Assembly: GCF_014206815.1 (NCBI RefSeq)
Contig: NZ_JACHNP010000001.1
Coordinates: 1,826,456-1,890,455 of the forward strand
Length of the DNA: 64,000 bases
Reading direction: 5' to 3'
Source of the DNA: Xanthomonas sp. F10
Lineage (GTDB): Bacteria > Pseudomonadota > Gammaproteobacteria > Xanthomonadales > Xanthomonadaceae
The notes beneath the pieces were generated by a model. That model had not been told where the DNA came from. It saw nothing but the letters and a program-made list of their open reading frames with translations, and did no database searches. Shown piece after piece: positions 1 to 64,000 of the stretch. How positions within the stretch are numbered: the stretch's first letter is position 1; every line of letters starts with the position of its first letter. The translations under genes and the position numbers were made by a program.

Positions 1-1973
1 TACAGGAACTTGGACTCGATGCCCTTGCGCTGCAGCGCGCCGAACGCAGCCAGGCCCTGCTCCATCGGGATGCGGAAATCCTGCTGGCCATGGATCACCA
101 GCATCGGCACCTTCCACTTGTCCACGTGCAGGATCGGGTTGAACTTCTCGTAGCCGGCCGGGTTCTGCCACGGCGTGCCGCCGTTCTCCCACTCGCTGAA
201 CCACAGTTCCTCGGTGGCGTAGCCCATCATGCGGTTGTCGAACACGCCGTCGTGGTCGACCAGGCACTTCCACGGCTGGTTCCAGTTGCCGGCCATCCAG
301 TACACCATGTAGCCGCCGTAGCTGGCGCCCAGCGCACAGGCCTTGTCGCCGTTGAGGAAGCCGTACTGCTTCTGCGCCGCGGCCCAGCCCTTCTGCAGGT
401 CTTCCAGCGGGCGGTCGCCCCAGTGCTGGCTGATCGCATCGGTGAAGGCCTGACCGTAGCCGGTGGAACCGTGGAAATCGATCATCACCACCGCGTAGCC
501 CTGCCCCGCGTAGGTCTGCGGGTTCCAGCGGTAGCTCCAGCCATTGCCGAAGCTGCCCTGCGGGCCGCCGTGGATCAGGAACGCGACCGGGTACGTCTTG
601 CCTTCCTGGTAGTTGTACGGCTTGACCACGTAGCCGTGCACGGTGTCGTTGTTCCAGCCCTTGAACGAGAACTGCGCGTAGTCGCCGAACTTCACGTCCG
701 GCAGCATCTCGCCGGCGCTGGGGGTGATGGCGCGCGGGTGCTGGCCGTCGGCATCGGCGACCATGATCTGGTCGCCGCTCTTGAGGCTGTTGCGGGTGAA
801 GGCCAGGGTGTTGCCGGCCAGCACCGGCGCGCCGACGCTGCCGTCGGCCGCCACCGTGCGGACCTTGCCGCTGGCCACGTCGACCGCGAACAGCGGATGC
901 TGGCCCATGTCGTCGGCGGTGGTATAGACGGTCTTGCCGTCGGCCGAGAGCACGATGTCGCCGGCGGAACGGTCCCACTGCGGGGCGATCTCGCGGCTCT
1001 TGCCGCTGGCCACGTCCATCGCCATCAGGCCGAAGCGGTCGGCCTCGAAGCCGGGGCGCTTCATCGCGCGGTAGAACAGCGTCTTGCCGTCGGCGGAGAA
1101 CACCGGGCCGGCATCCCACGCCGGGTTGGCCGCGGTCAGGTTGAGCGGCGCGGCCTTGCCGGCGGCGTCCAGCCGGTACAGGTCGAAGTTGGTCGACCAC
1201 GGCTCCTCGCGGCCGGCCACGCGCACGCTGGCGACCAGCGACTGCCCGTCCGGCGCCCAGGTGTAGTCCTCGCTGCCGCCGAACGGCTTGGAGGGGATGT
1301 CGCCGGCCAGGGTCACGCTGACCGCCGAGGCGCCGGCGACCGGCTTGGCCTTGGCGCCGGCCGGCAGCGGCGCGACGAACAGGCTGTTGCGACGGCCGTC
1401 GTTCCAGGTGTCCCAGTGGCGCACGAACAACTGGTCGAACACCACGCCGGTGGCCTTGGACTGCTTCTTGGCGTCCAGGCGCTTCTGCGTGCAGGCCAGG
1501 TCCGAGCCGCAGTCCTGGAACACGCCGGCGCTGAAGGCCACGCGGTCGCCCTGCGGGGCGATGCGGTAGCTGTCCACGTCCAGCGCGAAATCGGTGAGCT
1601 GGCGCGGCGCGCCGCCGGCCAGCGGCAACGCGTACAGCTGCTGGCGGCCGGACTTGGCGCTGAGGAAGTACACGGTCTTGCCGTCGGCCGACAGCTCCGG
1701 CGAGTTGACGTTCCAGCCGTCCGGGGTCAGCCGCTTGGGCGGCGCCGCATCGCGGGTGCGCAGGTCGCGCAGCCACAGGCTGGTGCTGGACTTCTCCAGC
1801 GCCTTGTCCATCTGCCGCTTGGCGAAGATCACCGTGCCGCCGTCGGGCGTCAGCAGCGGCGAGGACACCCGGTCCAGCGCGACCATGTCGCGGACATCGA
1901 AACCGCGGGTGGCGGCCAGCGCGGGCAGCGCGGTCAGCAGGGCCAGGGGCAGCAAGGCGTAGCGCAGGGTCAT
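1..1973 (-). CDS. Secreted S9 family peptidase (dipeptidyl/acylaminoacyl peptidase type), 3' end beyond window
   Basis: The gene reads leftwards and leaves the window, so only about 657 codons are present and the C-terminus is missing. It starts MTLRYALLPLALL, a signal peptide ending near ALAA, with a GGAG about 7 bases before the ATG at 1973. A beta-propeller-like N-terminal part full of DGK repeats is followed by an alpha/beta-hydrolase domain. The nucleophile motif is GASYGGY (Ser near residue 551) and the acid Asp lies in HGQQDFRIP near 630. The catalytic His and roughly 30 further residues should lie outside the left edge. Family members release dipeptides or acylated residues from peptides in the periplasm. 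The OPT and POT transporters upstream fit a peptide-scavenging role. Substrate specificity cannot be read. Confidence 0.9.
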   Translation of the reverse strand, partial: MTLRYALLPLALLTALPALAATRGFDVRDMVALDRVSSPLLTPDGGTVIFAKRQMDKALEKSSTSLWLRDLRTRDAAPPKRLTPDGWNVNSPELSADGKTVYFLSAKSGRQQLYALPLAGGAPRQLTDFALDVDSYRIAPQGDRVAFSAGVFQDCGSDLACTQKRLDAKKQSKATGVVFDQLFVRHWDTWNDGRRNSLFVAPLPAGAKAKPVAGASAVSVTLAGDIPSKPFGGSEDYTWAPDGQSLVASVRVAGREEPWSTNFDLYRLDAAGKAAPLNLTAANPAWDAGPVFSADGKTLFYRAMKRPGFEADRFGLMAMDVASGKSREIAPQWDRSAGDIVLSADGKTVYTTADDMGQHPLFAVDVASGKVRTVAADGSVGAPVLAGNTLAFTRNSLKSGDQIMVADADGQHPRAITPSAGEMLPDVKFGDYAQFSFKGWNNDTVHGYVVKPYNYQEGKTYPVAFLIHGGPQGSFGNGWSYRWNPQTYAGQGYAVVMIDFHGSTGYGQAFTDAISQHWGDRPLEDLQKGWAAAQKQYGFLNGDKACALGASYGGYMVYWMAGNWNQPWKCLVDHDGVFDNRMMGYATEELWFSEWENGGTPWQNPAGYEKFNPILHVDKWKVPMLVIHGQQDFRIPMEQGLAAFGALQRKGIESKFL

Positions 1974-2056
1974 CGGGTGTCTCCGGAACACGGCAAAACG
2001 TCGATGGTAGGGGCCGTGGTGGGCGTGGCGCAAAGGACTGAAGTCATGGAGGGGCT

Positions 2057-2087
2057 GGGATTGGGGAATCGGGATTGGGGATTGGTA
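2057..2087. repeat. GGGATTGGGGA tract, member of a dispersed intergenic repeat family
   Basis: Four loosely repeated units of GGATTGGGGAATCG type. Similar tracts occur at 4461, 23905, 40172 and 50683 in this window, always between genes. This copy has one arm only; no opposing complementary arm is visible. Confidence 0.7.
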
Positions 2088-2346
2088 AGCGCGAGGCGCT
2101 GGCTCGGCTGGAACTACGAGGACCCGCACCGGCCGGTGACGGACGGCGGGCGGACCGCGATCCTAGGTACGCGCGACTGGAAGTGCGGTGGATCGGGATT
2201 GACCGGAGCTGGCCTCGGGCGGAGGCGCGTAGGCAAGCCCCCGCATCCGAGCGCGATTCGGTCATGCGTCTAAGCGATGCACGCGGCACCAGGCAGCTGG
2301 TGAGATCTGATGGGATCGGCACACGGAGGGACTCGGCCGCAAATGC

Positions 2347-2371
2347 GAAGCCCGGCGCGGGGCCGGGCTTC
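2347..2371 (-). terminator. Hairpin terminator after the OPT gene
   Basis: A 10-bp perfect stem, GAAGCCCGGC with GCCGGGCTTC, around a 5-base loop, 33 bases after the OPT stop codon. There is no T-run, so it is a probable rather than classic intrinsic terminator. Confidence 0.5.
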
Positions 2372-2403
2372 GGATGTTGCGTTGCGGGAGGCGGTTGCGC
2401 CGG

Positions 2404-4362
2404 TTACGCGCGCGGCGGGGCCGCCGCTTCGCCCTTGCGGCCGGTGCGGTACAGCAGCCAGCCGACGAAGGCCAGCAGGGCCAGGCCATACCACTGGTTG
2501 AGGTGGAACGCCTCCGGCAGCGCCAGCACGTCGGCGCGGCCCGAGGCCACGATCGGCACCGCGATGGCGATGCCCATCAGCGCCTCGCCGGTGATCAGGC
2601 CCGCTGCGAACAGGGTGCCCGGACGGTGCACGCGGTCGCGGCCCTCTTCGTCGTCGGCGCGGATCTTGTGGAAGCGCTCGACCAGATGGGTCAGCAGGCC
2701 GCCGAGGAAGATCGGCACCATCAGCTCCAGCGGCAGGTAGATGCCGATCGCCGCGGCCAGCACCGGCACGCGGAAACGCTTGCCGGTCTTCTTCAGCCAC
2801 TCGTCCAGGGCGATGATCGCCGCGCCGACGCCGGCGCCGATGCCGATCATGGTCCAAGGCAGTTCGCCGCCGAACAGGCCCTTGGCCACCGCCGCCATCA
2901 GCGTGGCCTGCGGCGCCGCCAGCGCATTGGGATGCTGCGGCGTGGCCGCACCGATGCCGTAGGCCTGGGCGAGCAGGTTCAGCACCGGCGCCATGATCAG
3001 CGCACACGAGAACGCGCCGATCGCCAGCATCAGCTGCTGCTTCCACGGCGTCGCGCCGACCAGGTAGCCGGCCTTCAGATCCTGCAGGTTGTCGCCGCCG
3101 ACCGCGGCGGCGCAGCAGACCACCGCACCGATCATGATCGCGGCGACCGCACCGATCGGCGAATCGCGCCCGAGCAGCAGCACCAGCACCGCCGAGGCGA
3201 ACAGGATGGTGGAGATGGTGATGCCGGAGACCGGATTGTTCGACGAACCGATCAGGCCGGCCAGATAGCCGGACACCGAGACGAACAGGAAGCCGGCGAC
3301 GATCATGATGATGGTCATCGGCACGCTGACGTGCCACTGGCCGACGATGGCCTGGTACAGGCCCAGCAGCGGCAGCGTGCACAGCAGCAGCGCCATCAGC
3401 ATCCACTTCATCGGCAGGTCGCGGTCGGTATCGGCCACCACGCCACCGCCGGTGCTCTTGCGCGCGGCGGCGAAGCCGCTCTTGACACCCGACAGCAGCG
3501 ACTTGCGCAGCGAGAACAGGGTCCACACGCCGCCGATCAGCATCGCGCCCACGCCCAGGTAGCGCACCTTGGCCGACCAGATGCCGAACGCGGCCTCAGC
3601 CGCCGGCGCATTGGCCAGGCCCTGCGCCAGCGCCGGATCGGAGCCCATGAAGAACTGCTGGTACAGCGGAATGGCCAGATGCCAGGACAGGATCGAGCCG
3701 GACAGCACCACGATGCCGACGTTGAGCCCGACGATGTAGCCCACGCCCAGCAGTGCCGGCGACAGATTGGTGCCGACGTAGCCGACCATCTTGCTGCTGC
3801 CGATGTAGGCGGCCTGGGCCCAGGTATCCGGGATCACCTTCAGGCCGCTGGCGGCGCCGAGTTTGACCAGCCCGCCGATCGCCGCCGACAGGCCGAGGAT
3901 CTTCAGCCCCGGCCCGGGATTCTCGCCGGCCTTGAGCACTTCCGCGGCGGCCTTGCCCTCCGGGAACGGCAGCGGATCCTCGACGATCATCGAGCGCCGC
4001 AGCGGCACCGAGAACAGCACGCCGAGCAGGCCGCCCATGCCGGCGATGCCCAGCACCCACCAGTACTTGAAGTCCGGCCAGTAGCCCATGATCACCAGCG
4101 CCGGGATGGTGAAGATCACCCCGGCCGCGATCGAGGAACCGGCCGAGGCGCCGGTCTGCACGATGTTGTTCTCGAGGATGGTGCCGCCGCCGAGCAGGCG
4201 CAGCACCCCCATCGACACCACCGCCGCCGGAATCGCGGTGGCGATGGTCAGGCCGGCGAACAGACCGAGGTAGGCATTGGCGGCGGACAGCACCACGGCC
4301 AGCACGATCGCCAGCACCACGGCACGGAACGTGAGCTGGCGCGGCGCGGCAGCGTTGTTCAT
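2404..4362 (-). CDS. OPT family oligopeptide transporter
   Basis: A 652-residue, highly hydrophobic protein with about 14-16 predicted membrane segments, the usual size for bacterial OPT-family carriers (proton-coupled uptake of oligopeptides or peptide-like chelates across the inner membrane). Recognisable stretches include NAYLGLFAGLTIATAIPAAV near the N-terminus, the SIAAGVIFTIPALV segment and GSSNNPVSGITI in the middle. The start MNNAAAPRQLTF is chosen over an upstream in-frame start at 4494 because AGGGG lies 5-6 bases before it and the upstream extension is not hydrophobic and runs into a repeat tract. It lies upstream of, and in the same direction as, the S9 peptidase at 1-1973, but 430 bases and a hairpin separate them. 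The substrate is not readable from sequence. Confidence 0.9.
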   Translation of the reverse strand: MNNAAAPRQLTFRAVVLAIVLAVVLSAANAYLGLFAGLTIATAIPAAVVSMGVLRLLGGGTILENNIVQTGASAGSSIAAGVIFTIPALVIMGYWPDFKYWWVLGIAGMGGLLGVLFSVPLRRSMIVEDPLPFPEGKAAAEVLKAGENPGPGLKILGLSAAIGGLVKLGAASGLKVIPDTWAQAAYIGSSKMVGYVGTNLSPALLGVGYIVGLNVGIVVLSGSILSWHLAIPLYQQFFMGSDPALAQGLANAPAAEAAFGIWSAKVRYLGVGAMLIGGVWTLFSLRKSLLSGVKSGFAAARKSTGGGVVADTDRDLPMKWMLMALLLCTLPLLGLYQAIVGQWHVSVPMTIIMIVAGFLFVSVSGYLAGLIGSSNNPVSGITISTILFASAVLVLLLGRDSPIGAVAAIMIGAVVCCAAAVGGDNLQDLKAGYLVGATPWKQQLMLAIGAFSCALIMAPVLNLLAQAYGIGAATPQHPNALAAPQATLMAAVAKGLFGGELPWTMIGIGAGVGAAIIALDEWLKKTGKRFRVPVLAAAIGIYLPLELMVPIFLGGLLTHLVERFHKIRADDEEGRDRVHRPGTLFAAGLITGEALMGIAIAVPIVASGRADVLALPEAFHLNQWYGLALLAFVGWLLYRTGRKGEAAAPPRA

Positions 4363-4460
4363 GGTTACCCCTGAAACGACAAAAACGCTTTGCACGCTAG
4401 CGTCTGGGGCGGGGCAAGTCCAGCCTAATGGCACCCAGCTTGTGGCACATGCCTGGGGGG

Positions 4461-4499
4461 CGGGGATTGGGGCGTTGGGATTGGGGATTCGCAAAGACA
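4461..4499. repeat. GGGATTGGGGATT tract
   Basis: The tract GGGGATTGGGGCGTTGGGAT continues into GGGGATTCGCAAAGACAG. It carries the same GGGATT-then-GCAAA ending as the tracts at 23905 and 50683. It lies between the divergent OPT and POT genes. Confidence 0.7.
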
Positions 4500-4512
4500 G
4501 CGGCAGTTGCTA

Positions 4513-4684
4513 GCCCCTCTCCCACCGGGAGAGGGGTTGGGGTGAGGGTCCGGCGGCACGCGGCGCCCCCCGCAATTGACTGCCCTGCCCGACCCTCATC
4601 CGCCCCTGCGGGGCACCTTCTCCCGATGGGAGAAGGAACAGCGAGCAGCCCCTCTCCTACCGGGAGAGGGGTTGGGGTGAGGGT
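4513..4684. repeat. Pair of CCCTCTCCC...GGGAGAGGGG hairpin repeats with an inverted relative between them
   Basis: A hairpin unit followed by GTTGGGGTGAGGGT occurs at 4513-4549 and again, nearly identical, at 4647-4684. Between them (4589-4635) is a related block reading CCCTCATCC ... CTTCTCCCGATGGGAGAAGG. This is a dispersed repeat common in Xanthomonas intergenic DNA. It lies between the divergent OPT and POT genes and could fold into several alternative hairpins. It has too few, unevenly spaced copies to be a CRISPR. Confidence 0.75.
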
Positions 4685-4720
4685 ATGCGCCCGCCGAACC
4701 GTCCATGCCGCGCACCGCCA

Positions 4721-4748
4721 TTCGAGCGAGCGCCGGCGCCCCTATACT
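4721..4748 (+). promoter_or_regulatory. Probable promoter of the POT transporter gene
   Basis: TATACT at 4743-4748 resembles a -10 box and TTCGAG at 4721-4726 a weak -35 at 16-base spacing. A transcript from here would begin near 4755. It would exclude the in-frame ATG at 4705 and supports the GTG start at 4780. Confidence 0.5.
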
Positions 4749-4779
4749 CCGCCGCTGCCTTCCTGCACCGAGAGCCGCC

Positions 4780-6546
4780 GTGTCCGTGTCCTCCCTGCCG
4801 CTGCGCGACGCGCGCGACGATTTCCTCGGCCATCCCAAGGGCGTCTACGTCTGCTTCTTCACCGAAATGTGGGAGCGCTTCTCGTTCTACGGCATGAAGG
4901 CCCTGCTGTTGCTGTACCTGACCAAGTACCACCTGTTCGGCGACGACGCCGGGCTCGACCTGCTCGGCGCCTACGGCGGCCTGGTGTACTGCGTGCCGGT
5001 GCTCGGCGGACTGCTCGCCGACCGTTGGCTGGGCATGCGCAAGGCGGTGGTGTTCGGCGGCCTGCTGCTGGTGCTCGGCCACATCGGCATGGCCTTCGAG
5101 GGTCACGCCGCCACCCGGATCAACGGCCAAGTGGTCCGAGATACCGCATCCCTGGGCGTGACCTACCTGTCGCTGGCGCTGATCATCATGGGCGTGGGCT
5201 TCCTCAAGCCCAACATCTCCACCATCGTCGGCAAGCTGTACCCGGCCGACGATCCGCGCCGCGACGCAGGCTTCTCGCTGTTCTACGCCGGCATCAACCT
5301 CGGCGCATTGTTTGCCTCGCTGGTGTGCGGCTTTCTCGGCGAAGCCTACGGCTGGCGCTACGGCTTCGGTGCGGCCGGCATCGGCATGCTGCTCGGCCTG
5401 GGCATGTTCCTGTGGGGCCAGAAATACCTGCACGGCCACGCCGAACCGGCGCAGCCGGCGCTACTGCGCGAGCGCGTGCTCGGCGTGCCGCGCGAATGGG
5501 CGATCTATCTCTGCGCGGTGCTGGGCGTGTTGCCGGTGGCCGCCTTGATGTGGGCCGCGGCCAACGGCGCCTTCAGCCTGGGCGGGGAAATCTCCCTGGC
5601 CCTGCTGCTGATGCTGCTGGTGCTCGGCGCGGTGCTGCTGTGGTTCGCCTGGTTCACCGGCACCCAGTGCACCGCGGTGCAGCGCCAGCAGATGATCGCG
5701 CTGATGGTGCTGATCGCGATGGCGCTGGTGTACTTCACCCTGTACGAGCAGACCTACGGCTCATGGGTCACCTTCACCGACCGGTTGATGACCAAGGACA
5801 TCGTGCCGTCGCTGGTGATCCGCGGCGGCACGCCCCTGCCCTGGTCGATCGCCTCGCTGCTGCTGGCGCCGCTGGGCTTCGTGCTGGCTGCCTCGCTGTC
5901 CGACCGGCGCCCCGGCTCGTCGGCGCCGCGGTTGCTGTTCGTCGGGGTCAGCGCCCTGATGCTGCTGTTCCTGATCCGCGACTGCCTGGTGCTGCCGCAG
6001 ACCGCCGGCTCCCTGACCTACCTGGGCGCCCTGTTTCTGGTGCTGCTGGCACCGCTGTTCGCGGCGCTGTGGGCATGGCTGGCGCGGCGCGGGCGCGAGC
6101 CATCCAAGCCGGCCAAGTCGGCGTTAGGGCTTCTGCTGGCCGGCCTGTCCTTCGTGCCGCTGGCACTGGCCGCGCAACAGGTCGGCGCGACCGGACAGAT
6201 GGCGAGCGTGTGGTGGCTGGTGCTGGCCTATTTCGTGCTGGAGGCCGGCGAGATGTGCCTGTCGCCGGTCGGCCTGTCGGCGGTGACGCAACTGGCGGTG
6301 CCGCGCGTGGTCAGCCTGATGATGGGCACCTGGTTCCTGGCCACGGCATTCTCCGAGGCGCTGGCGGCGCTGTTCGGCAAGCTCGCCGCGATCGAGGTCC
6401 CGGACGGCCAGACTCTCAACATCGCCGACGCCGCGGCCAAGTACGCGCACCTGTTCTGGCTGCTGCTGTGGATCGGCGTGGGCTGCGGCGTACTTGCCTT
6501 CCTGGCCGCGCCGCTGCTGCGGCGGATGATGCACGGGGTCCGCTGA
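4780..6546 (+). CDS. POT family proton-dependent di/tripeptide transporter
   Basis: A protein of 588 residues with about 12-14 membrane segments. Near the N-terminus it carries the POT/PTR2 signature FFTEMWERFSFYGMKALL, including the ExxERFxYYG proton-coupling motif. Next comes the first-domain segment GVGFLKPNISTIVGKLY. The family imports di- and tripeptides with protons across the inner membrane. The start is taken as GTG 4780 (VSVSSLPLRD) because the likely -10 box lies after the in-frame ATG at 4705. It is read away from the OPT gene, and the two plus the S9 peptidase make a peptide-uptake cluster. A strong hairpin follows the stop codon. Confidence 0.9.
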   Translation: MSVSSLPLRDARDDFLGHPKGVYVCFFTEMWERFSFYGMKALLLLYLTKYHLFGDDAGLDLLGAYGGLVYCVPVLGGLLADRWLGMRKAVVFGGLLLVLGHIGMAFEGHAATRINGQVVRDTASLGVTYLSLALIIMGVGFLKPNISTIVGKLYPADDPRRDAGFSLFYAGINLGALFASLVCGFLGEAYGWRYGFGAAGIGMLLGLGMFLWGQKYLHGHAEPAQPALLRERVLGVPREWAIYLCAVLGVLPVAALMWAAANGAFSLGGEISLALLLMLLVLGAVLLWFAWFTGTQCTAVQRQQMIALMVLIAMALVYFTLYEQTYGSWVTFTDRLMTKDIVPSLVIRGGTPLPWSIASLLLAPLGFVLAASLSDRRPGSSAPRLLFVGVSALMLLFLIRDCLVLPQTAGSLTYLGALFLVLLAPLFAALWAWLARRGREPSKPAKSALGLLLAGLSFVPLALAAQQVGATGQMASVWWLVLAYFVLEAGEMCLSPVGLSAVTQLAVPRVVSLMMGTWFLATAFSEALAALFGKLAAIEVPDGQTLNIADAAAKYAHLFWLLLWIGVGCGVLAFLAAPLLRRMMHGVR

Positions 6547-6547
6547 G

Positions 6548-6578
6548 CGGTTGCGTCGCCCGAGCGGCGACGCAACCG
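6548..6578 (+). terminator. Hairpin after the POT gene
   Basis: A 13-bp perfect stem (CGGTTGCGTCGCC and its complement) with a 5-base loop, directly after the stop codon. There is no T-run, but the position fits transcription termination. Confidence 0.6.
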
Positions 6579-6721
6579 GTTCACATCGACGCGGCGCAGT
6601 TCGCATGGTCAGCGACGACAGCGGCAATAAGTGCTGCGAGTCATGCTGATCCTCAAATCCAACCACAGCCAGTGCAGCGGCGATGCATCCCACTGGAGCG
6701 GCCATGGTCAGGCACAGGCGC

Positions 6722-6887
6722 TCACGGTTTGGCTGACGCGCGCACCGCCTGCGTGTCGCCCAGCGACTCAGCATCCAGCAGGCGAGTGTAGAACGCGCGG
6801 CGGTGCTCCCTTCGGCCTAAACCCATGGCCACCCGCCGAAGATACAGCCTCCCGGTCGGCACACGGCATCCGTCAGCGCCGCCTTAA
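6722..6887 (-). pseudogene. Decayed C-terminal fragment of an S9 peptidase
   Basis: Read leftwards, the last part translates as REHRRAFYTRLLDAESLGDT and then stops at 6722. This matches EAHRREFYTRLLAFLSKSLG at the C-terminus of the intact S9 peptidase at 9253-11235. DNA similarity can be followed further, in broken frame, through the regions encoding AALKKAGVPVETLYVPTEGHG, to about 6887. Only about 54 codons remain, with frameshifts and no catalytic Ser. It is therefore a remnant of a second S9 copy. Similarity ends abruptly where AT-richer DNA carrying the precursor/cyclase cassette begins. Confidence 0.75.
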
Positions 6888-6993
6888 TGCGTATAACGAT
6901 GTATAGGCGCATTGTCGGCACATAAAATGCAGCCCTGCATTCGAATCACCCAACTCACTATTTTTCGCGTGAAACCCTAGAGGCCGAAAAACC

Positions 6994-7022
6994 TTGTCTT
7001 GCCATAGGCACGGTGCTAGCTT
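6994..7022 (+). promoter_or_regulatory. Possible promoter of the RiPP precursor
   Basis: TTGTCT at 6994-6999 and TAGCTT at 7017-7022 are spaced by 17 bases, 46 bases before the start codon. Both boxes are imperfect, so this is a weak call. Confidence 0.3.
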
Positions 7023-7067
7023 CTGGCTCGTCGCCGCATGACGACATATAGAAAAAGGAGCTTTGTG

Positions 7068-7232
7068 ATGAAAATCCAAGATGGCAAGCTTGAGAAGGAA
7101 GATTCTCTCTCCAATCCTTTCGCTATCCAGCTCGACGAGCCCATGCAAACTATCGCAGCGCCCGGCGTCTGCGAGATGAAGCCTTACCTCGGCGACGATT
7201 CTCGCTGGTACTCCACCCAGCCAGGCGGCTAA
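7068..7232 (+). CDS. RiPP precursor peptide, candidate lasso-peptide precursor
   Basis: A 54-residue peptide starting MKIQDGKLEKEDSLSN, with a near-ideal AAGGAG at 7055-7060, 7 bases before the ATG. The first half is charged and leader-like. The second half has one Cys, Trp, two Tyr, two Pro, and ends in QPGG. Lasso leaders usually have Thr at the second-last position. Taking Thr28-Ile29 as that end gives a 25-residue core beginning AAPGVCEMKP. Its Glu is then core residue 7, which would allow a 7-membered Ala1-Glu7 lactam ring like that of xanthomonins. No other acidic residue falls at positions 7-9. A cyclase gene follows after an attenuator. The classic leader motif YxxPxL is not clear, and no B protein gene is nearby, so the class stays an inference. 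Confidence 0.65.
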   Translation: MKIQDGKLEKEDSLSNPFAIQLDEPMQTIAAPGVCEMKPYLGDDSRWYSTQPGG

Positions 7233-7266
7233 CGCGAAGGCAATTGGATCAAGACGTCGCGATAGA

Positions 7267-7295
7267 GAACGCCGCCATCAGGCGGCGTTCTTTTG
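7267..7295 (+). terminator. Intrinsic terminator/attenuator between precursor and cyclase
   Basis: A perfect 10-bp stem, GAACGCCGCC with GGCGGCGTTC, around the loop ATCA is followed by TTTTGTT. It lies 34 bases after the precursor stop and 50 bases before the cyclase start. Such a partial terminator gives many precursor transcripts and fewer enzyme transcripts, a common arrangement in RiPP operons. Confidence 0.85.
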
Positions 7296-7345
7296 TTCGA
7301 AAACGCGATCACCATACGACAGCGTCCTCAGGCAGACGAGCCTCC

Positions 7346-8911
7346 ATGATCAAGGGCAACATCGCCTTTTCCGACCTCGAGCAACCGCCGCTGTGGCAGG
7401 CCAACACCCTGTGTCTCGGGAAAAGCCGGATCGCCCCCTACTGTCACTCTGCTGTGGAAACCGTCGTGGTCCGCACACAGGGACAATGGTTCGCCACGGT
7501 GCGCGAACGTTGCACGGATGTCGAATGGAAAAAAGACGATACGGGCATACTGGTCGATGCCGATCGATTCAACCAGCTCTACAAAGAGGCGTTACTATGG
7601 CCGCTCGACTATCTCATGATCGAAGTGGCGCAGGCCGGATGCCGATTGAAGTTGCGCGCCGGCCTGCTCGGATCGGCGCCAGTCTACTGCCGGGTCTCCG
7701 ATGGCGCAGTAGAAATCTCCTACGATCTGGCCGACTTTTTTTCCCGGCCCACCACCATCGACCTGGAGATGGCCAGCCGGCGTCTCGCGCTTAGCGCAGC
7801 GTATTCCGCCAGGCAATTGTGCTCGGGCGTTCTGATGCTGACAGAACGCGCCACCCTTTTCGCCGAGCCGGGCAAGGTCCGTTACGTCTATCCCTCGCCA
7901 GCCGAAACCGTCGCGCCTTCCGATGAAGCACTGATCGACTACGGCATGGAGCGATTCGGGCAACTGTTGCATCGCGCGGTTTCGATTCGACCTGCGTCGA
8001 CACAGGTGGCCGTCGAGTTGAGTGGGGGCATGGATTCGGCGACCGTCGCGTGCGCGTTGACGCGATCGCAGCACAACATCCTGAGCCTGGGAATCTTGCT
8101 CGATCAGGGACACAGTCAAACCCAGACCGAACGCCGCCGCCTGCTTGTCGAAACGCTAGGTCTTCGCGACACCGCCGTGAATATCGACGCGTTCCCGCCA
8201 ACGCTCGATCTACAACCGAGCGCGCGTCGACCGGACTATCCCCTTGCCGAGTTCTACCTCGAGGCATTCGAAAGCGTGTGGGACCGTGCTCAAGCGCAGG
8301 GCAGCGATCGGCTTTTCACCGGCGTTGGCGGAGACCAGCTGTTCCCGACGTACCGGAATGAGGAACGCTCCAACGGCAGCAGTCATGGCAGTGTGGCCGC
8401 AGAAGCCAAGCGCCGCGCGGAATTGTTGTTGACGCCCCGAGCGCTCAATGCATCGCGTTCGGTCAATGGATTCGATGCTCCCGCCGGCCCCTTATCTGCA
8501 TCGGTGTTGGCATCGAGCATGTGCCAGGCTCCCTACCTGCTTCGGCGAGGCCTTTGGCCGGTCAATCCCCTAAGCGATCCACATCTGGTTGCCTTTTGCC
8601 GGGGCCTGCCCCTCGAGTGCCGTCAAGATCGAGAAACGATGTGGCGCTATTTACGGGCCAACGTAGGCGACATATTTCCACGGGATTATTGCAAGGAAAC
8701 GTTCGCTCACGTGCTCCCCGAGTTGATCGCACATCACGCCAGGACGATCGCCATGCAACTGAGCGAGTGCGCCCTTGCCGACCTGGGCCTGGTCGACCGA
8801 GACGCCGTACTGCAACTGCTGGACGAACTGGTGTCGACACGCGCGCGTCCGCTGACGGCGCCGTTGATCTCGTTCCTTTGGCTGGAGCGCTTCGTTCGTC
8901 AGTTTGCCTGA
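7346..8911 (+). CDS. Asparagine-synthetase-like lasso-type macrolactam cyclase
   Basis: A protein of 521 residues. The C-terminal half has the ATP-pyrophosphatase signature SGGMDSATVACAL near residue 226 and GVGGDQLFPTY near 327, as in asparagine synthetase B. The N-terminal half keeps the shape of a glutamine amidotransferase domain but lacks the catalytic Cys2 after the start Met, as lasso C proteins (McjC type, of similar length) do. These enzymes adenylate a side-chain carboxylate of the precursor core and close an isopeptide ring. ATG 7346 is preferred to an in-frame TTG at 7244, which lies before the attenuator hairpin. GC is lower than in the flanks, suggesting transfer. No B1/B2 protease or ABC transporter gene follows. 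A divergent asparagine synthetase acting on another substrate cannot be excluded. Confidence 0.75.
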   Translation: MIKGNIAFSDLEQPPLWQANTLCLGKSRIAPYCHSAVETVVVRTQGQWFATVRERCTDVEWKKDDTGILVDADRFNQLYKEALLWPLDYLMIEVAQAGCRLKLRAGLLGSAPVYCRVSDGAVEISYDLADFFSRPTTIDLEMASRRLALSAAYSARQLCSGVLMLTERATLFAEPGKVRYVYPSPAETVAPSDEALIDYGMERFGQLLHRAVSIRPASTQVAVELSGGMDSATVACALTRSQHNILSLGILLDQGHSQTQTERRRLLVETLGLRDTAVNIDAFPPTLDLQPSARRPDYPLAEFYLEAFESVWDRAQAQGSDRLFTGVGGDQLFPTYRNEERSNGSSHGSVAAEAKRRAELLLTPRALNASRSVNGFDAPAGPLSASVLASSMCQAPYLLRRGLWPVNPLSDPHLVAFCRGLPLECRQDRETMWRYLRANVGDIFPRDYCKETFAHVLPELIAHHARTIAMQLSECALADLGLVDRDAVLQLLDELVSTRARPLTAPLISFLWLERFVRQFA

Positions 8912-9252
8912 CAACCACGTTCAGCAGGCCTCGCAGCCGCTGTCCCGGCGTGCAGATGCGGCTGCACGACGACGCAAAAGCGGCCGTCGGCAGTGATGCT
9001 GGGCGGGTTTTTCACCTCGCAAACAACCTGCGGCATGTGCTGAGCAGGGGCGCCGAGGATCGCGACTCAGCCCCGCAATGCCGACGTGCGCGCCATCCAC
9101 GACAATGACGGCGGCAAGACCTCCAAGTGCCGGTTACTTGCACTGAGCTACTGCTCCACCCGCATCAGTGCGATCCGGACGCACCGGACCGCGCTGATGC
9201 CGCACTGCTGTAGCGCATAGGACCTCGGCGCGGCTTGTCAGGCGCCGATCAC
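8912..9252. other. Intergenic region between cyclase and S9 peptidase
   Basis: 341 bases without a supportable gene. All six frames were checked for a transglutaminase-like B protein or an ABC transporter start; none is visible. A long hairpin lies at 9162-9200. Confidence 0.55.
9162..9200. terminator. Bidirectional hairpin between convergent genes
   Basis: A 17-bp stem from GCATCAG to CTGATGC, with one G-T pair and one mismatch and a 5-base loop, lies between the ends of the convergent cyclase and S9 peptidase genes. There is no strong T-run on either side. Confidence 0.55.
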
Positions 9253-11235
9253 TTACTGCTTGGTAGGCGCCGGCGCCGCCTGCGCACCACCCAACGACTT
9301 GCTCAGGAACGCCAGCAGCCGGGTGTAGAACTCGCGTCGATGCGCCTCGGTGTAGAAGCCGTGGCCCTCGGTCGGGACGTACAGCGTCTCCACCGGCACG
9401 CCCGCCTTCTTCAGCGCGGCTTCCATCTTCTTGGAGTGCTGGATGGGCGCAGTCTGATCCTCGCCACCAGCAGCAAGAAATACAGGTACCTTGATCTTGT
9501 CGGCCAGGTTCACTGGTGAAATCGCCGCCAATTCGTTGCCCGTCCCCATCCAGTCACGCAGAAAGTTCTGGCTGGAATCGCGCAGCTGGGCATCACCCCT
9601 GACATACATCATCGGCAGGTCGTAGACGCCGACATAGCCTGCCGCGCAGCGATACAGTGTCGGCTCCTTGGCCACGCCCATCAACGACGCATAGGCGCCA
9701 TAGCTGGCACCGTACATGCAGATGCGCTGCGGGTCGGCGATGCCCTGGTCGATCGCCCAGCGCGTGGCGTCGGTGAGGTCGTCCTGCATCTTGCCGCCCC
9801 ACTGACCGGCGCCCGCCAACTGGAACGCACGCCCGTAGTTGCTGGAGCCGCGATAATTGACCTGCAGCACCGCGTAACCGGCGCTGGCCAGGATCTGTGC
9901 GTCCTCGTCGAACATGCCGTTATCGAAGATCCCGAACGGCCCGCCATGCGGCATCACCACCATCGGCACCTTGCCGGATTTGGCCGCCGCCGGCAGTGTC
10001 ACGAAGCCGTGCAGCGCCAGACCATCCCGCGCCTGCAGCGTGATCGGCCGCACCTCCGCCAGCTTCGGCGGCTGCAGTGCGGCGCGGCGCGCGAACACGA
10101 AATCGGCCTTCTTGGCGACGGTGTCGAACAGGTAGAACTCGCCCGGATTGCGCCCGGACTGCACGTTGACGAGGTTGAGCCGGCCGTCGCGCGTACTGGA
10201 GGTGACGTACACCGCCTGTCCCGGGAAGGCCGCTTCCAGCGAACGCTGGGTCTTGGCTTCGGGCGAATTCGTATCGAAGAACACGCTGCGTGGCGTGTCG
10301 CCAAGTACCTCGATCCCGACGGGGACGCGGGAGCCATGGCGATACATGATCGCGAAAGGATCGGCTAGGGTATCGCGCGCCACTACCTTTCGCTCGCCAG
10401 TGTCTACATTCCAGGACTCGACCGCATCGCTACCTTTAGCCTGCTCGACTTGAAGGAAGGCGACACGCCCATCCTCAGAAAAGCCAATCGGCGTCTCTAC
10501 GTGATGACTGACGCTTTCGTCATTGATCAGCTTCCAGTCACTGCCCTGCGCATCGCGGTAGAACAGTTTACTGGCGTTGTCCGCATCGGCGCCCCAGGCA
10601 AAACGCACTTTGCCTTGGCCATCGGAAAAAAATTTCGCCCTACGGACGCTCGGCGAACCGACCAATGCGCGCCTGCGGCCGCTGTACACATCCATGACCT
10701 CGGTGCGGCTGTAAGGATCCTTGCTCACGCTGAAGGGGCGCACACGAATGATGACATTACGATCATCGCCGGGCAGCGGCCCAACCATGTCGGCAATGAC
10801 ATCTTCCACCTTCTTGGTCTGAATCAGCGTACCCGGCCCGTTGCCGGTCACGCGCTGGCCCACCAACAACTCCGCCGCGCCGCCGTCGGCGTTGATCGCG
10901 AACAGTTCTCCGGTCCCCCAGGGCCGGTCCCGCTGCCCGATCTTCTGGACCATGTTGAACAGCACGCGCGTGTCGTTGACCCACACGAAATCGGAGACGT
11001 GCGTGTTCTTCTCCATCGAGAAGCTGCCGACGATCTTGTTGTCGGCACGGCGCATGATCGCCAGCGCGGTGCGATCCTCCAGGGGCACCGTCGCGGCGTA
11101 GTACTCGCCGGTGGGCGACAACTTCAGTGTTTCCACCTGCTCCTTGACCAGGTACGGCGCCAGATCCACCTGCGCCCACGCATTCCCCGCTCCCAGCAGA
11201 CACAACAACGCGACTGCGTGCAGTCCCCTTTTCAT
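9253..11235 (-). CDS. Secreted S9 (prolyl-oligopeptidase-like) peptidase
   Basis: A protein of 660 residues starting MKRGLHAVALLCLLGAGNAW, a signal peptide cut near AWA-Q. An N-terminal propeller is followed by a hydrolase domain with HGGPFG (oxyanion region), MYGASYGAYASL (Ser near residue 510), GGEDQTAP (Asp near 593) and EGHGFY (His near 623). The triad is complete. The start at 11235 has AGGGG upstream; the longer in-frame start at 11442 adds a segment with no signal character. It ends head-to-head with the cyclase gene. Lasso-peptide isopeptidases of proteobacteria also belong to this superfamily, so a link to the neighbouring precursor is possible, but general peptide degradation is the default reading. 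A decayed paralogue lies on the other side of the cassette. Confidence 0.9.
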   Translation of the reverse strand: MKRGLHAVALLCLLGAGNAWAQVDLAPYLVKEQVETLKLSPTGEYYAATVPLEDRTALAIMRRADNKIVGSFSMEKNTHVSDFVWVNDTRVLFNMVQKIGQRDRPWGTGELFAINADGGAAELLVGQRVTGNGPGTLIQTKKVEDVIADMVGPLPGDDRNVIIRVRPFSVSKDPYSRTEVMDVYSGRRRALVGSPSVRRAKFFSDGQGKVRFAWGADADNASKLFYRDAQGSDWKLINDESVSHHVETPIGFSEDGRVAFLQVEQAKGSDAVESWNVDTGERKVVARDTLADPFAIMYRHGSRVPVGIEVLGDTPRSVFFDTNSPEAKTQRSLEAAFPGQAVYVTSSTRDGRLNLVNVQSGRNPGEFYLFDTVAKKADFVFARRAALQPPKLAEVRPITLQARDGLALHGFVTLPAAAKSGKVPMVVMPHGGPFGIFDNGMFDEDAQILASAGYAVLQVNYRGSSNYGRAFQLAGAGQWGGKMQDDLTDATRWAIDQGIADPQRICMYGASYGAYASLMGVAKEPTLYRCAAGYVGVYDLPMMYVRGDAQLRDSSQNFLRDWMGTGNELAAISPVNLADKIKVPVFLAAGGEDQTAPIQHSKKMEAALKKAGVPVETLYVPTEGHGFYTEAHRREFYTRLLAFLSKSLGGAQAAPAPTKQ

Positions 11236-11453
11236 TCCTTGTTCCCCTGTTCCTGTTGGCGTGACGTACGCGTGAAGTCTAATCCAAGCGCTGCCGCTGG
11301 CGCACCGGAACCCCGGGCGCCGACCTCCAGCGACGTCACGGCCGAAAGCCAAAAAGGGCGTGCAGCCTGGAGGCCGTACGCCCGTCCTCTGCCACGGAAA
11401 CGGAAACGGAAGCGGGCACCGATCGAACCGATCGCCCCACATCCCGCGGTCGC

Positions 11454-12461
11454 CTACCCCCTCGGCGCCGCGGTCGACCCGCGCACCATCAAGCGGAAAT
11501 CCAGCGTCTGCTGCAGCGGCACGTCCCCCCGCTCGATGATGGCGAGCAGCAGGTTGACCGCGCGGACCCCGATGTCGCGCATGGGCTGCCTGATGGTCGT
11601 CAGCGGGGGCGTGAGGTAACTGGACGATGCCAGGTCGTCGAAGCCGACGATGGACAGGTCGTCCGGCACGCGGATGCCCAGGTCCCGACAGGCCGCCAGG
11701 GCACCCAGTGCCATCTGGTCGCTGAAACAGAAAATCGCGGTCGGTGCGGGCGCACGGCCCAGGAGCGCCACCGCAGCCGCATGGCCGGATTCCACGGAGA
11801 AGTCGCCCGGCACGACGGTCAGGCTGCGCAGGCGGCGGTGCGCCTTGGCGCAGGCCCGGACCCCTTCCAGGCGTTGCTGATGCAGGGGATTGTCGGGCGG
11901 GCCGCCCACCACGGCGATCCGCTCGTGCCCCAGGCCATACAGGTGGTCCATCACGGCGCGCGCGGCGGCCGCGTTGTCGATGTGGACGCTGGGAATCCCC
12001 AGCGCCGGATCGAACTCGCAGCCGTTGACCACCGGCGCAGCCGCGCCCTGCTGCTTGACGATCTCGCGCGCCGTCGGCGGGAGGCGGTGTCCGAGCACGA
12101 TCAGGCCGTCGGCCTCGTTGCGCCGGAGCATCTGCGCATAGCGCTCCTCGCGGTCGGGCTGGTGCTGGGTATCGCCCAGCAGGACGGCGTAGCCGACCGC
12201 CTGCGCGGCGTCTTCCGCGCCCTGCAGGATCTGCGCAAAGAACGGATTGGCGATGTCCGGGACGGTGACCAGGAGCTTGCCGCTGCGCTGGGTCTTGAGC
12301 GTCCTGGCCACCGTGTTGGGGACATAGCCCAGCGCGGCGGCGGCCTGCTCGATGCGCGCGCGCGTGGCGGGCAGGACTTTCTCCGGCCGGGAAAGCGCCC
12401 GCGACACCGTGCCGGCGGTGACGCCGACGTGCTTTGCGATGTCGTAGATGGTTGTCGCCAT
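11454..12461 (-). CDS. LacI family transcriptional regulator of the glycoside locus
   Basis: A protein of 335 residues. The start MATTIYDIAKHVGVTAGTVS is the LacI helix-turn-helix, with the hinge helix later reading AAAALGYVPNTVARTLKTQ. The rest is a periplasmic-binding-protein-like effector domain (LVTVPDIANPFFAQILQGAE onwards). ATG 12461 is preferred to 12497 because LacI proteins begin just before the DNA-binding helix. It is divergent from the TIM-barrel/permease operon. The palindrome TTCAATCGATTGCA lies 70-83 bases upstream, in front of that operon, and a second copy sits in front of the leftward operon at 21253. It most likely represses both and is released by a sugar or keto-sugar. 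Confidence 0.9.
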   Translation of the reverse strand: MATTIYDIAKHVGVTAGTVSRALSRPEKVLPATRARIEQAAAALGYVPNTVARTLKTQRSGKLLVTVPDIANPFFAQILQGAEDAAQAVGYAVLLGDTQHQPDREERYAQMLRRNEADGLIVLGHRLPPTAREIVKQQGAAAPVVNGCEFDPALGIPSVHIDNAAAARAVMDHLYGLGHERIAVVGGPPDNPLHQQRLEGVRACAKAHRRLRSLTVVPGDFSVESGHAAAVALLGRAPAPTAIFCFSDQMALGALAACRDLGIRVPDDLSIVGFDDLASSSYLTPPLTTIRQPMRDIGVRAVNLLLAIIERGDVPLQQTLDFRLMVRGSTAAPRG

Positions 12462-12485
12462 GAACTGAGCTCTTCTTCTTTCTGC

Positions 12486-12498
12486 TGTGCAGTGCACA
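12486..12498. promoter_or_regulatory. Inverted repeat TGTGCA-N1-TGCACA upstream of the LacI gene
   Basis: A perfect 6-base inverted repeat around one base, 25 bases before the regulator start. It differs from the CAATCGATTG operator. It may be a second control site, perhaps for autoregulation, or chance. Confidence 0.3.
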
Positions 12499-12530
12499 AC
12501 GGGTCTTGCGGGAGGCCCATGCTAGGATGA

Positions 12531-12544
12531 TTCAATCGATTGCA
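12531..12544. promoter_or_regulatory. LacI-family operator, left copy
   Basis: TTCAATCGATTGCA contains the 10-bp perfect palindrome CAATCGATTG with the central CG typical of LacI-family operators. It lies 16 bases before the TTG start of the first operon gene and just after a TAGGAT box (12523-12528). The same palindrome recurs at 21303-21316. Confidence 0.75.
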
Positions 12545-12559
12545 TGAGGTCGAATCACG

Positions 12560-13612
12560 TTGAAGACGCTCAAGGGTCCAGCGCTGTTCCTGGCACAGTT
12601 CATCGCCGACACACCTCCCTTCAATCGCTTGGACACGCTGGCCGAATGGGCCGCGGGCCTGGGCTATTCTGGCCTACAAGTGCCGACCAGCGCGCCCCAC
12701 CTGTTCGATCTGGCCCAGGCCGCGGACAGCCAGGCGTACTGCGACGACCTCGCCGGCATGCTGGCCGGGCACGGCCTGCAGATCACCGAGCTGTCCACCC
12801 ACCTGCAGGGGCAACTGGTCGCCGTCCACCCCGCCTACGACAGCCTGTTCGACGGATTTGCGCCGCCGGACAAGCGCGGCAACCCCGCCGCACGCCAGGC
12901 CTGGGCGGTAGAGCAACTTCAGTTGGCCGCCAAGGCCAGCCAGCGCCTGGGGCTGACGGCGCATGCCACGTTTTCCGGCGCGCTGGCCTGGCCTTACTTC
13001 TACCCCTGGCCGCAACGCCCGCCTGGCCTGGTGGAAGAAGCCTTCGCCGAACTCGGCCGGCGCTGGCGCCCCATCCTGGATGCCTTCGACGCCTGCGGCG
13101 TGGACCTGTGCTTCGAGATCCACCCGGGCGAGGACCTGCACGACGGCGCGACCTTCGAGCGCTTCCTGGACGTGGTCGATCACCATCCGCGCGCCAAGAT
13201 CCTGTACGACCCCAGCCACCTGCTGCTGCAGCAGATGGACTACCTGGGTTTCATCGATCGCTACCACGCGCGCATCGGCATCTTCCACGTCAAGGACGCG
13301 GAGTACCGGGCCAGCGCGCGCAGCGGCGTCTATGGTGGTTACCAGGACTGGATCGATCGTCCGGGGCGGTTCCGGTCGCTCGGGGATGGTCAGGTCGATT
13401 TCAAGGCGATCTTCTCGAAGTTCGCGCAATACGATTTCCCGGGCTGGGCGGTGCTGGAGTGGGAGTGCTGCCTGAAGCACCCGGAAGATGGCGCACGCGA
13501 GGGTGCGGCGTTCATTCGCGACCACATCATCCGCGTGACCGAACGCGCCTTCGACGACTTCGCCGGCAGCGGCGCCGATCCGGCATCGCTGCGCCGCATG
13601 TTGGGGACCTGA
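12560..13612 (+). CDS. Sugar phosphate isomerase/epimerase-like TIM-barrel protein (first gene of operon)
   Basis: A 350-residue cytoplasmic protein of the xylose isomerase-like TIM-barrel family (AP_endonuc_2 fold). Metal-ligand type segments are visible: CFEIHPGEDL, ILYDPSHLL, IGIFHVKDAEY and VLEWECC. It starts at TTG 12560 (KTLKGPALFLAQF); a GAGG lies about 12 bases before. No in-frame ATG is available nearby. It directly follows the operator. Relatives in similar clusters act on keto-sugars or carry out C-C or C-O chemistry on 3-keto-glycosides. Exact activity is unknown. Confidence 0.85.
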   Translation: MKTLKGPALFLAQFIADTPPFNRLDTLAEWAAGLGYSGLQVPTSAPHLFDLAQAADSQAYCDDLAGMLAGHGLQITELSTHLQGQLVAVHPAYDSLFDGFAPPDKRGNPAARQAWAVEQLQLAAKASQRLGLTAHATFSGALAWPYFYPWPQRPPGLVEEAFAELGRRWRPILDAFDACGVDLCFEIHPGEDLHDGATFERFLDVVDHHPRAKILYDPSHLLLQQMDYLGFIDRYHARIGIFHVKDAEYRASARSGVYGGYQDWIDRPGRFRSLGDGQVDFKAIFSKFAQYDFPGWAVLEWECCLKHPEDGAREGAAFIRDHIIRVTERAFDDFAGSGADPASLRRMLGT

Positions 13613-13639
13613 GCCATTACCGCCCTGGGAGGGGACGTC

Positions 13640-14857
13640 ATGACGCACACCATGTCGCGCTTGGGCGCGATGATGTTTCTGCAGTTCTTCATCTGGGGGG
13701 CCTGGTTCGTGACCCTGGGGACGTACCTGGTGCAAGGCCCCCTGCAGGCCAGCGCGAGCCAGGTGGCGACGGCGTTCCTCAGCCAGTCCATCGGCGCCAT
13801 CGTCGCGCCGTTCCTGGTCGGCCTGATCGCCGATCGCTACTTCGCGGCGCAGCGCATCCTCGCACTCCTGCACCTGGCCGGCGCCGTGCTCCTGTGGCTG
13901 GCGTCCACGGCGACAACCTTCGGCGTGTTCTTCGCCTGCGTGATGGGCTACATGCTGCTGTTCATGCCGACGCTGGCACTGGCCAACAGCGTGGCGATGC
14001 GGCACATGCAATCGCCGGAAAAGCAGTTTCCACCGGTGCGGGTCGTCGGTAGCGTCGGCTGGATCGTGGCAGGCGTGTTGATCGGCTGGCTGGGCTGGGA
14101 GCAGGCGCATCGGCTCGAGCTGACGTTCCGGATGGCGGCAGTGGCGTCGCTGGCCTTGGGCCTGTATGCCTTCACCCTGCCGCACACGCCGCCCCTGGCG
14201 CGACAGCGCGATGCCGGGCTGGGGCAGATCCTGGGCCTGGACGCGCTGCGGCTGCTCAAGTCGCGCTCCTATCTGGTGTTCTTCCTGGCGTCCATCGCCA
14301 TCTGCATCCCGCTGGCGTTCTACTACAACTTCACCAACCCGTACCTCAACGATCTGGGCGTGCGCGGCGCGGCCGGCCTGCAATCGCTGGGCCAGGTGTC
14401 CGAAGTCCTGCTGATGCTGGCCATGCCGTTCCTGTTCGTGCGGCTGGGAGTCAAGACGATGCTGGCGGTGGGCATGGCGGCGTGGGTGGTGCGCTACGCG
14501 ATGTTCGCCTTCGGCGATGCCGGCGGCGGCTTCGCCCTGCTGGTGATCGGCATCGTGCTGCACGGCATCTGCTACGACTTCTTCTTCGTCACCGGACAGA
14601 TCTACACCGATGCGCATGCCGGCCCCGCCGCGCGCAGCAGCGCGCAGGGCTTCATCACCCTGGCCACGTACGGCGTGGGCATGCTGATCGGCACGTTCCT
14701 GTCCGGCGCGGTGGTGGAGCACTACACCACCGCGACGGGCCCGGACTGGCAGCGGATCTGGCTGTTCCCGGCCGGCGTCGCGCTGGTCGTGCTGGTCGCC
14801 TTCCTGCTGCTGTTCCGCGACCGGCCCGCCGTCGCGGCCGCCCCTTCCGCGTCTTGA
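13640..14857 (+). CDS. NupG/XapB-type MFS permease (nucleoside:H+ symporter family)
   Basis: A 405-residue, 12-TM carrier. It starts MTHTMSRLGAMMFLQFFIWG, a typical beginning for NupG-type permeases; GGGAGGGG precedes the ATG. The conserved stretch GICYDFFFVTGQIYTDAHA lies in the second half. The family is named for nucleosides, but in clusters with GMC dehydrogenases and TIM-barrel isomerases it probably imports a sugar or the oxidised (3-keto) sugar. It lies 27 bases after the isomerase gene and 11 bases before the oxidoreductase, in one operon. Confidence 0.88.
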   Translation: MTHTMSRLGAMMFLQFFIWGAWFVTLGTYLVQGPLQASASQVATAFLSQSIGAIVAPFLVGLIADRYFAAQRILALLHLAGAVLLWLASTATTFGVFFACVMGYMLLFMPTLALANSVAMRHMQSPEKQFPPVRVVGSVGWIVAGVLIGWLGWEQAHRLELTFRMAAVASLALGLYAFTLPHTPPLARQRDAGLGQILGLDALRLLKSRSYLVFFLASIAICIPLAFYYNFTNPYLNDLGVRGAAGLQSLGQVSEVLLMLAMPFLFVRLGVKTMLAVGMAAWVVRYAMFAFGDAGGGFALLVIGIVLHGICYDFFFVTGQIYTDAHAGPAARSSAQGFITLATYGVGMLIGTFLSGAVVEHYTTATGPDWQRIWLFPAGVALVVLVAFLLLFRDRPAVAAAPSAS

Positions 14858-14868
14858 GGATCCCACCG

Positions 14869-15993
14869 ATGCGCAAGCTTGGAATCGCCATCGTCGGCAC
14901 CGGCATGATCGGCGCCGTGCATCGTCGTGCGGCGCTGCTGGCCGGGGCCTCAGTCCGCGGCGTCGCCGCTTCTTCCCCGCAACGCGCACGCGAGGTCGCC
15001 CAGTCGTGGGATGTCCCGCGCGCCTATCGCGATATCGAGGACGTGGTCGCCGATCCGCAGGTGCAGGTCGTGCACGTCTGCACGCCCAACCATCTGCACC
15101 GCGCCATGGCGCAGGCGGCGCTGGACGCCGGCAAGCACGTGATCTGCGAGAAGCCGCTGGCGACGACGCTGGAGGACGCCCGGGCATTGGCGGCCTTGGC
15201 CCGCTCGGCCGGACTGGTCGCCACGGTGCCCTTCGTCTACCGCTACCACCCGGTGGTCCGCGAGGCGCGCGCCCGCATCGCCCAGGGCGAACTGGGGCCG
15301 CTGCGCCTGATCCACGGCAGCTACCTGCAGGACTGGCTGCTGGACCCCGCCAGCAACAACTGGCGCGTGGACCCGGCGCTGGGCGGCGCGTCGCGCGTGT
15401 TCGCCGACATCGGCTCGCACTGGTGCGACCTGGTGGAATGGGTGAGCGGCGAGCGCTTCGCCGAGGTCAGCGCGGCGTTCGCGACCGTCATCGCCGAGCG
15501 CGGCGCCAACACCGGGCAGAGCTTCACCACGCCGGCGGCCGGCGGCGCGATGCAGGCGGTCGCGAGCGAAGACGTGGCCATGGCGATGCTCAGAACCGGC
15601 GCGGGGACGCTGGCCGCGCTGACGGTCAGCCAGGTCTCGGCGGGCCGCCGCAATCGCCTGTGGTTCGAGATCGATGGCGCCAGCGCCAGCGTCGCGTTCG
15701 ACCAGGAGGACGCGGAACGGCTGTGGATCGGCCGGCCCGACCAGCGCGAGGAAGTCTTCGTGCGCGGGCCGGGTGCCGGCAGCGCCGAACAACGCCGGCT
15801 GGCGACGCTGCCAGCCGGTCACGCGCAGGGCTACGGCGATTGCTTCGAGGCGTTCGTCGCCGACACCTACCGCGCCATCGAAGGCGAGCGGCCGGACGGC
15901 CTGCCCAGCTTCGACGACGGGCTGCGCTCGGCGCTGATCGTCGATCGCGTCATCACATCGGCCAGGACACGCGGCTGGACATCCATCGATTGA
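14869..15993 (+). CDS. Gfo/Idh/MocA family NAD(P)-dependent oxidoreductase
   Basis: A 374-residue cytoplasmic enzyme. The N-terminal Rossmann fold begins KLGIAIVGTGMIGAVHRRA (GxGxxG). The family motif CEKPLA follows at about residue 93. The C-terminal beta-sheet domain contains FADIGSHWCDLVEW, whose His/Asp are the usual catalytic region. A GAGGA precedes ATG 14869. These enzymes oxidise or reduce sugar C3 or other hydroxyls and often interconvert 3-keto and normal sugars. Here it could reduce or re-oxidise the imported product. The substrate is an inference from neighbours. Confidence 0.88.
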   Translation: MRKLGIAIVGTGMIGAVHRRAALLAGASVRGVAASSPQRAREVAQSWDVPRAYRDIEDVVADPQVQVVHVCTPNHLHRAMAQAALDAGKHVICEKPLATTLEDARALAALARSAGLVATVPFVYRYHPVVREARARIAQGELGPLRLIHGSYLQDWLLDPASNNWRVDPALGGASRVFADIGSHWCDLVEWVSGERFAEVSAAFATVIAERGANTGQSFTTPAAGGAMQAVASEDVAMAMLRTGAGTLAALTVSQVSAGRRNRLWFEIDGASASVAFDQEDAERLWIGRPDQREEVFVRGPGAGSAEQRRLATLPAGHAQGYGDCFEAFVADTYRAIEGERPDGLPSFDDGLRSALIVDRVITSARTRGWTSID

Positions 15994-16012
15994 CTCCCGG
16001 GAGGACTTCTTG

Positions 16013-16867
16013 ATGAACACACCGACACGCAGATCCGCAACCCTCGCATTGCTGCTCCTCGCTGCCCTGCCCGCCTTCGCCCACGACATCGCCGGTCCGC
16101 AGGCGCCCATCGCGGTGCAGATGTACACGCTGCGCAACGCCGGCTCGCTCGACCAACAGTTGAAGATCGTCCATGACGCGGGCGTGGGCGCGGTGGAAAC
16201 GGTCGGCACGCAGAACATCGGCGCGGTCGAACTCAAGCAGCTGCTGGACAAGTATTCGATCAAGGCGATCTCCTCGCACGTGCAGTTGGCCGATCTACGC
16301 AAGGATCTGGACGGCGCGGTGGCCTTCAATCGGTCGATCGGCAACACGACGCTGGTGGTGCCTTACCTGGACCAGAGGGAGCGGCCCACCGATGCCGCAG
16401 GCTGGACCGCGCTGGGCAAGGAGCTGGGCCAACTCGCGAAGCGGGCACGCGCCAAGGGCATGCGCCTGGCCTACCACAACCACGACTTCGAACTGGTCGA
16501 CTTCGATGGCAAGACCGGCCTGGAACTGCTGTTCGCCGCGGCCGGCCCCGATCTGCAGACCGAGCTGGACCTGGCCTGGGTCGCGCGCGCGGGCTACGAC
16601 CCGGCGGTGATGCTGGGCAAGTTCAAGGGCCGCCTGTTCGCGGTCCACGCCAAGGACAATGCACCGAAAGGCCAGGCCAAAGACGAAGGGGGCTTCGCCG
16701 CCGTCGGCCAGGGCGTGCTGGACTGGAGCGCGATCCTGCCTGCCGCGGCGGCCAGCGGCGTGCAGTGGTACATCATCGAGCACGACCAACCGCGCGATCC
16801 GGCCACCGTCATCAAGACCGGAGCGGCGTACCTGCGCGACCACCTGCCCGCCGCCACGCCGCGTTAG
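16013..16867 (+). CDS. Secreted sugar isomerase/epimerase-like TIM-barrel protein
   Basis: A protein of 284 residues. The start MNTPTRRSATLALLLLAALP is a signal peptide ending AFA-HD, so this TIM barrel acts in the periplasm, unlike the one at 12560. Conserved pieces include IAVQMYTLRN, LAYHNHDFEL, TELDLAWVARAG, FAVHAKDN and YIIEHDQ, consistent with metal-dependent xylose-isomerase-like enzymes. ATG 16013 is preferred to the adjacent TTG 16010 because GGGAGGA at 15999 then sits 8 bases away. Placed with a cytochrome c and facing the dehydrogenase genes, it may process the 3-keto-glycoside outside the cytoplasm. Confidence 0.85.
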   Translation: MNTPTRRSATLALLLLAALPAFAHDIAGPQAPIAVQMYTLRNAGSLDQQLKIVHDAGVGAVETVGTQNIGAVELKQLLDKYSIKAISSHVQLADLRKDLDGAVAFNRSIGNTTLVVPYLDQRERPTDAAGWTALGKELGQLAKRARAKGMRLAYHNHDFELVDFDGKTGLELLFAAAGPDLQTELDLAWVARAGYDPAVMLGKFKGRLFAVHAKDNAPKGQAKDEGGFAAVGQGVLDWSAILPAAAASGVQWYIIEHDQPRDPATVIKTGAAYLRDHLPAATPR

Positions 16868-16884
16868 TCCTAAAGGAGGCCTGC

Positions 16885-17181
16885 TTGAAAACGATCCTGA
16901 CGATGGCCGTGGTGCTGCTGGGGACGACGCTTGCGGCCACGGCGCGGTCCAAGGACGACCCGACGGCCGGCGCGCAGCTCTACGCAACCCACTGCACGGC
17001 CTGCCATGGCGCGAATCGCGCGGGCGTCCCGCCCACGTTCCCCGCGCTGACCGACGTGGGCAAGCGCCTGCAGCCCGCGCAGATCAAGGAGAAGATCCGC
17101 AACGGCGGCGGGTTGATGCCGCCCTTCTCGCAGTTGTCCCAACAGGACGTGGACAACCTCGCCAGCTTCCTGGCGCACTAG
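16885..17181 (+). CDS. Small periplasmic cytochrome c
   Basis: A 98-residue protein with signal peptide KTILTMAVVLLGTTLAATA and one haem site, HCTACHG, followed by a distal LMPPFSQL that supplies the Met ligand. It starts at TTG 16885, preceded by the exceptionally strong TAAAGGAGG 5 bases away; no ATG is present there. It is the likely electron acceptor for the GMC flavoprotein at 18641-20326. Known glucoside 3-dehydrogenases pair a flavoprotein with a cytochrome c. It is the last gene of the rightward operon. Confidence 0.88.
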   Translation: MKTILTMAVVLLGTTLAATARSKDDPTAGAQLYATHCTACHGANRAGVPPTFPALTDVGKRLQPAQIKEKIRNGGGLMPPFSQLSQQDVDNLASFLAH

Positions 17182-17224
17182 GGCGTATCGCCATTCCCAC
17201 GGATGCCGCATCGGTCATGGCCGG

Positions 17225-17282
17225 CGGCTTGACCGGACTGGCCGTCGGGTCAAGCCGAGCGGCGCCGGCCACGCGCCGGCGC
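17225..17282. terminator. Two hairpins between convergent operons
   Basis: CGGCTTGACC/GGTCAAGCCG forms a perfect 10-bp stem at 17225-17257, and GCGCCGG/CCGGCGC a second at 17262-17282 that reaches the stop codon of the PF06439 gene. They separate the ends of the two facing operons. Confidence 0.6.
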
Positions 17283-18025
17283 TACAACTCGCGTACCCAG
17301 ATATTGCGGTAGCTCACCTTGGAATCGTGCTCCTGCAGCAGGATCGGCGCGCAGGCATGCGGCGCGTACGACGGTGCGCCGATGTACTCGGTCTTGCCGG
17401 ACAGCACGGTGTCGTTCTGCACCAGGACGCCGTTGTGCAGGACGGTGATGCGGGCCGGTGACGTGAGACCGCCACCCTGCGAGAAACGGGGCGCCTTCCA
17501 GATGATGTCGTACGCCTGCCACTGGCCTGGCGCACGCGAGGCATTCACCAGCGGAATGGCCTGCTTGTAGATCGCACCGGCCTGGCCGTTGGCATAGGTC
17601 GGGTTGTTGTCGCTGTCGAGCACCTGCAACTCATAGCGTTCCTGCAGGAAGATGCCACTGTTGCCGCGCTGCTGGCCTTCGAATCCGCGGGTCGCGGTGG
17701 GCGTGCGCCACTCCACGTGCAACTGGATGTCGCAGAAGCGCTGCTTGGTGCGGATGCCCTTGCTGCCCGGCACCACGGTCAGCGCGCCGTCGGCGACGGT
17801 CCAGGGTGCGCGTCCGCCCTGCTCAGACTCCCAGGCCGACAGATCCTTGCCATCGAACAGCACGATCGCATCGGAGGGCGCGCCGCCCGGGGGCGTGGCC
17901 ACGATCGCAGGCACGGGCTTCCACACTTCGGTCTTGGTCGGGTCGCGTGCGGGATCGCCGTCGGCCTGCGCGAATGCAGGCGCCGCGGCCAGCAGGCAGG
18001 CGGCCATCAGCAGGGGTCTGGTCAT
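17282..18025 (-). CDS. PF06439 (DUF1080, 3-keto-disaccharide hydrolase type) secreted protein
   Basis: A 247-residue protein with signal peptide MTRPLLMAACLLAAAPAFA. It then has the family hallmarks LFDGKDLSAWE, APWTVADGALTV, DIQLHVEWRTP, RGNSGIFLQERYELQVLDS and a C-terminal VSYRNIWVREL, in a jelly-roll fold. Characterised members of this family cleave 3-keto-glycosides by beta-elimination or hydrolysis. It lies 43 bases downstream of the Tat subunit and reads with it and the GMC gene. This supports cleavage of the 3-keto product in the periplasm. Confidence 0.88.
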   Translation of the reverse strand: MTRPLLMAACLLAAAPAFAQADGDPARDPTKTEVWKPVPAIVATPPGGAPSDAIVLFDGKDLSAWESEQGGRAPWTVADGALTVVPGSKGIRTKQRFCDIQLHVEWRTPTATRGFEGQQRGNSGIFLQERYELQVLDSDNNPTYANGQAGAIYKQAIPLVNASRAPGQWQAYDIIWKAPRFSQGGGLTSPARITVLHNGVLVQNDTVLSGKTEYIGAPSYAPHACAPILLQEHDSKVSYRNIWVREL

Positions 18026-18068
18026 CGTGTTTCCAGGAACGGGAGGAAGGGCCAGGCGTGGCGGTCCA

Positions 18069-18641
18069 TCAGCTGGTTGCCCAAGCGGGCGTGCCGGGAA
18101 CATAGGTGGTGTCCTCGTAGCGGCCCGGCACGGCGACGTAGCGCAGCACGTCGTTCGCGCCGACCTGGGAAGTGAAGAAGCCGAAGATGGTCAGCTGCTT
18201 GAGCATCGTGAAGGGATGCGGCATCGCGTCCGCCGCTTTGGCGGTCCCGGTGTCGGTCAAGTCGATGATGTGTTTCCTGGCTTCCGCATCCAGGGCGCGC
18301 AGCAACTCGGTGCGGGCCTGTGGGGTGAGCGACACGAAGCGACCGCCGGCACGTTTGTCGATCTCGGCCAGGCCGGCGCGGAACGCCGCCTGCTGCCGGG
18401 CGGTGTAGCAGTCGGTGACGAATTTGGCCATGAACGCGCCGGCGCCGGCGTCCTTCGCCCCCGGCGTCTTGGTCCGCGGCAGGATGGTCTCGGCGATCTC
18501 GTCCAGCGTGGCGACATCGGTGACGGAGAAGAGCGCCTTCGCCCCCGCGACCGGCGCCTGTGCCTGGACCAGCGCGGGCAGGCCCACCATGGCCGCACCC
18601 GTGGCGGCGACGATCATCTTCAGTAGTTCGCGGCGTTCCAT
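18069..18641 (-). CDS. Tat-exported small subunit of a GMC dehydrogenase (Gluconate_2-dh3 family)
   Basis: A 190-residue protein. It begins MERRELLKMIVAATGAAM, a twin-arginine signal (RRELLK). The body reads DVATLDEIAETILPRTKTPG, then a helical domain ending GRYEDTTYVPGTPAWATS. Such subunits carry the leaderless flavoprotein through the Tat pathway as a hitch-hiker complex. Its start codon overlaps the stop of the GMC gene by one base (TGATG), so the two are translationally coupled and probably made 1:1. Confidence 0.88.
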   Translation of the reverse strand: MERRELLKMIVAATGAAMVGLPALVQAQAPVAGAKALFSVTDVATLDEIAETILPRTKTPGAKDAGAGAFMAKFVTDCYTARQQAAFRAGLAEIDKRAGGRFVSLTPQARTELLRALDAEARKHIIDLTDTGTAKAADAMPHPFTMLKQLTIFGFFTSQVGANDVLRYVAVPGRYEDTTYVPGTPAWATS

Positions 18642-20326
18642 CACAGGTTCCCCGCTTTCAGTTCGCGCACGGCATGATCGGCGGCACGTGCGGTCAGCGC
18701 CATGTAGGTCAGCGAGGGATTGACGCAGGCGCTGGAGGTCATGCAGGCGCCGTCGGTTACGTAGACGTTCGGCGCGTCCCAGACCTGGTTGTACTGGTTC
18801 AGCACGGAGTTCTTGCGGTCCCGGCCCATGCGCGCGGTGCCCATCTCGTGGATACCCTTGCCCGGCGCGTAGTCGGCATCGTGCATCTTCACGTCCTTGA
18901 CGCCGGCCGCCTCCAGCATCTCGGCGGCATCGGCGGCCATGTCCTTGCGCATGGCCTTTTCGTTCTCGCGCATCGCCACGTCCATCGCCAGCACCGGCAA
19001 CCCCCATTTGTCCTTGCGCTGCGGGTCCAGGCGGATCGTGTTGTCGTGGTGCGGCAGCATTTCGCCGAATCCGGTCATGCCGATGCGCCAGTCGCCCGGC
19101 ACGGTCAGCGCTTCCTTCAGGTCCGCGCCGATGTTCAGTTCGGCGATCTCGCGCGACCAGCCGGTGCGGCTCGCGCCGCCCTGGTAGCCGAAGCCACGCA
19201 GGTAGCCGCGCTTGTCTCCGGCGACGTTGCGGAACCGCGGCACGTAGAAGCCGCAGGGACGCCGGCCGAAGTAGTACTTGTCGTCGTAGCCCTCGACCCG
19301 GCCAGAGGCACCGGCGCCGAAATGATGGTCCATCACGTTGTGCCCGAGCTCGCCGGACGACGACCCGAGGCCACCGTCCCAGACATCGGTGGCCGAGTTC
19401 ATCAGCAACCAGGTCGAATTGAAGGAGGACGCGTTGAGGAAGATGACACTGGCCGTGTACTGGTAGGTCTGCCCGCTCTCGGCGTCGATGATCTCCACGC
19501 CGCGCGCACGCTTGCGGTCCTTGTCGTAGAGCACCTCCTTGACGATCGAGAACGGCCGCAAGGTCAGGTTGCCCGTCTTCATGGCCGCCGGCAGCGTGGC
19601 CGCCTGGGTCGAGAAGTAAGCGCCGAAAGGACAGCCCAGGATGCACTTGTTGCGATACTGGCAGTTGACGCGGCCTTGCTCGACCTTGGGCTGGGTGATG
19701 TTGGCGGTGCGCGAGTGGATCAGGTGCCTGGTGCCGCCAAAGGCCTTCTTGATCCGCGCGGCGACGTCCTTCTCGACGATGTTCAACGGGATCGGAGGCA
19801 GGAACTCGCCGTCCGGCAACACGTCCAGTCCCTCGCGCGTGCCGGCGATGCCGGCGAACTTCTCCACGTGGTCGTACCACGGTGCGATGTCGGCGTACCG
19901 GATCGGCCAATCGGTGGCGATGCCATCCTTGAGGTTCGCCTCGAAATCCAGGTCCGACAGGCGATAGCTCTGCCGTCCCCACAGCAGCGAGCGGCCGCCG
20001 ACGTGATAGCCGCGGAACCAGTCGAACCGCTTGATCTCGGTGTAGGGCGATTCCTTTTCGTCGGCCCACATCCCCTGCAGGTTCTCGACCAGGCCGTAGT
20101 CGCGCATCAGCACCGGATAATCGGCCTTCATCGCCTGGGTCGGGCGGTTGCGGTGCGGGAAATCCCACGCCTCCTTCATCGCGTTGACGTAGTCCTTGAC
20201 GTGCTCGATGTTGCGTCCGCGTTCCAGCATCAGGACTTTGAGTCCCTTCTCGGTCAGTTCCTTCGCCGCCCAACCGCCACTGATTCCCGAGCCAACGACG
20301 ATGGCGTCGTAATGATTGTCTGCCAT
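18641..20326 (-). CDS. GMC family flavoprotein dehydrogenase, likely glucoside 3-dehydrogenase catalytic subunit
   Basis: A 561-residue protein without its own signal. The N-terminus DAIVVGSGISGGWAAKEL is the FAD-binding fold, and GYHVGGRSLLWGRQSYRLS is the GMC signature region. The C-terminus has EMGTARMG and CVNPSLTYMALTARAAD. Near residue 221 the motif CQYRNKCILGCPFGA has cysteines spaced C-x5-C-x3-C, as in FAD glucose dehydrogenases with a 3Fe-4S cluster that pass electrons to a cytochrome c. It should oxidise a sugar hydroxyl, probably C3 of a glucoside, in the periplasm together with the Tat subunit and the cytochrome at 16885. It lies 30 bases after the isomerase at 20357. Confidence 0.87.
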   Translation of the reverse strand: MADNHYDAIVVGSGISGGWAAKELTEKGLKVLMLERGRNIEHVKDYVNAMKEAWDFPHRNRPTQAMKADYPVLMRDYGLVENLQGMWADEKESPYTEIKRFDWFRGYHVGGRSLLWGRQSYRLSDLDFEANLKDGIATDWPIRYADIAPWYDHVEKFAGIAGTREGLDVLPDGEFLPPIPLNIVEKDVAARIKKAFGGTRHLIHSRTANITQPKVEQGRVNCQYRNKCILGCPFGAYFSTQAATLPAAMKTGNLTLRPFSIVKEVLYDKDRKRARGVEIIDAESGQTYQYTASVIFLNASSFNSTWLLMNSATDVWDGGLGSSSGELGHNVMDHHFGAGASGRVEGYDDKYYFGRRPCGFYVPRFRNVAGDKRGYLRGFGYQGGASRTGWSREIAELNIGADLKEALTVPGDWRIGMTGFGEMLPHHDNTIRLDPQRKDKWGLPVLAMDVAMRENEKAMRKDMAADAAEMLEAAGVKDVKMHDADYAPGKGIHEMGTARMGRDRKNSVLNQYNQVWDAPNVYVTDGACMTSSACVNPSLTYMALTARAADHAVRELKAGNL

Positions 20327-20356
20327 GGGTTCTACTTCACCTGGGTGGATATCGTT

Positions 20357-21253
20357 TCAGACGTCGCAGAGGCGGATCGCCTCGCGCAGCGAGCCGACGG
20401 GATCCGGTGCCGCAGGAACGAATTCCTGCGCCAGATAGCCGTCGAAACCGGTATCGCGGATCGCGCGACAGATGGCGGGATAGTGGAGCTCCTGAGCGTC
20501 CCCGATCTCGTGCCGGCCCGGAACGCCGGCGGTGTGGTAATGCTTGAAGAACGCGTGATGCTTGCCGATGGTGGCGATGATGTCGCCCTCCATGATCTGC
20601 ATGTGGTAGATGTCGTACAGCAGGCCGAAATGGTCCGAGCCGATCCGCCGGCACAGCTCGACGCCCCAGGCGGAGTGGTCGCACAGGTAGTCGGGATGAT
20701 CGACCTTGGAGTTCAGCAGCTCCATCACCAGCACGACGCCGCGCTTCTCGGCATGTCCGAGGATGCGCTTGAGCCCGACTTCGGCATGGGCCAGGCCTTC
20801 CTGCGGATCCATGCCATTCCGATTGCCGGAAAAACAGATGAGGTTGCGATAGCCGGCATCGGCCACCAGGTCGATGTGCCGCGTGTAGCGCTCGACGAGC
20901 TCATCGTGGAACTGACTGCCGGCGAAGCCCTTGTCCAGACCGATCTCCGCGCCGTTGCACATCGCGCTGTACACGCCATTGGCCTTCAGCGTGGGCCAGT
21001 CCGCCGGCCCAACCAGATCGATGGCGGCGAAACCGATGCCCTTCACCACCTGGCAAAGCTGTGCGACGGACAGCGGCGGAAACGTCCAGCGGGCGACGGA
21101 ATGCTTCAGGTTGCCCCTGAGCGGCGTGGCCGCAGCACGCGCCGGCAGCCTACCCGCCACCCCAAGGCCAAGGCTTCCAGCTATCGCCAAGCGCAGCGCG
21201 TCTCGCCTCGTGAACCCCGAGGCCGGCGCCGGTCCGATCGAATGGATAGACAT
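20357..21253 (-). CDS. Tat-exported hydroxypyruvate isomerase-like TIM-barrel protein
   Basis: A 298-residue protein. The N-terminus contains TRRDALRLAIAGSLGLGVAG, a Tat-type signal. The catalytic barrel has LLVMELLNSKVDH-like metal ligands (VLVMELLNSKVDHPDY), GLLYDIYHMQIMEGD, HYHTAGVPGRHEIG and YLAQEFVPA, closest in pattern to hydroxypyruvate isomerase/Hyi-type enzymes. AAGGTGG precedes ATG 21253; a longer in-frame start at 21619 crosses the operator and is rejected. It is the first gene of the leftward operon, with the second LacI operator 50 bases upstream. Its role is probably to isomerise or epimerise the keto-sugar. Confidence 0.82.
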   Translation of the reverse strand: MSIHSIGPAPASGFTRRDALRLAIAGSLGLGVAGRLPARAAATPLRGNLKHSVARWTFPPLSVAQLCQVVKGIGFAAIDLVGPADWPTLKANGVYSAMCNGAEIGLDKGFAGSQFHDELVERYTRHIDLVADAGYRNLICFSGNRNGMDPQEGLAHAEVGLKRILGHAEKRGVVLVMELLNSKVDHPDYLCDHSAWGVELCRRIGSDHFGLLYDIYHMQIMEGDIIATIGKHHAFFKHYHTAGVPGRHEIGDAQELHYPAICRAIRDTGFDGYLAQEFVPAAPDPVGSLREAIRLCDV

Positions 21254-21302
21254 CCACCTTCCGGCCTCCCAACCGGTGTCAAACGCTGACGAATCGCCGC
21301 GA

Positions 21303-21316
21303 TTCAATCGATTGAA
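21303..21316. promoter_or_regulatory. LacI-family operator, right copy
   Basis: TTCAATCGATTGAA is a perfect 14-bp palindrome containing the same CAATCGATTG as the site at 12531. It lies about 50 bases upstream of the leftward operon start. The two sites frame the whole locus. Confidence 0.78.
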
Positions 21317-22001
21317 CCATACGGGAGGGAATGACTTTTTTGCAAGACGCGGTGCACGAAAAGCCATGCTGCAGGGCACAACGCCTGTGGCGCTGATCGC
21401 CGCGTGACGGTGATGGAGTTTGGAAGGCGCACGGAGGTGGCCAAACAGATGTGCAGCGAAAAGCTGGCTGACATGCGTGTGAACATGCACACGCAGCGAA
21501 GCATGGCGACAAGCCGGTAAAGCCGTGTTCCCACGGCACTGGACGGCATGCAAGGTGACTGGGATGACGATTGCGACCGAAAGAGCTTCAGAGCATCCCC
21601 GCCACGCTGCTACGCGCATTCATGGAACACGAGCGTGGTGCAGCGACGAGTGCCTCCTATGTGCTTCTTCGTAGGAGCGGCTTTAGCCGCGACAGACCTT
21701 CCCGGGAAAGCCGTCGCGGCTAAAGCCGCTCCTACGACGCTTGGTCCGTCCGGCCACGCCGGCCTGCCGTAAGCGACGGCATGAACCCGGCACGAGACGC
21801 CGCGCAAAGGCGGCGCGCGAAGCGACGGCGCGCGAAACCACGTTGGCGATCAACCTGATTCGGCGAAGGCGAGAACGCGGGCACTCGCCGCGTGCATGCA
21901 CGCTTCGGCCCACCCGATGCCCATCGCCCATCGTTTACACCATCTCGGCGCAGAACACAGAGCCCAGGCCGGCAGAAAGGAAAAAATCTCGTGCAAAAAG
22001 A
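21317..22001. other. Long intergenic region with REP element
   Basis: About 690 bases with no gene that can be supported; short open frames on both strands lack ribosome sites and family features. It contains the 23-bp inverted repeat at 21671-21735 and ends at the ssb terminator. Confidence 0.6.
21671..21735. repeat. REP-like element with perfect 23-bp inverted repeats
   Basis: The arms begin GTAGGAGCGGCTTTAGCCGC at 21671-21693, with the perfect reverse complement at 21713-21735 around a 19-base loop. A copy differing by one base per arm is at 59011-59073. GTAG-tipped palindromes of this kind are spread by REP-associated tyrosine transposases. No transposase gene is in the window. Confidence 0.85.
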
Positions 22002-22036
22002 AAAACCCCGGCAAGCACACTGGCTTACCGGGGTTT
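22001..22036 (-). terminator. Terminator of ssb
   Basis: AACCCCGGCAAGC pairs with GCTTACCGGGGTT (one mismatch). On the minus strand it is followed by TTTTTCTTTTTGC. It lies 26 bases after the ssb stop. Confidence 0.85.
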
Positions 22037-22061
22037 GTCTGCATCGCAGAACCACTAAAAA

Positions 22062-22604
22062 TCAGAACGGGATATCGTCGTCCGCAAAGTCGTCCATCGG
22101 CGCGGACTGCTGCGGGGCCGGCTGCTGCCGGCGCGGGGCATAGTCCTGCCCGCCACCACCGCCACCGCCGCCCATGCCGGAGCGTTCCTGGCGCGGCGGG
22201 GCCGAGCGCTGCGGACGGTCGCCACCGCCCATGCCGCCGCCACCGCCCATGCCGCCGCCACCGCCTTCGCCGCGGCCGCCGAGCATCTGCATCTCGTCGG
22301 CGACGATGTCGGTGGAGTACTTCTCCACGCCGTCCTGGCCGGTGTACTTGTCGTAGCGGATCGAGCCTTCGACGTAGACCGAGCTGCCCTTGCGCAGGTA
22401 CTCGCCGGCGATCTCACCGAGCTTTCCGAAAAACACCACGCGATGCCACTCGGTGCGTTCCTGCTGGTTGCCGTCGCGGTCCTTGCGCACGCTGGTGGTC
22501 GCCAGGCTGATCCGGGTGATGGCCATGCCGGCCTGGGTGTACTTGGTGTCGGGATCGTTGCCGAGGTTGCCGACGAGGATGACTTTGTTGATGCCGCGGG
22601 CCAT
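22062..22604 (-). CDS. ssb: Single-stranded DNA-binding protein
   Basis: A 180-residue protein beginning [20 protein letters not shown] with the conserved OB-fold sequence [21 protein letters not shown]. After about residue 115 comes a Gly-rich flexible linker with long Gly runs. The acidic C-terminal tip [10 protein letters not shown] recruits partner proteins of replication and repair. An upstream in-frame start at 22799 is rejected, as SSB always begins close to the OB fold. It is divergent from the prenyl synthase gene. Confidence 0.97.
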
Positions 22605-22851
22605 GAGCTGCTTCCGTCTGGGGTCTCCGCGGCCGGGAGCACGCGGAGCGGTAAAGAAGATTTCGGGGAGCAATCCTAACATCGCCGGGCTGGAGCGGCC
22701 TGCGCCAGGCGCCCGCGGGCACCCCGGAAAACGCCGCATTGGCCTGTCGGAATCCTGCCGGGGCGCCGCCCACAGGGCGCGCGGACCCAGGCGTGGCAAG
22801 CCCTCCGCCCCCTGCCCCGGCCCGCAGCGGGACGGATGTGGCCGCGCAGCC

Positions 22852-22857
22852 TATACT
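22852..22857 (+). promoter_or_regulatory. -10 box of the polyprenyl synthase gene
   Basis: TATACT at 22852-22857 places transcription start about 20 bases before the ATG at 22884. A clear -35 box is not seen. The same TATACT motif precedes the POT gene. Confidence 0.45.
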
Positions 22858-22883
22858 TTGCGCACGTTTCCAGTCCTGTCCGC

Positions 22884-23882
22884 ATGAGCATCGCCGAATC
22901 CCTCAGCCCCGCCCTGGGCCTACCCCAGATCCAGATGCTCGCCGCGCCGGACATGGCCGCGGTGGACGCCCTGATCCGCCGCCGCCTGGCCTCGGACGTC
23001 GTGCTGATCAACCAGATCGCCGACCACATCGTCTCCGCCGGCGGCAAGCGCCTGCGGCCGATGCTGGTGGTGCTGGCCGGCCGCGCCTGCGGCGCCGGCG
23101 GGCCGATGCAGCACCAGTTGGCGGCGATCATCGAATTCATCCACACCTCGACCCTGCTGCACGACGACGTGGTGGACGAATCGGACCTGCGCCGCGGCCG
23201 CAGCACCGCCAACGCCCTGTGGGGCAACGCGCCCAGCGTCCTGGTCGGCGACTTCCTGTATTCGCGCAGCTTCCAGCTGATGGTGGAGCTGGACAGCATG
23301 GCGGTGATGCGCCTGCTGGCCGACACCACCAACCGCATCGCCGAGGGCGAGGTGCTGCAGCTGTTGCACGTGCACAACCCGGACACCGACGAGGCCGCCT
23401 ACCTGCGCGTGATCGAGCGCAAGACCGCGGTGTTGTTCGCCGCCGGCACCCGCCTGGGCGCGCTGGCCTCCGGCGCCAGCGAGGACGTGCAGGAGCGGCT
23501 GTACGACTACGGCATGCAGCTGGGCTATGCGTTCCAGATCGCCGACGACGTGCTCGACTACACCGCCGACGCCGCCGACCTGGGCAAGAACCTGGGCGAC
23601 GACCTGGCCGAGGGCAAGGCCACGCTGCCGCTGATCCACGCCATGGCGCATGCCGACGACGCGACCCGCGCACGCCTGCGCCAGATCGTCGAACAGGGCG
23701 ACGCCAGCGCGATGCCGGAGGTGCTGGCCGCGATCGAGGCGAGCAGCAGCATCGACTACAGCCGCCGCCGCGCGGCCGACTACGCCACCGCCGCCGAGCG
23801 CGCCCTGGACGGCCTGCCGGAGAACGAGGCCGTGGCCGCCCTGCGCGGACTGGCGCGGTACGCGGTGTCGCGGAAGCATTGA
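22884..23882 (+). CDS. ispB: Polyprenyl (octaprenyl) diphosphate synthase
   Basis: A 332-residue trans-prenyltransferase. It has the two aspartate-rich Mg-binding motifs, DDVVDES near residue 94 and DDVLD near 221, plus GGKRLRP for binding isopentenyl diphosphate and DLAEGKATLPLI downstream of the second motif. It elongates farnesyl diphosphate to make the ubiquinone side chain, most likely C40. It is a single-gene unit, followed by a palindromic repeat element. Confidence 0.92.
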   Translation: MSIAESLSPALGLPQIQMLAAPDMAAVDALIRRRLASDVVLINQIADHIVSAGGKRLRPMLVVLAGRACGAGGPMQHQLAAIIEFIHTSTLLHDDVVDESDLRRGRSTANALWGNAPSVLVGDFLYSRSFQLMVELDSMAVMRLLADTTNRIAEGEVLQLLHVHNPDTDEAAYLRVIERKTAVLFAAGTRLGALASGASEDVQERLYDYGMQLGYAFQIADDVLDYTADAADLGKNLGDDLAEGKATLPLIHAMAHADDATRARLRQIVEQGDASAMPEVLAAIEASSSIDYSRRRAADYATAAERALDGLPENEAVAALRGLARYAVSRKH

Positions 23883-23904
23883 TCGCCGGCGCGCTGCGCG
23901 CGCC

Positions 23905-24076
23905 GGATTGGGATTGGGGAGTCGGGATTCGGGATTGGTTAAAAGCGGCTTGTCTGAGATCCGACGCACGCACCGCTGGATCACAGACCAAGTCAACGGC
24001 GCACACGCCTTAGATCTGGTTACGCAGTGGAATTGGCAAAGCGCGATGTACCGCTTTTGCCAATCCCCAATCCCGC
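23905..24076. repeat. Palindromic intergenic element with GGGATT arms and AAAAGCGG inner ends
   Basis: The left arm is GGATTGGGATTGGGGAGTCG, continuing to GGATTGGTTAAAAGCGG (23905-23948). The right arm, ACCGCTTTTGCCAATCCCCA and on (24048-24076), is its near reverse complement. About 100 bases without coding character separate them. Further CCCGACTCCC/CCTAATCCC tracts run into the end of the hydrolase gene. The same arm pattern is found at 40172, 43559 and, as single arms, at 2057, 4461 and 50683. Confidence 0.75.
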
Positions 24077-24121
24077 CAAGCGCGCAGTGCGAGGCACCTC
24101 CCGACTCCCGGAGGCACCTCC

Positions 24122-24925
24122 CTAATCCCGCCCGAAGCGCTCCTCGAAGAAATCCTCGAGCATGCGATAGGCGCGCCTGGCCGCGCGCGGGTTGTACTGG
24201 CAGCCCGGCGGGCTGTTGGCGTCGGCTTCGGCGAAGCAGTGCACGGCGCCGCTGAAGTTGACGAACTGCCAGTCGGCGCCGGCGCGGTTCATCTCCTGCT
24301 CGAAGGCGACGATGTCGTCGCGGCTCACGCTCTTGTCGTCGGCGCCGTTGAGCACCAGCACCGGTGCCTTGGCGCTGCCCGCGGCCGCCGGGGCGGCGGT
24401 GCCCAGGCCACCGTGCAGGCTCGCCACCCCGGCCAGCGGCGCGCCGGCACGGACCAGCTCCAGCACCGTGGTGCCGCCGAAGCAGAAGCCCACCGCGCCG
24501 ATCCGGGCCGGATCCAGCGGCGCCTTGCCGGCCTGCGCCTTCAGCGCCGCCACCGCCGCCAACGCCCGCGCGCGCAGCGTGGCCGGATCCTTCTTCAACG
24601 CGCCGGCGAACTGCCCGGCCTCGGTATCGTTGGCCGGTCGCTTGCCCTTGCCATAGACATCGGCCACCAGCACCACGTAGTCGTCGCCGGCCAGGCGCTT
24701 GGCCTTCTCCACCGCGGAGTCGTTGACGCCGCGCCAGTTCGGCACCATCACCAGGCCGGGGCGCTTCTCGTGCTCGGCATCGTCGTAGACCAACACGCCG
24801 CTGAAACTGTCCTTGCCGACCTGCCATTCCACCGGCTTGGCCTGCATCGCCGCCAAGGCCGGCAGCGGCAGCGCCAGGGCCAGCCCGAGCAAACCGGTCC
24901 ACCGCATCATCGAACGTGTGCGCAT
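24122..24925 (-). CDS. Secreted dienelactone hydrolase family protein
   Basis: A 267-residue protein with signal peptide MRTRSMMRWTGLLGLALALPLPALA. It has an alpha/beta-hydrolase fold with Cys nucleophile motif GAVGFCFGGT, acid Asp in LNGADDKSV and His in GAVHCFAEAD, the Cys-His-Asp triad of dienelactone hydrolases. The substrate is unknown; periplasmic family members act on assorted esters and lactones. GAGAAGGG precedes ATG 24925. The last bases overlap the GGGATT-type repeat tract. It lies 79 bases after murD2, possibly at the end of the same transcript. Confidence 0.9.
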   Translation of the reverse strand: MRTRSMMRWTGLLGLALALPLPALAAMQAKPVEWQVGKDSFSGVLVYDDAEHEKRPGLVMVPNWRGVNDSAVEKAKRLAGDDYVVLVADVYGKGKRPANDTEAGQFAGALKKDPATLRARALAAVAALKAQAGKAPLDPARIGAVGFCFGGTTVLELVRAGAPLAGVASLHGGLGTAAPAAAGSAKAPVLVLNGADDKSVSRDDIVAFEQEMNRAGADWQFVNFSGAVHCFAEADANSPPGCQYNPRAARRAYRMLEDFFEERFGRD

Positions 24926-25004
24926 CGCCCTTCTCCCGTGGGAACCCGCGCGGGAGTGTACGCAAGGCGCCGCCAGCGCGATGTATGCGCCGAGGCGCCG
25001 AGGT

Positions 25005-26441
25005 TCAGGCGATGCCCAACCCCGGAATGGCGCTGATCGCGTCCGGGTCGAAGCCGGCCAGCGCGGCGAAATGGCGGCCGCGCGCCACGTAGTCGCGGTA
25101 GGCGCCGAAGCTGGGCGCACCGGGCGACAGCAGCACCACGCCGCCCTGCTCGCCCAGTGCCGTGCGCGCCAGCGCCACTGCTTCCGCCAGGTCGGCCGCG
25201 GCATGCAGGCCGAAGCCGGCGCCGGCGGCCAGTGGCGCCAGCAGCGCATGGATGCGCGGACCGTTGGCGCCCAGGGTGACGATCTCCAGCGGCGCGCCAC
25301 CGTCGCGCATGTGCGCGGCGAAGTCCTCCCAGTCCAGGCCGCGATCGTGGCCGCCGACCAGCAGCGCGATGCGCCGCCCGCGGAAGCACTCCAGCGCGGC
25401 AAGGCTGGCATGCGGCGTGGTGCTGATCGAGTCGTTCACATAGGTCACGCCGTCGCGCGTGCCCAGGGTCTGCAGCCGGTTCGGCAACGGCCGGAAGCGA
25501 TCGGCCGCCGGCGCCAACGCCGCCGCGTCCAGGCCCAGCGCCTCGATCGCGGCCAGCACCGCGCACAGGTTGCCGCGGTTGTGCCGGCCCGGCAGCGGCG
25601 CCTGCGCGCTGTCGTACACCGCGGTATCGCCGCGGTAGACCACCTCGCCGCGCATGTGCCAGCCGTCCTCGCGGTTGAACCAGCGCACCTCGCTGTCGGG
25701 CAGTTGCAGGCTGGCCAGCTGCGGATCGGCGGCATTGAGCAGGGCGATGCGCGGCCGCGCGTGCGTCACCAGTTCGAGCTTGTCGGCGATGTAGCGCGCC
25801 TGGCTGCCGTGCCAATCCAGATGCTCGGGGAACAGGTTCAGCACCAGCGCCAGCTGCGGCCGCGCGCCGCTGCGGGCGACGTCGCCGGTCTGGTAGCTGG
25901 ACAATTCGATCGCCCAGTACTGCGGCGGCGGCGTGGGCGCCAGTACTTCCAGCAGCGGCACGCCGATGTTGCCGACCAGGCCAGTGCGGTGGCCGCCGGC
26001 GCGCAGCAGGTGCGCCAGCAGCGCGGTGGTGGTGCTCTTGCCCTTGGTGCCGGTGACGCAGACGCTGCCGGGCACCACGCCGTCCGCGCCGGCGTGCTCG
26101 GCGAACCACAGCGCGGTGCCGCCGACGAAGCGCGTGCCACGCGCGGCGGCGGCCTGCGCCTCGGGCCGGTACGGACTGATCCCGGGCGACTTGATCACCA
26201 CATCGAACGCAGCCAGGCGCTCGGCGCTGGCCTCGGTGTCCACGTGCAGGTCGGGATCGTGCAAGGCGGCGATCTCCGCCGCCTCGTCGGCCGAACAGAA
26301 CACCGTCAGCGGCAGCGGACGTCGCGCTTCTCCGTTCCCGGCCCCCGATTCCCGCCCTCGCACCGCCGCATAGGCCGCACGGCCCTCGCGGCCCCAGCCC
26401 CACAACGCGACGCGCTGCGCCTCAAACTGCGAAATTCGCAC
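25005..26441 (-). CDS. murD2: UDP-MurNAc-L-Ala--L-glutamate ligase (MurD2)
   Basis: A 478-residue Mur ligase. It has the ATP loop [12 protein letters not shown] near residue 127, the [11 protein letters not shown] segment, and C-terminal [11 protein letters not shown] and GGHDRGLDW, as in MurD. In Xanthomonas, MurD2 is known to add L-Glu instead of D-Glu to UDP-MurNAc-L-Ala, with MurL then inverting the residue. The adjacent murL gene supports this reading over ordinary MurD. It starts at GTG 26441, overlapping the end of murL by 20 bases. It makes the cytoplasmic peptidoglycan precursor. Confidence 0.9.
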
Positions 26442-27777
26442 GCACGCGTTCCCACAGGTCGGCCGGGATGCGGTGCTGCGCGTCCAGTTCCAGCAACGGT
26501 TCCACGCGCAGGTCGGCGGGGTCGAGCTGCGGCTGGATCTCGCGGATGAAGCGCGCCACCAGCGCGTCCTCCTTCCATTCCGCGCGCGCCGCCAGCGCGG
26601 CCATCGCCGCACGCGATTCGCGGCCTTCGCCGACGCACTCGAACGGCTTGTGGTCCTGGAACTCCAGCAGCGCATCGAAGCCGCCGGCCTGGCCGGCATC
26701 GTCGAGCAGGTTGCGGCCGAAGATGCGCACCAGCCGCGTCTTGGGCATGAACGGCGCCAGCGCCAGGAACACGAAATGGCACTTCGGGCAGACCCCGCAC
26801 CAGCGGTGCGCCGGACGCTCGCCGAGGATGTGGAAATTGCGGTTGCAGCTGGAGAAATGCGCGTCGTAGTGGTCGGTCTTGGCGAACTGCCGCGCCACCG
26901 CCAGTTCCGACAGCGGGCGCAGCAGCGAGTAGTAGCGCAGGTCCGCGGCCACGTAGCGCTGCACCTGCGTGCCGAACGCCTGCTCGAAGGCCCAGCCCTT
27001 GGACCACTGGTGGTTGACCTCGCCGGTGCCGGCGATCTGGCTGCCGTAGCTGGCCGAATGTTCGTTGGAGAACACCACCTGGCCGGCGTCGTGCAGGACC
27101 GCGGCGAACACCAGGATCGCCGAATTCACCGCGGTCACCGGGATGTGCCCGTTCCACGCGCCCTGCCGGTTCAGTTCGAACAGCTCCGGCGCCAGCGTGC
27201 GACCGATGTTCAAGGTCGGCAGGCCGGTGCGCTCGGCGCAGGCGCGGATCAGCTGCGAGCCGCCGATCCAGGTCACCGTCTGCGCCACGCCGGCCGCACG
27301 CAAGGCCTCGATGCTGACCAGCGAATCCTTGCCGCCGCCGATCGCCACCAGGGCTTGGTCGCGCAGCCCCAGCGCCACCGCATCGGCCACGCCGGCCTCG
27401 GCGGCTGGGAAGCGGATGCGCCCGCGCAGGTCCAGGCCGTTGCGATAGGCGAACTCGCCCAGGCCGTGCAGGTACACGCTGTCCAGCAGCGCGGCGGTCT
27501 CGGCATCGATCGCGTAATCGTCGATGACGATGCGCGGCGGCACCGCCGCCTTGTAGTAGCTGACGCCGGCGATCAGGTGCAGCAGGCGCAGGGCGCGCTG
27601 CGCCGCCTGCGCGCGCGCCGGATCGAGCGCGAACGGCGCGCCGGGCACGGTGATGGTCTCCACCAGCTCCGGGCCGTCGTCAAACGCATAGACCAGGCGC
27701 GCCACGCCGCTGTCGGCGTCGAAGCCGCAGCGCACGAAGCGGAAGGTGGCGATCTGCTGTTTGTCGAAAGCGGTCAT
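26422..27777 (-). CDS. murL: UDP-MurNAc-L-Ala-L-Glu epimerase (MurL)
   Basis: A 451-residue protein with the PP-loop ATP-binding motif [11 protein letters not shown] near residue 145. It also has the conserved [10 protein letters not shown], the Cys-rich [17 protein letters not shown], and FGRNLLDD. MurL uses ATP to convert the terminal L-Glu of UDP-MurNAc-L-Ala-L-Glu to D-Glu, giving a route to D-Glu in cell wall without MurI/MurD. Its ATG overlaps the stop of the upstream 4-TM gene (ATGA), and its end overlaps murD2, so all three are coupled. The longer in-frame start at 28128 lies inside the upstream gene and is rejected. Confidence 0.92.
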
Positions 27778-28226
27778 GGACGTCCTGCAAGCACACGGGT
27801 GTGCCGCAGGTAGCGGCGGCACAGAAGAAATTCGATCATCGAAAACGGCAAGGCGGCCCACAGCAGCGGCAGGCAGCCGAATACGAAGGCCATCAGCAGC
27901 AATTGCCCATGCTGTCCGGCCGGCACCGACGCGGCAGAGGCCGGGACGGCCACCAGCACATACAGCGCCAGCGCCGGCAGGTAGGCCAACGCGGCCAGGA
28001 GCGAGGTGCGCAGGGCCAGCGCGCCGGTGCTCGCCGCGGGCCCGCGGCGCTGCCAGCGCAGCGCCAGCCCTGCGCCGATGGCAGCGGCGGCCAGCGCCGG
28101 CAACGCCCACTTCAGGCTGTCGGTCCACGGCAGCGACGTGCCGGACTGATCCACCGCGGTGGCAGCCGCCATCGCAAACGCGCCGGCCACGGCGCTGCCC
28201 GCGACGAACTCAGTCCGTGCGCGCAT
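27774..28226 (-). CDS. Hypothetical 4-TM membrane protein coupled to murL
   Basis: A 150-residue protein not recognised. Four hydrophobic segments can be seen at about residues 7-25, 38-56, 72-95 and 108-131. The tail [15 protein letters not shown] is basic, suggesting a cytoplasmic C-terminus. GAGGAGG stands 7 bases before ATG 28226. The start overlaps the aspartate kinase/decarboxylase gene by 17 bases and the stop overlaps murL by 4 bases. The tight coupling between a DAP/lysine enzyme and murL suggests a role in cell-wall precursor supply, but no function can be named. Confidence 0.75.
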   Translation of the reverse strand: MRARTEFVAGSAVAGAFAMAAATAVDQSGTSLPWTDSLKWALPALAAAAIGAGLALRWQRRGPAASTGALALRTSLLAALAYLPALALYVLVAVPASAASVPAGQHGQLLLMAFVFGCLPLLWAALPFSMIEFLLCRRYLRHTRVLAGRP

Positions 28227-30819
28227 CGATCGCCTCCTCGCGGGGCAACTCGCGCTGGTTGTAGGTGCTGGCCATGCTGTAGCCGTAGGCGCCGGCGTCG
28301 GCGATCAGCATCACGTCGTCGGGCGCGGTGCCCGCCGGCAGGCGCCGGCGTTTGCCGAACACGTCGCTGGATTCGCAGATCGGCCCGACCACGTCGAACA
28401 CGGTCTCGGCCGGCTGCTCGAGCCGGCTCAGGTTCGCCACGTCATGCCAGGCGTCGTACAGCGCCGGACGGATCAAGGTGTTCATGCCAGCGTCCAGGCC
28501 GACCCGACGGATGCTGTCCTTCTCGATCACCTGCGTGGCCCGGGCCAGCAGCACGCCGCATTCGGCGACCAGGTAGCGGCCCGGCTCGATCGCCAGGCGG
28601 AACGCCGGATGCACGGCCTTGGCCTCGGCCAGGCCCTGCGCGAAGGTGTCCAGGTCGAACGGCTCGTCGTCGGCGCTGTACGGGATCGGCAGGCCGCCGC
28701 CGATGTCGATGACCTCGACGCTGCCGATGCGCCGCGCGAACCCGGCCAGTTCATCGCACATGCGCCGCCAATGCTGCGCCGTCTCCACGCCGCTGCCCAG
28801 GTGCGCGTGCAGGCCGACGATGCGGATATCCAGCGCGCGCGCGGCCTCGACGAACTCGTCGACGCGGGTCGCCGACAGCCCGAACTTGGAGGCCTTGCCG
28901 CCGGTGTTGACCTTCTCGTGGTGGCCGTCGCCATGGCCCAGGTCGATGCGCAGCCACAGGCTGCGGCCGCGGAACAGCTCCGGCCAGCGCTGCAGCGCCT
29001 CGACGTTGTCCACGGTCACGGTCACGCCCAGCGCGAACGCGGCTTCGTACTCGGCACGGGGCGCGAAGCTGGGGGTGAACAGCACGCGCCGCGGCGACAG
29101 CTCCGGCACGATCTCGAACACCCGGCGCAGTTCGCCGTGCGAGACGCACTCCAGGCCGAAGCCCTCCTCGACCAGCGTTTGCAGGATGGCCGGATGCGCG
29201 TTGGCCTTGATCGCGTAGTAGCGCTGGTCCACCGCCGCGATCGCCTTGAGCGCACGCGCGCGCTCGCGCAGCGTCGGCAGGTGATAGACGTAGCGCGGCG
29301 TGCCGGCCTCGGCCAGGCGCAGCAGATGCGCGCGCTCGCCCTGCCACCACGGTACCGGCCGCGGCCGCACGGTGCCGGCGATCTCGCGCCAGCGCGGACC
29401 GAACACCTCGGTCTCCTCCACCGGCATCGCGCCGCTGTCGATCAGTTCGGCGTGCAGGATCGGCAGCAGCCCGTCGGCGTCGGTTTCGTCGATGACGAAG
29501 GTCAGGTTCAGGTCGTTGGACGACTGCGAGATCATGTGCACGCGCTCCTTGCCGAACGTGGCCCACACGTCCGAGAGCTTGTGCAGCAGCGAGCGCATGC
29601 CGCGCCCGACCAGGGTGATCGCCGCGCACGGCACGATGATCTTGACCCGGCAGATCTCCGCCAGATCGGCCGACAGCGCCGCCAGCACGTCCGTGTTGAC
29701 CAGGTTCTCGCTCGGGTCCAGCGACACGGTGACGTTGGTCTCGGCCGAGCCGATCAGGTCCACCGACAGCCCGTGCTTCTTGAACAGCGCGAACACGTCG
29801 GCCAGGAAGCCGACCTGCTGCCACATGCCGATGCCTTCCATCGACACCAGCACGATGCCGTTGCGGCGGCTGATCGCCTTGACCCCGGGCACGGTGCGGG
29901 CGTTGCCGTCGATGCTGGTGCCGGGCAGTTCCGGGCGCTCAGTGTCCAGGATCGCCATCGGCACGCCGCCGTCGCGGCACGGCTTGATCGAGCGCGGGTG
30001 CAGCACCTTGGCGCCGGTGGTGGCGATTTCCTGCGCCTCGTAGTAATCCAGGCGGGTCAGCAGGCGCGCATCCGGCACCTCGCGCGGATTGGCGCTGAAC
30101 ATGCCCGGCACGTCGGTCCAGATCTCCACCCGGCTGGCGCCGAGCAGCGCGCCGAAGTACGCCGCCGAGGTGTCCGAGCCGCCGCGGCCGAGGATGGCGG
30201 TGCCGCCGTCCTCGTGCCGTGCGATGAAGCCCTGGGTGATCAGCATGCGCGTGGGCTGGGCGACGAAGCGCGCGCGCCACTGCGGATCGGACTGCCACTG
30301 GCAGGACACCGACAGGCGCCGCGACCAGGCGCTCTGGTTCGGCTGCGGCGGCAGCGCGTCCAGCCACTGCCGCGCATCCATCCAGCCCATGTCCAGGCCA
30401 TTGGCGCGCAAGTAGGCCGCGCCGAGGGTGGAGGACAGCAGTTCGCCCTGCCCCAGCACCTCGGCCTGCCAGTCCAGCGTGCGCTCGGCTGCGCGCGGAT
30501 CTGCGAGCAGGCCGCGCAGCGCCGCCAGGCGTTCGCCCAGCACCGCCTCGGCGTCCAGCTCCAGTTCGGCCAGGAAATCGCGGTGGCGCTGCTCCAGCGC
30601 GGCTACGCGCTGCGCGCTGTCGGCACTGCAGTCGGCGATCGCGGTCAGCTCGTTGGTGACCCCGGACAAGGCCGACACCACCACCAGTACCCGCGCACCG
30701 GTCTCGTCCGCGCGTTTTTTCGCCAGCCTTCCAATCGTGTCCCAGCGATGACGACGCGACACCGAGGTGCCGCCGAACTTGAGGACGATCCAACGATCGG
30801 CAGGAGAGGAAGCTGACAT
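28210..30819 (-). CDS. Bifunctional aspartate kinase / diaminopimelate decarboxylase
   Basis: An 869-residue fusion. Residues about 10-450 are an aspartate kinase: VLKFGGTSVS, the GRGGSDTSAAYFGALL motif, and ACT-type regulatory segments (ISQSSNDLNLTFVID). Residues about 490-869 are LysA: the PLP lysine lies in YYAIKANAHP near 538, and DIGGGLPIPY, EPGRYLVAECG and ICESSDVF follow. The fusion joins the first and last steps of the DAP/lysine route and is known from Xanthomonas. ATG 30819 is chosen because the kinase fold starts right after it; no clear Shine-Dalgarno is seen. It is the first gene of the operon leading to murL and murD2. Confidence 0.93.
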   Translation of the reverse strand: MSASSPADRWIVLKFGGTSVSRRHRWDTIGRLAKKRADETGARVLVVVSALSGVTNELTAIADCSADSAQRVAALEQRHRDFLAELELDAEAVLGERLAALRGLLADPRAAERTLDWQAEVLGQGELLSSTLGAAYLRANGLDMGWMDARQWLDALPPQPNQSAWSRRLSVSCQWQSDPQWRARFVAQPTRMLITQGFIARHEDGGTAILGRGGSDTSAAYFGALLGASRVEIWTDVPGMFSANPREVPDARLLTRLDYYEAQEIATTGAKVLHPRSIKPCRDGGVPMAILDTERPELPGTSIDGNARTVPGVKAISRRNGIVLVSMEGIGMWQQVGFLADVFALFKKHGLSVDLIGSAETNVTVSLDPSENLVNTDVLAALSADLAEICRVKIIVPCAAITLVGRGMRSLLHKLSDVWATFGKERVHMISQSSNDLNLTFVIDETDADGLLPILHAELIDSGAMPVEETEVFGPRWREIAGTVRPRPVPWWQGERAHLLRLAEAGTPRYVYHLPTLRERARALKAIAAVDQRYYAIKANAHPAILQTLVEEGFGLECVSHGELRRVFEIVPELSPRRVLFTPSFAPRAEYEAAFALGVTVTVDNVEALQRWPELFRGRSLWLRIDLGHGDGHHEKVNTGGKASKFGLSATRVDEFVEAARALDIRIVGLHAHLGSGVETAQHWRRMCDELAGFARRIGSVEVIDIGGGLPIPYSADDEPFDLDTFAQGLAEAKAVHPAFRLAIEPGRYLVAECGVLLARATQVIEKDSIRRVGLDAGMNTLIRPALYDAWHDVANLSRLEQPAETVFDVVGPICESSDVFGKRRRLPAGTAPDDVMLIADAGAYGYSMASTYNQRELPREEAIDARTD

Positions 30820-30879
30820 GGAGTGGGGTGTCTGGAGTGTGGGGAAAACGCCCGAATGCTCGGGCGGAACCCCCGATTC

Positions 30880-31321
30880 TACTGCCAACGGCGCGCCGGT
30901 GAGCGAGCGCCGCGACCAGCGACTGGACGGCGTTTCCGCCGGTCCGGTTGGGCAATCCACTGGTCGTGGTGCTCGGCGCCGTCGACCTGGACGCACGGCG
31001 CATGCAGCGCCTGGGCCTGGCCGAACCTGCCGGAGACGGGCTGCCCACGTTCGCCTTCAGCGACATGCACGAACACCAGCTGACGGTACGCGCCTTCGTT
31101 CCCGGCGTCGGCGTCGCCGAGGACCCGATCACCGGCAGTGCCAACGCGCTGACCGCCGCCATGCTGGCCGCGCAGGGACGACTGCCGGGCCGTGGCGGGC
31201 GCTGCGTCGCCAACCAGGGACGCGAACTGGCCCGAGACGGCCGCGTCGAGCGCTTGGTGACGGGGCAGAAGTGTGGATCGGCGGCCTCGTACAAGCGGTG
31301 ATCGTTTGTAAGATCGCTTGA
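30880..31321 (+). pseudogene. Decayed PhzF-family gene with internal deletion
   Basis: GNPLVVVLGAVDLDARRMQ near 30948 matches the N-terminus of the intact PhzF at 31363 (GNPLAVVLDADGLDAATMQ). After about 12 unrelated residues it jumps to LTVRAFVPG and then ITGSANALTAAMLA, LPGRGGRCVANQGRE, which match the C-terminus of that protein. About 170 residues are missing between the two. Frameshifts near 30940 and 31255 put the start and the last piece (EVWIGGLVQAVI) in another frame. It is a broken tandem relative of the next gene. Confidence 0.75.
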
Positions 31322-31362
31322 TAAGCTCCGGCCTCCCCCACCGCAGTCCGGAGTTCCCCGCC

Positions 31363-32241
31363 ATGGCCGCACGCCGCTTCTTCCAGGTCGATGTCTTCTC
31401 CGCCCGCGCCGGCAACGGCAATCCCTTGGCCGTGGTGCTCGATGCCGATGGCCTGGACGCCGCCACGATGCAGACCATCGCGCGCTGGACGCGCCTGCCG
31501 GAAACCACCTTCGTATTCGCGCCGACGCGGCCGGACGCCAGCTACGGCCTGCGCATGTTCAGCCCGCAGAAAGAGGTACCGTTCGCCGGCCATCCCAGCG
31601 TCGGCACCGCGCACGTCGTGCTGGAAGCGGGCATCGCCACGCCACGCGACGGCGTGCTGGTCCAGGACGGCATCGCCGGCCTGCTGCCGCTCCGGGTCGA
31701 CGTGGACGCTGGCGTGCGCAGCATCGCCATCCGTACCCCGCGCGCGCAGGTGGCCGAGATCGCCGATGCCGCCGATCCGCGCCTGCAGGCGGCGCTGCGC
31801 GGCTGGGCTCTGGGCGCGCTGCCGCCGGTGCGCATGGACGGCGGCCGCTGCTGGTGGCTGGTCGAAGTGGCCGACGAAGCCGCGCTGCGCGCGCTGGCAC
31901 CGGACTGGGACGCGATCGCCGCCCTGGCCGAAAGCACCGCCAGCATGGGCGTGTTCGCCTACGCCCGCGCCAGCGGCCAGGCCTATGCACTGGCGGTGCG
32001 CGCTTTCGTCGGCAACGGCCGGCGGTTCGAGGACGCCGCTTCCGGCGCCGCCAATGCGGTGCTGGCGGCATGGCTGGACCACAGCGACGCCCTGCCCGGC
32101 CACGGCGGCCGCTATGTCGCCAGCCAGGGTCGCGAGGTCGGCCACGATGCGCTGCTGACGCTGCACGTGGACGCGGCCGGCGAGGTGTGGTCGGGCGGGC
32201 AGGTGCAGACGGTGATCGAAGGCCACATCGACTGGCCCTGA
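31363..32241 (+). CDS. PhzF family isomerase/epimerase
   Basis: A 292-residue protein with the two-domain diaminopimelate-epimerase fold. Typical segments are FFQVDVFSARAGNGNPLAVV, LPETTFVF (catalytic Glu near 46), VPFAGHPSVGTAHV and DAASGAANAV. PhzF itself isomerises a phenazine precursor, but no phenazine genes are here. Stand-alone relatives are common and mostly uncharacterised. GGAG precedes ATG 31363; the in-frame start at 31318 is less likely. A decayed relative lies just upstream. Confidence 0.88.
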   Translation: MAARRFFQVDVFSARAGNGNPLAVVLDADGLDAATMQTIARWTRLPETTFVFAPTRPDASYGLRMFSPQKEVPFAGHPSVGTAHVVLEAGIATPRDGVLVQDGIAGLLPLRVDVDAGVRSIAIRTPRAQVAEIADAADPRLQAALRGWALGALPPVRMDGGRCWWLVEVADEAALRALAPDWDAIAALAESTASMGVFAYARASGQAYALAVRAFVGNGRRFEDAASGAANAVLAAWLDHSDALPGHGGRYVASQGREVGHDALLTLHVDAAGEVWSGGQVQTVIEGHIDWP

Positions 32242-32256
32242 TCGCCGTCGGCCGCC

Positions 32257-32320
32257 GCGCCCGTCTGCAGCTGCGGACGGGCGCGCAAAACAAAGGGCGC
32301 CTCGCGAGGAGGCGCCCTTT
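32257..32320. terminator. Double hairpin between convergent PhzF and glycine-zipper genes
   Basis: GCGCCCGTC/GACGGGCGC forms one stem at 32257-32284. AAAGGGCGCCTC with GAGGCGCCCTTT forms another at 32292-32320. The second has A/T flanks on both sides and can work in both directions. Confidence 0.75.
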
Positions 32321-32339
32321 AAGTCAGTCAGGCGGTACG

Positions 32340-32945
32340 TCAGTCGGGCAGGACGTCGACGCGGACGCGGATGCGGTCGCCCGGAGGCGAGGCGGTGCGG
32401 GTGTGGTAGTAGCGGCCGCCGTATTCGTAGGTCACGTCGTAACCGTCGACGCGGTCGTAGCGTTCGGTCCGATAGGACACCGGATCGCATTCGCGGACCA
32501 CGCCGCCACCGTAGCCGCCGCCATAGGCGCGGGTATTGGTGTCGTAGATCGAGCGGCCGGCCAGGCTGCCGAGCATGGTGCCGACCGCGGTACCGACGAA
32601 ACGGCCATTGCCGCCGCCGACGCGGCTGCCCAGCACGGCACCGGCGATACCGCCGACCACCGAGGAGGCGGTGCGGCCGCCATCGGTGCCGCGGTAGCCG
32701 TAGTCGCTGGCGTAGCTGCCGGAGGCCGGACGGTCGTAGCAGCGCTCGGTGGTCTCGCGCGGACCATTGACCTGCACCAGGATCGGATCGGCGCGTACCA
32801 CGCGCGCGTATTCGTAGGTGCCGGACGCATAACCGCGGTCGCGGTAGTCGTCGTAGCGGGTGTAACCGTAATCCTGCGCGGCGGCGGAGCCGATGACGCC
32901 GACAGCGAGCGCAGCGGTCAACAGACGGGTCGAGAGCTTGTTCAT
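32340..32945 (-). CDS. Glycine-zipper surface protein (17-kDa antigen/SlyB-like)
   Basis: A 201-residue protein with signal peptide MNKLSTRLLTAALAVGVIGSAAA and no lipobox Cys. After a Tyr-rich stretch (DYGYTRYDDYRDRGYASG) comes the glycine-zipper segment SVVGGIAGAVLGSRVGGGNG, continuing to MLGSLAG. Such segments insert in membranes in outer-envelope proteins. A charged C-terminal domain ends RVRVDVLPD. It probably sits in the periplasm or outer membrane. ATG 32945 follows a GGAA; the longer open frame upstream is not credible. A role in envelope integrity is inferred from the family. Confidence 0.82.
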   Translation of the reverse strand: MNKLSTRLLTAALAVGVIGSAAAQDYGYTRYDDYRDRGYASGTYEYARVVRADPILVQVNGPRETTERCYDRPASGSYASDYGYRGTDGGRTASSVVGGIAGAVLGSRVGGGNGRFVGTAVGTMLGSLAGRSIYDTNTRAYGGGYGGGVVRECDPVSYRTERYDRVDGYDVTYEYGGRYYHTRTASPPGDRIRVRVDVLPD

Positions 32946-33180
32946 GGCGATGGTTCCAAGCGCGTGGATCGCGCGACTGCATGCTCGATCCGACGCGGTG
33001 AAACCAGACTGAATTGGGATCGCCGCGGCACGCGCATTTAGCGTTGCGACAGCTAGGCACTGCATCGGGCGCTCGTGCCAGAGAGAGAAAAAGCGCACTG
33101 CGTGCCGGACATCGTGCCGGTGGCGCTGCAGGCGCGATGTCCACAATGGCGGCCCGGCCTGCTGCCGGACCGCCTCGGGC

Positions 33181-33612
33181 TCAGCCGAGCTCCGCTTCCA
33201 GGCTGATCGGCACCGCACTGAGCGCCTTGGACACCGGGCAGTTCTGCTTGGCGTCGTCGGCCAGCTCGCGAAAGCGCGCAGCCTCGATGTTCGGCACCAC
33301 GGCCTTGACCTTCAGGCGGATCTGCGACAGTTGCGGACCGCCTTCCATCGACAGGTCGACGTCGGCGCGCGTGTCCAGCGCGGTCGGCGGGAAGCCGGCT
33401 TCCGTCAGCTTGGCCGACAGCGCCATGGTGAAGCAGCCGGCGTGCGCGGCGGCGATCAGCTCCTCCGGGTTGGTGCCCTTCTCCTCGCCGAAGCGGCTGT
33501 TGAACGCGTAGCGGGTGTTCTCCAGCAGGCCGCTCTGCGGCGTGTGCAACCGGCCCTGGCCGGTCTTGAGATCGCCTTCCCAATGCGCGGTGGCGTGACG
33601 CGAAATGCCCAT
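33181..33612 (-). CDS. osmC: OsmC organic hydroperoxide reductase
   Basis: A 143-residue protein closely following E. coli OsmC: HATAHWEGDLKTGQGRLHTP, then the EEKGTNPEELIAAAHAGCF block. The two redox cysteines are Cys60 and Cys125 (NCPVSKAL). It reduces organic peroxides in the cytoplasm. AGGAG lies 7 bases before ATG 33612. It is a single gene. Confidence 0.95.
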   Translation of the reverse strand: MGISRHATAHWEGDLKTGQGRLHTPQSGLLENTRYAFNSRFGEEKGTNPEELIAAAHAGCFTMALSAKLTEAGFPPTALDTRADVDLSMEGGPQLSQIRLKVKAVVPNIEAARFRELADDAKQNCPVSKALSAVPISLEAELG

Positions 33613-33814
33613 GCGAGGCTCCTGTCGGTGAGTGGAACGCGGACCATAGGCCAGGCGGCGTTATGCATGCGTGCTCCTGCGCGGCCATCGCGTTGGCCGC
33701 GCGCGCCGTGGCAAGGACCCGCGGCACCCCGCGGATTTGCCGGTTCCGGCGCCGCCCGCCGACAGAAAACTCCGCGTTCGCGGCGAATATTCGTGCTTTT
33801 TTGCTTCCGGCCTA

Positions 33815-33843
33815 TTGGCGCGGCGTAGCACATGCCCTACATT
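33815..33843 (+). promoter_or_regulatory. Promoter of the HU-like gene
   Basis: TTGGCG at 33815-33820 and TACATT at 33838-33843 are separated by 17 bases, about 60 bases before the start codon. An AT-rich stretch (GAATATTCGTGCTTTTTT) lies just upstream and may act as an UP element. Confidence 0.55.
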
Positions 33844-33901
33844 TCGCCATGCCGACGGGGTCGGCGCGACCCAAAACCACCAAATACGGAATCAGGACAT
33901 C

Positions 33902-34300
33902 ATGGCAAAGACCGCAAAAAAGGCTGCCCCGAAGAAGGCAGTGAAGAAGGTAGCGACCAAGGCCGCCGCCAAGCCGGCCGCTCCCAAGCCGATCAAGGAC
34001 GTGCTGAGCAAGTCCGCGCTCGTGGCGCACATCGCCGAGACCAGCGGCGTCATCGCCAAGGACGTGCGCGCCGTGATGGCCTCGCTGGAGCATGCCGTGG
34101 CCGGTTCGGTCAGCAAGAAGGGCGCCGGCTCGTTCACCCTGCCGGGCCTGCTGAAGATCACCGCCGTCAGCGTGCCGGCCAAGCCGAAGCGCAAGGGCAT
34201 CAACCCGTTCACCAAGGAAGAGCAGTGGTTCGCCGCCAAGCCGGCCACCACCAAGCTCAAGGTGCGCCCGCTGAAGAAGCTCAAGGACGCCGCGCTCTGA
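33902..34300 (+). CDS. HU-family DNA-binding protein with histone-H1-like basic tail
   Basis: A 132-residue protein. Residues 1-31 are almost only Lys, Ala and Pro (MAKTAKKAAPKKAVKKVATK), like eukaryotic H1 tails. From about residue 32 (KDVLSKSALVAHIAETSGV) to the end lies an HU/IHF fold; FTLPGLLKITAVSVPAKPKR takes the place of the DNA-binding arm. It probably compacts or bridges nucleoid DNA. AGGA precedes the ATG and a strong terminator follows, so it is a single highly expressed gene. Confidence 0.85.
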   Translation: MAKTAKKAAPKKAVKKVATKAAAKPAAPKPIKDVLSKSALVAHIAETSGVIAKDVRAVMASLEHAVAGSVSKKGAGSFTLPGLLKITAVSVPAKPKRKGINPFTKEEQWFAAKPATTKLKVRPLKKLKDAAL

Positions 34301-34331
34301 GCAGCGTCGCCTGATCCAGGCAAGCACATCG

Positions 34332-34362
34332 ACGAGACGGCTTCGGCCGTCTCGTTTTTTTT
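34332..34362 (+). terminator. Intrinsic terminator of the HU-like gene
   Basis: ACGAGACGGC, loop TTCG, GCCGTCTCGT, then eight T. This is a classic rho-independent terminator with a UUCG tetraloop, 31 bases after the stop codon. Confidence 0.95.
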
Positions 34363-34442
34363 GGCCGCCTGCGCATTCGGGTTGACGGCCCGCTAAGGCT
34401 GCGGCGGCTATACCGGTGCTTCCCTTCGACAGGATCACCTGC

Positions 34443-35147
34443 ATGAAACTACAGGGCTTTCTCGACCAACTGCTGCAATCGGCGCAGGGCGCCGCCGGCC
34501 AGGCCATGGGCAAGACCGGCACCGCCGCTCCAACCGCACCGGCGCAGCAGGCCGCCGGCGGCCTGGGCGGCCTGCTCAACGCCGACTTCGGCAAGGGAGC
34601 CCTCAGCGGCGGCGCGCTCGGCCTGCTGCTCGGCAAACACCGCACCACCCGCAAGCTGGCGACCTACGGCGGCCTGGCCGCGCTGGGGCTGATGGCCTAT
34701 CGGGCCTACGGCGACTATCGCCGCCAGCAACTCGGCGCCGCCGCACCCGAACCGCAGACGCTGGACCGGCTGCCGCCGCTGGAAGTGGAACAGCACAGCC
34801 AGGCTGTGCTGCGCGCGTTGGTCGGCGCGGCCAAGGCAGACGGTCACCTGGACGAACGCGAACGCAGCCTGATCGAAGGCGAGTTCGCCCGCCTCCATGG
34901 CAACGACGCCGACGTGCAGCAGTGGCTGCATGCGGAACTGGAAAAGCCGCTGGATCCGGCCGAGGTGGCGCGCGCGTCGACCACCCCGGAGATGGCCGCG
35001 GAAATGTACCTGGCCAGCCTGCTCGCCGCCGACGCGCAGAGCTTCATGGAGCGCAGCTACCTGAACGAACTGGCACGGCAGCTCGGCATCGACGACGCCC
35101 TGAAGCAGCGCCTGCAGGAACAGGCCGCGACGCTGCACGCGGACTGA
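34443..35147 (+). CDS. DUF533 (YebE-like) tellurite-resistance-fold membrane protein
   Basis: A 234-residue protein. Its N-terminal part has a Gly/Ala-rich stretch and a single membrane segment near residues 78-90 (YGGLAALGLMAYRAYG). The C-terminal half (LRALVGAAKADGHLDERERS) is the all-helical TerB-like domain with its acidic metal-binding loop. Function is unknown. CAGGA precedes ATG 34443. The M23 peptidase starts 5 bases after the stop, so the two form an operon. Confidence 0.82.
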   Translation: MKLQGFLDQLLQSAQGAAGQAMGKTGTAAPTAPAQQAAGGLGGLLNADFGKGALSGGALGLLLGKHRTTRKLATYGGLAALGLMAYRAYGDYRRQQLGAAAPEPQTLDRLPPLEVEQHSQAVLRALVGAAKADGHLDERERSLIEGEFARLHGNDADVQQWLHAELEKPLDPAEVARASTTPEMAAEMYLASLLAADAQSFMERSYLNELARQLGIDDALKQRLQEQAATLHAD

Positions 35148-35151
35148 GCGC

Positions 35152-35718
35152 ATGACCGCTGCGTCCGCGCCTTCGCCTGCGCAGCGCCTGCGCCGCGAAT
35201 TGCTGCGCGCGGCGATGCTTGCCGCGCTGGCGGTGGCTGCCGCCTGGGCCTGGCGGCATCCGTGGGCGCAGCGCCTGCGCGTCGGCTGGGAGCTGGCCCG
35301 GGCGCCGGCGCCGACTGCGCTGCACATGCCGGTCGAAGGGGTAGATCCGCGCCGCGTCGCCGCCACCTTCGGCGCGCCGCGCGGGCGCGACCGCCAGCAC
35401 GCCGGCGTGGACATCTTCGCCAAACGCGGCACGCCGGTGGTGGCGGCCACGCGCGGCATCGTCGTGGCCATCGCCGACCGCGGCCTCGGCGGCCGCCAGG
35501 TCTGGGTGCTCGGCCCGGCTCGGCAGCGGCACTATTACGCGCACCTGGAGACATGGGCGCCGGGGCTGCAGGTCGGCGACCTGGTGGAACCCGGCGACCC
35601 GCTTGGCGCGGTGGGCGACAGCGGCAACGCGCGCGGCACCCCACCGCATCTGCATTACGGCATCTACGCCGAGGGCGGCGCCTACGACCCGTTGCCGCTG
35701 CTGCGCGCCGGACGCTGA
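35152..35718 (+). CDS. M23 family (LytM-type) metallopeptidase
   Basis: A 188-residue protein. A membrane anchor or uncleaved signal lies at residues 17-34 (LRAAMLAALAVAAAWAW), followed by the zinc endopeptidase domain. Zinc ligands are in QHAGVDIFA and the catalytic pair in PPHLHYGIY; HYYAHLETW precedes them. Such enzymes cut peptidoglycan cross-links or activate amidases. With all ligands present it is likely active. It is coupled to the DUF533 gene just upstream. Confidence 0.88.
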   Translation: MTAASAPSPAQRLRRELLRAAMLAALAVAAAWAWRHPWAQRLRVGWELARAPAPTALHMPVEGVDPRRVAATFGAPRGRDRQHAGVDIFAKRGTPVVAATRGIVVAIADRGLGGRQVWVLGPARQRHYYAHLETWAPGLQVGDLVEPGDPLGAVGDSGNARGTPPHLHYGIYAEGGAYDPLPLLRAGR

Positions 35719-35812
35719 ACGGAAGCACTGGAACAGAGCGTCGCGGGCAGCAGGCTCGTGGTGGCGCCTGGCCGCGCCTATCTTGGAGGCACACACCGCG
35801 TGCGCCACTGCC

Positions 35813-36115
35813 ATGACCGCCTCCCAACGCTACCGCGTCACCGTCACCCCGATCCAGGACGACGGCCTGCCCTGCCAGGGCCGCTGCACCATCGAACTGG
35901 AGGCACGCTGCCGGCAGGACTGGATGCGCCTGCTGGAGGCGGCGCAGCGCCAGCCGGGATTGCGCGGCGACGAGCGCGCCGCGCTGATCGTCGGCACGCA
36001 GTTGCTGCGCAGCCTGGGCGAGCGCAGCGACGGCGAGGCGCGCGCGCTGCTGGCGCCGTTGCAGCCGGCGCTGGATGCCCTGCTCGCGCGGCTGGCGCCT
36101 GCGCCTGTCGCGTAA
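35813..36115 (+). CDS. DUF3861 family small protein
   Basis: A 100-residue protein: SQRYRVTVTPIQDDGLPCQG, then CTIELEARCRQDWMRLLEAA. The pattern of an N-terminal beta-hairpin and an aromatic DDW/DW motif fits DUF3861, a family of unknown function. No good ribosome site sits directly before ATG 35813; a GGAGG is about 25 bases upstream. The call is moderate. Confidence 0.6.
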   Translation: MTASQRYRVTVTPIQDDGLPCQGRCTIELEARCRQDWMRLLEAAQRQPGLRGDERAALIVGTQLLRSLGERSDGEARALLAPLQPALDALLARLAPAPVA

Positions 36116-36208
36116 GGCCGCGACGCGGGGAGCGCAGCGATTCCGCTAATCGCGCATTCACCGCCCGCGGTTATGGTGAAACCCCTCTTCATTGCCAGGG
36201 CCCGCTCG

Positions 36209-36805
36209 ATGACCTTCCGCCAGTTCACCCTGCGCGCCGCGGCGCTGCTGCTGCTCGCCACCGCCGCCCAGGTCCAGGCCGAGCCGACCATCCAGGGCCG
36301 CCAGGTCAGCGTCGGTGCCGCCGACGTGCAGCACTATCTCGACGGTAGCTTCCCGCAGACGCACAAGGCGCTCGGCGGGCTGATCAAGATGACCGTTCGC
36401 GACCCGAAGCTGAGCCTGCCGCCGGGCGATCGGCTGAAGATGCAGTTCGACCTGAGCATGGCCACCGGCGGCGGCGCGGCGACGCCACTGGGGCAGGTGC
36501 TGCTGACCAGCGCGTTGCGCTACGACCAGCAGAGCCAGAGCTTCCACCTGCAGTCCCCCACCATCGACGACTTCCGCCCGGCCGCCAACGGCGGCAAGCT
36601 CGACGCCAACACGCGCGAACTGCTCAATGCCTGGCTGGAGGACTATGCGCGCAAGGAGCCGATCTACAAGCTGGATCCGCGCCTGACCGCCATGCTCGGC
36701 GACGTGCAGATCCAGTCGGCCGGCGTGGAGAACGGCGCGCTGGTAGTGCGTTTCAATCAGGACATCAGCAAGCTGGTGCCCGCAGGCATGCTTCCCGGGC
36801 AATAA
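36209..36805 (+). CDS. DUF1439 (YceB-like) periplasmic protein
   Basis: A 198-residue protein starting MTFRQFTLRAAALLLLATAA, a signal peptide cut near VQA-EP. The rest matches DUF1439: VSVGAADVQHYLDGSFPQTH, KLSLPPGDRLKM and a C-terminal DVQIQSAGVENGALVVRFNQ. E. coli YceB is a lipoprotein; here no lipobox Cys is present, so it is likely soluble. AGGG lies 8 bases before the ATG; the in-frame ATG at 36173 lacks a site. Function unknown. Confidence 0.75.
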   Translation: MTFRQFTLRAAALLLLATAAQVQAEPTIQGRQVSVGAADVQHYLDGSFPQTHKALGGLIKMTVRDPKLSLPPGDRLKMQFDLSMATGGGAATPLGQVLLTSALRYDQQSQSFHLQSPTIDDFRPAANGGKLDANTRELLNAWLEDYARKEPIYKLDPRLTAMLGDVQIQSAGVENGALVVRFNQDISKLVPAGMLPGQ

Positions 36806-36844
36806 CTTGCGCATGCCGGCGACGGCCGTCCGGCACACCGCGCA

Positions 36845-36875
36845 CGCAAAAAAACGGCGGCCAAGGCCGCCGTTT
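36845..36875. terminator. Bidirectional terminator
   Basis: AAACGGCGGCC and GGCCGCCGTTT pair around AA. A run of seven A lies on the left, giving a T-run for the leftward PfpI gene. It also ends the rightward DUF1439 transcript. Confidence 0.85.
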
Positions 36876-36937
36876 CTACGTCGATCGCACTTCGGCCTAC
36901 GCCACCAGCATGGCGGCGCAGGCGCACCGCCGCGGAC

Positions 36938-37483
36938 TCAGCCCAGCGCCTTGGCCACGGCCTGCGCGAATGCCGGGATGTCGTCCGGCTTGCGGCTGGT
37001 GATCAGGTTGCCGTCCACCACCACCTCCTGGTCCTCCCAGCGTCCACCGGCATTGGACAGGTCGGTCTTCAGCGAGGGCCACGAGGTCACCTGGCGGTCG
37101 CGCACCAGCCCGCTCTCGGCCAGCAGCCACGGACCATGGCAGATCGCCGCCACCGGCTTGCCGGCACTGGCGAAGGACTGGATGAAGGCGATCGCCGTGG
37201 GCTCGGTGCGCAGGTTGTCGGGATTGATCACCCCGCCCGGCAGCACCAGCGCGTCGTAGTCGCCGGCCTGGGCCTGCTGCAATCGCTTGTCCACCGGCAC
37301 GCTGTCGCCCCAGTCCTTCTTGTTCCAGCCGCGGATGCTGGTGGCCTCGCCCGGCGCGATCACGTCGACCTGGGCGCCCCAGGATTCCAGCAAGCGCTTG
37401 GGCTCCTGCAGTTCCGATTGCTCGAAACCGTCGGTGGCCAGGACAGCCACCTGCTTGCCGGCAAGGGAAGGCATTGCACTCAT
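36938..37483 (-). CDS. DJ-1/PfpI family protein (glyoxalase/protease-like)
   Basis: A 181-residue protein: VAVLATDGFEQSELQEPKRL, DYDALVLPGGVINPD, then the nucleophile elbow AAICHGPWLLAESG with Cys near residue 115 and the PfpI-type His beside it. ATG 37483 has GAGGAG upstream. Family members act as deglycases, glyoxalases or stress proteases; which applies is open. Confidence 0.88.
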   Translation of the reverse strand: MSAMPSLAGKQVAVLATDGFEQSELQEPKRLLESWGAQVDVIAPGEATSIRGWNKKDWGDSVPVDKRLQQAQAGDYDALVLPGGVINPDNLRTEPTAIAFIQSFASAGKPVAAICHGPWLLAESGLVRDRQVTSWPSLKTDLSNAGGRWEDQEVVVDGNLITSRKPDDIPAFAQAVAKALG

Positions 37484-37581
37484 GGGACACTCCTCGAATG
37501 GGGGAACACCCACCCTAGGAGCGCCGCGGTGGCAAGGCCGTGAACCACGCGTCGGCGCGGCGTGCACGGCTGGACGTGACG

Positions 37582-38049
37582 CTAGCGCTTGGGCTGCAGC
37601 ATGGTGCCGGTGCAATTCCTGGCACCGCAGCGGCATTCCCAGATCTTCTTCAGCCGCGGCGTGTGCCGCTCGGCCAGGGTGATGCCGTAGTTGTAGGTGA
37701 GTTCCTCGCCGGGCTTGATGTCGCGCAGCGCCTCGATCACCACCTTGTCCTTGCGGCGGTCCTCGCCCTCGGCCTCGACGATCACTGCCTCGCAGTTCGG
37801 CGCGCAGCTGTGGTTGATCCAGCGCGCGTCGTTGCCCTCGTAGTTGGCGTCGATCACGTAGTCGTCGCTGAGGGTGAACAGGAAGGTGTGTCCGGTCTCG
37901 ACGTCGCCGGCCTCGTCGCGGTCGACCTCGGCGTGGGTGCGGCGGCGGCCCTTGTACTCGATGACCCGCTCGCCTTTCTTGAGCGGCAGCACGGCGAACA
38001 CGCCGTTGCCATGGATGCGGGACTTGCGGGCGGCGATCTTGCGGGGCAT
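37582..38049 (-). CDS. SET domain protein (lysine methyltransferase-like)
   Basis: A 155-residue protein. Features are RIHGNGVFAVLPLKKGERVI, the SAM-binding NHSC at residues 79-82, TYNYG and the post-SET cysteines CRCGARNCTG, all as in eukaryotic SET enzymes with a bound zinc. Short SET proteins are known in Xanthomonadaceae and Chlamydiae, where some methylate histone-like proteins. The HU/H1-like protein 3 kb upstream is an attractive target but this is only an inference. Confidence 0.88.
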   Translation of the reverse strand: MPRKIAARKSRIHGNGVFAVLPLKKGERVIEYKGRRRTHAEVDRDEAGDVETGHTFLFTLSDDYVIDANYEGNDARWINHSCAPNCEAVIVEAEGEDRRKDKVVIEALRDIKPGEELTYNYGITLAERHTPRLKKIWECRCGARNCTGTMLQPKR

Positions 38050-38183
38050 GCGGCGATCCGGACAGGAAAGCCTAGATTCTGGCGCACATCGCCCGCGATC
38101 CCAAGCCCGCGCGTGTCAGGCCGTCAGACGCCACCCCGGCGAGGCCGAATCGCCACGATCGAAAGAAAAGATGAACGGCCGGG

Positions 38184-38212
38184 TTGGACCCTGCGGAGCA
38201 AAAGAGTACAAT
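38184..38212 (+). promoter_or_regulatory. Promoter of the suf operon
   Basis: TTGGAC at 38184-38189, 17 bases, TACAAT at 38207-38212: a good sigma-70 promoter, with transcription start about 25 bases before the regulator ATG. The regulator presumably binds here. Confidence 0.75.
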
Positions 38213-38244
38213 TTCGGTCCGCATTGAAATTCGACCGTGTCGCC

Positions 38245-38703
38245 ATGCTCCGCGTCACCAAGCTCACCGATTACGCCACCGTCGTCCTGACCGTGCTCGC
38301 CGCGCGTCCGAACGAAGTGTTGAGCGCGACCGAACTGGCCGAGCAGGCCGGGCTGGAGTCGCCCACGGTGAGCAAGCTGCTCAAGCCGTTGGCCCAGGCC
38401 GGCCTGGTCGAAGGCCTGCGCGGCGTGCGCGGCGGCTACCGGCTGGCGCGCCCGGCCGACGCCATCACCCTGATCCAGATCGTCGAGGCGATGGAAGGCC
38501 CATTGGCGATCACCGAATGCAGCCACCACGGCAGCCAGTGCAGCATCGCCCAGACCTGCGGCGTGCGCTCCAACTGGCGGCTGATCAACGACGTGGTCGC
38601 CGACGCGCTGCGCGGCGTGACCCTGGCGCAGATGCTTCACCCCCTCCTCCCCTCCGGCGATCCGAAACGGCGTCCCATCGCCGTGCGGTTCGCGACCACC
38701 TGA
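38245..38703 (+). CDS. Rrf2 family Fe-S-sensing regulator of the suf operon
   Basis: A 152-residue protein. A winged helix (LRVTKLTDYATVVLTVLAAR, then LESPTVSKLLKPL) is followed by three cysteines, Cys92, Cys99 and Cys105, in the spacing of IscR-type cluster ligands. It is the first gene of sufBCDS and most likely represses the operon when the cluster is loaded. The upstream in-frame extension reaching 37540 runs antisense through the SET gene and is rejected. Confidence 0.9.
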   Translation: MLRVTKLTDYATVVLTVLAARPNEVLSATELAEQAGLESPTVSKLLKPLAQAGLVEGLRGVRGGYRLARPADAITLIQIVEAMEGPLAITECSHHGSQCSIAQTCGVRSNWRLINDVVADALRGVTLAQMLHPLLPSGDPKRRPIAVRFATT

Positions 38704-38718
38704 CCTGTAGGCAGCCCG

Positions 38719-40161
<1,443 letters not shown>

Positions 40162-40171
40162 CGCCTGCGAA

Positions 40172-40278
40172 GCCGGGAATCGGGAATGGAGAATCGGGAA
40201 TCGGTTCTCTTCCCGCATCTTTCCGCTGCACCTCTACCTGCTCTTCCCTATTCCCCATTCTCGAGTCCCGATTCCCAA
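40172..40278. repeat. Palindromic GGGAATCGGGAAT element inside the suf operon
   Basis: The left arm GGGAATCGGGAATGGAGAAT continues CGGGAATCGG (40174-40204). The right arm TTCCCTATTCCCCATTCTCG continues AGTCCCGATTCCC (40243-40276) and is nearly its reverse complement. The transcript between sufB and sufC can fold into a long stem, which may lower or stabilise downstream message. Confidence 0.75.
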
Positions 40279-40282
40279 TATC

Positions 40283-41046
<764 letters not shown>

Positions 41047-41050
<4 letters not shown>

Positions 41051-42309
41051 GCGCCCTGCTCGACTCGCTGGCCGCCGCGTTCCACGGCGATGGCGCGCGC
41101 CGCGCGCCGCTGGAGCAGGCGCTGCGCGACGGCCTGCCCGGCGCGCGCAGCGAAGCCTGGAAGTACACCTCGCTGCGCGCGCTGGAACGGCGCAGCTTCG
41201 CGCCCGCACCGCAGACGGCACCGGCAGTGGATGCGGCACTGCTCGACGGCATCCCGGCACCGCGCCTGGTGTTCGTCAACGGCCGCGCCAGCGATACGCT
41301 GTCGGACCTGTCCGGCCTGCCGGCCGGGGTGGAGCTGCAGCGCCTGTCGACGATCCTGCAAAGCGGCGACGATGCCATGCGCTTCCTCGGCCGCCGCTTC
41401 GAGCGCAGCGACGAGGTGTTCGCCCGGCTCAACGCTGCCCTCGCCGACGAAGGCAGTGTGCTGCGGGTGGATGCCGGCGTGCGCGTGGCGCAGCCGCTGC
41501 ACCTGGTGTTCGTCTCCACCGCTGCCGATTCCGATCTGGCCTGGCACCATCGCCACCTGATCGAACTGCGCCAGGACGCGACGCTGGCGCTGGTCGAGCA
41601 TCACCTGCATGCCGGCGACGCCGCGCACCTGAGCAACAGCCTGGCGCACGTGCACCTGGCCGCCGGCGCGCAGCTGACCCACGCCCGCGTGCAGGACGAG
41701 GCGGCCGGCGTCACCGCGCTGCTGCGCACCGACGCGGTGCTGGCGCGCGACGCGCAGTACCGGCGCATGGACCTGGAACTGGGCGGCGCGCTCGCCCGGC
41801 ACGAACTCAACGTGCGCCTGGAGGGCGACAACGCCCGGCTGGTCGCCAACGGCGTGCTGCTCGGCAATGGCCGGCGCCAGCTCGACACCCGCCTGGGCAT
41901 CGAGCACATCGCCCGCGACACCGCCTGCGAACTGCTGTGGCGCGGCGTCGCCACCGGGCGCAGCCGCGTGGCCTTCCATGGCGGCATCCAGATCCGCCAC
42001 GGCGCCGACGGCACCGACGCGGCGCTGTCGAACAAGAACCTGCTGCTGTCCGCCGACGCCGAGATCGATACCCAGCCGGTGCTGGTGATCGACGCCGACG
42101 AGGTCAAGGCCGCGCACGGCGCCACCGTCGGCCAGCTCGATACCAATGCATTGTTCTACCTGCGCTCGCGCGGCCTGCCGCAGGAGCGCGCGCAGCAACT
42201 GCTGACCGCCGCGTTCTGCCGCGAGCCGCTGGGCGCGCTGGAGCCGGCACTGAGCGAAGGCTTGCTGGCACGTCTGGAGCGGGCGCTCAGCGCCGCAGGC
42301 GTGGCATGA
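41047..42309 (+). CDS. sufD: Fe-S assembly protein SufD
   Basis: A 420-residue beta-helix protein related to SufB: ARSEAWKYTSLRALERRSF near the N-terminus, and C-terminal SNKNLLLSADAEIDTQPVLV, VKAAHGATVGQLD, FYLRSRGLPQ. ATG overlaps the sufC stop by 4 bases (ATGA). Confidence 0.96.
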
Positions 42310-43556
42310 ACGGGCCCGCTGCGCACACCGCCACGCCGCAGGCGCCGGACTGGGACGCGGTCCGGCGCGATTTCCCGCTGCTGATGCGGGAAGTGCACGG
42401 CAAGCCGCTGGTGTACTTCGACAACGCCAACACCGGGCAGAAGCCGCTGCAGGTGATCGCGGCAACCGACGCTTTCTACCGCCGCCACAACGCCAACGTC
42501 AGCCGCGCCGTGCACGCGCTCGGCAGCGAGGCCACCGAGGCCTACGAAGGCGCACGAACCCGGCTGGCGCGGTTTCTCAACGTGCGTGCCGACGAACTGG
42601 TGCTGTGCAGCGGCGCCACCTTCGCGCTGAACCTGGTGGCGTACTCGTGGGCACTGCCGCGGCTGCGCGCCGGCGACACCATCCTGGTGTCGCGCATGGA
42701 GCACCACGCCAACATCGTGCCCTGGCAACTCGTCGCGCAGCGCACCGGTGCCACGGTCAAGGTCGCCGAAATCACCGCCGACGGCGCGCTCGACCTGGAC
42801 GCGCTGCGCGCGGCGATGACCGCCGACGTCAAGCTGCTGGCCCTGGCCCACGTCTCCAACGTGCTGGGCACGGTCAACCCGGTCCGCGAGATCTGCCGCG
42901 AGGCGCGCAAGCGCGGCATCGTCAGCGTCATCGACGGCTCGCAGGCGGCGCCGCACCGGCCGCTGGACGTGGCCGCGATCGGCTGCGACTTCTACGCCAT
43001 CACCGGCCACAAGATGTGCGGCCCGACCGGCACCGGCGCGCTGTGGGCGCGGCGCGAGCACCTGCAGGCGATGCCGCCGTTCCTGGGCGGCGGCGAGATG
43101 ATCAAGGAAGTCAGCTTCGACGGCACCGTGTTCAACGACCCGCCGCACAAGTTCGAGGCCGGCACCCCGAACATCGCCGGCTTCGTCGGCCTCGGTGCGG
43201 CGGTGGACTATCTGCAGGCGATCGGGCTGCAGCATGTGGAAGCGCGCGAGAGCGAACTGCTCGCACACCTCACCCAGGAACTGCAGCGGATCGACGGCCT
43301 GCGCCTGTTTGGTACCGCACCCGGCAAGGCCGCGGTGGTCTCGTTCCTGATCGAGGGCGCGCACGCCCACGACCTGGCCACCCTGCTCGACCTGGAAGGC
43401 GTGGCGGTGCGCTCCGGCCAGCACTGCGCGCACCCGCTGCTGCAGTTCTACGGCGTCGCCGCGACCTGCCGCGCCTCGCTGGCGTTCTACAACACGCACG
43501 AGGAGATCGAGCGCTTCGTGGCGGCGTTGTTGAAGGTACGCAAGCTATTGGGGTAA
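42306..43556 (+). CDS. sufS: Cysteine desulfurase SufS
   Basis: A 416-residue PLP enzyme: YFDNANTGQKPLQVI, RMEHHANIVPWQ, Schiff-base Lys in AITGHKMCGPTGTG near residue 236, and the active-site Cys in RSGQHCAHPLLQ near 374. It supplies persulfide sulfur. It is coupled to sufD by ATGA overlap. No SufE gene follows directly; sulfur-transfer partners must lie elsewhere. Confidence 0.96.
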   Translation: MNGPAAHTATPQAPDWDAVRRDFPLLMREVHGKPLVYFDNANTGQKPLQVIAATDAFYRRHNANVSRAVHALGSEATEAYEGARTRLARFLNVRADELVLCSGATFALNLVAYSWALPRLRAGDTILVSRMEHHANIVPWQLVAQRTGATVKVAEITADGALDLDALRAAMTADVKLLALAHVSNVLGTVNPVREICREARKRGIVSVIDGSQAAPHRPLDVAAIGCDFYAITGHKMCGPTGTGALWARREHLQAMPPFLGGGEMIKEVSFDGTVFNDPPHKFEAGTPNIAGFVGLGAAVDYLQAIGLQHVEARESELLAHLTQELQRIDGLRLFGTAPGKAAVVSFLIEGAHAHDLATLLDLEGVAVRSGQHCAHPLLQFYGVAATCRASLAFYNTHEEIERFVAALLKVRKLLG

Positions 43557-43558
43557 AG

Positions 43559-43682
43559 CCAGGACCCGGGACTCGGGACCCGGGACCCGAAAAATCAAAA
43601 GCGACACTTCAGGCCAGATCCGTCTCTGTACGAAATGGCAACGCTTTTGCTTTTCCGGGTCTCGGGTCCCGGGTCCCGGCTT
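43559..43682. repeat. Palindromic GGGACCCGGGACTCGGGACC element between sufS and the GNAT gene
   Basis: The left arm (43559-43603) ends AAATCAAAAGCG and the right arm (43641-43682) begins CGCTTTTGCTTTTCC. The outer parts are CGGGACCC/GGGTCCCG repeats. The inner AAAAGCG/CGCTTTT ends match the elements at 23905 and 50683, so this is a diverged member of the same family with GGGACCC replacing GGGATTG. Confidence 0.8.
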
Positions 43683-43702
43683 CTCTCCGGCATAATCCCC
43701 GC

Positions 43703-44239
43703 ATGCACACCCTCACCTTCCGCACCGCCACTGTCGACGATCTCGACGCCATCGCCGCCCTGGTCACCTCGGCCTATCGTGGCGACAGCAGCCGCGTCGG
43801 CTGGACCACCGAAGCCGACCTGCTCGACGGCAACCGCATCGACCGCGAGGTGCTGCGCGCCGACATCCTGCGCCCGCGCAGCCTGGTGCTGCTGGCCGAA
43901 CGCGATGGCGCGCTGGTCGCCTGCGCGCACGTCGCCGACGAGGACGGTGCCGGCTATTTCGGCATGTTCTCGGTGCAGCCGCAGGCGCAGGGCGGCGGTC
44001 TGGGCAAGACCGTGCTGGCCGAGGCCGAGCGCATCGCCTGGCAGGAGTGGCGGTTGCCGCTGATGCGGATGTCGGTGATCGACCTGCGCGAAGAACTCAT
44101 CGCCTTCTACGAGCGCCGCGGCTATCGCCGCACCGGCATCAAGAAGCCCTTTCCCTACGGCGATGCGCGCTTCGGCCTGCCCAAGCGCGAAGACCTGCGC
44201 TTCGAGGTGCTGGAAAAGCCGCTGGGCGGTGCTGCATGA
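43703..44239 (+). CDS. GNAT family N-acetyltransferase
   Basis: A 178-residue protein: FRTATVDDLDAIAALVTSAY, GYFGMFSVQPQAQGGGLGKT (acetyl-CoA binding Q/RxxGxG/A region), LIAFYERRGYRRTG. The substrate is unknown. It follows sufS after the palindromic element and is coupled by ATGA overlap to the Rieske gene. Confidence 0.87.
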   Translation: MHTLTFRTATVDDLDAIAALVTSAYRGDSSRVGWTTEADLLDGNRIDREVLRADILRPRSLVLLAERDGALVACAHVADEDGAGYFGMFSVQPQAQGGGLGKTVLAEAERIAWQEWRLPLMRMSVIDLREELIAFYERRGYRRTGIKKPFPYGDARFGLPKREDLRFEVLEKPLGGAA

Positions 44240-44568
44240 GCGAGACCTGGACCTTCGTCTGCGCCGACGGCGAACTGCTGCCGGGCGAAATGAAGACGGT
44301 GTGGGACGAGGTGACCGACACGCCGATCGTGGTGTTCAACTTCGACGGCCAGTTCTATGCGCTGGAAGACCGCTGCAGCCACGAGGACTACGAGCTGTCC
44401 CCCGGCACCTTCGACCCTGCTGCCGGCAGCATCGAGTGCGTGCTGCACGGCGCCCGCTTCGACGTGCGCGACGGCCGTGCGCTGTGTGCGCCGGCTTATG
44501 GTCCGGTGCCGAAGTTTCCGGTGAAGTCCGAACACGGCGGGCTGTGGACCCGCGACGACCGCGGCTGA
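44236..44568 (+). CDS. Rieske-type [2Fe-2S] ferredoxin
   Basis: A 110-residue protein with the Rieske ligands C47-S-H49 (DRCSHEDYEL) and C68-x2-H71 (CVLHGARFDV). It is soluble, with no membrane anchor, like ferredoxin components of ring dioxygenases and nitrite-reductase small subunits. It is the last gene of the suf transcription unit and is translationally coupled to the GNAT gene; it may serve as a cluster client or electron donor. Confidence 0.9.
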   Translation: MSETWTFVCADGELLPGEMKTVWDEVTDTPIVVFNFDGQFYALEDRCSHEDYELSPGTFDPAAGSIECVLHGARFDVRDGRALCAPAYGPVPKFPVKSEHGGLWTRDDRG

Positions 44569-44845
44569 GCGCGCGGCGCGCGCGCCCCTATCCCAATACG
44601 GTTGTGCCGCGGCGTGTTTCGCCGGACAGCATGCGCCTGTCGCCTCATTGCTCCTGCGCGCCCACCAAACTCAAGCCCTTCAAGCACTTGGCGTCGCTAA
44701 AGATCTAGCGGCAGCGTGCCGCTATGTCTGTAGACAAATGAAGTTCTGCGTCTCAATTGTCATTGAAGTTTATTGCAAAAGAAAATTTATTTAATCGAAG
44801 GCCGCCACACACCGCTTCTGGACCGCATTCTCACGAGGAATTCCC
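44569..44845. other. Upstream region of the chemoreceptor gene
   Basis: 277 bases without a gene. The last 100 are AT-rich (TCAATTGTCATTGAAGTTTA, GAAAATTTATTTAATCG) and must hold the chemoreceptor promoter. No pair of boxes stands out and no flagellar sigma-28 consensus is seen. Confidence 0.5.
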
Positions 44846-47026
44846 ATGACCGCCTTCCTGCAGCGTTTCAACGTCAGCCAGCGCCTTTCCGCCGCCTTCG
44901 GCATCCTGATCCTCATCTCCGGCCTCCTGGTGATTGCCGGGCTGATCACCATGACCGGCGCGCGCAAGCAGCTGGACATCATCGTGCACGGCAACGTCAA
45001 GAAGATCGAACTGTCCAGCGGCATGCTGGATGCGAACTCGGCCATCCTGATCGCACTGGGCGCGTACGCCAATCATTCGAGCGCGGACGACACCGCAAGT
45101 TCGCTGGCGCTGATCCAGCGCGAGCGCGCGCATTACGACGAGGAGCGAAAGAGGCTCTACGCAATGCCGACCACCCCGGCTGGCCAGGCCCTGCGCACGG
45201 AGATCGATCGTCTGCAGAAGATCGCGCGGCCGTTGAACAACGCCGTGATGGAAGCGGCCGCCGCGGGGGATTACCAGCGCGCGCAGACCCTGCTGCGTGA
45301 ACAGTCGCGCCCTGCCACGCTGGCATGGCAGGCCAAGATCCGCGAGAACGTAGCCCTGCAGCACCGGCTTAGCGCCGAGGCTTATGACGCCGCGGTGAGC
45401 CACCTCTCACGCGGCCGGGCGATGCTGATCGGCGGAGGCATCGCGGCCGTCCTGGCCAGCAGCCTGCTGGCCTGGCTGATCACCCGTAGTCTCACCGTGC
45501 CGCTGAGCCGCGCCACCCGCGCCGCCGAGGCCATCGCCGACGGCCGCCTGGACAACGACGTGAGCACCGACGCGCGCGACGAACCCGGCCGTTTGCTGAG
45601 CGCGATGGACCGCATGCAGACCCAGCTGCAGCGTTTCTCCGGCGAGACCGCGTTGATGATCGAGCTGCATGCCGACAAGGACATCAGCCACCGCATGCCG
45701 CAGGATTTCCCCGGCGTGTACGGCGAACTGAGCAAGGGTATCAACACCATGATGTTCGAGCATCTGGATGCCATCGTCGACGCCATCGGCGTGCTCAACG
45801 AATACGCCAATGGCGACCTACGCCGCGATGCACGCCGCCTGCCCGGCAGCCGCGCGGTGCTGCACGAATCGATGGATGCGGCCAAGGCCAGCCTGCTGGC
45901 GATCAACACCGAGATCAAGCGCCTGGCCGCGGCCGCCGCCGCGGGCGATTTCAGTGCCCGCGGCGATGCTGCGCACTTCCAGCACGACTTCCGGCTGATG
46001 GTGCAGGACCTCAACGCGATGATGGAGGTCAGCGACCGCAACCTGGGCAAGCTGTCGGCGCTGCTGCAAGCCATCGCCGCCGGTGACCTGACCGCACGCA
46101 TGGACGGCGAGTTCCACGGCGTGTTCGCGCGGATGCGCGACGACGCCAACGCCACCGCCGACCAGCTGACCGGCATCGTAGGCCGCATCCAGACCGCCGC
46201 GGTCAGCATCAATGCCGCGGCGACCGAGATCGCCGCCGGCAACGACGACCTGTCGCGCCGTACCGAGCAGCAGGCCGCCAGCCTGGAGGAAACCGCCGCC
46301 TCGATGGAGGAGCTGACCTCTACGGTGAAGCAGAACGCCGAGCACGCCCGCCAGGCCAATCAGTTGGCGGTGGGCGCGGCATCGGTCGCCTCGCAGGGCG
46401 GCGCGGTGGTTGGTCAGGTCGTCGAGACCATGAGCGGGATCGAGGCCTCTTCGAAGAAGATCGCCGACATCATCAGCGTCATCGACGGCATCGCGTTCCA
46501 GACCAACATCCTGGCGCTCAACGCCGCGGTGGAAGCCGCCCGTGCCGGCGAGCAGGGCCGCGGCTTCGCGGTGGTCGCCAGCGAAGTGCGCACGCTGGCG
46601 CAACGATCGGCCAACGCCGCCAAGGAGATCAAGGACCTCATCGACGACTCGGTCACCCGCGTCGCCGAGGGCTCGGCCCTGGTCGACCAGGCCGGCAAGA
46701 CCATGCACGAGATCGTGTCGTCGGTGCAGCGCGTCACCGACATCATGGGCGAGATTTCCGCGGCCTCGCAGGAGCAGTCGGCCGGCATCGAGCAGGTCAA
46801 CCAGACCGTCACGCAGATGGACGAGGCCACCCAGCAGAATGCGGCGCTGGTGGAGGAAGCCACGGCGGCGGCGCGCTCGATGGAAGAGCAGGCCGGCCAA
46901 CTGACCCAGGTGGTGGCGCTGTTCAAGATCGACACGCGCCATGCCGCGGCCTCCGGCAGCGCGCGCAACGTGGCTGCGCAGCGTGCGCAGGCGCACACTG
47001 CCGAGGCACTCGATCCCGCGGCCTGA
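44846..47026 (+). CDS. Methyl-accepting chemotaxis protein
   Basis: A 726-residue transmembrane receptor. TM1 lies at about 15-36, then a four-helix-bundle periplasmic sensor (to about 190), TM2 at about 192-213 ([20 protein letters not shown]) and a HAMP domain. A second HAMP-like/linker region follows. The signalling domain has the conserved hairpin [20 protein letters not shown] near residue 546 with methylation helices on both sides. There is no CheR-binding pentapeptide at the C-terminus. GAGGA precedes the ATG. The ligand is unknown. Confidence 0.94.
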
Positions 47027-47149
47027 GCCACTCCGGCATGACCGGGATGCGTCCTCGCGGCGCATCCCGGGCCATGCGCCGGCGCCGACACCTGGCGGCG
47101 CCGGAGCCGGCTGCGGCACACTGTGCGCCTCCCCCTTGCGAGCGCGCCC

Positions 47150-47782
47150 ATGAAGATCGTCGAAGTCCGCCACCCGCTGGTGCAACACAAGATCGGCCTG
47201 TTGCGCGACGCGGCGCTGAGCACCAAGGGCTTCCGCGAACTGGTCACCGAGCTGGGCACCCTGCTCGGCTACGAAGCCACCGCCGACCTGGAGACCGAGA
47301 CCCACACCATGGACGGCTGGGCCGGCCCGACCCAGGTGCAGCGCATCGCCGGCGCCAAGATCACCCTGGTGCCGATCCTGCGCGCGGGGCTGGGCATGCT
47401 GCCTGGCGTGCTGGCGTTGATTCCCGCGGCGCGGGTCAGCGTGGTCGGCCTGCAGCGCGACGAGGAGACGCTGCAACCGGTGCCCTACTTCGAACGCCTG
47501 ACCGGCCGCCTGGAGGAGCGCGACGCGCTGATCCTGGACCCGATGCTGGCCACCGGCGGCACCCTGATCGCCACCGTAGCCATGCTCAAGCGCGCTGGCG
47601 CGCGGCGGATCAAGGGCATTTTCCTGGTCGCCGCGCCGGAAGGCCTGCAGGCGCTGGAAGCGGCGCATCCGGACGTGGAGGTGTACACCGCCGCCATCGA
47701 CGAGCGGCTCAACGACAAGGGCTACATCCTGCCGGGCCTGGGCGATGCCGGCGACCGCATCTTCGGCACCCGCCTGGGCTAG
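47150..47782 (+). CDS. upp: Uracil phosphoribosyltransferase
   Basis: A 210-residue type I PRTase: [30 protein letters not shown], the PRPP loop [12 protein letters not shown] and C-terminal [20 protein letters not shown]. It salvages uracil to UMP. A single gene, followed by an inverted-repeat element. Confidence 0.97.
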
Positions 47783-47784
47783 GG

Positions 47785-47938
47785 GTGTCATCAATCCCCG
47801 AGCATGCCGCGCTGCGGTTGCGCGTGCCTGTGGCAAGGAAGAACGAGGAAGTGGACGTGCGTCCACGCCCGAGCGATGGCGCAGCCACGGCCGCGCGCCT
47901 GCCAGACCCAACGCGGCATACTCGGGAATGGGTGACAC
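47785..47938. repeat. Imperfect palindromic element (MITE-like) between upp and the GH9 gene
   Basis: The outer arms match in inverse: GTGTCATCAATCCCCGAGCA continuing TGCCGCGCTG on the left, and the complement of GTGTCACCCATTCCCGAGTA continuing TGCCGCGTTG on the right. The centre is the short hairpin GTGGACG-TG-CGTCCAC at 47851-47866. About 37 unpaired bases separate arms and centre on each side. No open frame lies in it. Confidence 0.65.
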
Positions 47939-47969
47939 GCCCTAAGCGGCGCCATCGCGCCGCCGCGGA

Positions 47970-49700
47970 TCAGCGCTGCAGCACCTGCAGCGCGGCGCTC
48001 ACGTAGACCAGCGGCGCGTTCCAGTTGATCGCCACTTCGTTGGTGGCGTAGCTGCATTCCTTGTCCAGGTACGACAGCGCCGGCAGCGTCGACACGTAGG
48101 CGTGCTTGCACGCGTCGGCGTCCTGTTGCCCCGGCTGCGGGCCGCCGACCAGCCATCCCGGCACCGGCGTGGCCACGCCGTCGGCGATGGAGATGCGATG
48201 GTGAATGTGCATCGGCGAGCGCGTGCCGATGCCGGTCACGAAGGACATGCCCAGCGGGTTGCGGCCGAGCACGTAGTCCAGTTGCGACTGCGCGGCCTGC
48301 AGGTACTCCGGCTTGTGCTGCAACTGGTAGGCCTGCAGCAACATCATCGCCTGGTTCATCGCAGTGGCGTTGCTGCCCCAATGGAAATCGGCGTCGCGCA
48401 TCGTCACCCGCCAGGCCGAGCCCTGCCACACCTGCACCAGATGATCGGCCAGCCCCTCGATCTCGTCGGCGATGCGCGCCTGGTCGGCGTGCGGGGTCAG
48501 CCGCGCGCGGTGCTGCGCCAGCGACATCCAGGCCAGCCCGCCGACCTGGCGCCAGTCGGGCACGCTGGCCGGCACCTTGCGCGCCATCGCCGCGTCGTAG
48601 AACGCGTCGTCGGCGGTGGCCAGATACAACTCGGTGGCAGCCCAGGCGAATTCGTCGTCGAACTGGCTGTCGCCGTAGGTGCCGGTGTGCACGTCGTCCG
48701 GCTGCCGGTAGGCCACGTCCGGATGCGCCTGCGCCCACGCCCAGGCGCGCCGCGAGGCCTCCAGCATGCGTGTGGAGATGCCACCGAACTGGGCGTCGTA
48801 CGGCGCGTAGATGCGACTGGCCTGGGCCATCACCGCGGCGAAGTCGAGCGTGGCCGCGGTGCTCTTCTGCACCACGTAGCGCGGCGCGCGCGCCTGGTCC
48901 GGCATCTGCATGCCGGCGAAGTCCAGGTTGGTCAGCTTGTGGTACACGCCGCCGTCGTGCGGATCCTGCATCGCCAGCAGCCACTGCAGGTTCCAGTCGA
49001 CCTCGCGCAGGATGTCCGGCACGTCGCCGCCGCTGTTGGGAATGCCTTCGTGGTGCGTGGTGAAGTAGGTGGGGAACTGCTCGTAGGCGGCCAGCAGGGT
49101 ATAGACGGTGATGCCGGAGTTGACCACGTACTTGTTGTAGTCGCCGGCGTCGTACCAGCCCTTGGGCGCGGCGATCACGGTACCGGCCGGGCGCTCCGGC
49201 GAAGCCGCCGAGGCATGCACCAGCACGTGGTCGTCGGGATGGCCGGCGGCGCGCGCGTGGCGGCCGGCGTAGATGCCGTCCAGCGCGGTACTGGCGCGGT
49301 TGTAGTAGTAGGCCTTGAGCGCAGCGCGCGACAGCGCGTTGTAGGCGTCTTCACCGATGGCGAAGCTGTCCGACGGCGGCAGGCCATCGACCTGCAGGCG
49401 ATAGCGGCCGGGCGTGCGCAGCGCGGAGAAATCGGCGATGCGCACCGCCTGCTGCGCCGGCGGCCACACCGCGGCGGCGCCGAGGGTACCGCGCAGCACG
49501 ACCTCGTCACTGTCGGCGCGCGTGATCGAAAAGGCATCGCCGTGGCCGTCCGGCACCACCGCCAGCTTGCTCGCCGCGGGCAGGAAACCGACCTGGTTCA
49601 GGCGGATTGGCGACGGCAGGGTGGTATCGGCACGGGAGGTGCAACCGCCCAGCAGCAGGCAGGCGAGGAACAGGCAGGACAGGGCGTGGGGCAGCTTCAT
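47970..49700 (-). CDS. GH9 family cellulase-type lipoprotein
   Basis: A 576-residue protein. Signal and lipobox MKLPHALSCLFLACLLLGGC predict an outer-membrane lipoprotein. An Ig-like CelD_N domain (SPIRLNQVGFLPAASKLAVV) precedes the GH9 catalytic barrel. GWYDAGDYNKYVVN holds the catalytic Asp pair, HIHHR is the substrate motif, and CSYATNEVAINWNAPL carries the acid Glu. It cleaves beta-1,4-glucans or cello-oligomers. All catalytic residues are present. A single gene. Confidence 0.92.
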   Translation of the reverse strand: MKLPHALSCLFLACLLLGGCTSRADTTLPSPIRLNQVGFLPAASKLAVVPDGHGDAFSITRADSDEVVLRGTLGAAAVWPPAQQAVRIADFSALRTPGRYRLQVDGLPPSDSFAIGEDAYNALSRAALKAYYYNRASTALDGIYAGRHARAAGHPDDHVLVHASAASPERPAGTVIAAPKGWYDAGDYNKYVVNSGITVYTLLAAYEQFPTYFTTHHEGIPNSGGDVPDILREVDWNLQWLLAMQDPHDGGVYHKLTNLDFAGMQMPDQARAPRYVVQKSTAATLDFAAVMAQASRIYAPYDAQFGGISTRMLEASRRAWAWAQAHPDVAYRQPDDVHTGTYGDSQFDDEFAWAATELYLATADDAFYDAAMARKVPASVPDWRQVGGLAWMSLAQHRARLTPHADQARIADEIEGLADHLVQVWQGSAWRVTMRDADFHWGSNATAMNQAMMLLQAYQLQHKPEYLQAAQSQLDYVLGRNPLGMSFVTGIGTRSPMHIHHRISIADGVATPVPGWLVGGPQPGQQDADACKHAYVSTLPALSYLDKECSYATNEVAINWNAPLVYVSAALQVLQR

Positions 49701-49784
49701 GCGCCGATATTCGCCGGCATGGATGACGGCTGCAAGCGCGACGGCAGGCGCCGGCACGCCGCACGCAGTTGCGTCGCGCGGCGC

Positions 49785-50678
<894 letters not shown>

Positions 50679-50682
50679 GGCG

Positions 50683-50720
50683 GGGACTCGGGATTGGGGA
50701 TTGGGGAGTCGCAAAAGCGG
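50683..50720. repeat. GGGATTGGGGATTGGGGAG tract ending GCAAAAGCGG
   Basis: The tract CGGGATTGGGGATTGGGGAG continues TCGCAAAAGCGG. It is a single arm of the family at 23905. It lies just upstream of the MBL gene and after ggt. Confidence 0.7.
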
Positions 50721-50723
50721 GCG

Positions 50724-52481
50724 TCAGGGCGCCGGCGCGGTCTGCAGCACTTCGGCGCTGCCGACTTCGTTGCGCGGGTCGCTGCCGCCGCTGAGTACGT
50801 TGCGGCGCTTGTCCCATTCCACCGTCTGCAGGTTGCCCCAGACGTGGCTGGACCCGTGCCCGTCCTCGGCGGTGTCGCCGGGGAGCTTGAGCGTATGCCC
50901 CATCGCCTCCAGGCCCTTGGCCGTGGCCGCGTCGAAGGTGCCGGTCTCGGCTTCGATCACGTCCGGCAGCCATTGGTGGTGGTAGCGCGGCAGCGCGGCG
51001 ACCTGCTGCGCGGTGAGGCCGTCGTCGTAGCCGAGGATGCCGAGCAGCACCATGGTGATGATGCGGCTGCCGCCCGGGGTGCCGAGCACGATGGCCTTGT
51101 CCGCGTTCTCCATGAAGGTGGGCGACATCGAGCTGAGCGGGCGCTTGCCCGGCTTGGGCGCGTTGGCCGCGTAGCCCATCACGCCGAAGGCGTTGGGCGT
51201 GCCCGGACGCAGCGCGAAATCGTCCATCTCGTTGTTGAGCAGGACGCCGGTGCCCTTGGGGATCAGCCCGGAGCCGTACAGCAGGTTGACCGTCTGGGTC
51301 GCGCCGACGCGGTTGCCTTCGCCGTCGATGATGGAGAAATGCGTGGTCTCGTCGTCTTCCAGCGGGGTCGGCTGGCCCGACAACAGGTCGCTGGGCGTGG
51401 CCTTCTCCGGGTTGATCGTCGAGCGCAGGCCCACCGCGTAATCCTTGCTGAGCAGGATGCGCTGCGGCACGTGGGTGAAATCCGGATCGCCCAGGAAGAA
51501 AGTACGGTCGCGGTAGGCGCGGCGCATCGCTTCCACGGTCAGGTGCACGCGGTGCACCGGGTCCATGGTCTTGAGGTCGTAGCCCTCCAGGATCTGCAGC
51601 ATGCTGGCCAGGGCGATGCCGCCGGAAGACGGTGGCGGCGCGGTGGTGATGGTCCAGCCCTTGTAGTCGAAGCGGATCGGCGTGCGCTCCTTGACCGTGT
51701 AACCGGCCAGCTCCTCCGCGGTCCAGCGCCCGCCGGCCTGCTTCACGCCGGCCAGCAGCTTCTTGGCGGTGGCGCCGCGGTAGAAGCCGTCGAAGCCCTT
51801 GTCGGCCAGCAGCTGCAGCGTGTTGGCCAGTTCCGGCTGCTTGAACACGTCGCCCACGGCGATCGGGCGGCCGTTGCGCAGGTAGACCTGGCGGGTGCCG
51901 GGATAACGCTCCATCACCTTGCGCCGCGACTGGTAGCCCTCGGCCATGCGCGCGTACACCGGGAAGCCGTCGCGGGCGATGCGGATCGCCGGCGCCAGCG
52001 ACTGCCGCAGCGGCAGCCGGCCGTGCTTGGTCGCCAGTTCCACCAGCGCCGCCGGCAGCCCGGGGATGCCGGCCGACCACGGCCCGTTGATCGAGCGGTC
52101 GCGGTCCAGCTCGCCCTTGGCATCCAGGAACGCGGCCGGCGTCGCCGATTCCGGCGCGGTCTCGCGCGCGTCCAGCATCACGTCCTTGCCGGTCTTGGCG
52201 TCGTGCAGCAGGAAGAACCCGCCGCCGCCGAGGCCGGAGCTGATCGGTTCGACCACCGACAGCGTCGAGGACACCGCCACCGCGGCGTCGAAGGCATTGC
52301 CGCCCTCGCGCAGGATCTGCAGGCCGGCCTCGGTGGCCAGGCGGTGGCCGCTGGCGATGGCGGCGCCGGGCGGATGCGCGGCCGGGGCGGTAGCAGTCGC
52401 CTCGGCGACCGGCGCCTCGGCCCACGCCGACGGCGTCAGGACCAGGGCGAGCAGCAGGACACGGCGGACGAGGCTTCTCAT
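50724..52481 (-). CDS. ggt: Gamma-glutamyltransferase
   Basis: A 585-residue periplasmic enzyme. Signal MRSLVRRVLLLALVLTPSAW ends AEA. Conserved segments: ATEAGLQILREGGNAFDAAV, the autoprocessing Thr in DDETTHFSIIDGEGN near residue 380, and PLSSMSPTF with GTPGGSRI for the glutamyl group. It cleaves glutathione and other gamma-glutamyl compounds. ATG 52481 overlaps the ferredoxin stop by 4 bases. Confidence 0.95.
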   Translation of the reverse strand: MRSLVRRVLLLALVLTPSAWAEAPVAEATATAPAAHPPGAAIASGHRLATEAGLQILREGGNAFDAAVAVSSTLSVVEPISSGLGGGGFFLLHDAKTGKDVMLDARETAPESATPAAFLDAKGELDRDRSINGPWSAGIPGLPAALVELATKHGRLPLRQSLAPAIRIARDGFPVYARMAEGYQSRRKVMERYPGTRQVYLRNGRPIAVGDVFKQPELANTLQLLADKGFDGFYRGATAKKLLAGVKQAGGRWTAEELAGYTVKERTPIRFDYKGWTITTAPPPSSGGIALASMLQILEGYDLKTMDPVHRVHLTVEAMRRAYRDRTFFLGDPDFTHVPQRILLSKDYAVGLRSTINPEKATPSDLLSGQPTPLEDDETTHFSIIDGEGNRVGATQTVNLLYGSGLIPKGTGVLLNNEMDDFALRPGTPNAFGVMGYAANAPKPGKRPLSSMSPTFMENADKAIVLGTPGGSRIITMVLLGILGYDDGLTAQQVAALPRYHHQWLPDVIEAETGTFDAATAKGLEAMGHTLKLPGDTAEDGHGSSHVWGNLQTVEWDKRRNVLSGGSDPRNEVGSAEVLQTAPAP

Positions 52482-52762
52482 GCGGCGGGGGGCTCCTGTG
52501 AGTACAACTCGGGGTGGTCGCGCTGCAGGCGCTGCAGCTTGGCCAGCAACTGGGCGTGGGTCTCCGGGATCGCCGGGTCCGGGTCGATGCATTCCACCGG
52601 GCACACCACCACGCACTGCGGCTCGTCGAAATGGCCGACGCATTCGGTACAGCGGGCCGGGTCGATCACGTAGATCGTCTCGCCCATGGCGATGGCCTGG
52701 TTCGGGCAGGCCGGCTCGCAGACGTCGCAGTTGACGCAGAGCTCGTTGATCTTGAGGGACAT
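52478..52762 (-). CDS. 2[4Fe-4S] ferredoxin, YfhL type
   Basis: A 94-residue protein: MSLKINELCVNCDVCEPACP gives C9, C12, C15, C19; the second set is C38, C41, C50, C54 with the long C-x8-C spacing, plus C58. This spacing marks the YfhL/Allochromatium-type low-potential ferredoxin. It is coupled to ggt by ATGA overlap. The in-frame start at 52771 adds only three residues. Confidence 0.93.
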   Translation of the reverse strand: MSLKINELCVNCDVCEPACPNQAIAMGETIYVIDPARCTECVGHFDEPQCVVVCPVECIDPDPAIPETHAQLLAKLQRLQRDHPELYSQEPPAA

Positions 52763-53018
52763 GTGGCGCAATTCGGCACTGACCGGTGCAGTTTACCGGA
52801 TCGGGGCGGGACGGCCCCGCGAAGGCGGCGCCACGGCGCGGAACGCTGTATCGCCGCGGCCTCGAAGCGGCGGAGTCGACTGCCCGCGGCGTCTGACGCC
52901 GGTGTCGGCTGCGCCTGGCGAGGTCATGTCGAACATGGCTGCCTGGTCACGCCAGGCCGGGCTCTTCTCCACGATGGCGGAGAGGCATTGCTCGCGCCGT
53001 GCCGGCGCGCCATGGCGG

Positions 53019-53044
53019 GGCCGGCGCGCGTCGGCGCGCCGGCC
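53019..53044 (-). terminator. GC-rich hairpin after the lipoprotein gene
   Basis: GGCCGGCGCGC and GCGCGCCGGCC form an 11-bp perfect stem 9 bases after the lipoprotein stop. No T-run. Confidence 0.5.
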
Positions 53045-53052
53045 CTGCGGGC

Positions 53053-53547
53053 TTACTTGGCTTCGACGAAGATGTAGTCGGCGCCGGTCGGCTTGACCAC
53101 GGCTTCGACGCGGGCGTTGTCGGCCGGAGCGCCGATGTAGACCACGCGCACGCCCTTCATGCTGTTCGGCTCGACCTTGGCGAACGCCGCGGCGATCAGG
53201 TCGGCCATCTTGGCCGAGGCCGAGGAGCCGAACGCCAGCATGTTGCCCGGCTGGATGCCGCGGCCGATGGCGGTGGTGGCGCTTTCGACCTGGCGATCGT
53301 ACTTGGCCTGGAACTCCGGATCCGATTCCGGCGGCAAGTAGTACAGGAACGGGCTGTTGGTGACGGTGCCCATGTTCTGGATCGCCACTTCCTGCAGGTA
53401 CTTCTTCCAGCCGGCGTCGTCGTCCTTGGCCGGGGCGGTCAGCGCGGGCTGCGCGTCGGCGGCCGGCTTGGCGGCCTCTTCTTTCTTGCAGGCGGTGAAG
53501 CCCAGGGCCAGCGAAGCGATCAGCAACGCGCGTGCGGTGGTGTTCAT
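53053..53547 (-). CDS. Hypothetical lipoprotein
   Basis: A 164-residue protein with signal and probable lipobox MNTTARALLIASLALGFTAC. Then come a charged linker (KKEEAAKPAADAQPALTAPA) and a domain with VAIQNMGTVTNSPFLYYLPP, SATTAIGRGIQPGNMLAFG and GVRVVYIGAPADNARVEAVV. I do not recognise the family. It lies upstream of coaD's end and may be its own unit. Confidence 0.75.
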   Translation of the reverse strand: MNTTARALLIASLALGFTACKKEEAAKPAADAQPALTAPAKDDDAGWKKYLQEVAIQNMGTVTNSPFLYYLPPESDPEFQAKYDRQVESATTAIGRGIQPGNMLAFGSSASAKMADLIAAAFAKVEPNSMKGVRVVYIGAPADNARVEAVVKPTGADYIFVEAK

Positions 53548-53587
53548 GGAATGGCTCCCTCTGTGTCGTCAGTGAATGGTGGACGGC

Positions 53588-56823
<3,236 letters not shown>

Positions 56824-56852
56824 GCCTGAGACGTGCGATTGCGAAAAGAACG

Positions 56853-56881
56853 AAGCCGGCATCTGCCGGCTTTGTTTTTTA
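56853..56881 (+). terminator. Intrinsic terminator of htpG
   Basis: AAGCCGGC, loop ATCT, GCCGGCTT, followed by TGTTTTTT. It lies 29 bases after the stop codon. Confidence 0.95.
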
Positions 56882-57275
56882 CACAGGCGACTCCGATTGC
56901 CCGAAGTCCAACGACCTTTTGCGGGATTCTTGTGCCGCATTGCGATTGTTGGTTCAAGGCAGAATACGGGGTAGGCACCAATTCGAGCCGGTCGGCGTGG
57001 TCACGGACGCGCCCCTTCGCACCACCCGAAAACACGCGCCCCATGGGACAAGGCGACTCTGGCGTGCGGCGCGACACGTATGCGTCGCCACACCACCTAA
57101 TGCCCGCCTTACTCGACATCGCCTGCCACTTCCTCACGCTGACCAGCTTGTCACTTATCGCAGCAAATGTGCTGAATAGCAGCCACTACTGAAATTTAAA
57201 CCCATGACACATTAAATAAACACATCTGCCTCAGACGCTCACCAAAGCATGCACAGAAAACACCTAACCTTAAAT
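56882..57275. other. Gene-poor region after htpG
   Basis: About 390 bases. No credible gene. From about 57180 the DNA becomes markedly AT-rich (TGAAATTTAAACCCATGACA, CATTAAATAAACAC), unlike the rest of the window. Confidence 0.5.
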
Positions 57276-57566
57276 TCACTTAAGCTGCATATCGACCCTA
57301 TTTATTGACTTCAACAAGATGCCGCAAATCAGCAGGAGACAAACACCACTGACAGCCATAGCATTCATCAAAAAAAGATCAGACCAACTCAAAAATACCA
57401 CATGACCGTGTTGATTATATTCGTAGATCTTGCCAGCCGAATAATCCGCAACCCGAGGGCTCTTCGAAATGAGCACCCGAGTAATATAAGGCTCGCCAAT
57501 AAAAATCATGGCCGCCCCAGCAAGAAAACTCGGAATTACGAAAAGCCTGGCCACTTTAGTATTCAT
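57276..57566 (-). CDS. Small hypothetical 2-TM membrane protein in an AT-rich island
   Basis: A 96-residue protein. Hydrophobic segments at about 7-26 (RLFVIPSFLAGAAMIFIG) and 64-86 (LFLMNAMAVSGVCLLLICGI) suggest two membrane helices with a polar loop (KSPRVADYSAGKIYEYNQHG). I do not recognise it. GC and codon use differ strongly from neighbours, which suggests recent transfer. Only a weak GGTGA precedes the ATG, so translation is uncertain. Confidence 0.5.
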   Translation of the reverse strand: MNTKVARLFVIPSFLAGAAMIFIGEPYITRVLISKSPRVADYSAGKIYEYNQHGHVVFLSWSDLFLMNAMAVSGVCLLLICGILLKSINRVDMQLK

Positions 57567-57932
57567 TGATCACCGAACCATAAATTGCGCCAGCATGCAT
57601 TGAAGCTTCCGCACTACCCGGTCAAACGAAAATCTTTTGCAAGACCCATGATGACCTTGGCGAATTATCGAATCAGCTCAGGGATGGCTGTCAAGGAAAT
57701 TCTAGGCGCCCGATGAACGGCCTCTTGCTTACTCGAAACCTCAGACGTCGTTAGTCTGATCAACTACGCAATCCCTAGCGATCAGTCATTACGTTGACTC
57801 CGACGTGGTGCAGAGCATGCAAGATATCTGCGCGGCATGCGGGTAAAGCCTCCAGGTGACCTTGACGCTCCCAGGCTTCTCGCGAAGCGACTTGCAGGCG
57901 AGAATCGGCTTGTTTCCTGACCACCCTCTTCG
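57567..57932. other. Upstream region of the reductase gene
   Basis: 366 bases without a gene; AT-rich in its left half, returning to normal GC near 57830. No promoter boxes could be assigned with confidence. Confidence 0.45.
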
Positions 57933-58955
57933 ATGAACAGCAACCCCACCATCACGCTATCCCTGGACCAGGCCACCACTCTGGTCGACCGCATCCTGTC
58001 CCATGCCGGCTTCAGCCCGGAGCATGTGCATGCCCTCACCCGCACCATCGTCGCCGGCGAGCGCGACGGCTGTGCCTCGCATGGGTTGTACCGGACGCTC
58101 GGCTGCGTGGCGACATTGCGCAACGGCAGGGTGGTGGGCGACGCCGAGCCTGTCGTGCACGACCATGCACCCGGCATCGTGCGGGTCGATGCGCGCGGCG
58201 GGTTCTCGCTGCTGGCGTTCGAGCGTGGGCTGCCGCTGTTGATCGAGAAGACCCGTGCCAATGGCCTGGCGGCACTGGCGATCAACCGTTGCGTGCACTT
58301 CTCTGCGCTGTGGCCGGAAGTCGAGCGCATCACCGAGGCCGGCCTGGTCGCGCTGATCTGCAATCCCAGCCATGCCTGGGTCACGCCGGCCGGCGGACGC
58401 ACGCCGCTGCTGGGCACTAACCCGCTGGCGTTCGGCTGGCCGCGCGTGGACGCGCCGCCGTTCGTGTTCGACTTCGCCACCAGCGCGGTGGCGCGCGGCG
58501 AGATCGAGCTGCGCCGCCGCGCCGGCCAGCCGATTCCCGAAGGCTGGGGGGTGGACGCGGCAGGCGCGCCGACCACCGATCCGGCCGCGGTCGCCAACGG
58601 TGGCGCGATGCTGACCTTCGGCGGACACAAGGGTTCGGCGCTGTCGGCGATGATCGAGCTGATCGCCGGCCCCTTGATCGGCGACCTCACCAGCGCCGAA
58701 TCGCTGGCCCACGACGCCGGTGCCGGCGCAGCGCCCTACCACGGCGAATTGATTTTGGCGCTGGATCCGGCGCGCTTCCTCGGCGTCGACTGCGCCGCGC
58801 ACCTGGCCCGTGCGGAAGCGTTCTTTGCCGCCTACGAGGCCACCGGGGCACGCCTGCCTTCGCAACGCCGCTACCAGGCACGGGCACGCAGCCACAGCGA
58901 AGGCGTGCAGATTCCGCAGGCCCTGTATCAGGACCTGGTGGCCTTGCTCGATTGA
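57933..58955 (+). CDS. Malate/L-lactate dehydrogenase family reductase (possibly pyrroline/piperideine-2-carboxylate reductase)
   Basis: A 340-residue protein of the Ldh_2 family: ERDGCASHGLYRTLGCVATL (catalytic His in SHG), AINRCVHFSALWPEVE, TPLLGTNPLAFGWPR, VFDFATSAVARGEIELR, GGAMLTFGGHKGSALSAMIE. The sequence resembles DpkA-type reductases of cyclic imino acids in proline, hydroxyproline and D-lysine metabolism more than malate dehydrogenase. The plant-cell-wall genes downstream would fit hydroxyproline use. Substrate unproven. Confidence 0.82.
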   Translation: MNSNPTITLSLDQATTLVDRILSHAGFSPEHVHALTRTIVAGERDGCASHGLYRTLGCVATLRNGRVVGDAEPVVHDHAPGIVRVDARGGFSLLAFERGLPLLIEKTRANGLAALAINRCVHFSALWPEVERITEAGLVALICNPSHAWVTPAGGRTPLLGTNPLAFGWPRVDAPPFVFDFATSAVARGEIELRRRAGQPIPEGWGVDAAGAPTTDPAAVANGGAMLTFGGHKGSALSAMIELIAGPLIGDLTSAESLAHDAGAGAAPYHGELILALDPARFLGVDCAAHLARAEAFFAAYEATGARLPSQRRYQARARSHSEGVQIPQALYQDLVALLD

Positions 58956-59010
58956 AGGCACCTCGCCTAATGCGGGTTGCCGCAGTCGCGGGGGACATGT
59001 AGTGATGGCG

Positions 59011-59073
59011 TAGGAGCGGCTTCAGCCGCGACGGCATTACCGCTATCGCGTCGCGGCTGAAGCCGCTCCTACG
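59011..59073. repeat. REP-like element, second copy
   Basis: Perfect 23-bp inverted arms at 59011-59033 and 59051-59073, each differing by one base from the copy at 21671 (GGCTTCAGCC instead of GGCTTTAGCC). The compensating change keeps pairing intact, evidence that the hairpin matters. Confidence 0.88.
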
Positions 59074-59232
59074 GATGGCCTTTCATGTTCACTGGCAGGC
59101 GGCCCGATGGTGTGATGCGCCGTACCGGTTCATTACCGCCCACGTAGAACCGGGCCGGCCGTGCTTACCGCGGCGGGCTTCCCGCCCGCCACGGCACCGG
59201 CGACCCGATCGCCTACGCCACCAGGCTCCGCC

Positions 59233-62109
<2,877 letters not shown>

Positions 62110-62610
62110 TGGCGAGCTCCTGGAGGATGGCGAGACGGGACAGTGGACAAACGCAGGCCGAACGACGCCGTGCCGGCGCCATGCCGACGGACGGACCTGC
62201 TGGATGGCGGCGCCTGCGCGGCGCCTGCGGTGGCATGCCTGCGCCCGGCCATGGCAGCCTGGCGCACCGCGGGGAGGCCGATGTCCTGCGCGCACGGCCG
62301 TGCGCGGCTCCCCCGCTACTGCGATGACGTCCGACGACGCCGGCGGCGCTCCGGTAGCGCGCCGGCGCCACGGCCGGTACGACGATGCGATCAGATTTTC
62401 ATCACGCGGTCACACTGTGACGTGGATACACGGCCGCGTCTTGTCGCGATTCGCGGTTTCCCGTGCGGAATCATGCATGGTCGTGCGTGGCGCCGCGCTG
62501 CACGCGGCGAGCGTGCCGCGGCATGGCGCCGTGTCGCATAGTGACGATCACGACAGGCACGCGCTGCCATCGGCCGTGCGGGGCGATGCGGACGGTACCG
62601 CCACGCGGCG
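62110..62610. other. Region between GH127 and the TonB-dependent receptor
   Basis: 501 bases with no supportable gene. It should contain the receptor promoter. The perfect inverted repeat GTCACA-C-TGTGAC lies at 62409-62421. Confidence 0.5.
62409..62421. promoter_or_regulatory. Inverted repeat GTCACA-N1-TGTGAC, possible operator
   Basis: Perfect 6-base arms around one base, about 300 bases upstream of the receptor start. The half-sites resemble CRP-type TGTGA but in the opposite order, so a CRP/Clp site is not supported. A different regulator may bind. Confidence 0.3.
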
Positions 62611-64000
62611 TCACGCCGGGATCAGCCAGCCGCCGAACAGCGGGCCGGCAGTGTCGCCGTGCTGCGGCTCGATGCGCACGGTCAGCGGCTGCGCATCGCG
62701 GGTCAGCGCCGGCGGCAACGGGTAGTCGCGGTCGACGAAATCGATCACCTGGCCGCGCTCCACCGCCACCTCCACGGCCAGCTTGCCATTGACCAGGATG
62801 TTGAAGCGACCCTTGTCGCTGCCCCAGAAGCGCAGGCGCAGCGCCAGCGGTTGCGCACTGCCGCGCATGCGGAACTCGACGAAGCCCTTGCCGCGCACGT
62901 CGCGGCACTGCTGGCGACGGTAGGCGCCACCGAAGGAGGTGTCGCTGCGCAGCTGGTGCGCCTGCTCGGAGGCCTCGTCGCCGAACTGGATCATGTCCAC
63001 CGCGATCGCGCGCAGCTTGTCCTGCTCGGCCTGGCGGCGCGCCCGCCGCTGCGCCTCCTCCGCCCACTGGGCGGGGTCCATGCGCTTGAAATACAGCGCA
63101 CTGCGGCGCTCGTACTGCGCGTAGAACGGCACGAAGGTCAGGCCCGGCGGCTGCGTGCTGCTGGCCTGGAAATGGCCGGGCTGCGGCAGCTCGGCAAAGC
63201 CGCGCAGCGGATCGGCCGCGGCCACCAACGCCGGGTCCGGCGCATCGTAGGGGGTGCTCACCGGCCCCAGGTCGGCCGCCAGCGCCAGCGGCCCGCGCAT
63301 CACCACCACCGTGTCCGTATCGCCGGCGGCATGTTCCAGCCGCAGCGGCGTGGCCAGGTCCAGGTCGATCACGTCGCCGGCGCGCCAGTCACGCTCCAGC
63401 GTCAGATAGCCGTCGGCCAGCGCCGCGCGTGCGGGCTTGCCATTCACGCGCAAGGTGTAGCGGCCCTGGCACCAGGCCGGCACCCGCAACAGCAGGCGCC
63501 GCGGTGTGCGTGCACCAGCGCGCAGCACCTGCAGGCGCACCTTGCCGTTGTCGGGCACGCCGCTGTCCAGTTCCAGCGCCAGGTCGCGCTCGCTCCAGTC
63601 CAGCCACGAGGGGATGTAGAGATTCACGTACAGCGAGGTGTCGTCCTGCCAGTAGATGGCATCGCCGAACTGCGCATGCGCTTCCATGCCGCTGCCGACG
63701 CAGCACCAGAACGAGTCGAACTTGTCGGAGAAACCGCGCTCGCCGCCGCTGATCATCGGCGTCATGTAAGTGAACATGCCGGTGCCCGGATGCTGCGCGG
63801 CCATGGTGTGGTTGTGCAGCGTGCGCTCGTAGTAGTCGAAGTAACGCGCCTGCGGCGTCCACTGGTACAGATGCCGGGTCAGCTTGAGCATGTTGTAGCT
63901 GTTGCAATGCTCGCAGGTCTGCTCGGTCAGGAACGCGGCGATGGTATCGGGCTCCTGGAAGTACTCGCGGTCGGCATTGCCGCCGATCACGTAGCTGTAG
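62611..64000 (-). CDS. GH127 family beta-L-arabinofuranosidase, 5' end beyond window
   Basis: 463 C-terminal residues are visible; the N-terminus lies past the right edge (reading YSYVIGGNADREYF at the border). Signature blocks are EQTCEHCNSYNMLKLTRHLY (catalytic Glu and zinc Cys) and SFWCCVGSGMEAH (Cys-Cys with the nucleophile), typical of GH127 enzymes with Cys-Glu catalysis. They release L-arabinofuranose, for example from hydroxyproline-linked plant arabinosides. A C-terminal beta-sandwich follows, to WLIPA. Together with the receptor it suggests plant-derived glycan use. Confidence 0.9.
   Translation of the reverse strand, partial: YSYVIGGNADREYFQEPDTIAAFLTEQTCEHCNSYNMLKLTRHLYQWTPQARYFDYYERTLHNHTMAAQHPGTGMFTYMTPMISGGERGFSDKFDSFWCCVGSGMEAHAQFGDAIYWQDDTSLYVNLYIPSWLDWSERDLALELDSGVPDNGKVRLQVLRAGARTPRRLLLRVPAWCQGRYTLRVNGKPARAALADGYLTLERDWRAGDVIDLDLATPLRLEHAAGDTDTVVVMRGPLALAADLGPVSTPYDAPDPALVAAADPLRGFAELPQPGHFQASSTQPPGLTFVPFYAQYERRSALYFKRMDPAQWAEEAQRRARRQAEQDKLRAIAVDMIQFGDEASEQAHQLRSDTSFGGAYRRQQCRDVRGKGFVEFRMRGSAQPLALRLRFWGSDKGRFNILVNGKLAVEVAVERGQVIDFVDRDYPLPPALTRDAQPLTVRIEPQHGDTAGPLFGGWLIPA

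Follow-up and report, generated by a model that had tools for sequence, protein, structure and literature searches.

What product, if any, is made by the small open reading frame (ORF) and the asparagine synthetase (AS)-like gene that lie side by side at positions 7068 to 8911 of the window, that is, of the whole 64,000-nucleotide stretch of DNA that was analysed? The genome from which the window comes measures 4.78 Mb and has its close matches in Xanthomonas. The original prediction was a lasso or other macrolactam peptide, and one part of it stands, namely the pairing of a RiPP-type precursor with an AS-like enzyme, whereas a lasso in the register that begins at Ala1 does not. The gene pair is real, conserved and coding, and it is very probably a RiPP-type cassette. 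The precursor side of the pair comprises the following features.

7055 to 7060, forward strand: Shine-Dalgarno sequence AAGGAG of the precursor gene, read from the sequence (script score 6).
7068 to 7232, forward strand: precursor gene of 54 aa, MKIQDGKLEKEDSLSNPFAIQLDEPMQTIAAPGVCEMKPYLGDDSRWYSTQPGG, an ORF with a Shine-Dalgarno sequence, conserved and under purifying selection.
7113 to 7145, forward strand: leader motif NPFAIQLDEPM, residues 16-26, which recurs in the upstream ORFs of relatives.
7179 to 7199, forward strand: Lys38-Asp44 (KPYLGDD), the proposed 7-residue ring, with the Lys38 codon at 7179-7181 and the Asp44 codon at 7197-7199; the bond itself is putative.

A 54-aa peptide with a strong ribosome site had been noted here, and conservation of the small ORF in relatives had been named as a check on it; both hold. 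In a comparison of ten relatives, each locus represented once, codon positions 1/2/3 account for 9/6/35 variable columns over 55 codons, stop included, and this third-position excess indicates that the 54-aa ORF is a real coding gene. Relatives of the precursor adjoin AS-like genes in other groups as well. Within Xanthomonadales precursors, NPFAIQLDEPM is a putative recognition stretch.

The second gene of the pair is the putative modifying enzyme.

7346 to 8911, forward strand: candidate AS-like macrolactam synthetase of 521 aa (PF00733, E 7e-13), with no Cys2.

The enzyme carries the motifs SGGMDS (residues 226-231), GxGGD (326-330) and KE (450-451). It is predicted by modelling to have an AS fold, and its nearest solved structures include beta-lactam synthetase and carbapenam synthetase (CarA). 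The claim that Cys2 is lacking was upheld: residue 2 is Ile, and none of 47 aligned relatives has a Cys at position 2 (L034 has one at position 3). The possibility that the enzyme and its homologues are true asparagine synthetases, raised in advance as a way in which the prediction could fail, is ruled out by the lack of Cys2 in 47/47 and by a score of 28.9 bits against a curated cut-off of 267.1 bits for asparagine synthase (TIGR01536). The other NCBIfam scores are likewise far under their cut-offs, at 31.6 vs 300 bits for the albusnodin/ikarugamycin cyclase model (NF033561) and 21.7 vs 525 bits for the lasso cyclase model (NF033535). At E <=0.01, the lasso cyclase model matches 25 of 47 members, and the albusnodin/ikarugamycin cyclase model matches 44. 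Three further PF00733 places are present in the same genome. The best family match of the enzyme is to PHROGs phrog_29141, a family of unknown function that spans the whole protein (E 2.6e-57) and is matched by 37/37 members. No relatives were found in phage records (E <=1e-5) or in four viral-contig scans, and the phrog_29141 match perhaps stems from a provirus call. A defence system was also considered and rejected, as four proteins gave no PADLOC match at E <=0.01.

Comparison of the precursors points to a single pair of residues in the core. All 27 distinct tails, drawn from every group, contain K-x5/6-D (21 with x5, 6 with x6; the next best residue pair reaches 22 of 27), although these tails are kin and the counts are not independent trials. 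On average, shuffled tails hold the Lys/Asp pair in 4.0 of 17 and 1.9 of 10 cases. Among 11 diverse peptides, Lys followed six residues later by Asp occurs in 10, which ranks it first among residue pairs at distances of up to 12, and the eleventh (Rudaea) has K-x6-D. When these 11 peptides were shuffled, any pair at all reached 10 in 2 of 2000 rounds, and the Lys/Asp pair itself never exceeded 7.

The same motif was recovered by a rule that is blind to it, in which the pick is the ORF of 28-80 aa that ends <=200 nt from the enzyme and whose Shine-Dalgarno match is the best and spans >=4 nt. Picks were made in 26 of 30 enzyme clusters, and 25 of the 26 contain K-x5/6-D, the miss being L063. Some picks start at an inner ATG, which leaves the motif unaffected. 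As for the four clusters without a valid pick, L032 and L036 were misread though the ORF is present, L073 has the motif but no Shine-Dalgarno sequence, and the precursors of L088 lie >200 nt upstream. This rule supersedes a cruder nearest-ORF rule, by which the motif was found in 20/30 clusters and out-of-frame ORFs were often chosen. Additionally, a search of Xanthomonadales loci with the leader motif only yielded 41 distinct tails, every one of which contains K-x5/6-D. The Lys of the pair is never replaced by Arg. The C-terminal residue of the 27 tails is Gly in 15 and belongs to nine other kinds in the rest.

One amine and one acid thus persist while their surroundings change, and the simplest reading is that Lys38 and Asp44 are the reacting groups. 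It is therefore proposed, tentatively and at only just under an even chance, that the AS-like enzyme joins Asp44 to the side chain of Lys38, closing a macrolactam ring of 7 residues (8 in some of the relatives). The enzyme would bind the 54-aa precursor, which would consist of an N-terminal leader bearing NPFAIQLDEPM and a C-terminal core, and would use ATP to adenylate the side-chain carboxylate of Asp44. The epsilon-amine of Lys38 would then attack the activated Asp44 to form an isopeptide macrolactam of 7 residues (8 in K-x6-D members), the tail SRWYSTQPGG would remain free after ring closure, and trimming and export would be carried out by general or unlinked proteins. Because the nucleophile would be a side chain, a leader protease would not be needed before ring closure, which would explain the missing B proteins. 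Were the tail to become threaded as the ring closes, this would give a lasso-like knot that is tied through a side chain in a peptide that still bears its leader. The Lys38/Asp44 cross-link, the order of the steps and any biological role, for instance as an antibacterial or signalling peptide, are inferred.

The cassette of this plant-associated Xanthomonas also occurs in soil bacteria, nodule bacteria and Streptomyces, and was found in Xanthomonas, Rhodanobacteraceae-type genomes, rhizobial plasmids and Streptomyces plasmids. In the genus search, the enzyme is present in 8/20 genomes, the window's own included. Profile A1 matched 7/247 genomes of the family, 1/369 of the class and 1/398 of the phylum, the class and phylum matches being the own genome. 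At E <=1e-15, profile A2 matched 37/217 genomes of the G617 family, which is taken as Rhodanobacteraceae from matches to Rhodanobacter, Rudaea and Dyella loci; 31 matches are strong (best E <1e-180) and 6 are weak. Lasso cyclases were considered for the 6 weak genomes and rejected, since the frames are amidotransferase-like and open with MCG in 4/6. The enzyme was also found in 3/146 genomes of Mesorhizobium (the genus of G725, judged by coordinates shared with pM0123d) and in 19/148 of Rhizobium (the genus of G652, judged by coordinates shared with pRL10), one of the latter being a fragment. Matches in plasmid records at E <=1e-3, some of partial coverage, total 53 and comprise Rhizobium (33), Bradyrhizobium (13), Streptomyces (3), Mesorhizobium (2), Xanthomonas (1) and Aminobacter (1). 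In the enzyme tree of 47 rows, the three Streptomyces rows form one group, and the rhizobial rows fall in several, with long branches unsurely placed.

Individual loci vary. In Rhodanobacter sp. ANJX3 (L009), the enzyme is 82% identical to that of the window and the precursor is nearly identical, which suggests that the cassette has recently moved from one family to the other. Two separate AS-like genes, with different precursors, occur in G1012 (L073) and three in G1011 (L077, L088 and L089). The gene order is reversed at L063, L065 and L089, where the precursor comes after the enzyme and has an NTFGIQLEQPM-like leader and the core HKPYGMVID; these three were found with a pattern that includes K-x5/6-D, and L063 and L089 were recovered without it. 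The AS-like gene is apparently broken on pRL10 of R. johnstonii 3841 (L032), where the precursor ORF is intact, and in other Rhizobium genomes (L106, L107 and L111; one TGA inside).

The neighbourhood of the cassette bears on how a leader might be removed and a product moved.

2404 to 6546 and 9253 to 11442: OPT oligopeptide transporter, POT-family oligopeptide:H+ symporter and S9 peptidase, flanking the cassette.

Family scans identified the three neighbouring genes as these two transporters and the peptidase, in agreement with the original prediction that the cassette has neither a B protein nor an exporter next to it; OPT and POT are importer families of peptide transporters. X. sacchari R1 (NZ_CP010410.1, L015) has the same neighbours, in the form of a POT symporter, small ORF, AS-like gene, S9 peptidase and LacI. 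Its region is on a 508-kb record labelled as a plasmid, and the region studied here is on a contig of at least 2.4 Mb. Conservation of the neighbours was followed in 25 oriented Xanthomonadales loci, mostly with 7-10 kb on each side, of which 23 are distinct because two genomes occur twice. POT and OPT transporters are near the cassette only in the window and L087, the other 21 distinct loci having neither. The window, G008 (L087) and X. sacchari R1 each have an S9 peptidase as an immediate neighbour of the cassette, and S9-like stretches (23-28% identity) are near it in L009 (=L085) and L080, the one in L009 being upstream at 28%. The only proteins of >=110 aa that recur in >=4 of the 25 loci are the AS-like enzyme, frames overlapping it and a LysR-like regulator (4 loci); this test (E <=1e-15) misses distant kin, and the S9 stretches of L009 and L080 were added by direct search.

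Transglut_core3 (PF13471) had no match at E <=0.1 in the whole genome among 62 candidates scored, and the same model matches in 4/14 control genomes, over the cut-off in 1. A B protein acting in trans is thus unlikely. One strong PqqD match is present in the genome, among frames which we take, by eye, to be PqqC/PqqE-like. Similarly, the S9 peptidase is weakly placed as a substitute for B, being near 4/23 distinct Xanthomonadales loci, with none in 19/23. The best supported of the three options that had been offered is that the product differs in class.

Genes next to the cassette in other groups suggest that the product is exported and sometimes further decorated. In the rhizobial regions with annotation (12; L021, which has none there, is left out, and L035 and L112 are near copies), a phosphotransferase lies directly or <=~150 nt after the enzyme in 6/12 (L016, L017, L034, L035, L036 and L112) and a GNAT gene follows the enzyme in 4/12 (L016, L034, L035 and L112). 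In Streptomyces, an ATP-binding cassette gene is downstream in two of three regions and a methyltransferase in the third. An acyl-homoserine-lactone (AHL) synthase is encoded within 4/12 of these rhizobial regions (L032, L033, L036 and L038), and on pRL10 the AS-like gene sits between the AHL synthase and nifH. The AHL synthase neighbours suggest quorum-sensing or nodule-related expression, and, with nitrogen-fixation and quorum-sensing genes beside the cassette in some rhizobia, the product may matter in root nodules.

The main rival of the side-chain ring is a lasso in a different register, in which an unlinked protease cleaves immediately N-terminal to Lys38, and this residue, now Lys1, is coupled by the enzyme through its alpha-amine to Asp7 (Asp8 elsewhere), with the tail threaded. 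If the core started at Lys, Asp would be at position 7 or 8 and the K-x5 and K-x6 spacings would equal lasso rings of 7 and 8, W/Y residues in the tails could serve as plugs, and the weak resemblance of the enzyme to the lasso cyclase model (21.7 bits) and the albusnodin/ikarugamycin cyclase model (31.6 bits) would fit. Residue 1 is usually Gly and others occur, according to the available part of PMC4979651. Residue -2 would be Ala in 10/27 tails, and putative lassos with Ile, Val or Ala at -2 are mentioned in the available part of PMC10368454; this and the S9 peptidases near 4/23 loci raise the Lys38 lasso slightly and lower the side-chain ring slightly. However, Transglut_core3 is absent from the genome, the LysR-like protein is the only other one of >=110 aa that recurs beside the cassette in >=4 loci, the window would have Glu at residue -2, with Thr, Ile or Val there in just 2/27 tails, and lasso chemistry gives no reason for an invariant Lys1. 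A lasso starting at Lys38 is unlikely.

It is quite improbable that the enzyme instead carries out a different reaction on Asp or the C-terminus (amidation by free ammonia or some other amine, or formation of an aspartimide or a nitrile) and that Lys serves recognition. TsrC and ScdTA amidate C-termini, and PesC forms a C-terminal nitrile and accepts ammonia too (PMC13060819, available part). The C-terminal Gly of 15/27 tails would agree with such activity, but the Cys2 required for glutamine use is absent in 47/47, the 27 tails end in 10 kinds of residue, and Lys is not swapped for Arg. Of these variants, C-terminal amidation or a nitrile is less likely than ring closure between Lys38 and Asp44.

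An attenuator between the two genes was part of the original prediction, and a hairpin is indeed located there.

7264 to 7293, forward strand: hairpin in the gap between the two genes, with a 13-bp stem and the loop ATCA (a script counts 12 matched pairs; the fold has 13, one of them G-U).

The hairpin is followed by TGTTCG. A similar one (arms of >=9 matched pairs) separates the two genes in 22/25 clusters (all except L013, L034 and L035), although for L021 and L048 the best of 20 letter shuffles equals it. The hairpin itself stands, but it is absent from the listing of the terminator scan, and its function is one that we infer: it is probably a partial terminator that keeps the precursor in excess. 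A short ORF followed by a hairpin also resembles an attenuator, and the small ORF could serve to regulate a metabolic AS-like enzyme, as a leader or upstream ORF, with no peptide modified. This is very improbable, as the leader and the Lys/Asp core are conserved at the protein level, several loci carry two precursors (L004, L031, L054 and L088), and the downstream position of the precursors at L063, L065 and L089 is impossible for an attenuator leader.

Least probable of all, and hardly tenable, is the lasso originally predicted (Thr28 at leader position -2, Ala30 as residue 1, Glu36 as ring residue 7, cleavage by the S9 peptidase or a B protein in trans). In its favour, the required letters are present in the window, and an S9 gene adjoins the cassette both here and in X. 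sacchari R1. Against it, Thr occurs only in L001, L006 and L015 and is Asn in the other 7/10 relatives, and a Glu two residues before Lys is found in only 5/27 distinct tails, so that the Thr(-2)/Glu7 pattern is broken, an outcome that had been named in advance as refuting the prediction; in addition, no B protein was found in the genome, and S9 genes are near only 4/23 distinct loci.

In RiPPs, AS-family enzymes are known to make N-terminal lasso rings, C-terminal amides and one C-terminal nitrile. The side-chain ring between Lys38 and Asp44 would be a further route to peptide lactams, parallel to ATP-grasp chemistry, and two genes with no needed protease would lend themselves to easy expression and to reuse in peptide stapling. 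The family may, at somewhat less than an even chance, form a new RiPP class, in which an AS enzyme ties Lys to an Asp side chain in an uncut precursor and which is encoded by a protease-free two-gene cassette across Gammaproteobacteria, rhizobial symbiosis plasmids and Streptomyces. No description of such a Lys/Asp AS-like cassette family was found in the open full-text literature, a weak negative, as subscription papers are mostly outside it.

Each of the closest known systems shares some traits with the cassette. Like lasso peptides with their McjC-type cyclases, it pairs a small precursor with an AS-like enzyme, would convert an activated acid to a macrolactam, and could give rings of 7-8; unlike them, it is found without a B protein, does not keep Thr(-2), has a recurrent Lys, and encodes an enzyme that reaches 21.7 of 525 bits. 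Beta-lactam synthetase and CarA form an amide intramolecularly without glutamine, and they resemble the enzyme in their AS fold, predicted here, and in having no glutaminase Cys. Their substrates are small molecules, whereas that of the cassette is likely to be a ribosomal peptide, for which the conserved precursor beside the enzyme gene speaks. TsrC, ScdTA and PesC (nitrilobacillin) are similar in that an AS-like enzyme works on a ribosomal peptide, but these act on the C-terminal carboxylate, and the precursors of the cassette vary at the C-terminus and have their recurrent acid inside the peptide. Microviridins carry Lys-Glu side-chain lactams made by ATP-grasp ligases (PMC4979651, available part). 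The proposed Lys-to-acid side-chain lactam would be of the microviridin/graspetide kind, with which K-x5/6-D is consistent, although the cassette enzyme is a PF00733 protein with a predicted AS fold and not an ATP-grasp ligase. Finally, about 3,800 AS-like proteins have been placed near RiPP elements, ~3,500 of them lasso-linked and ~300 uncharacterised, in the part of PMC13060819 that is available, and the cassette family described here may be among those ~300.
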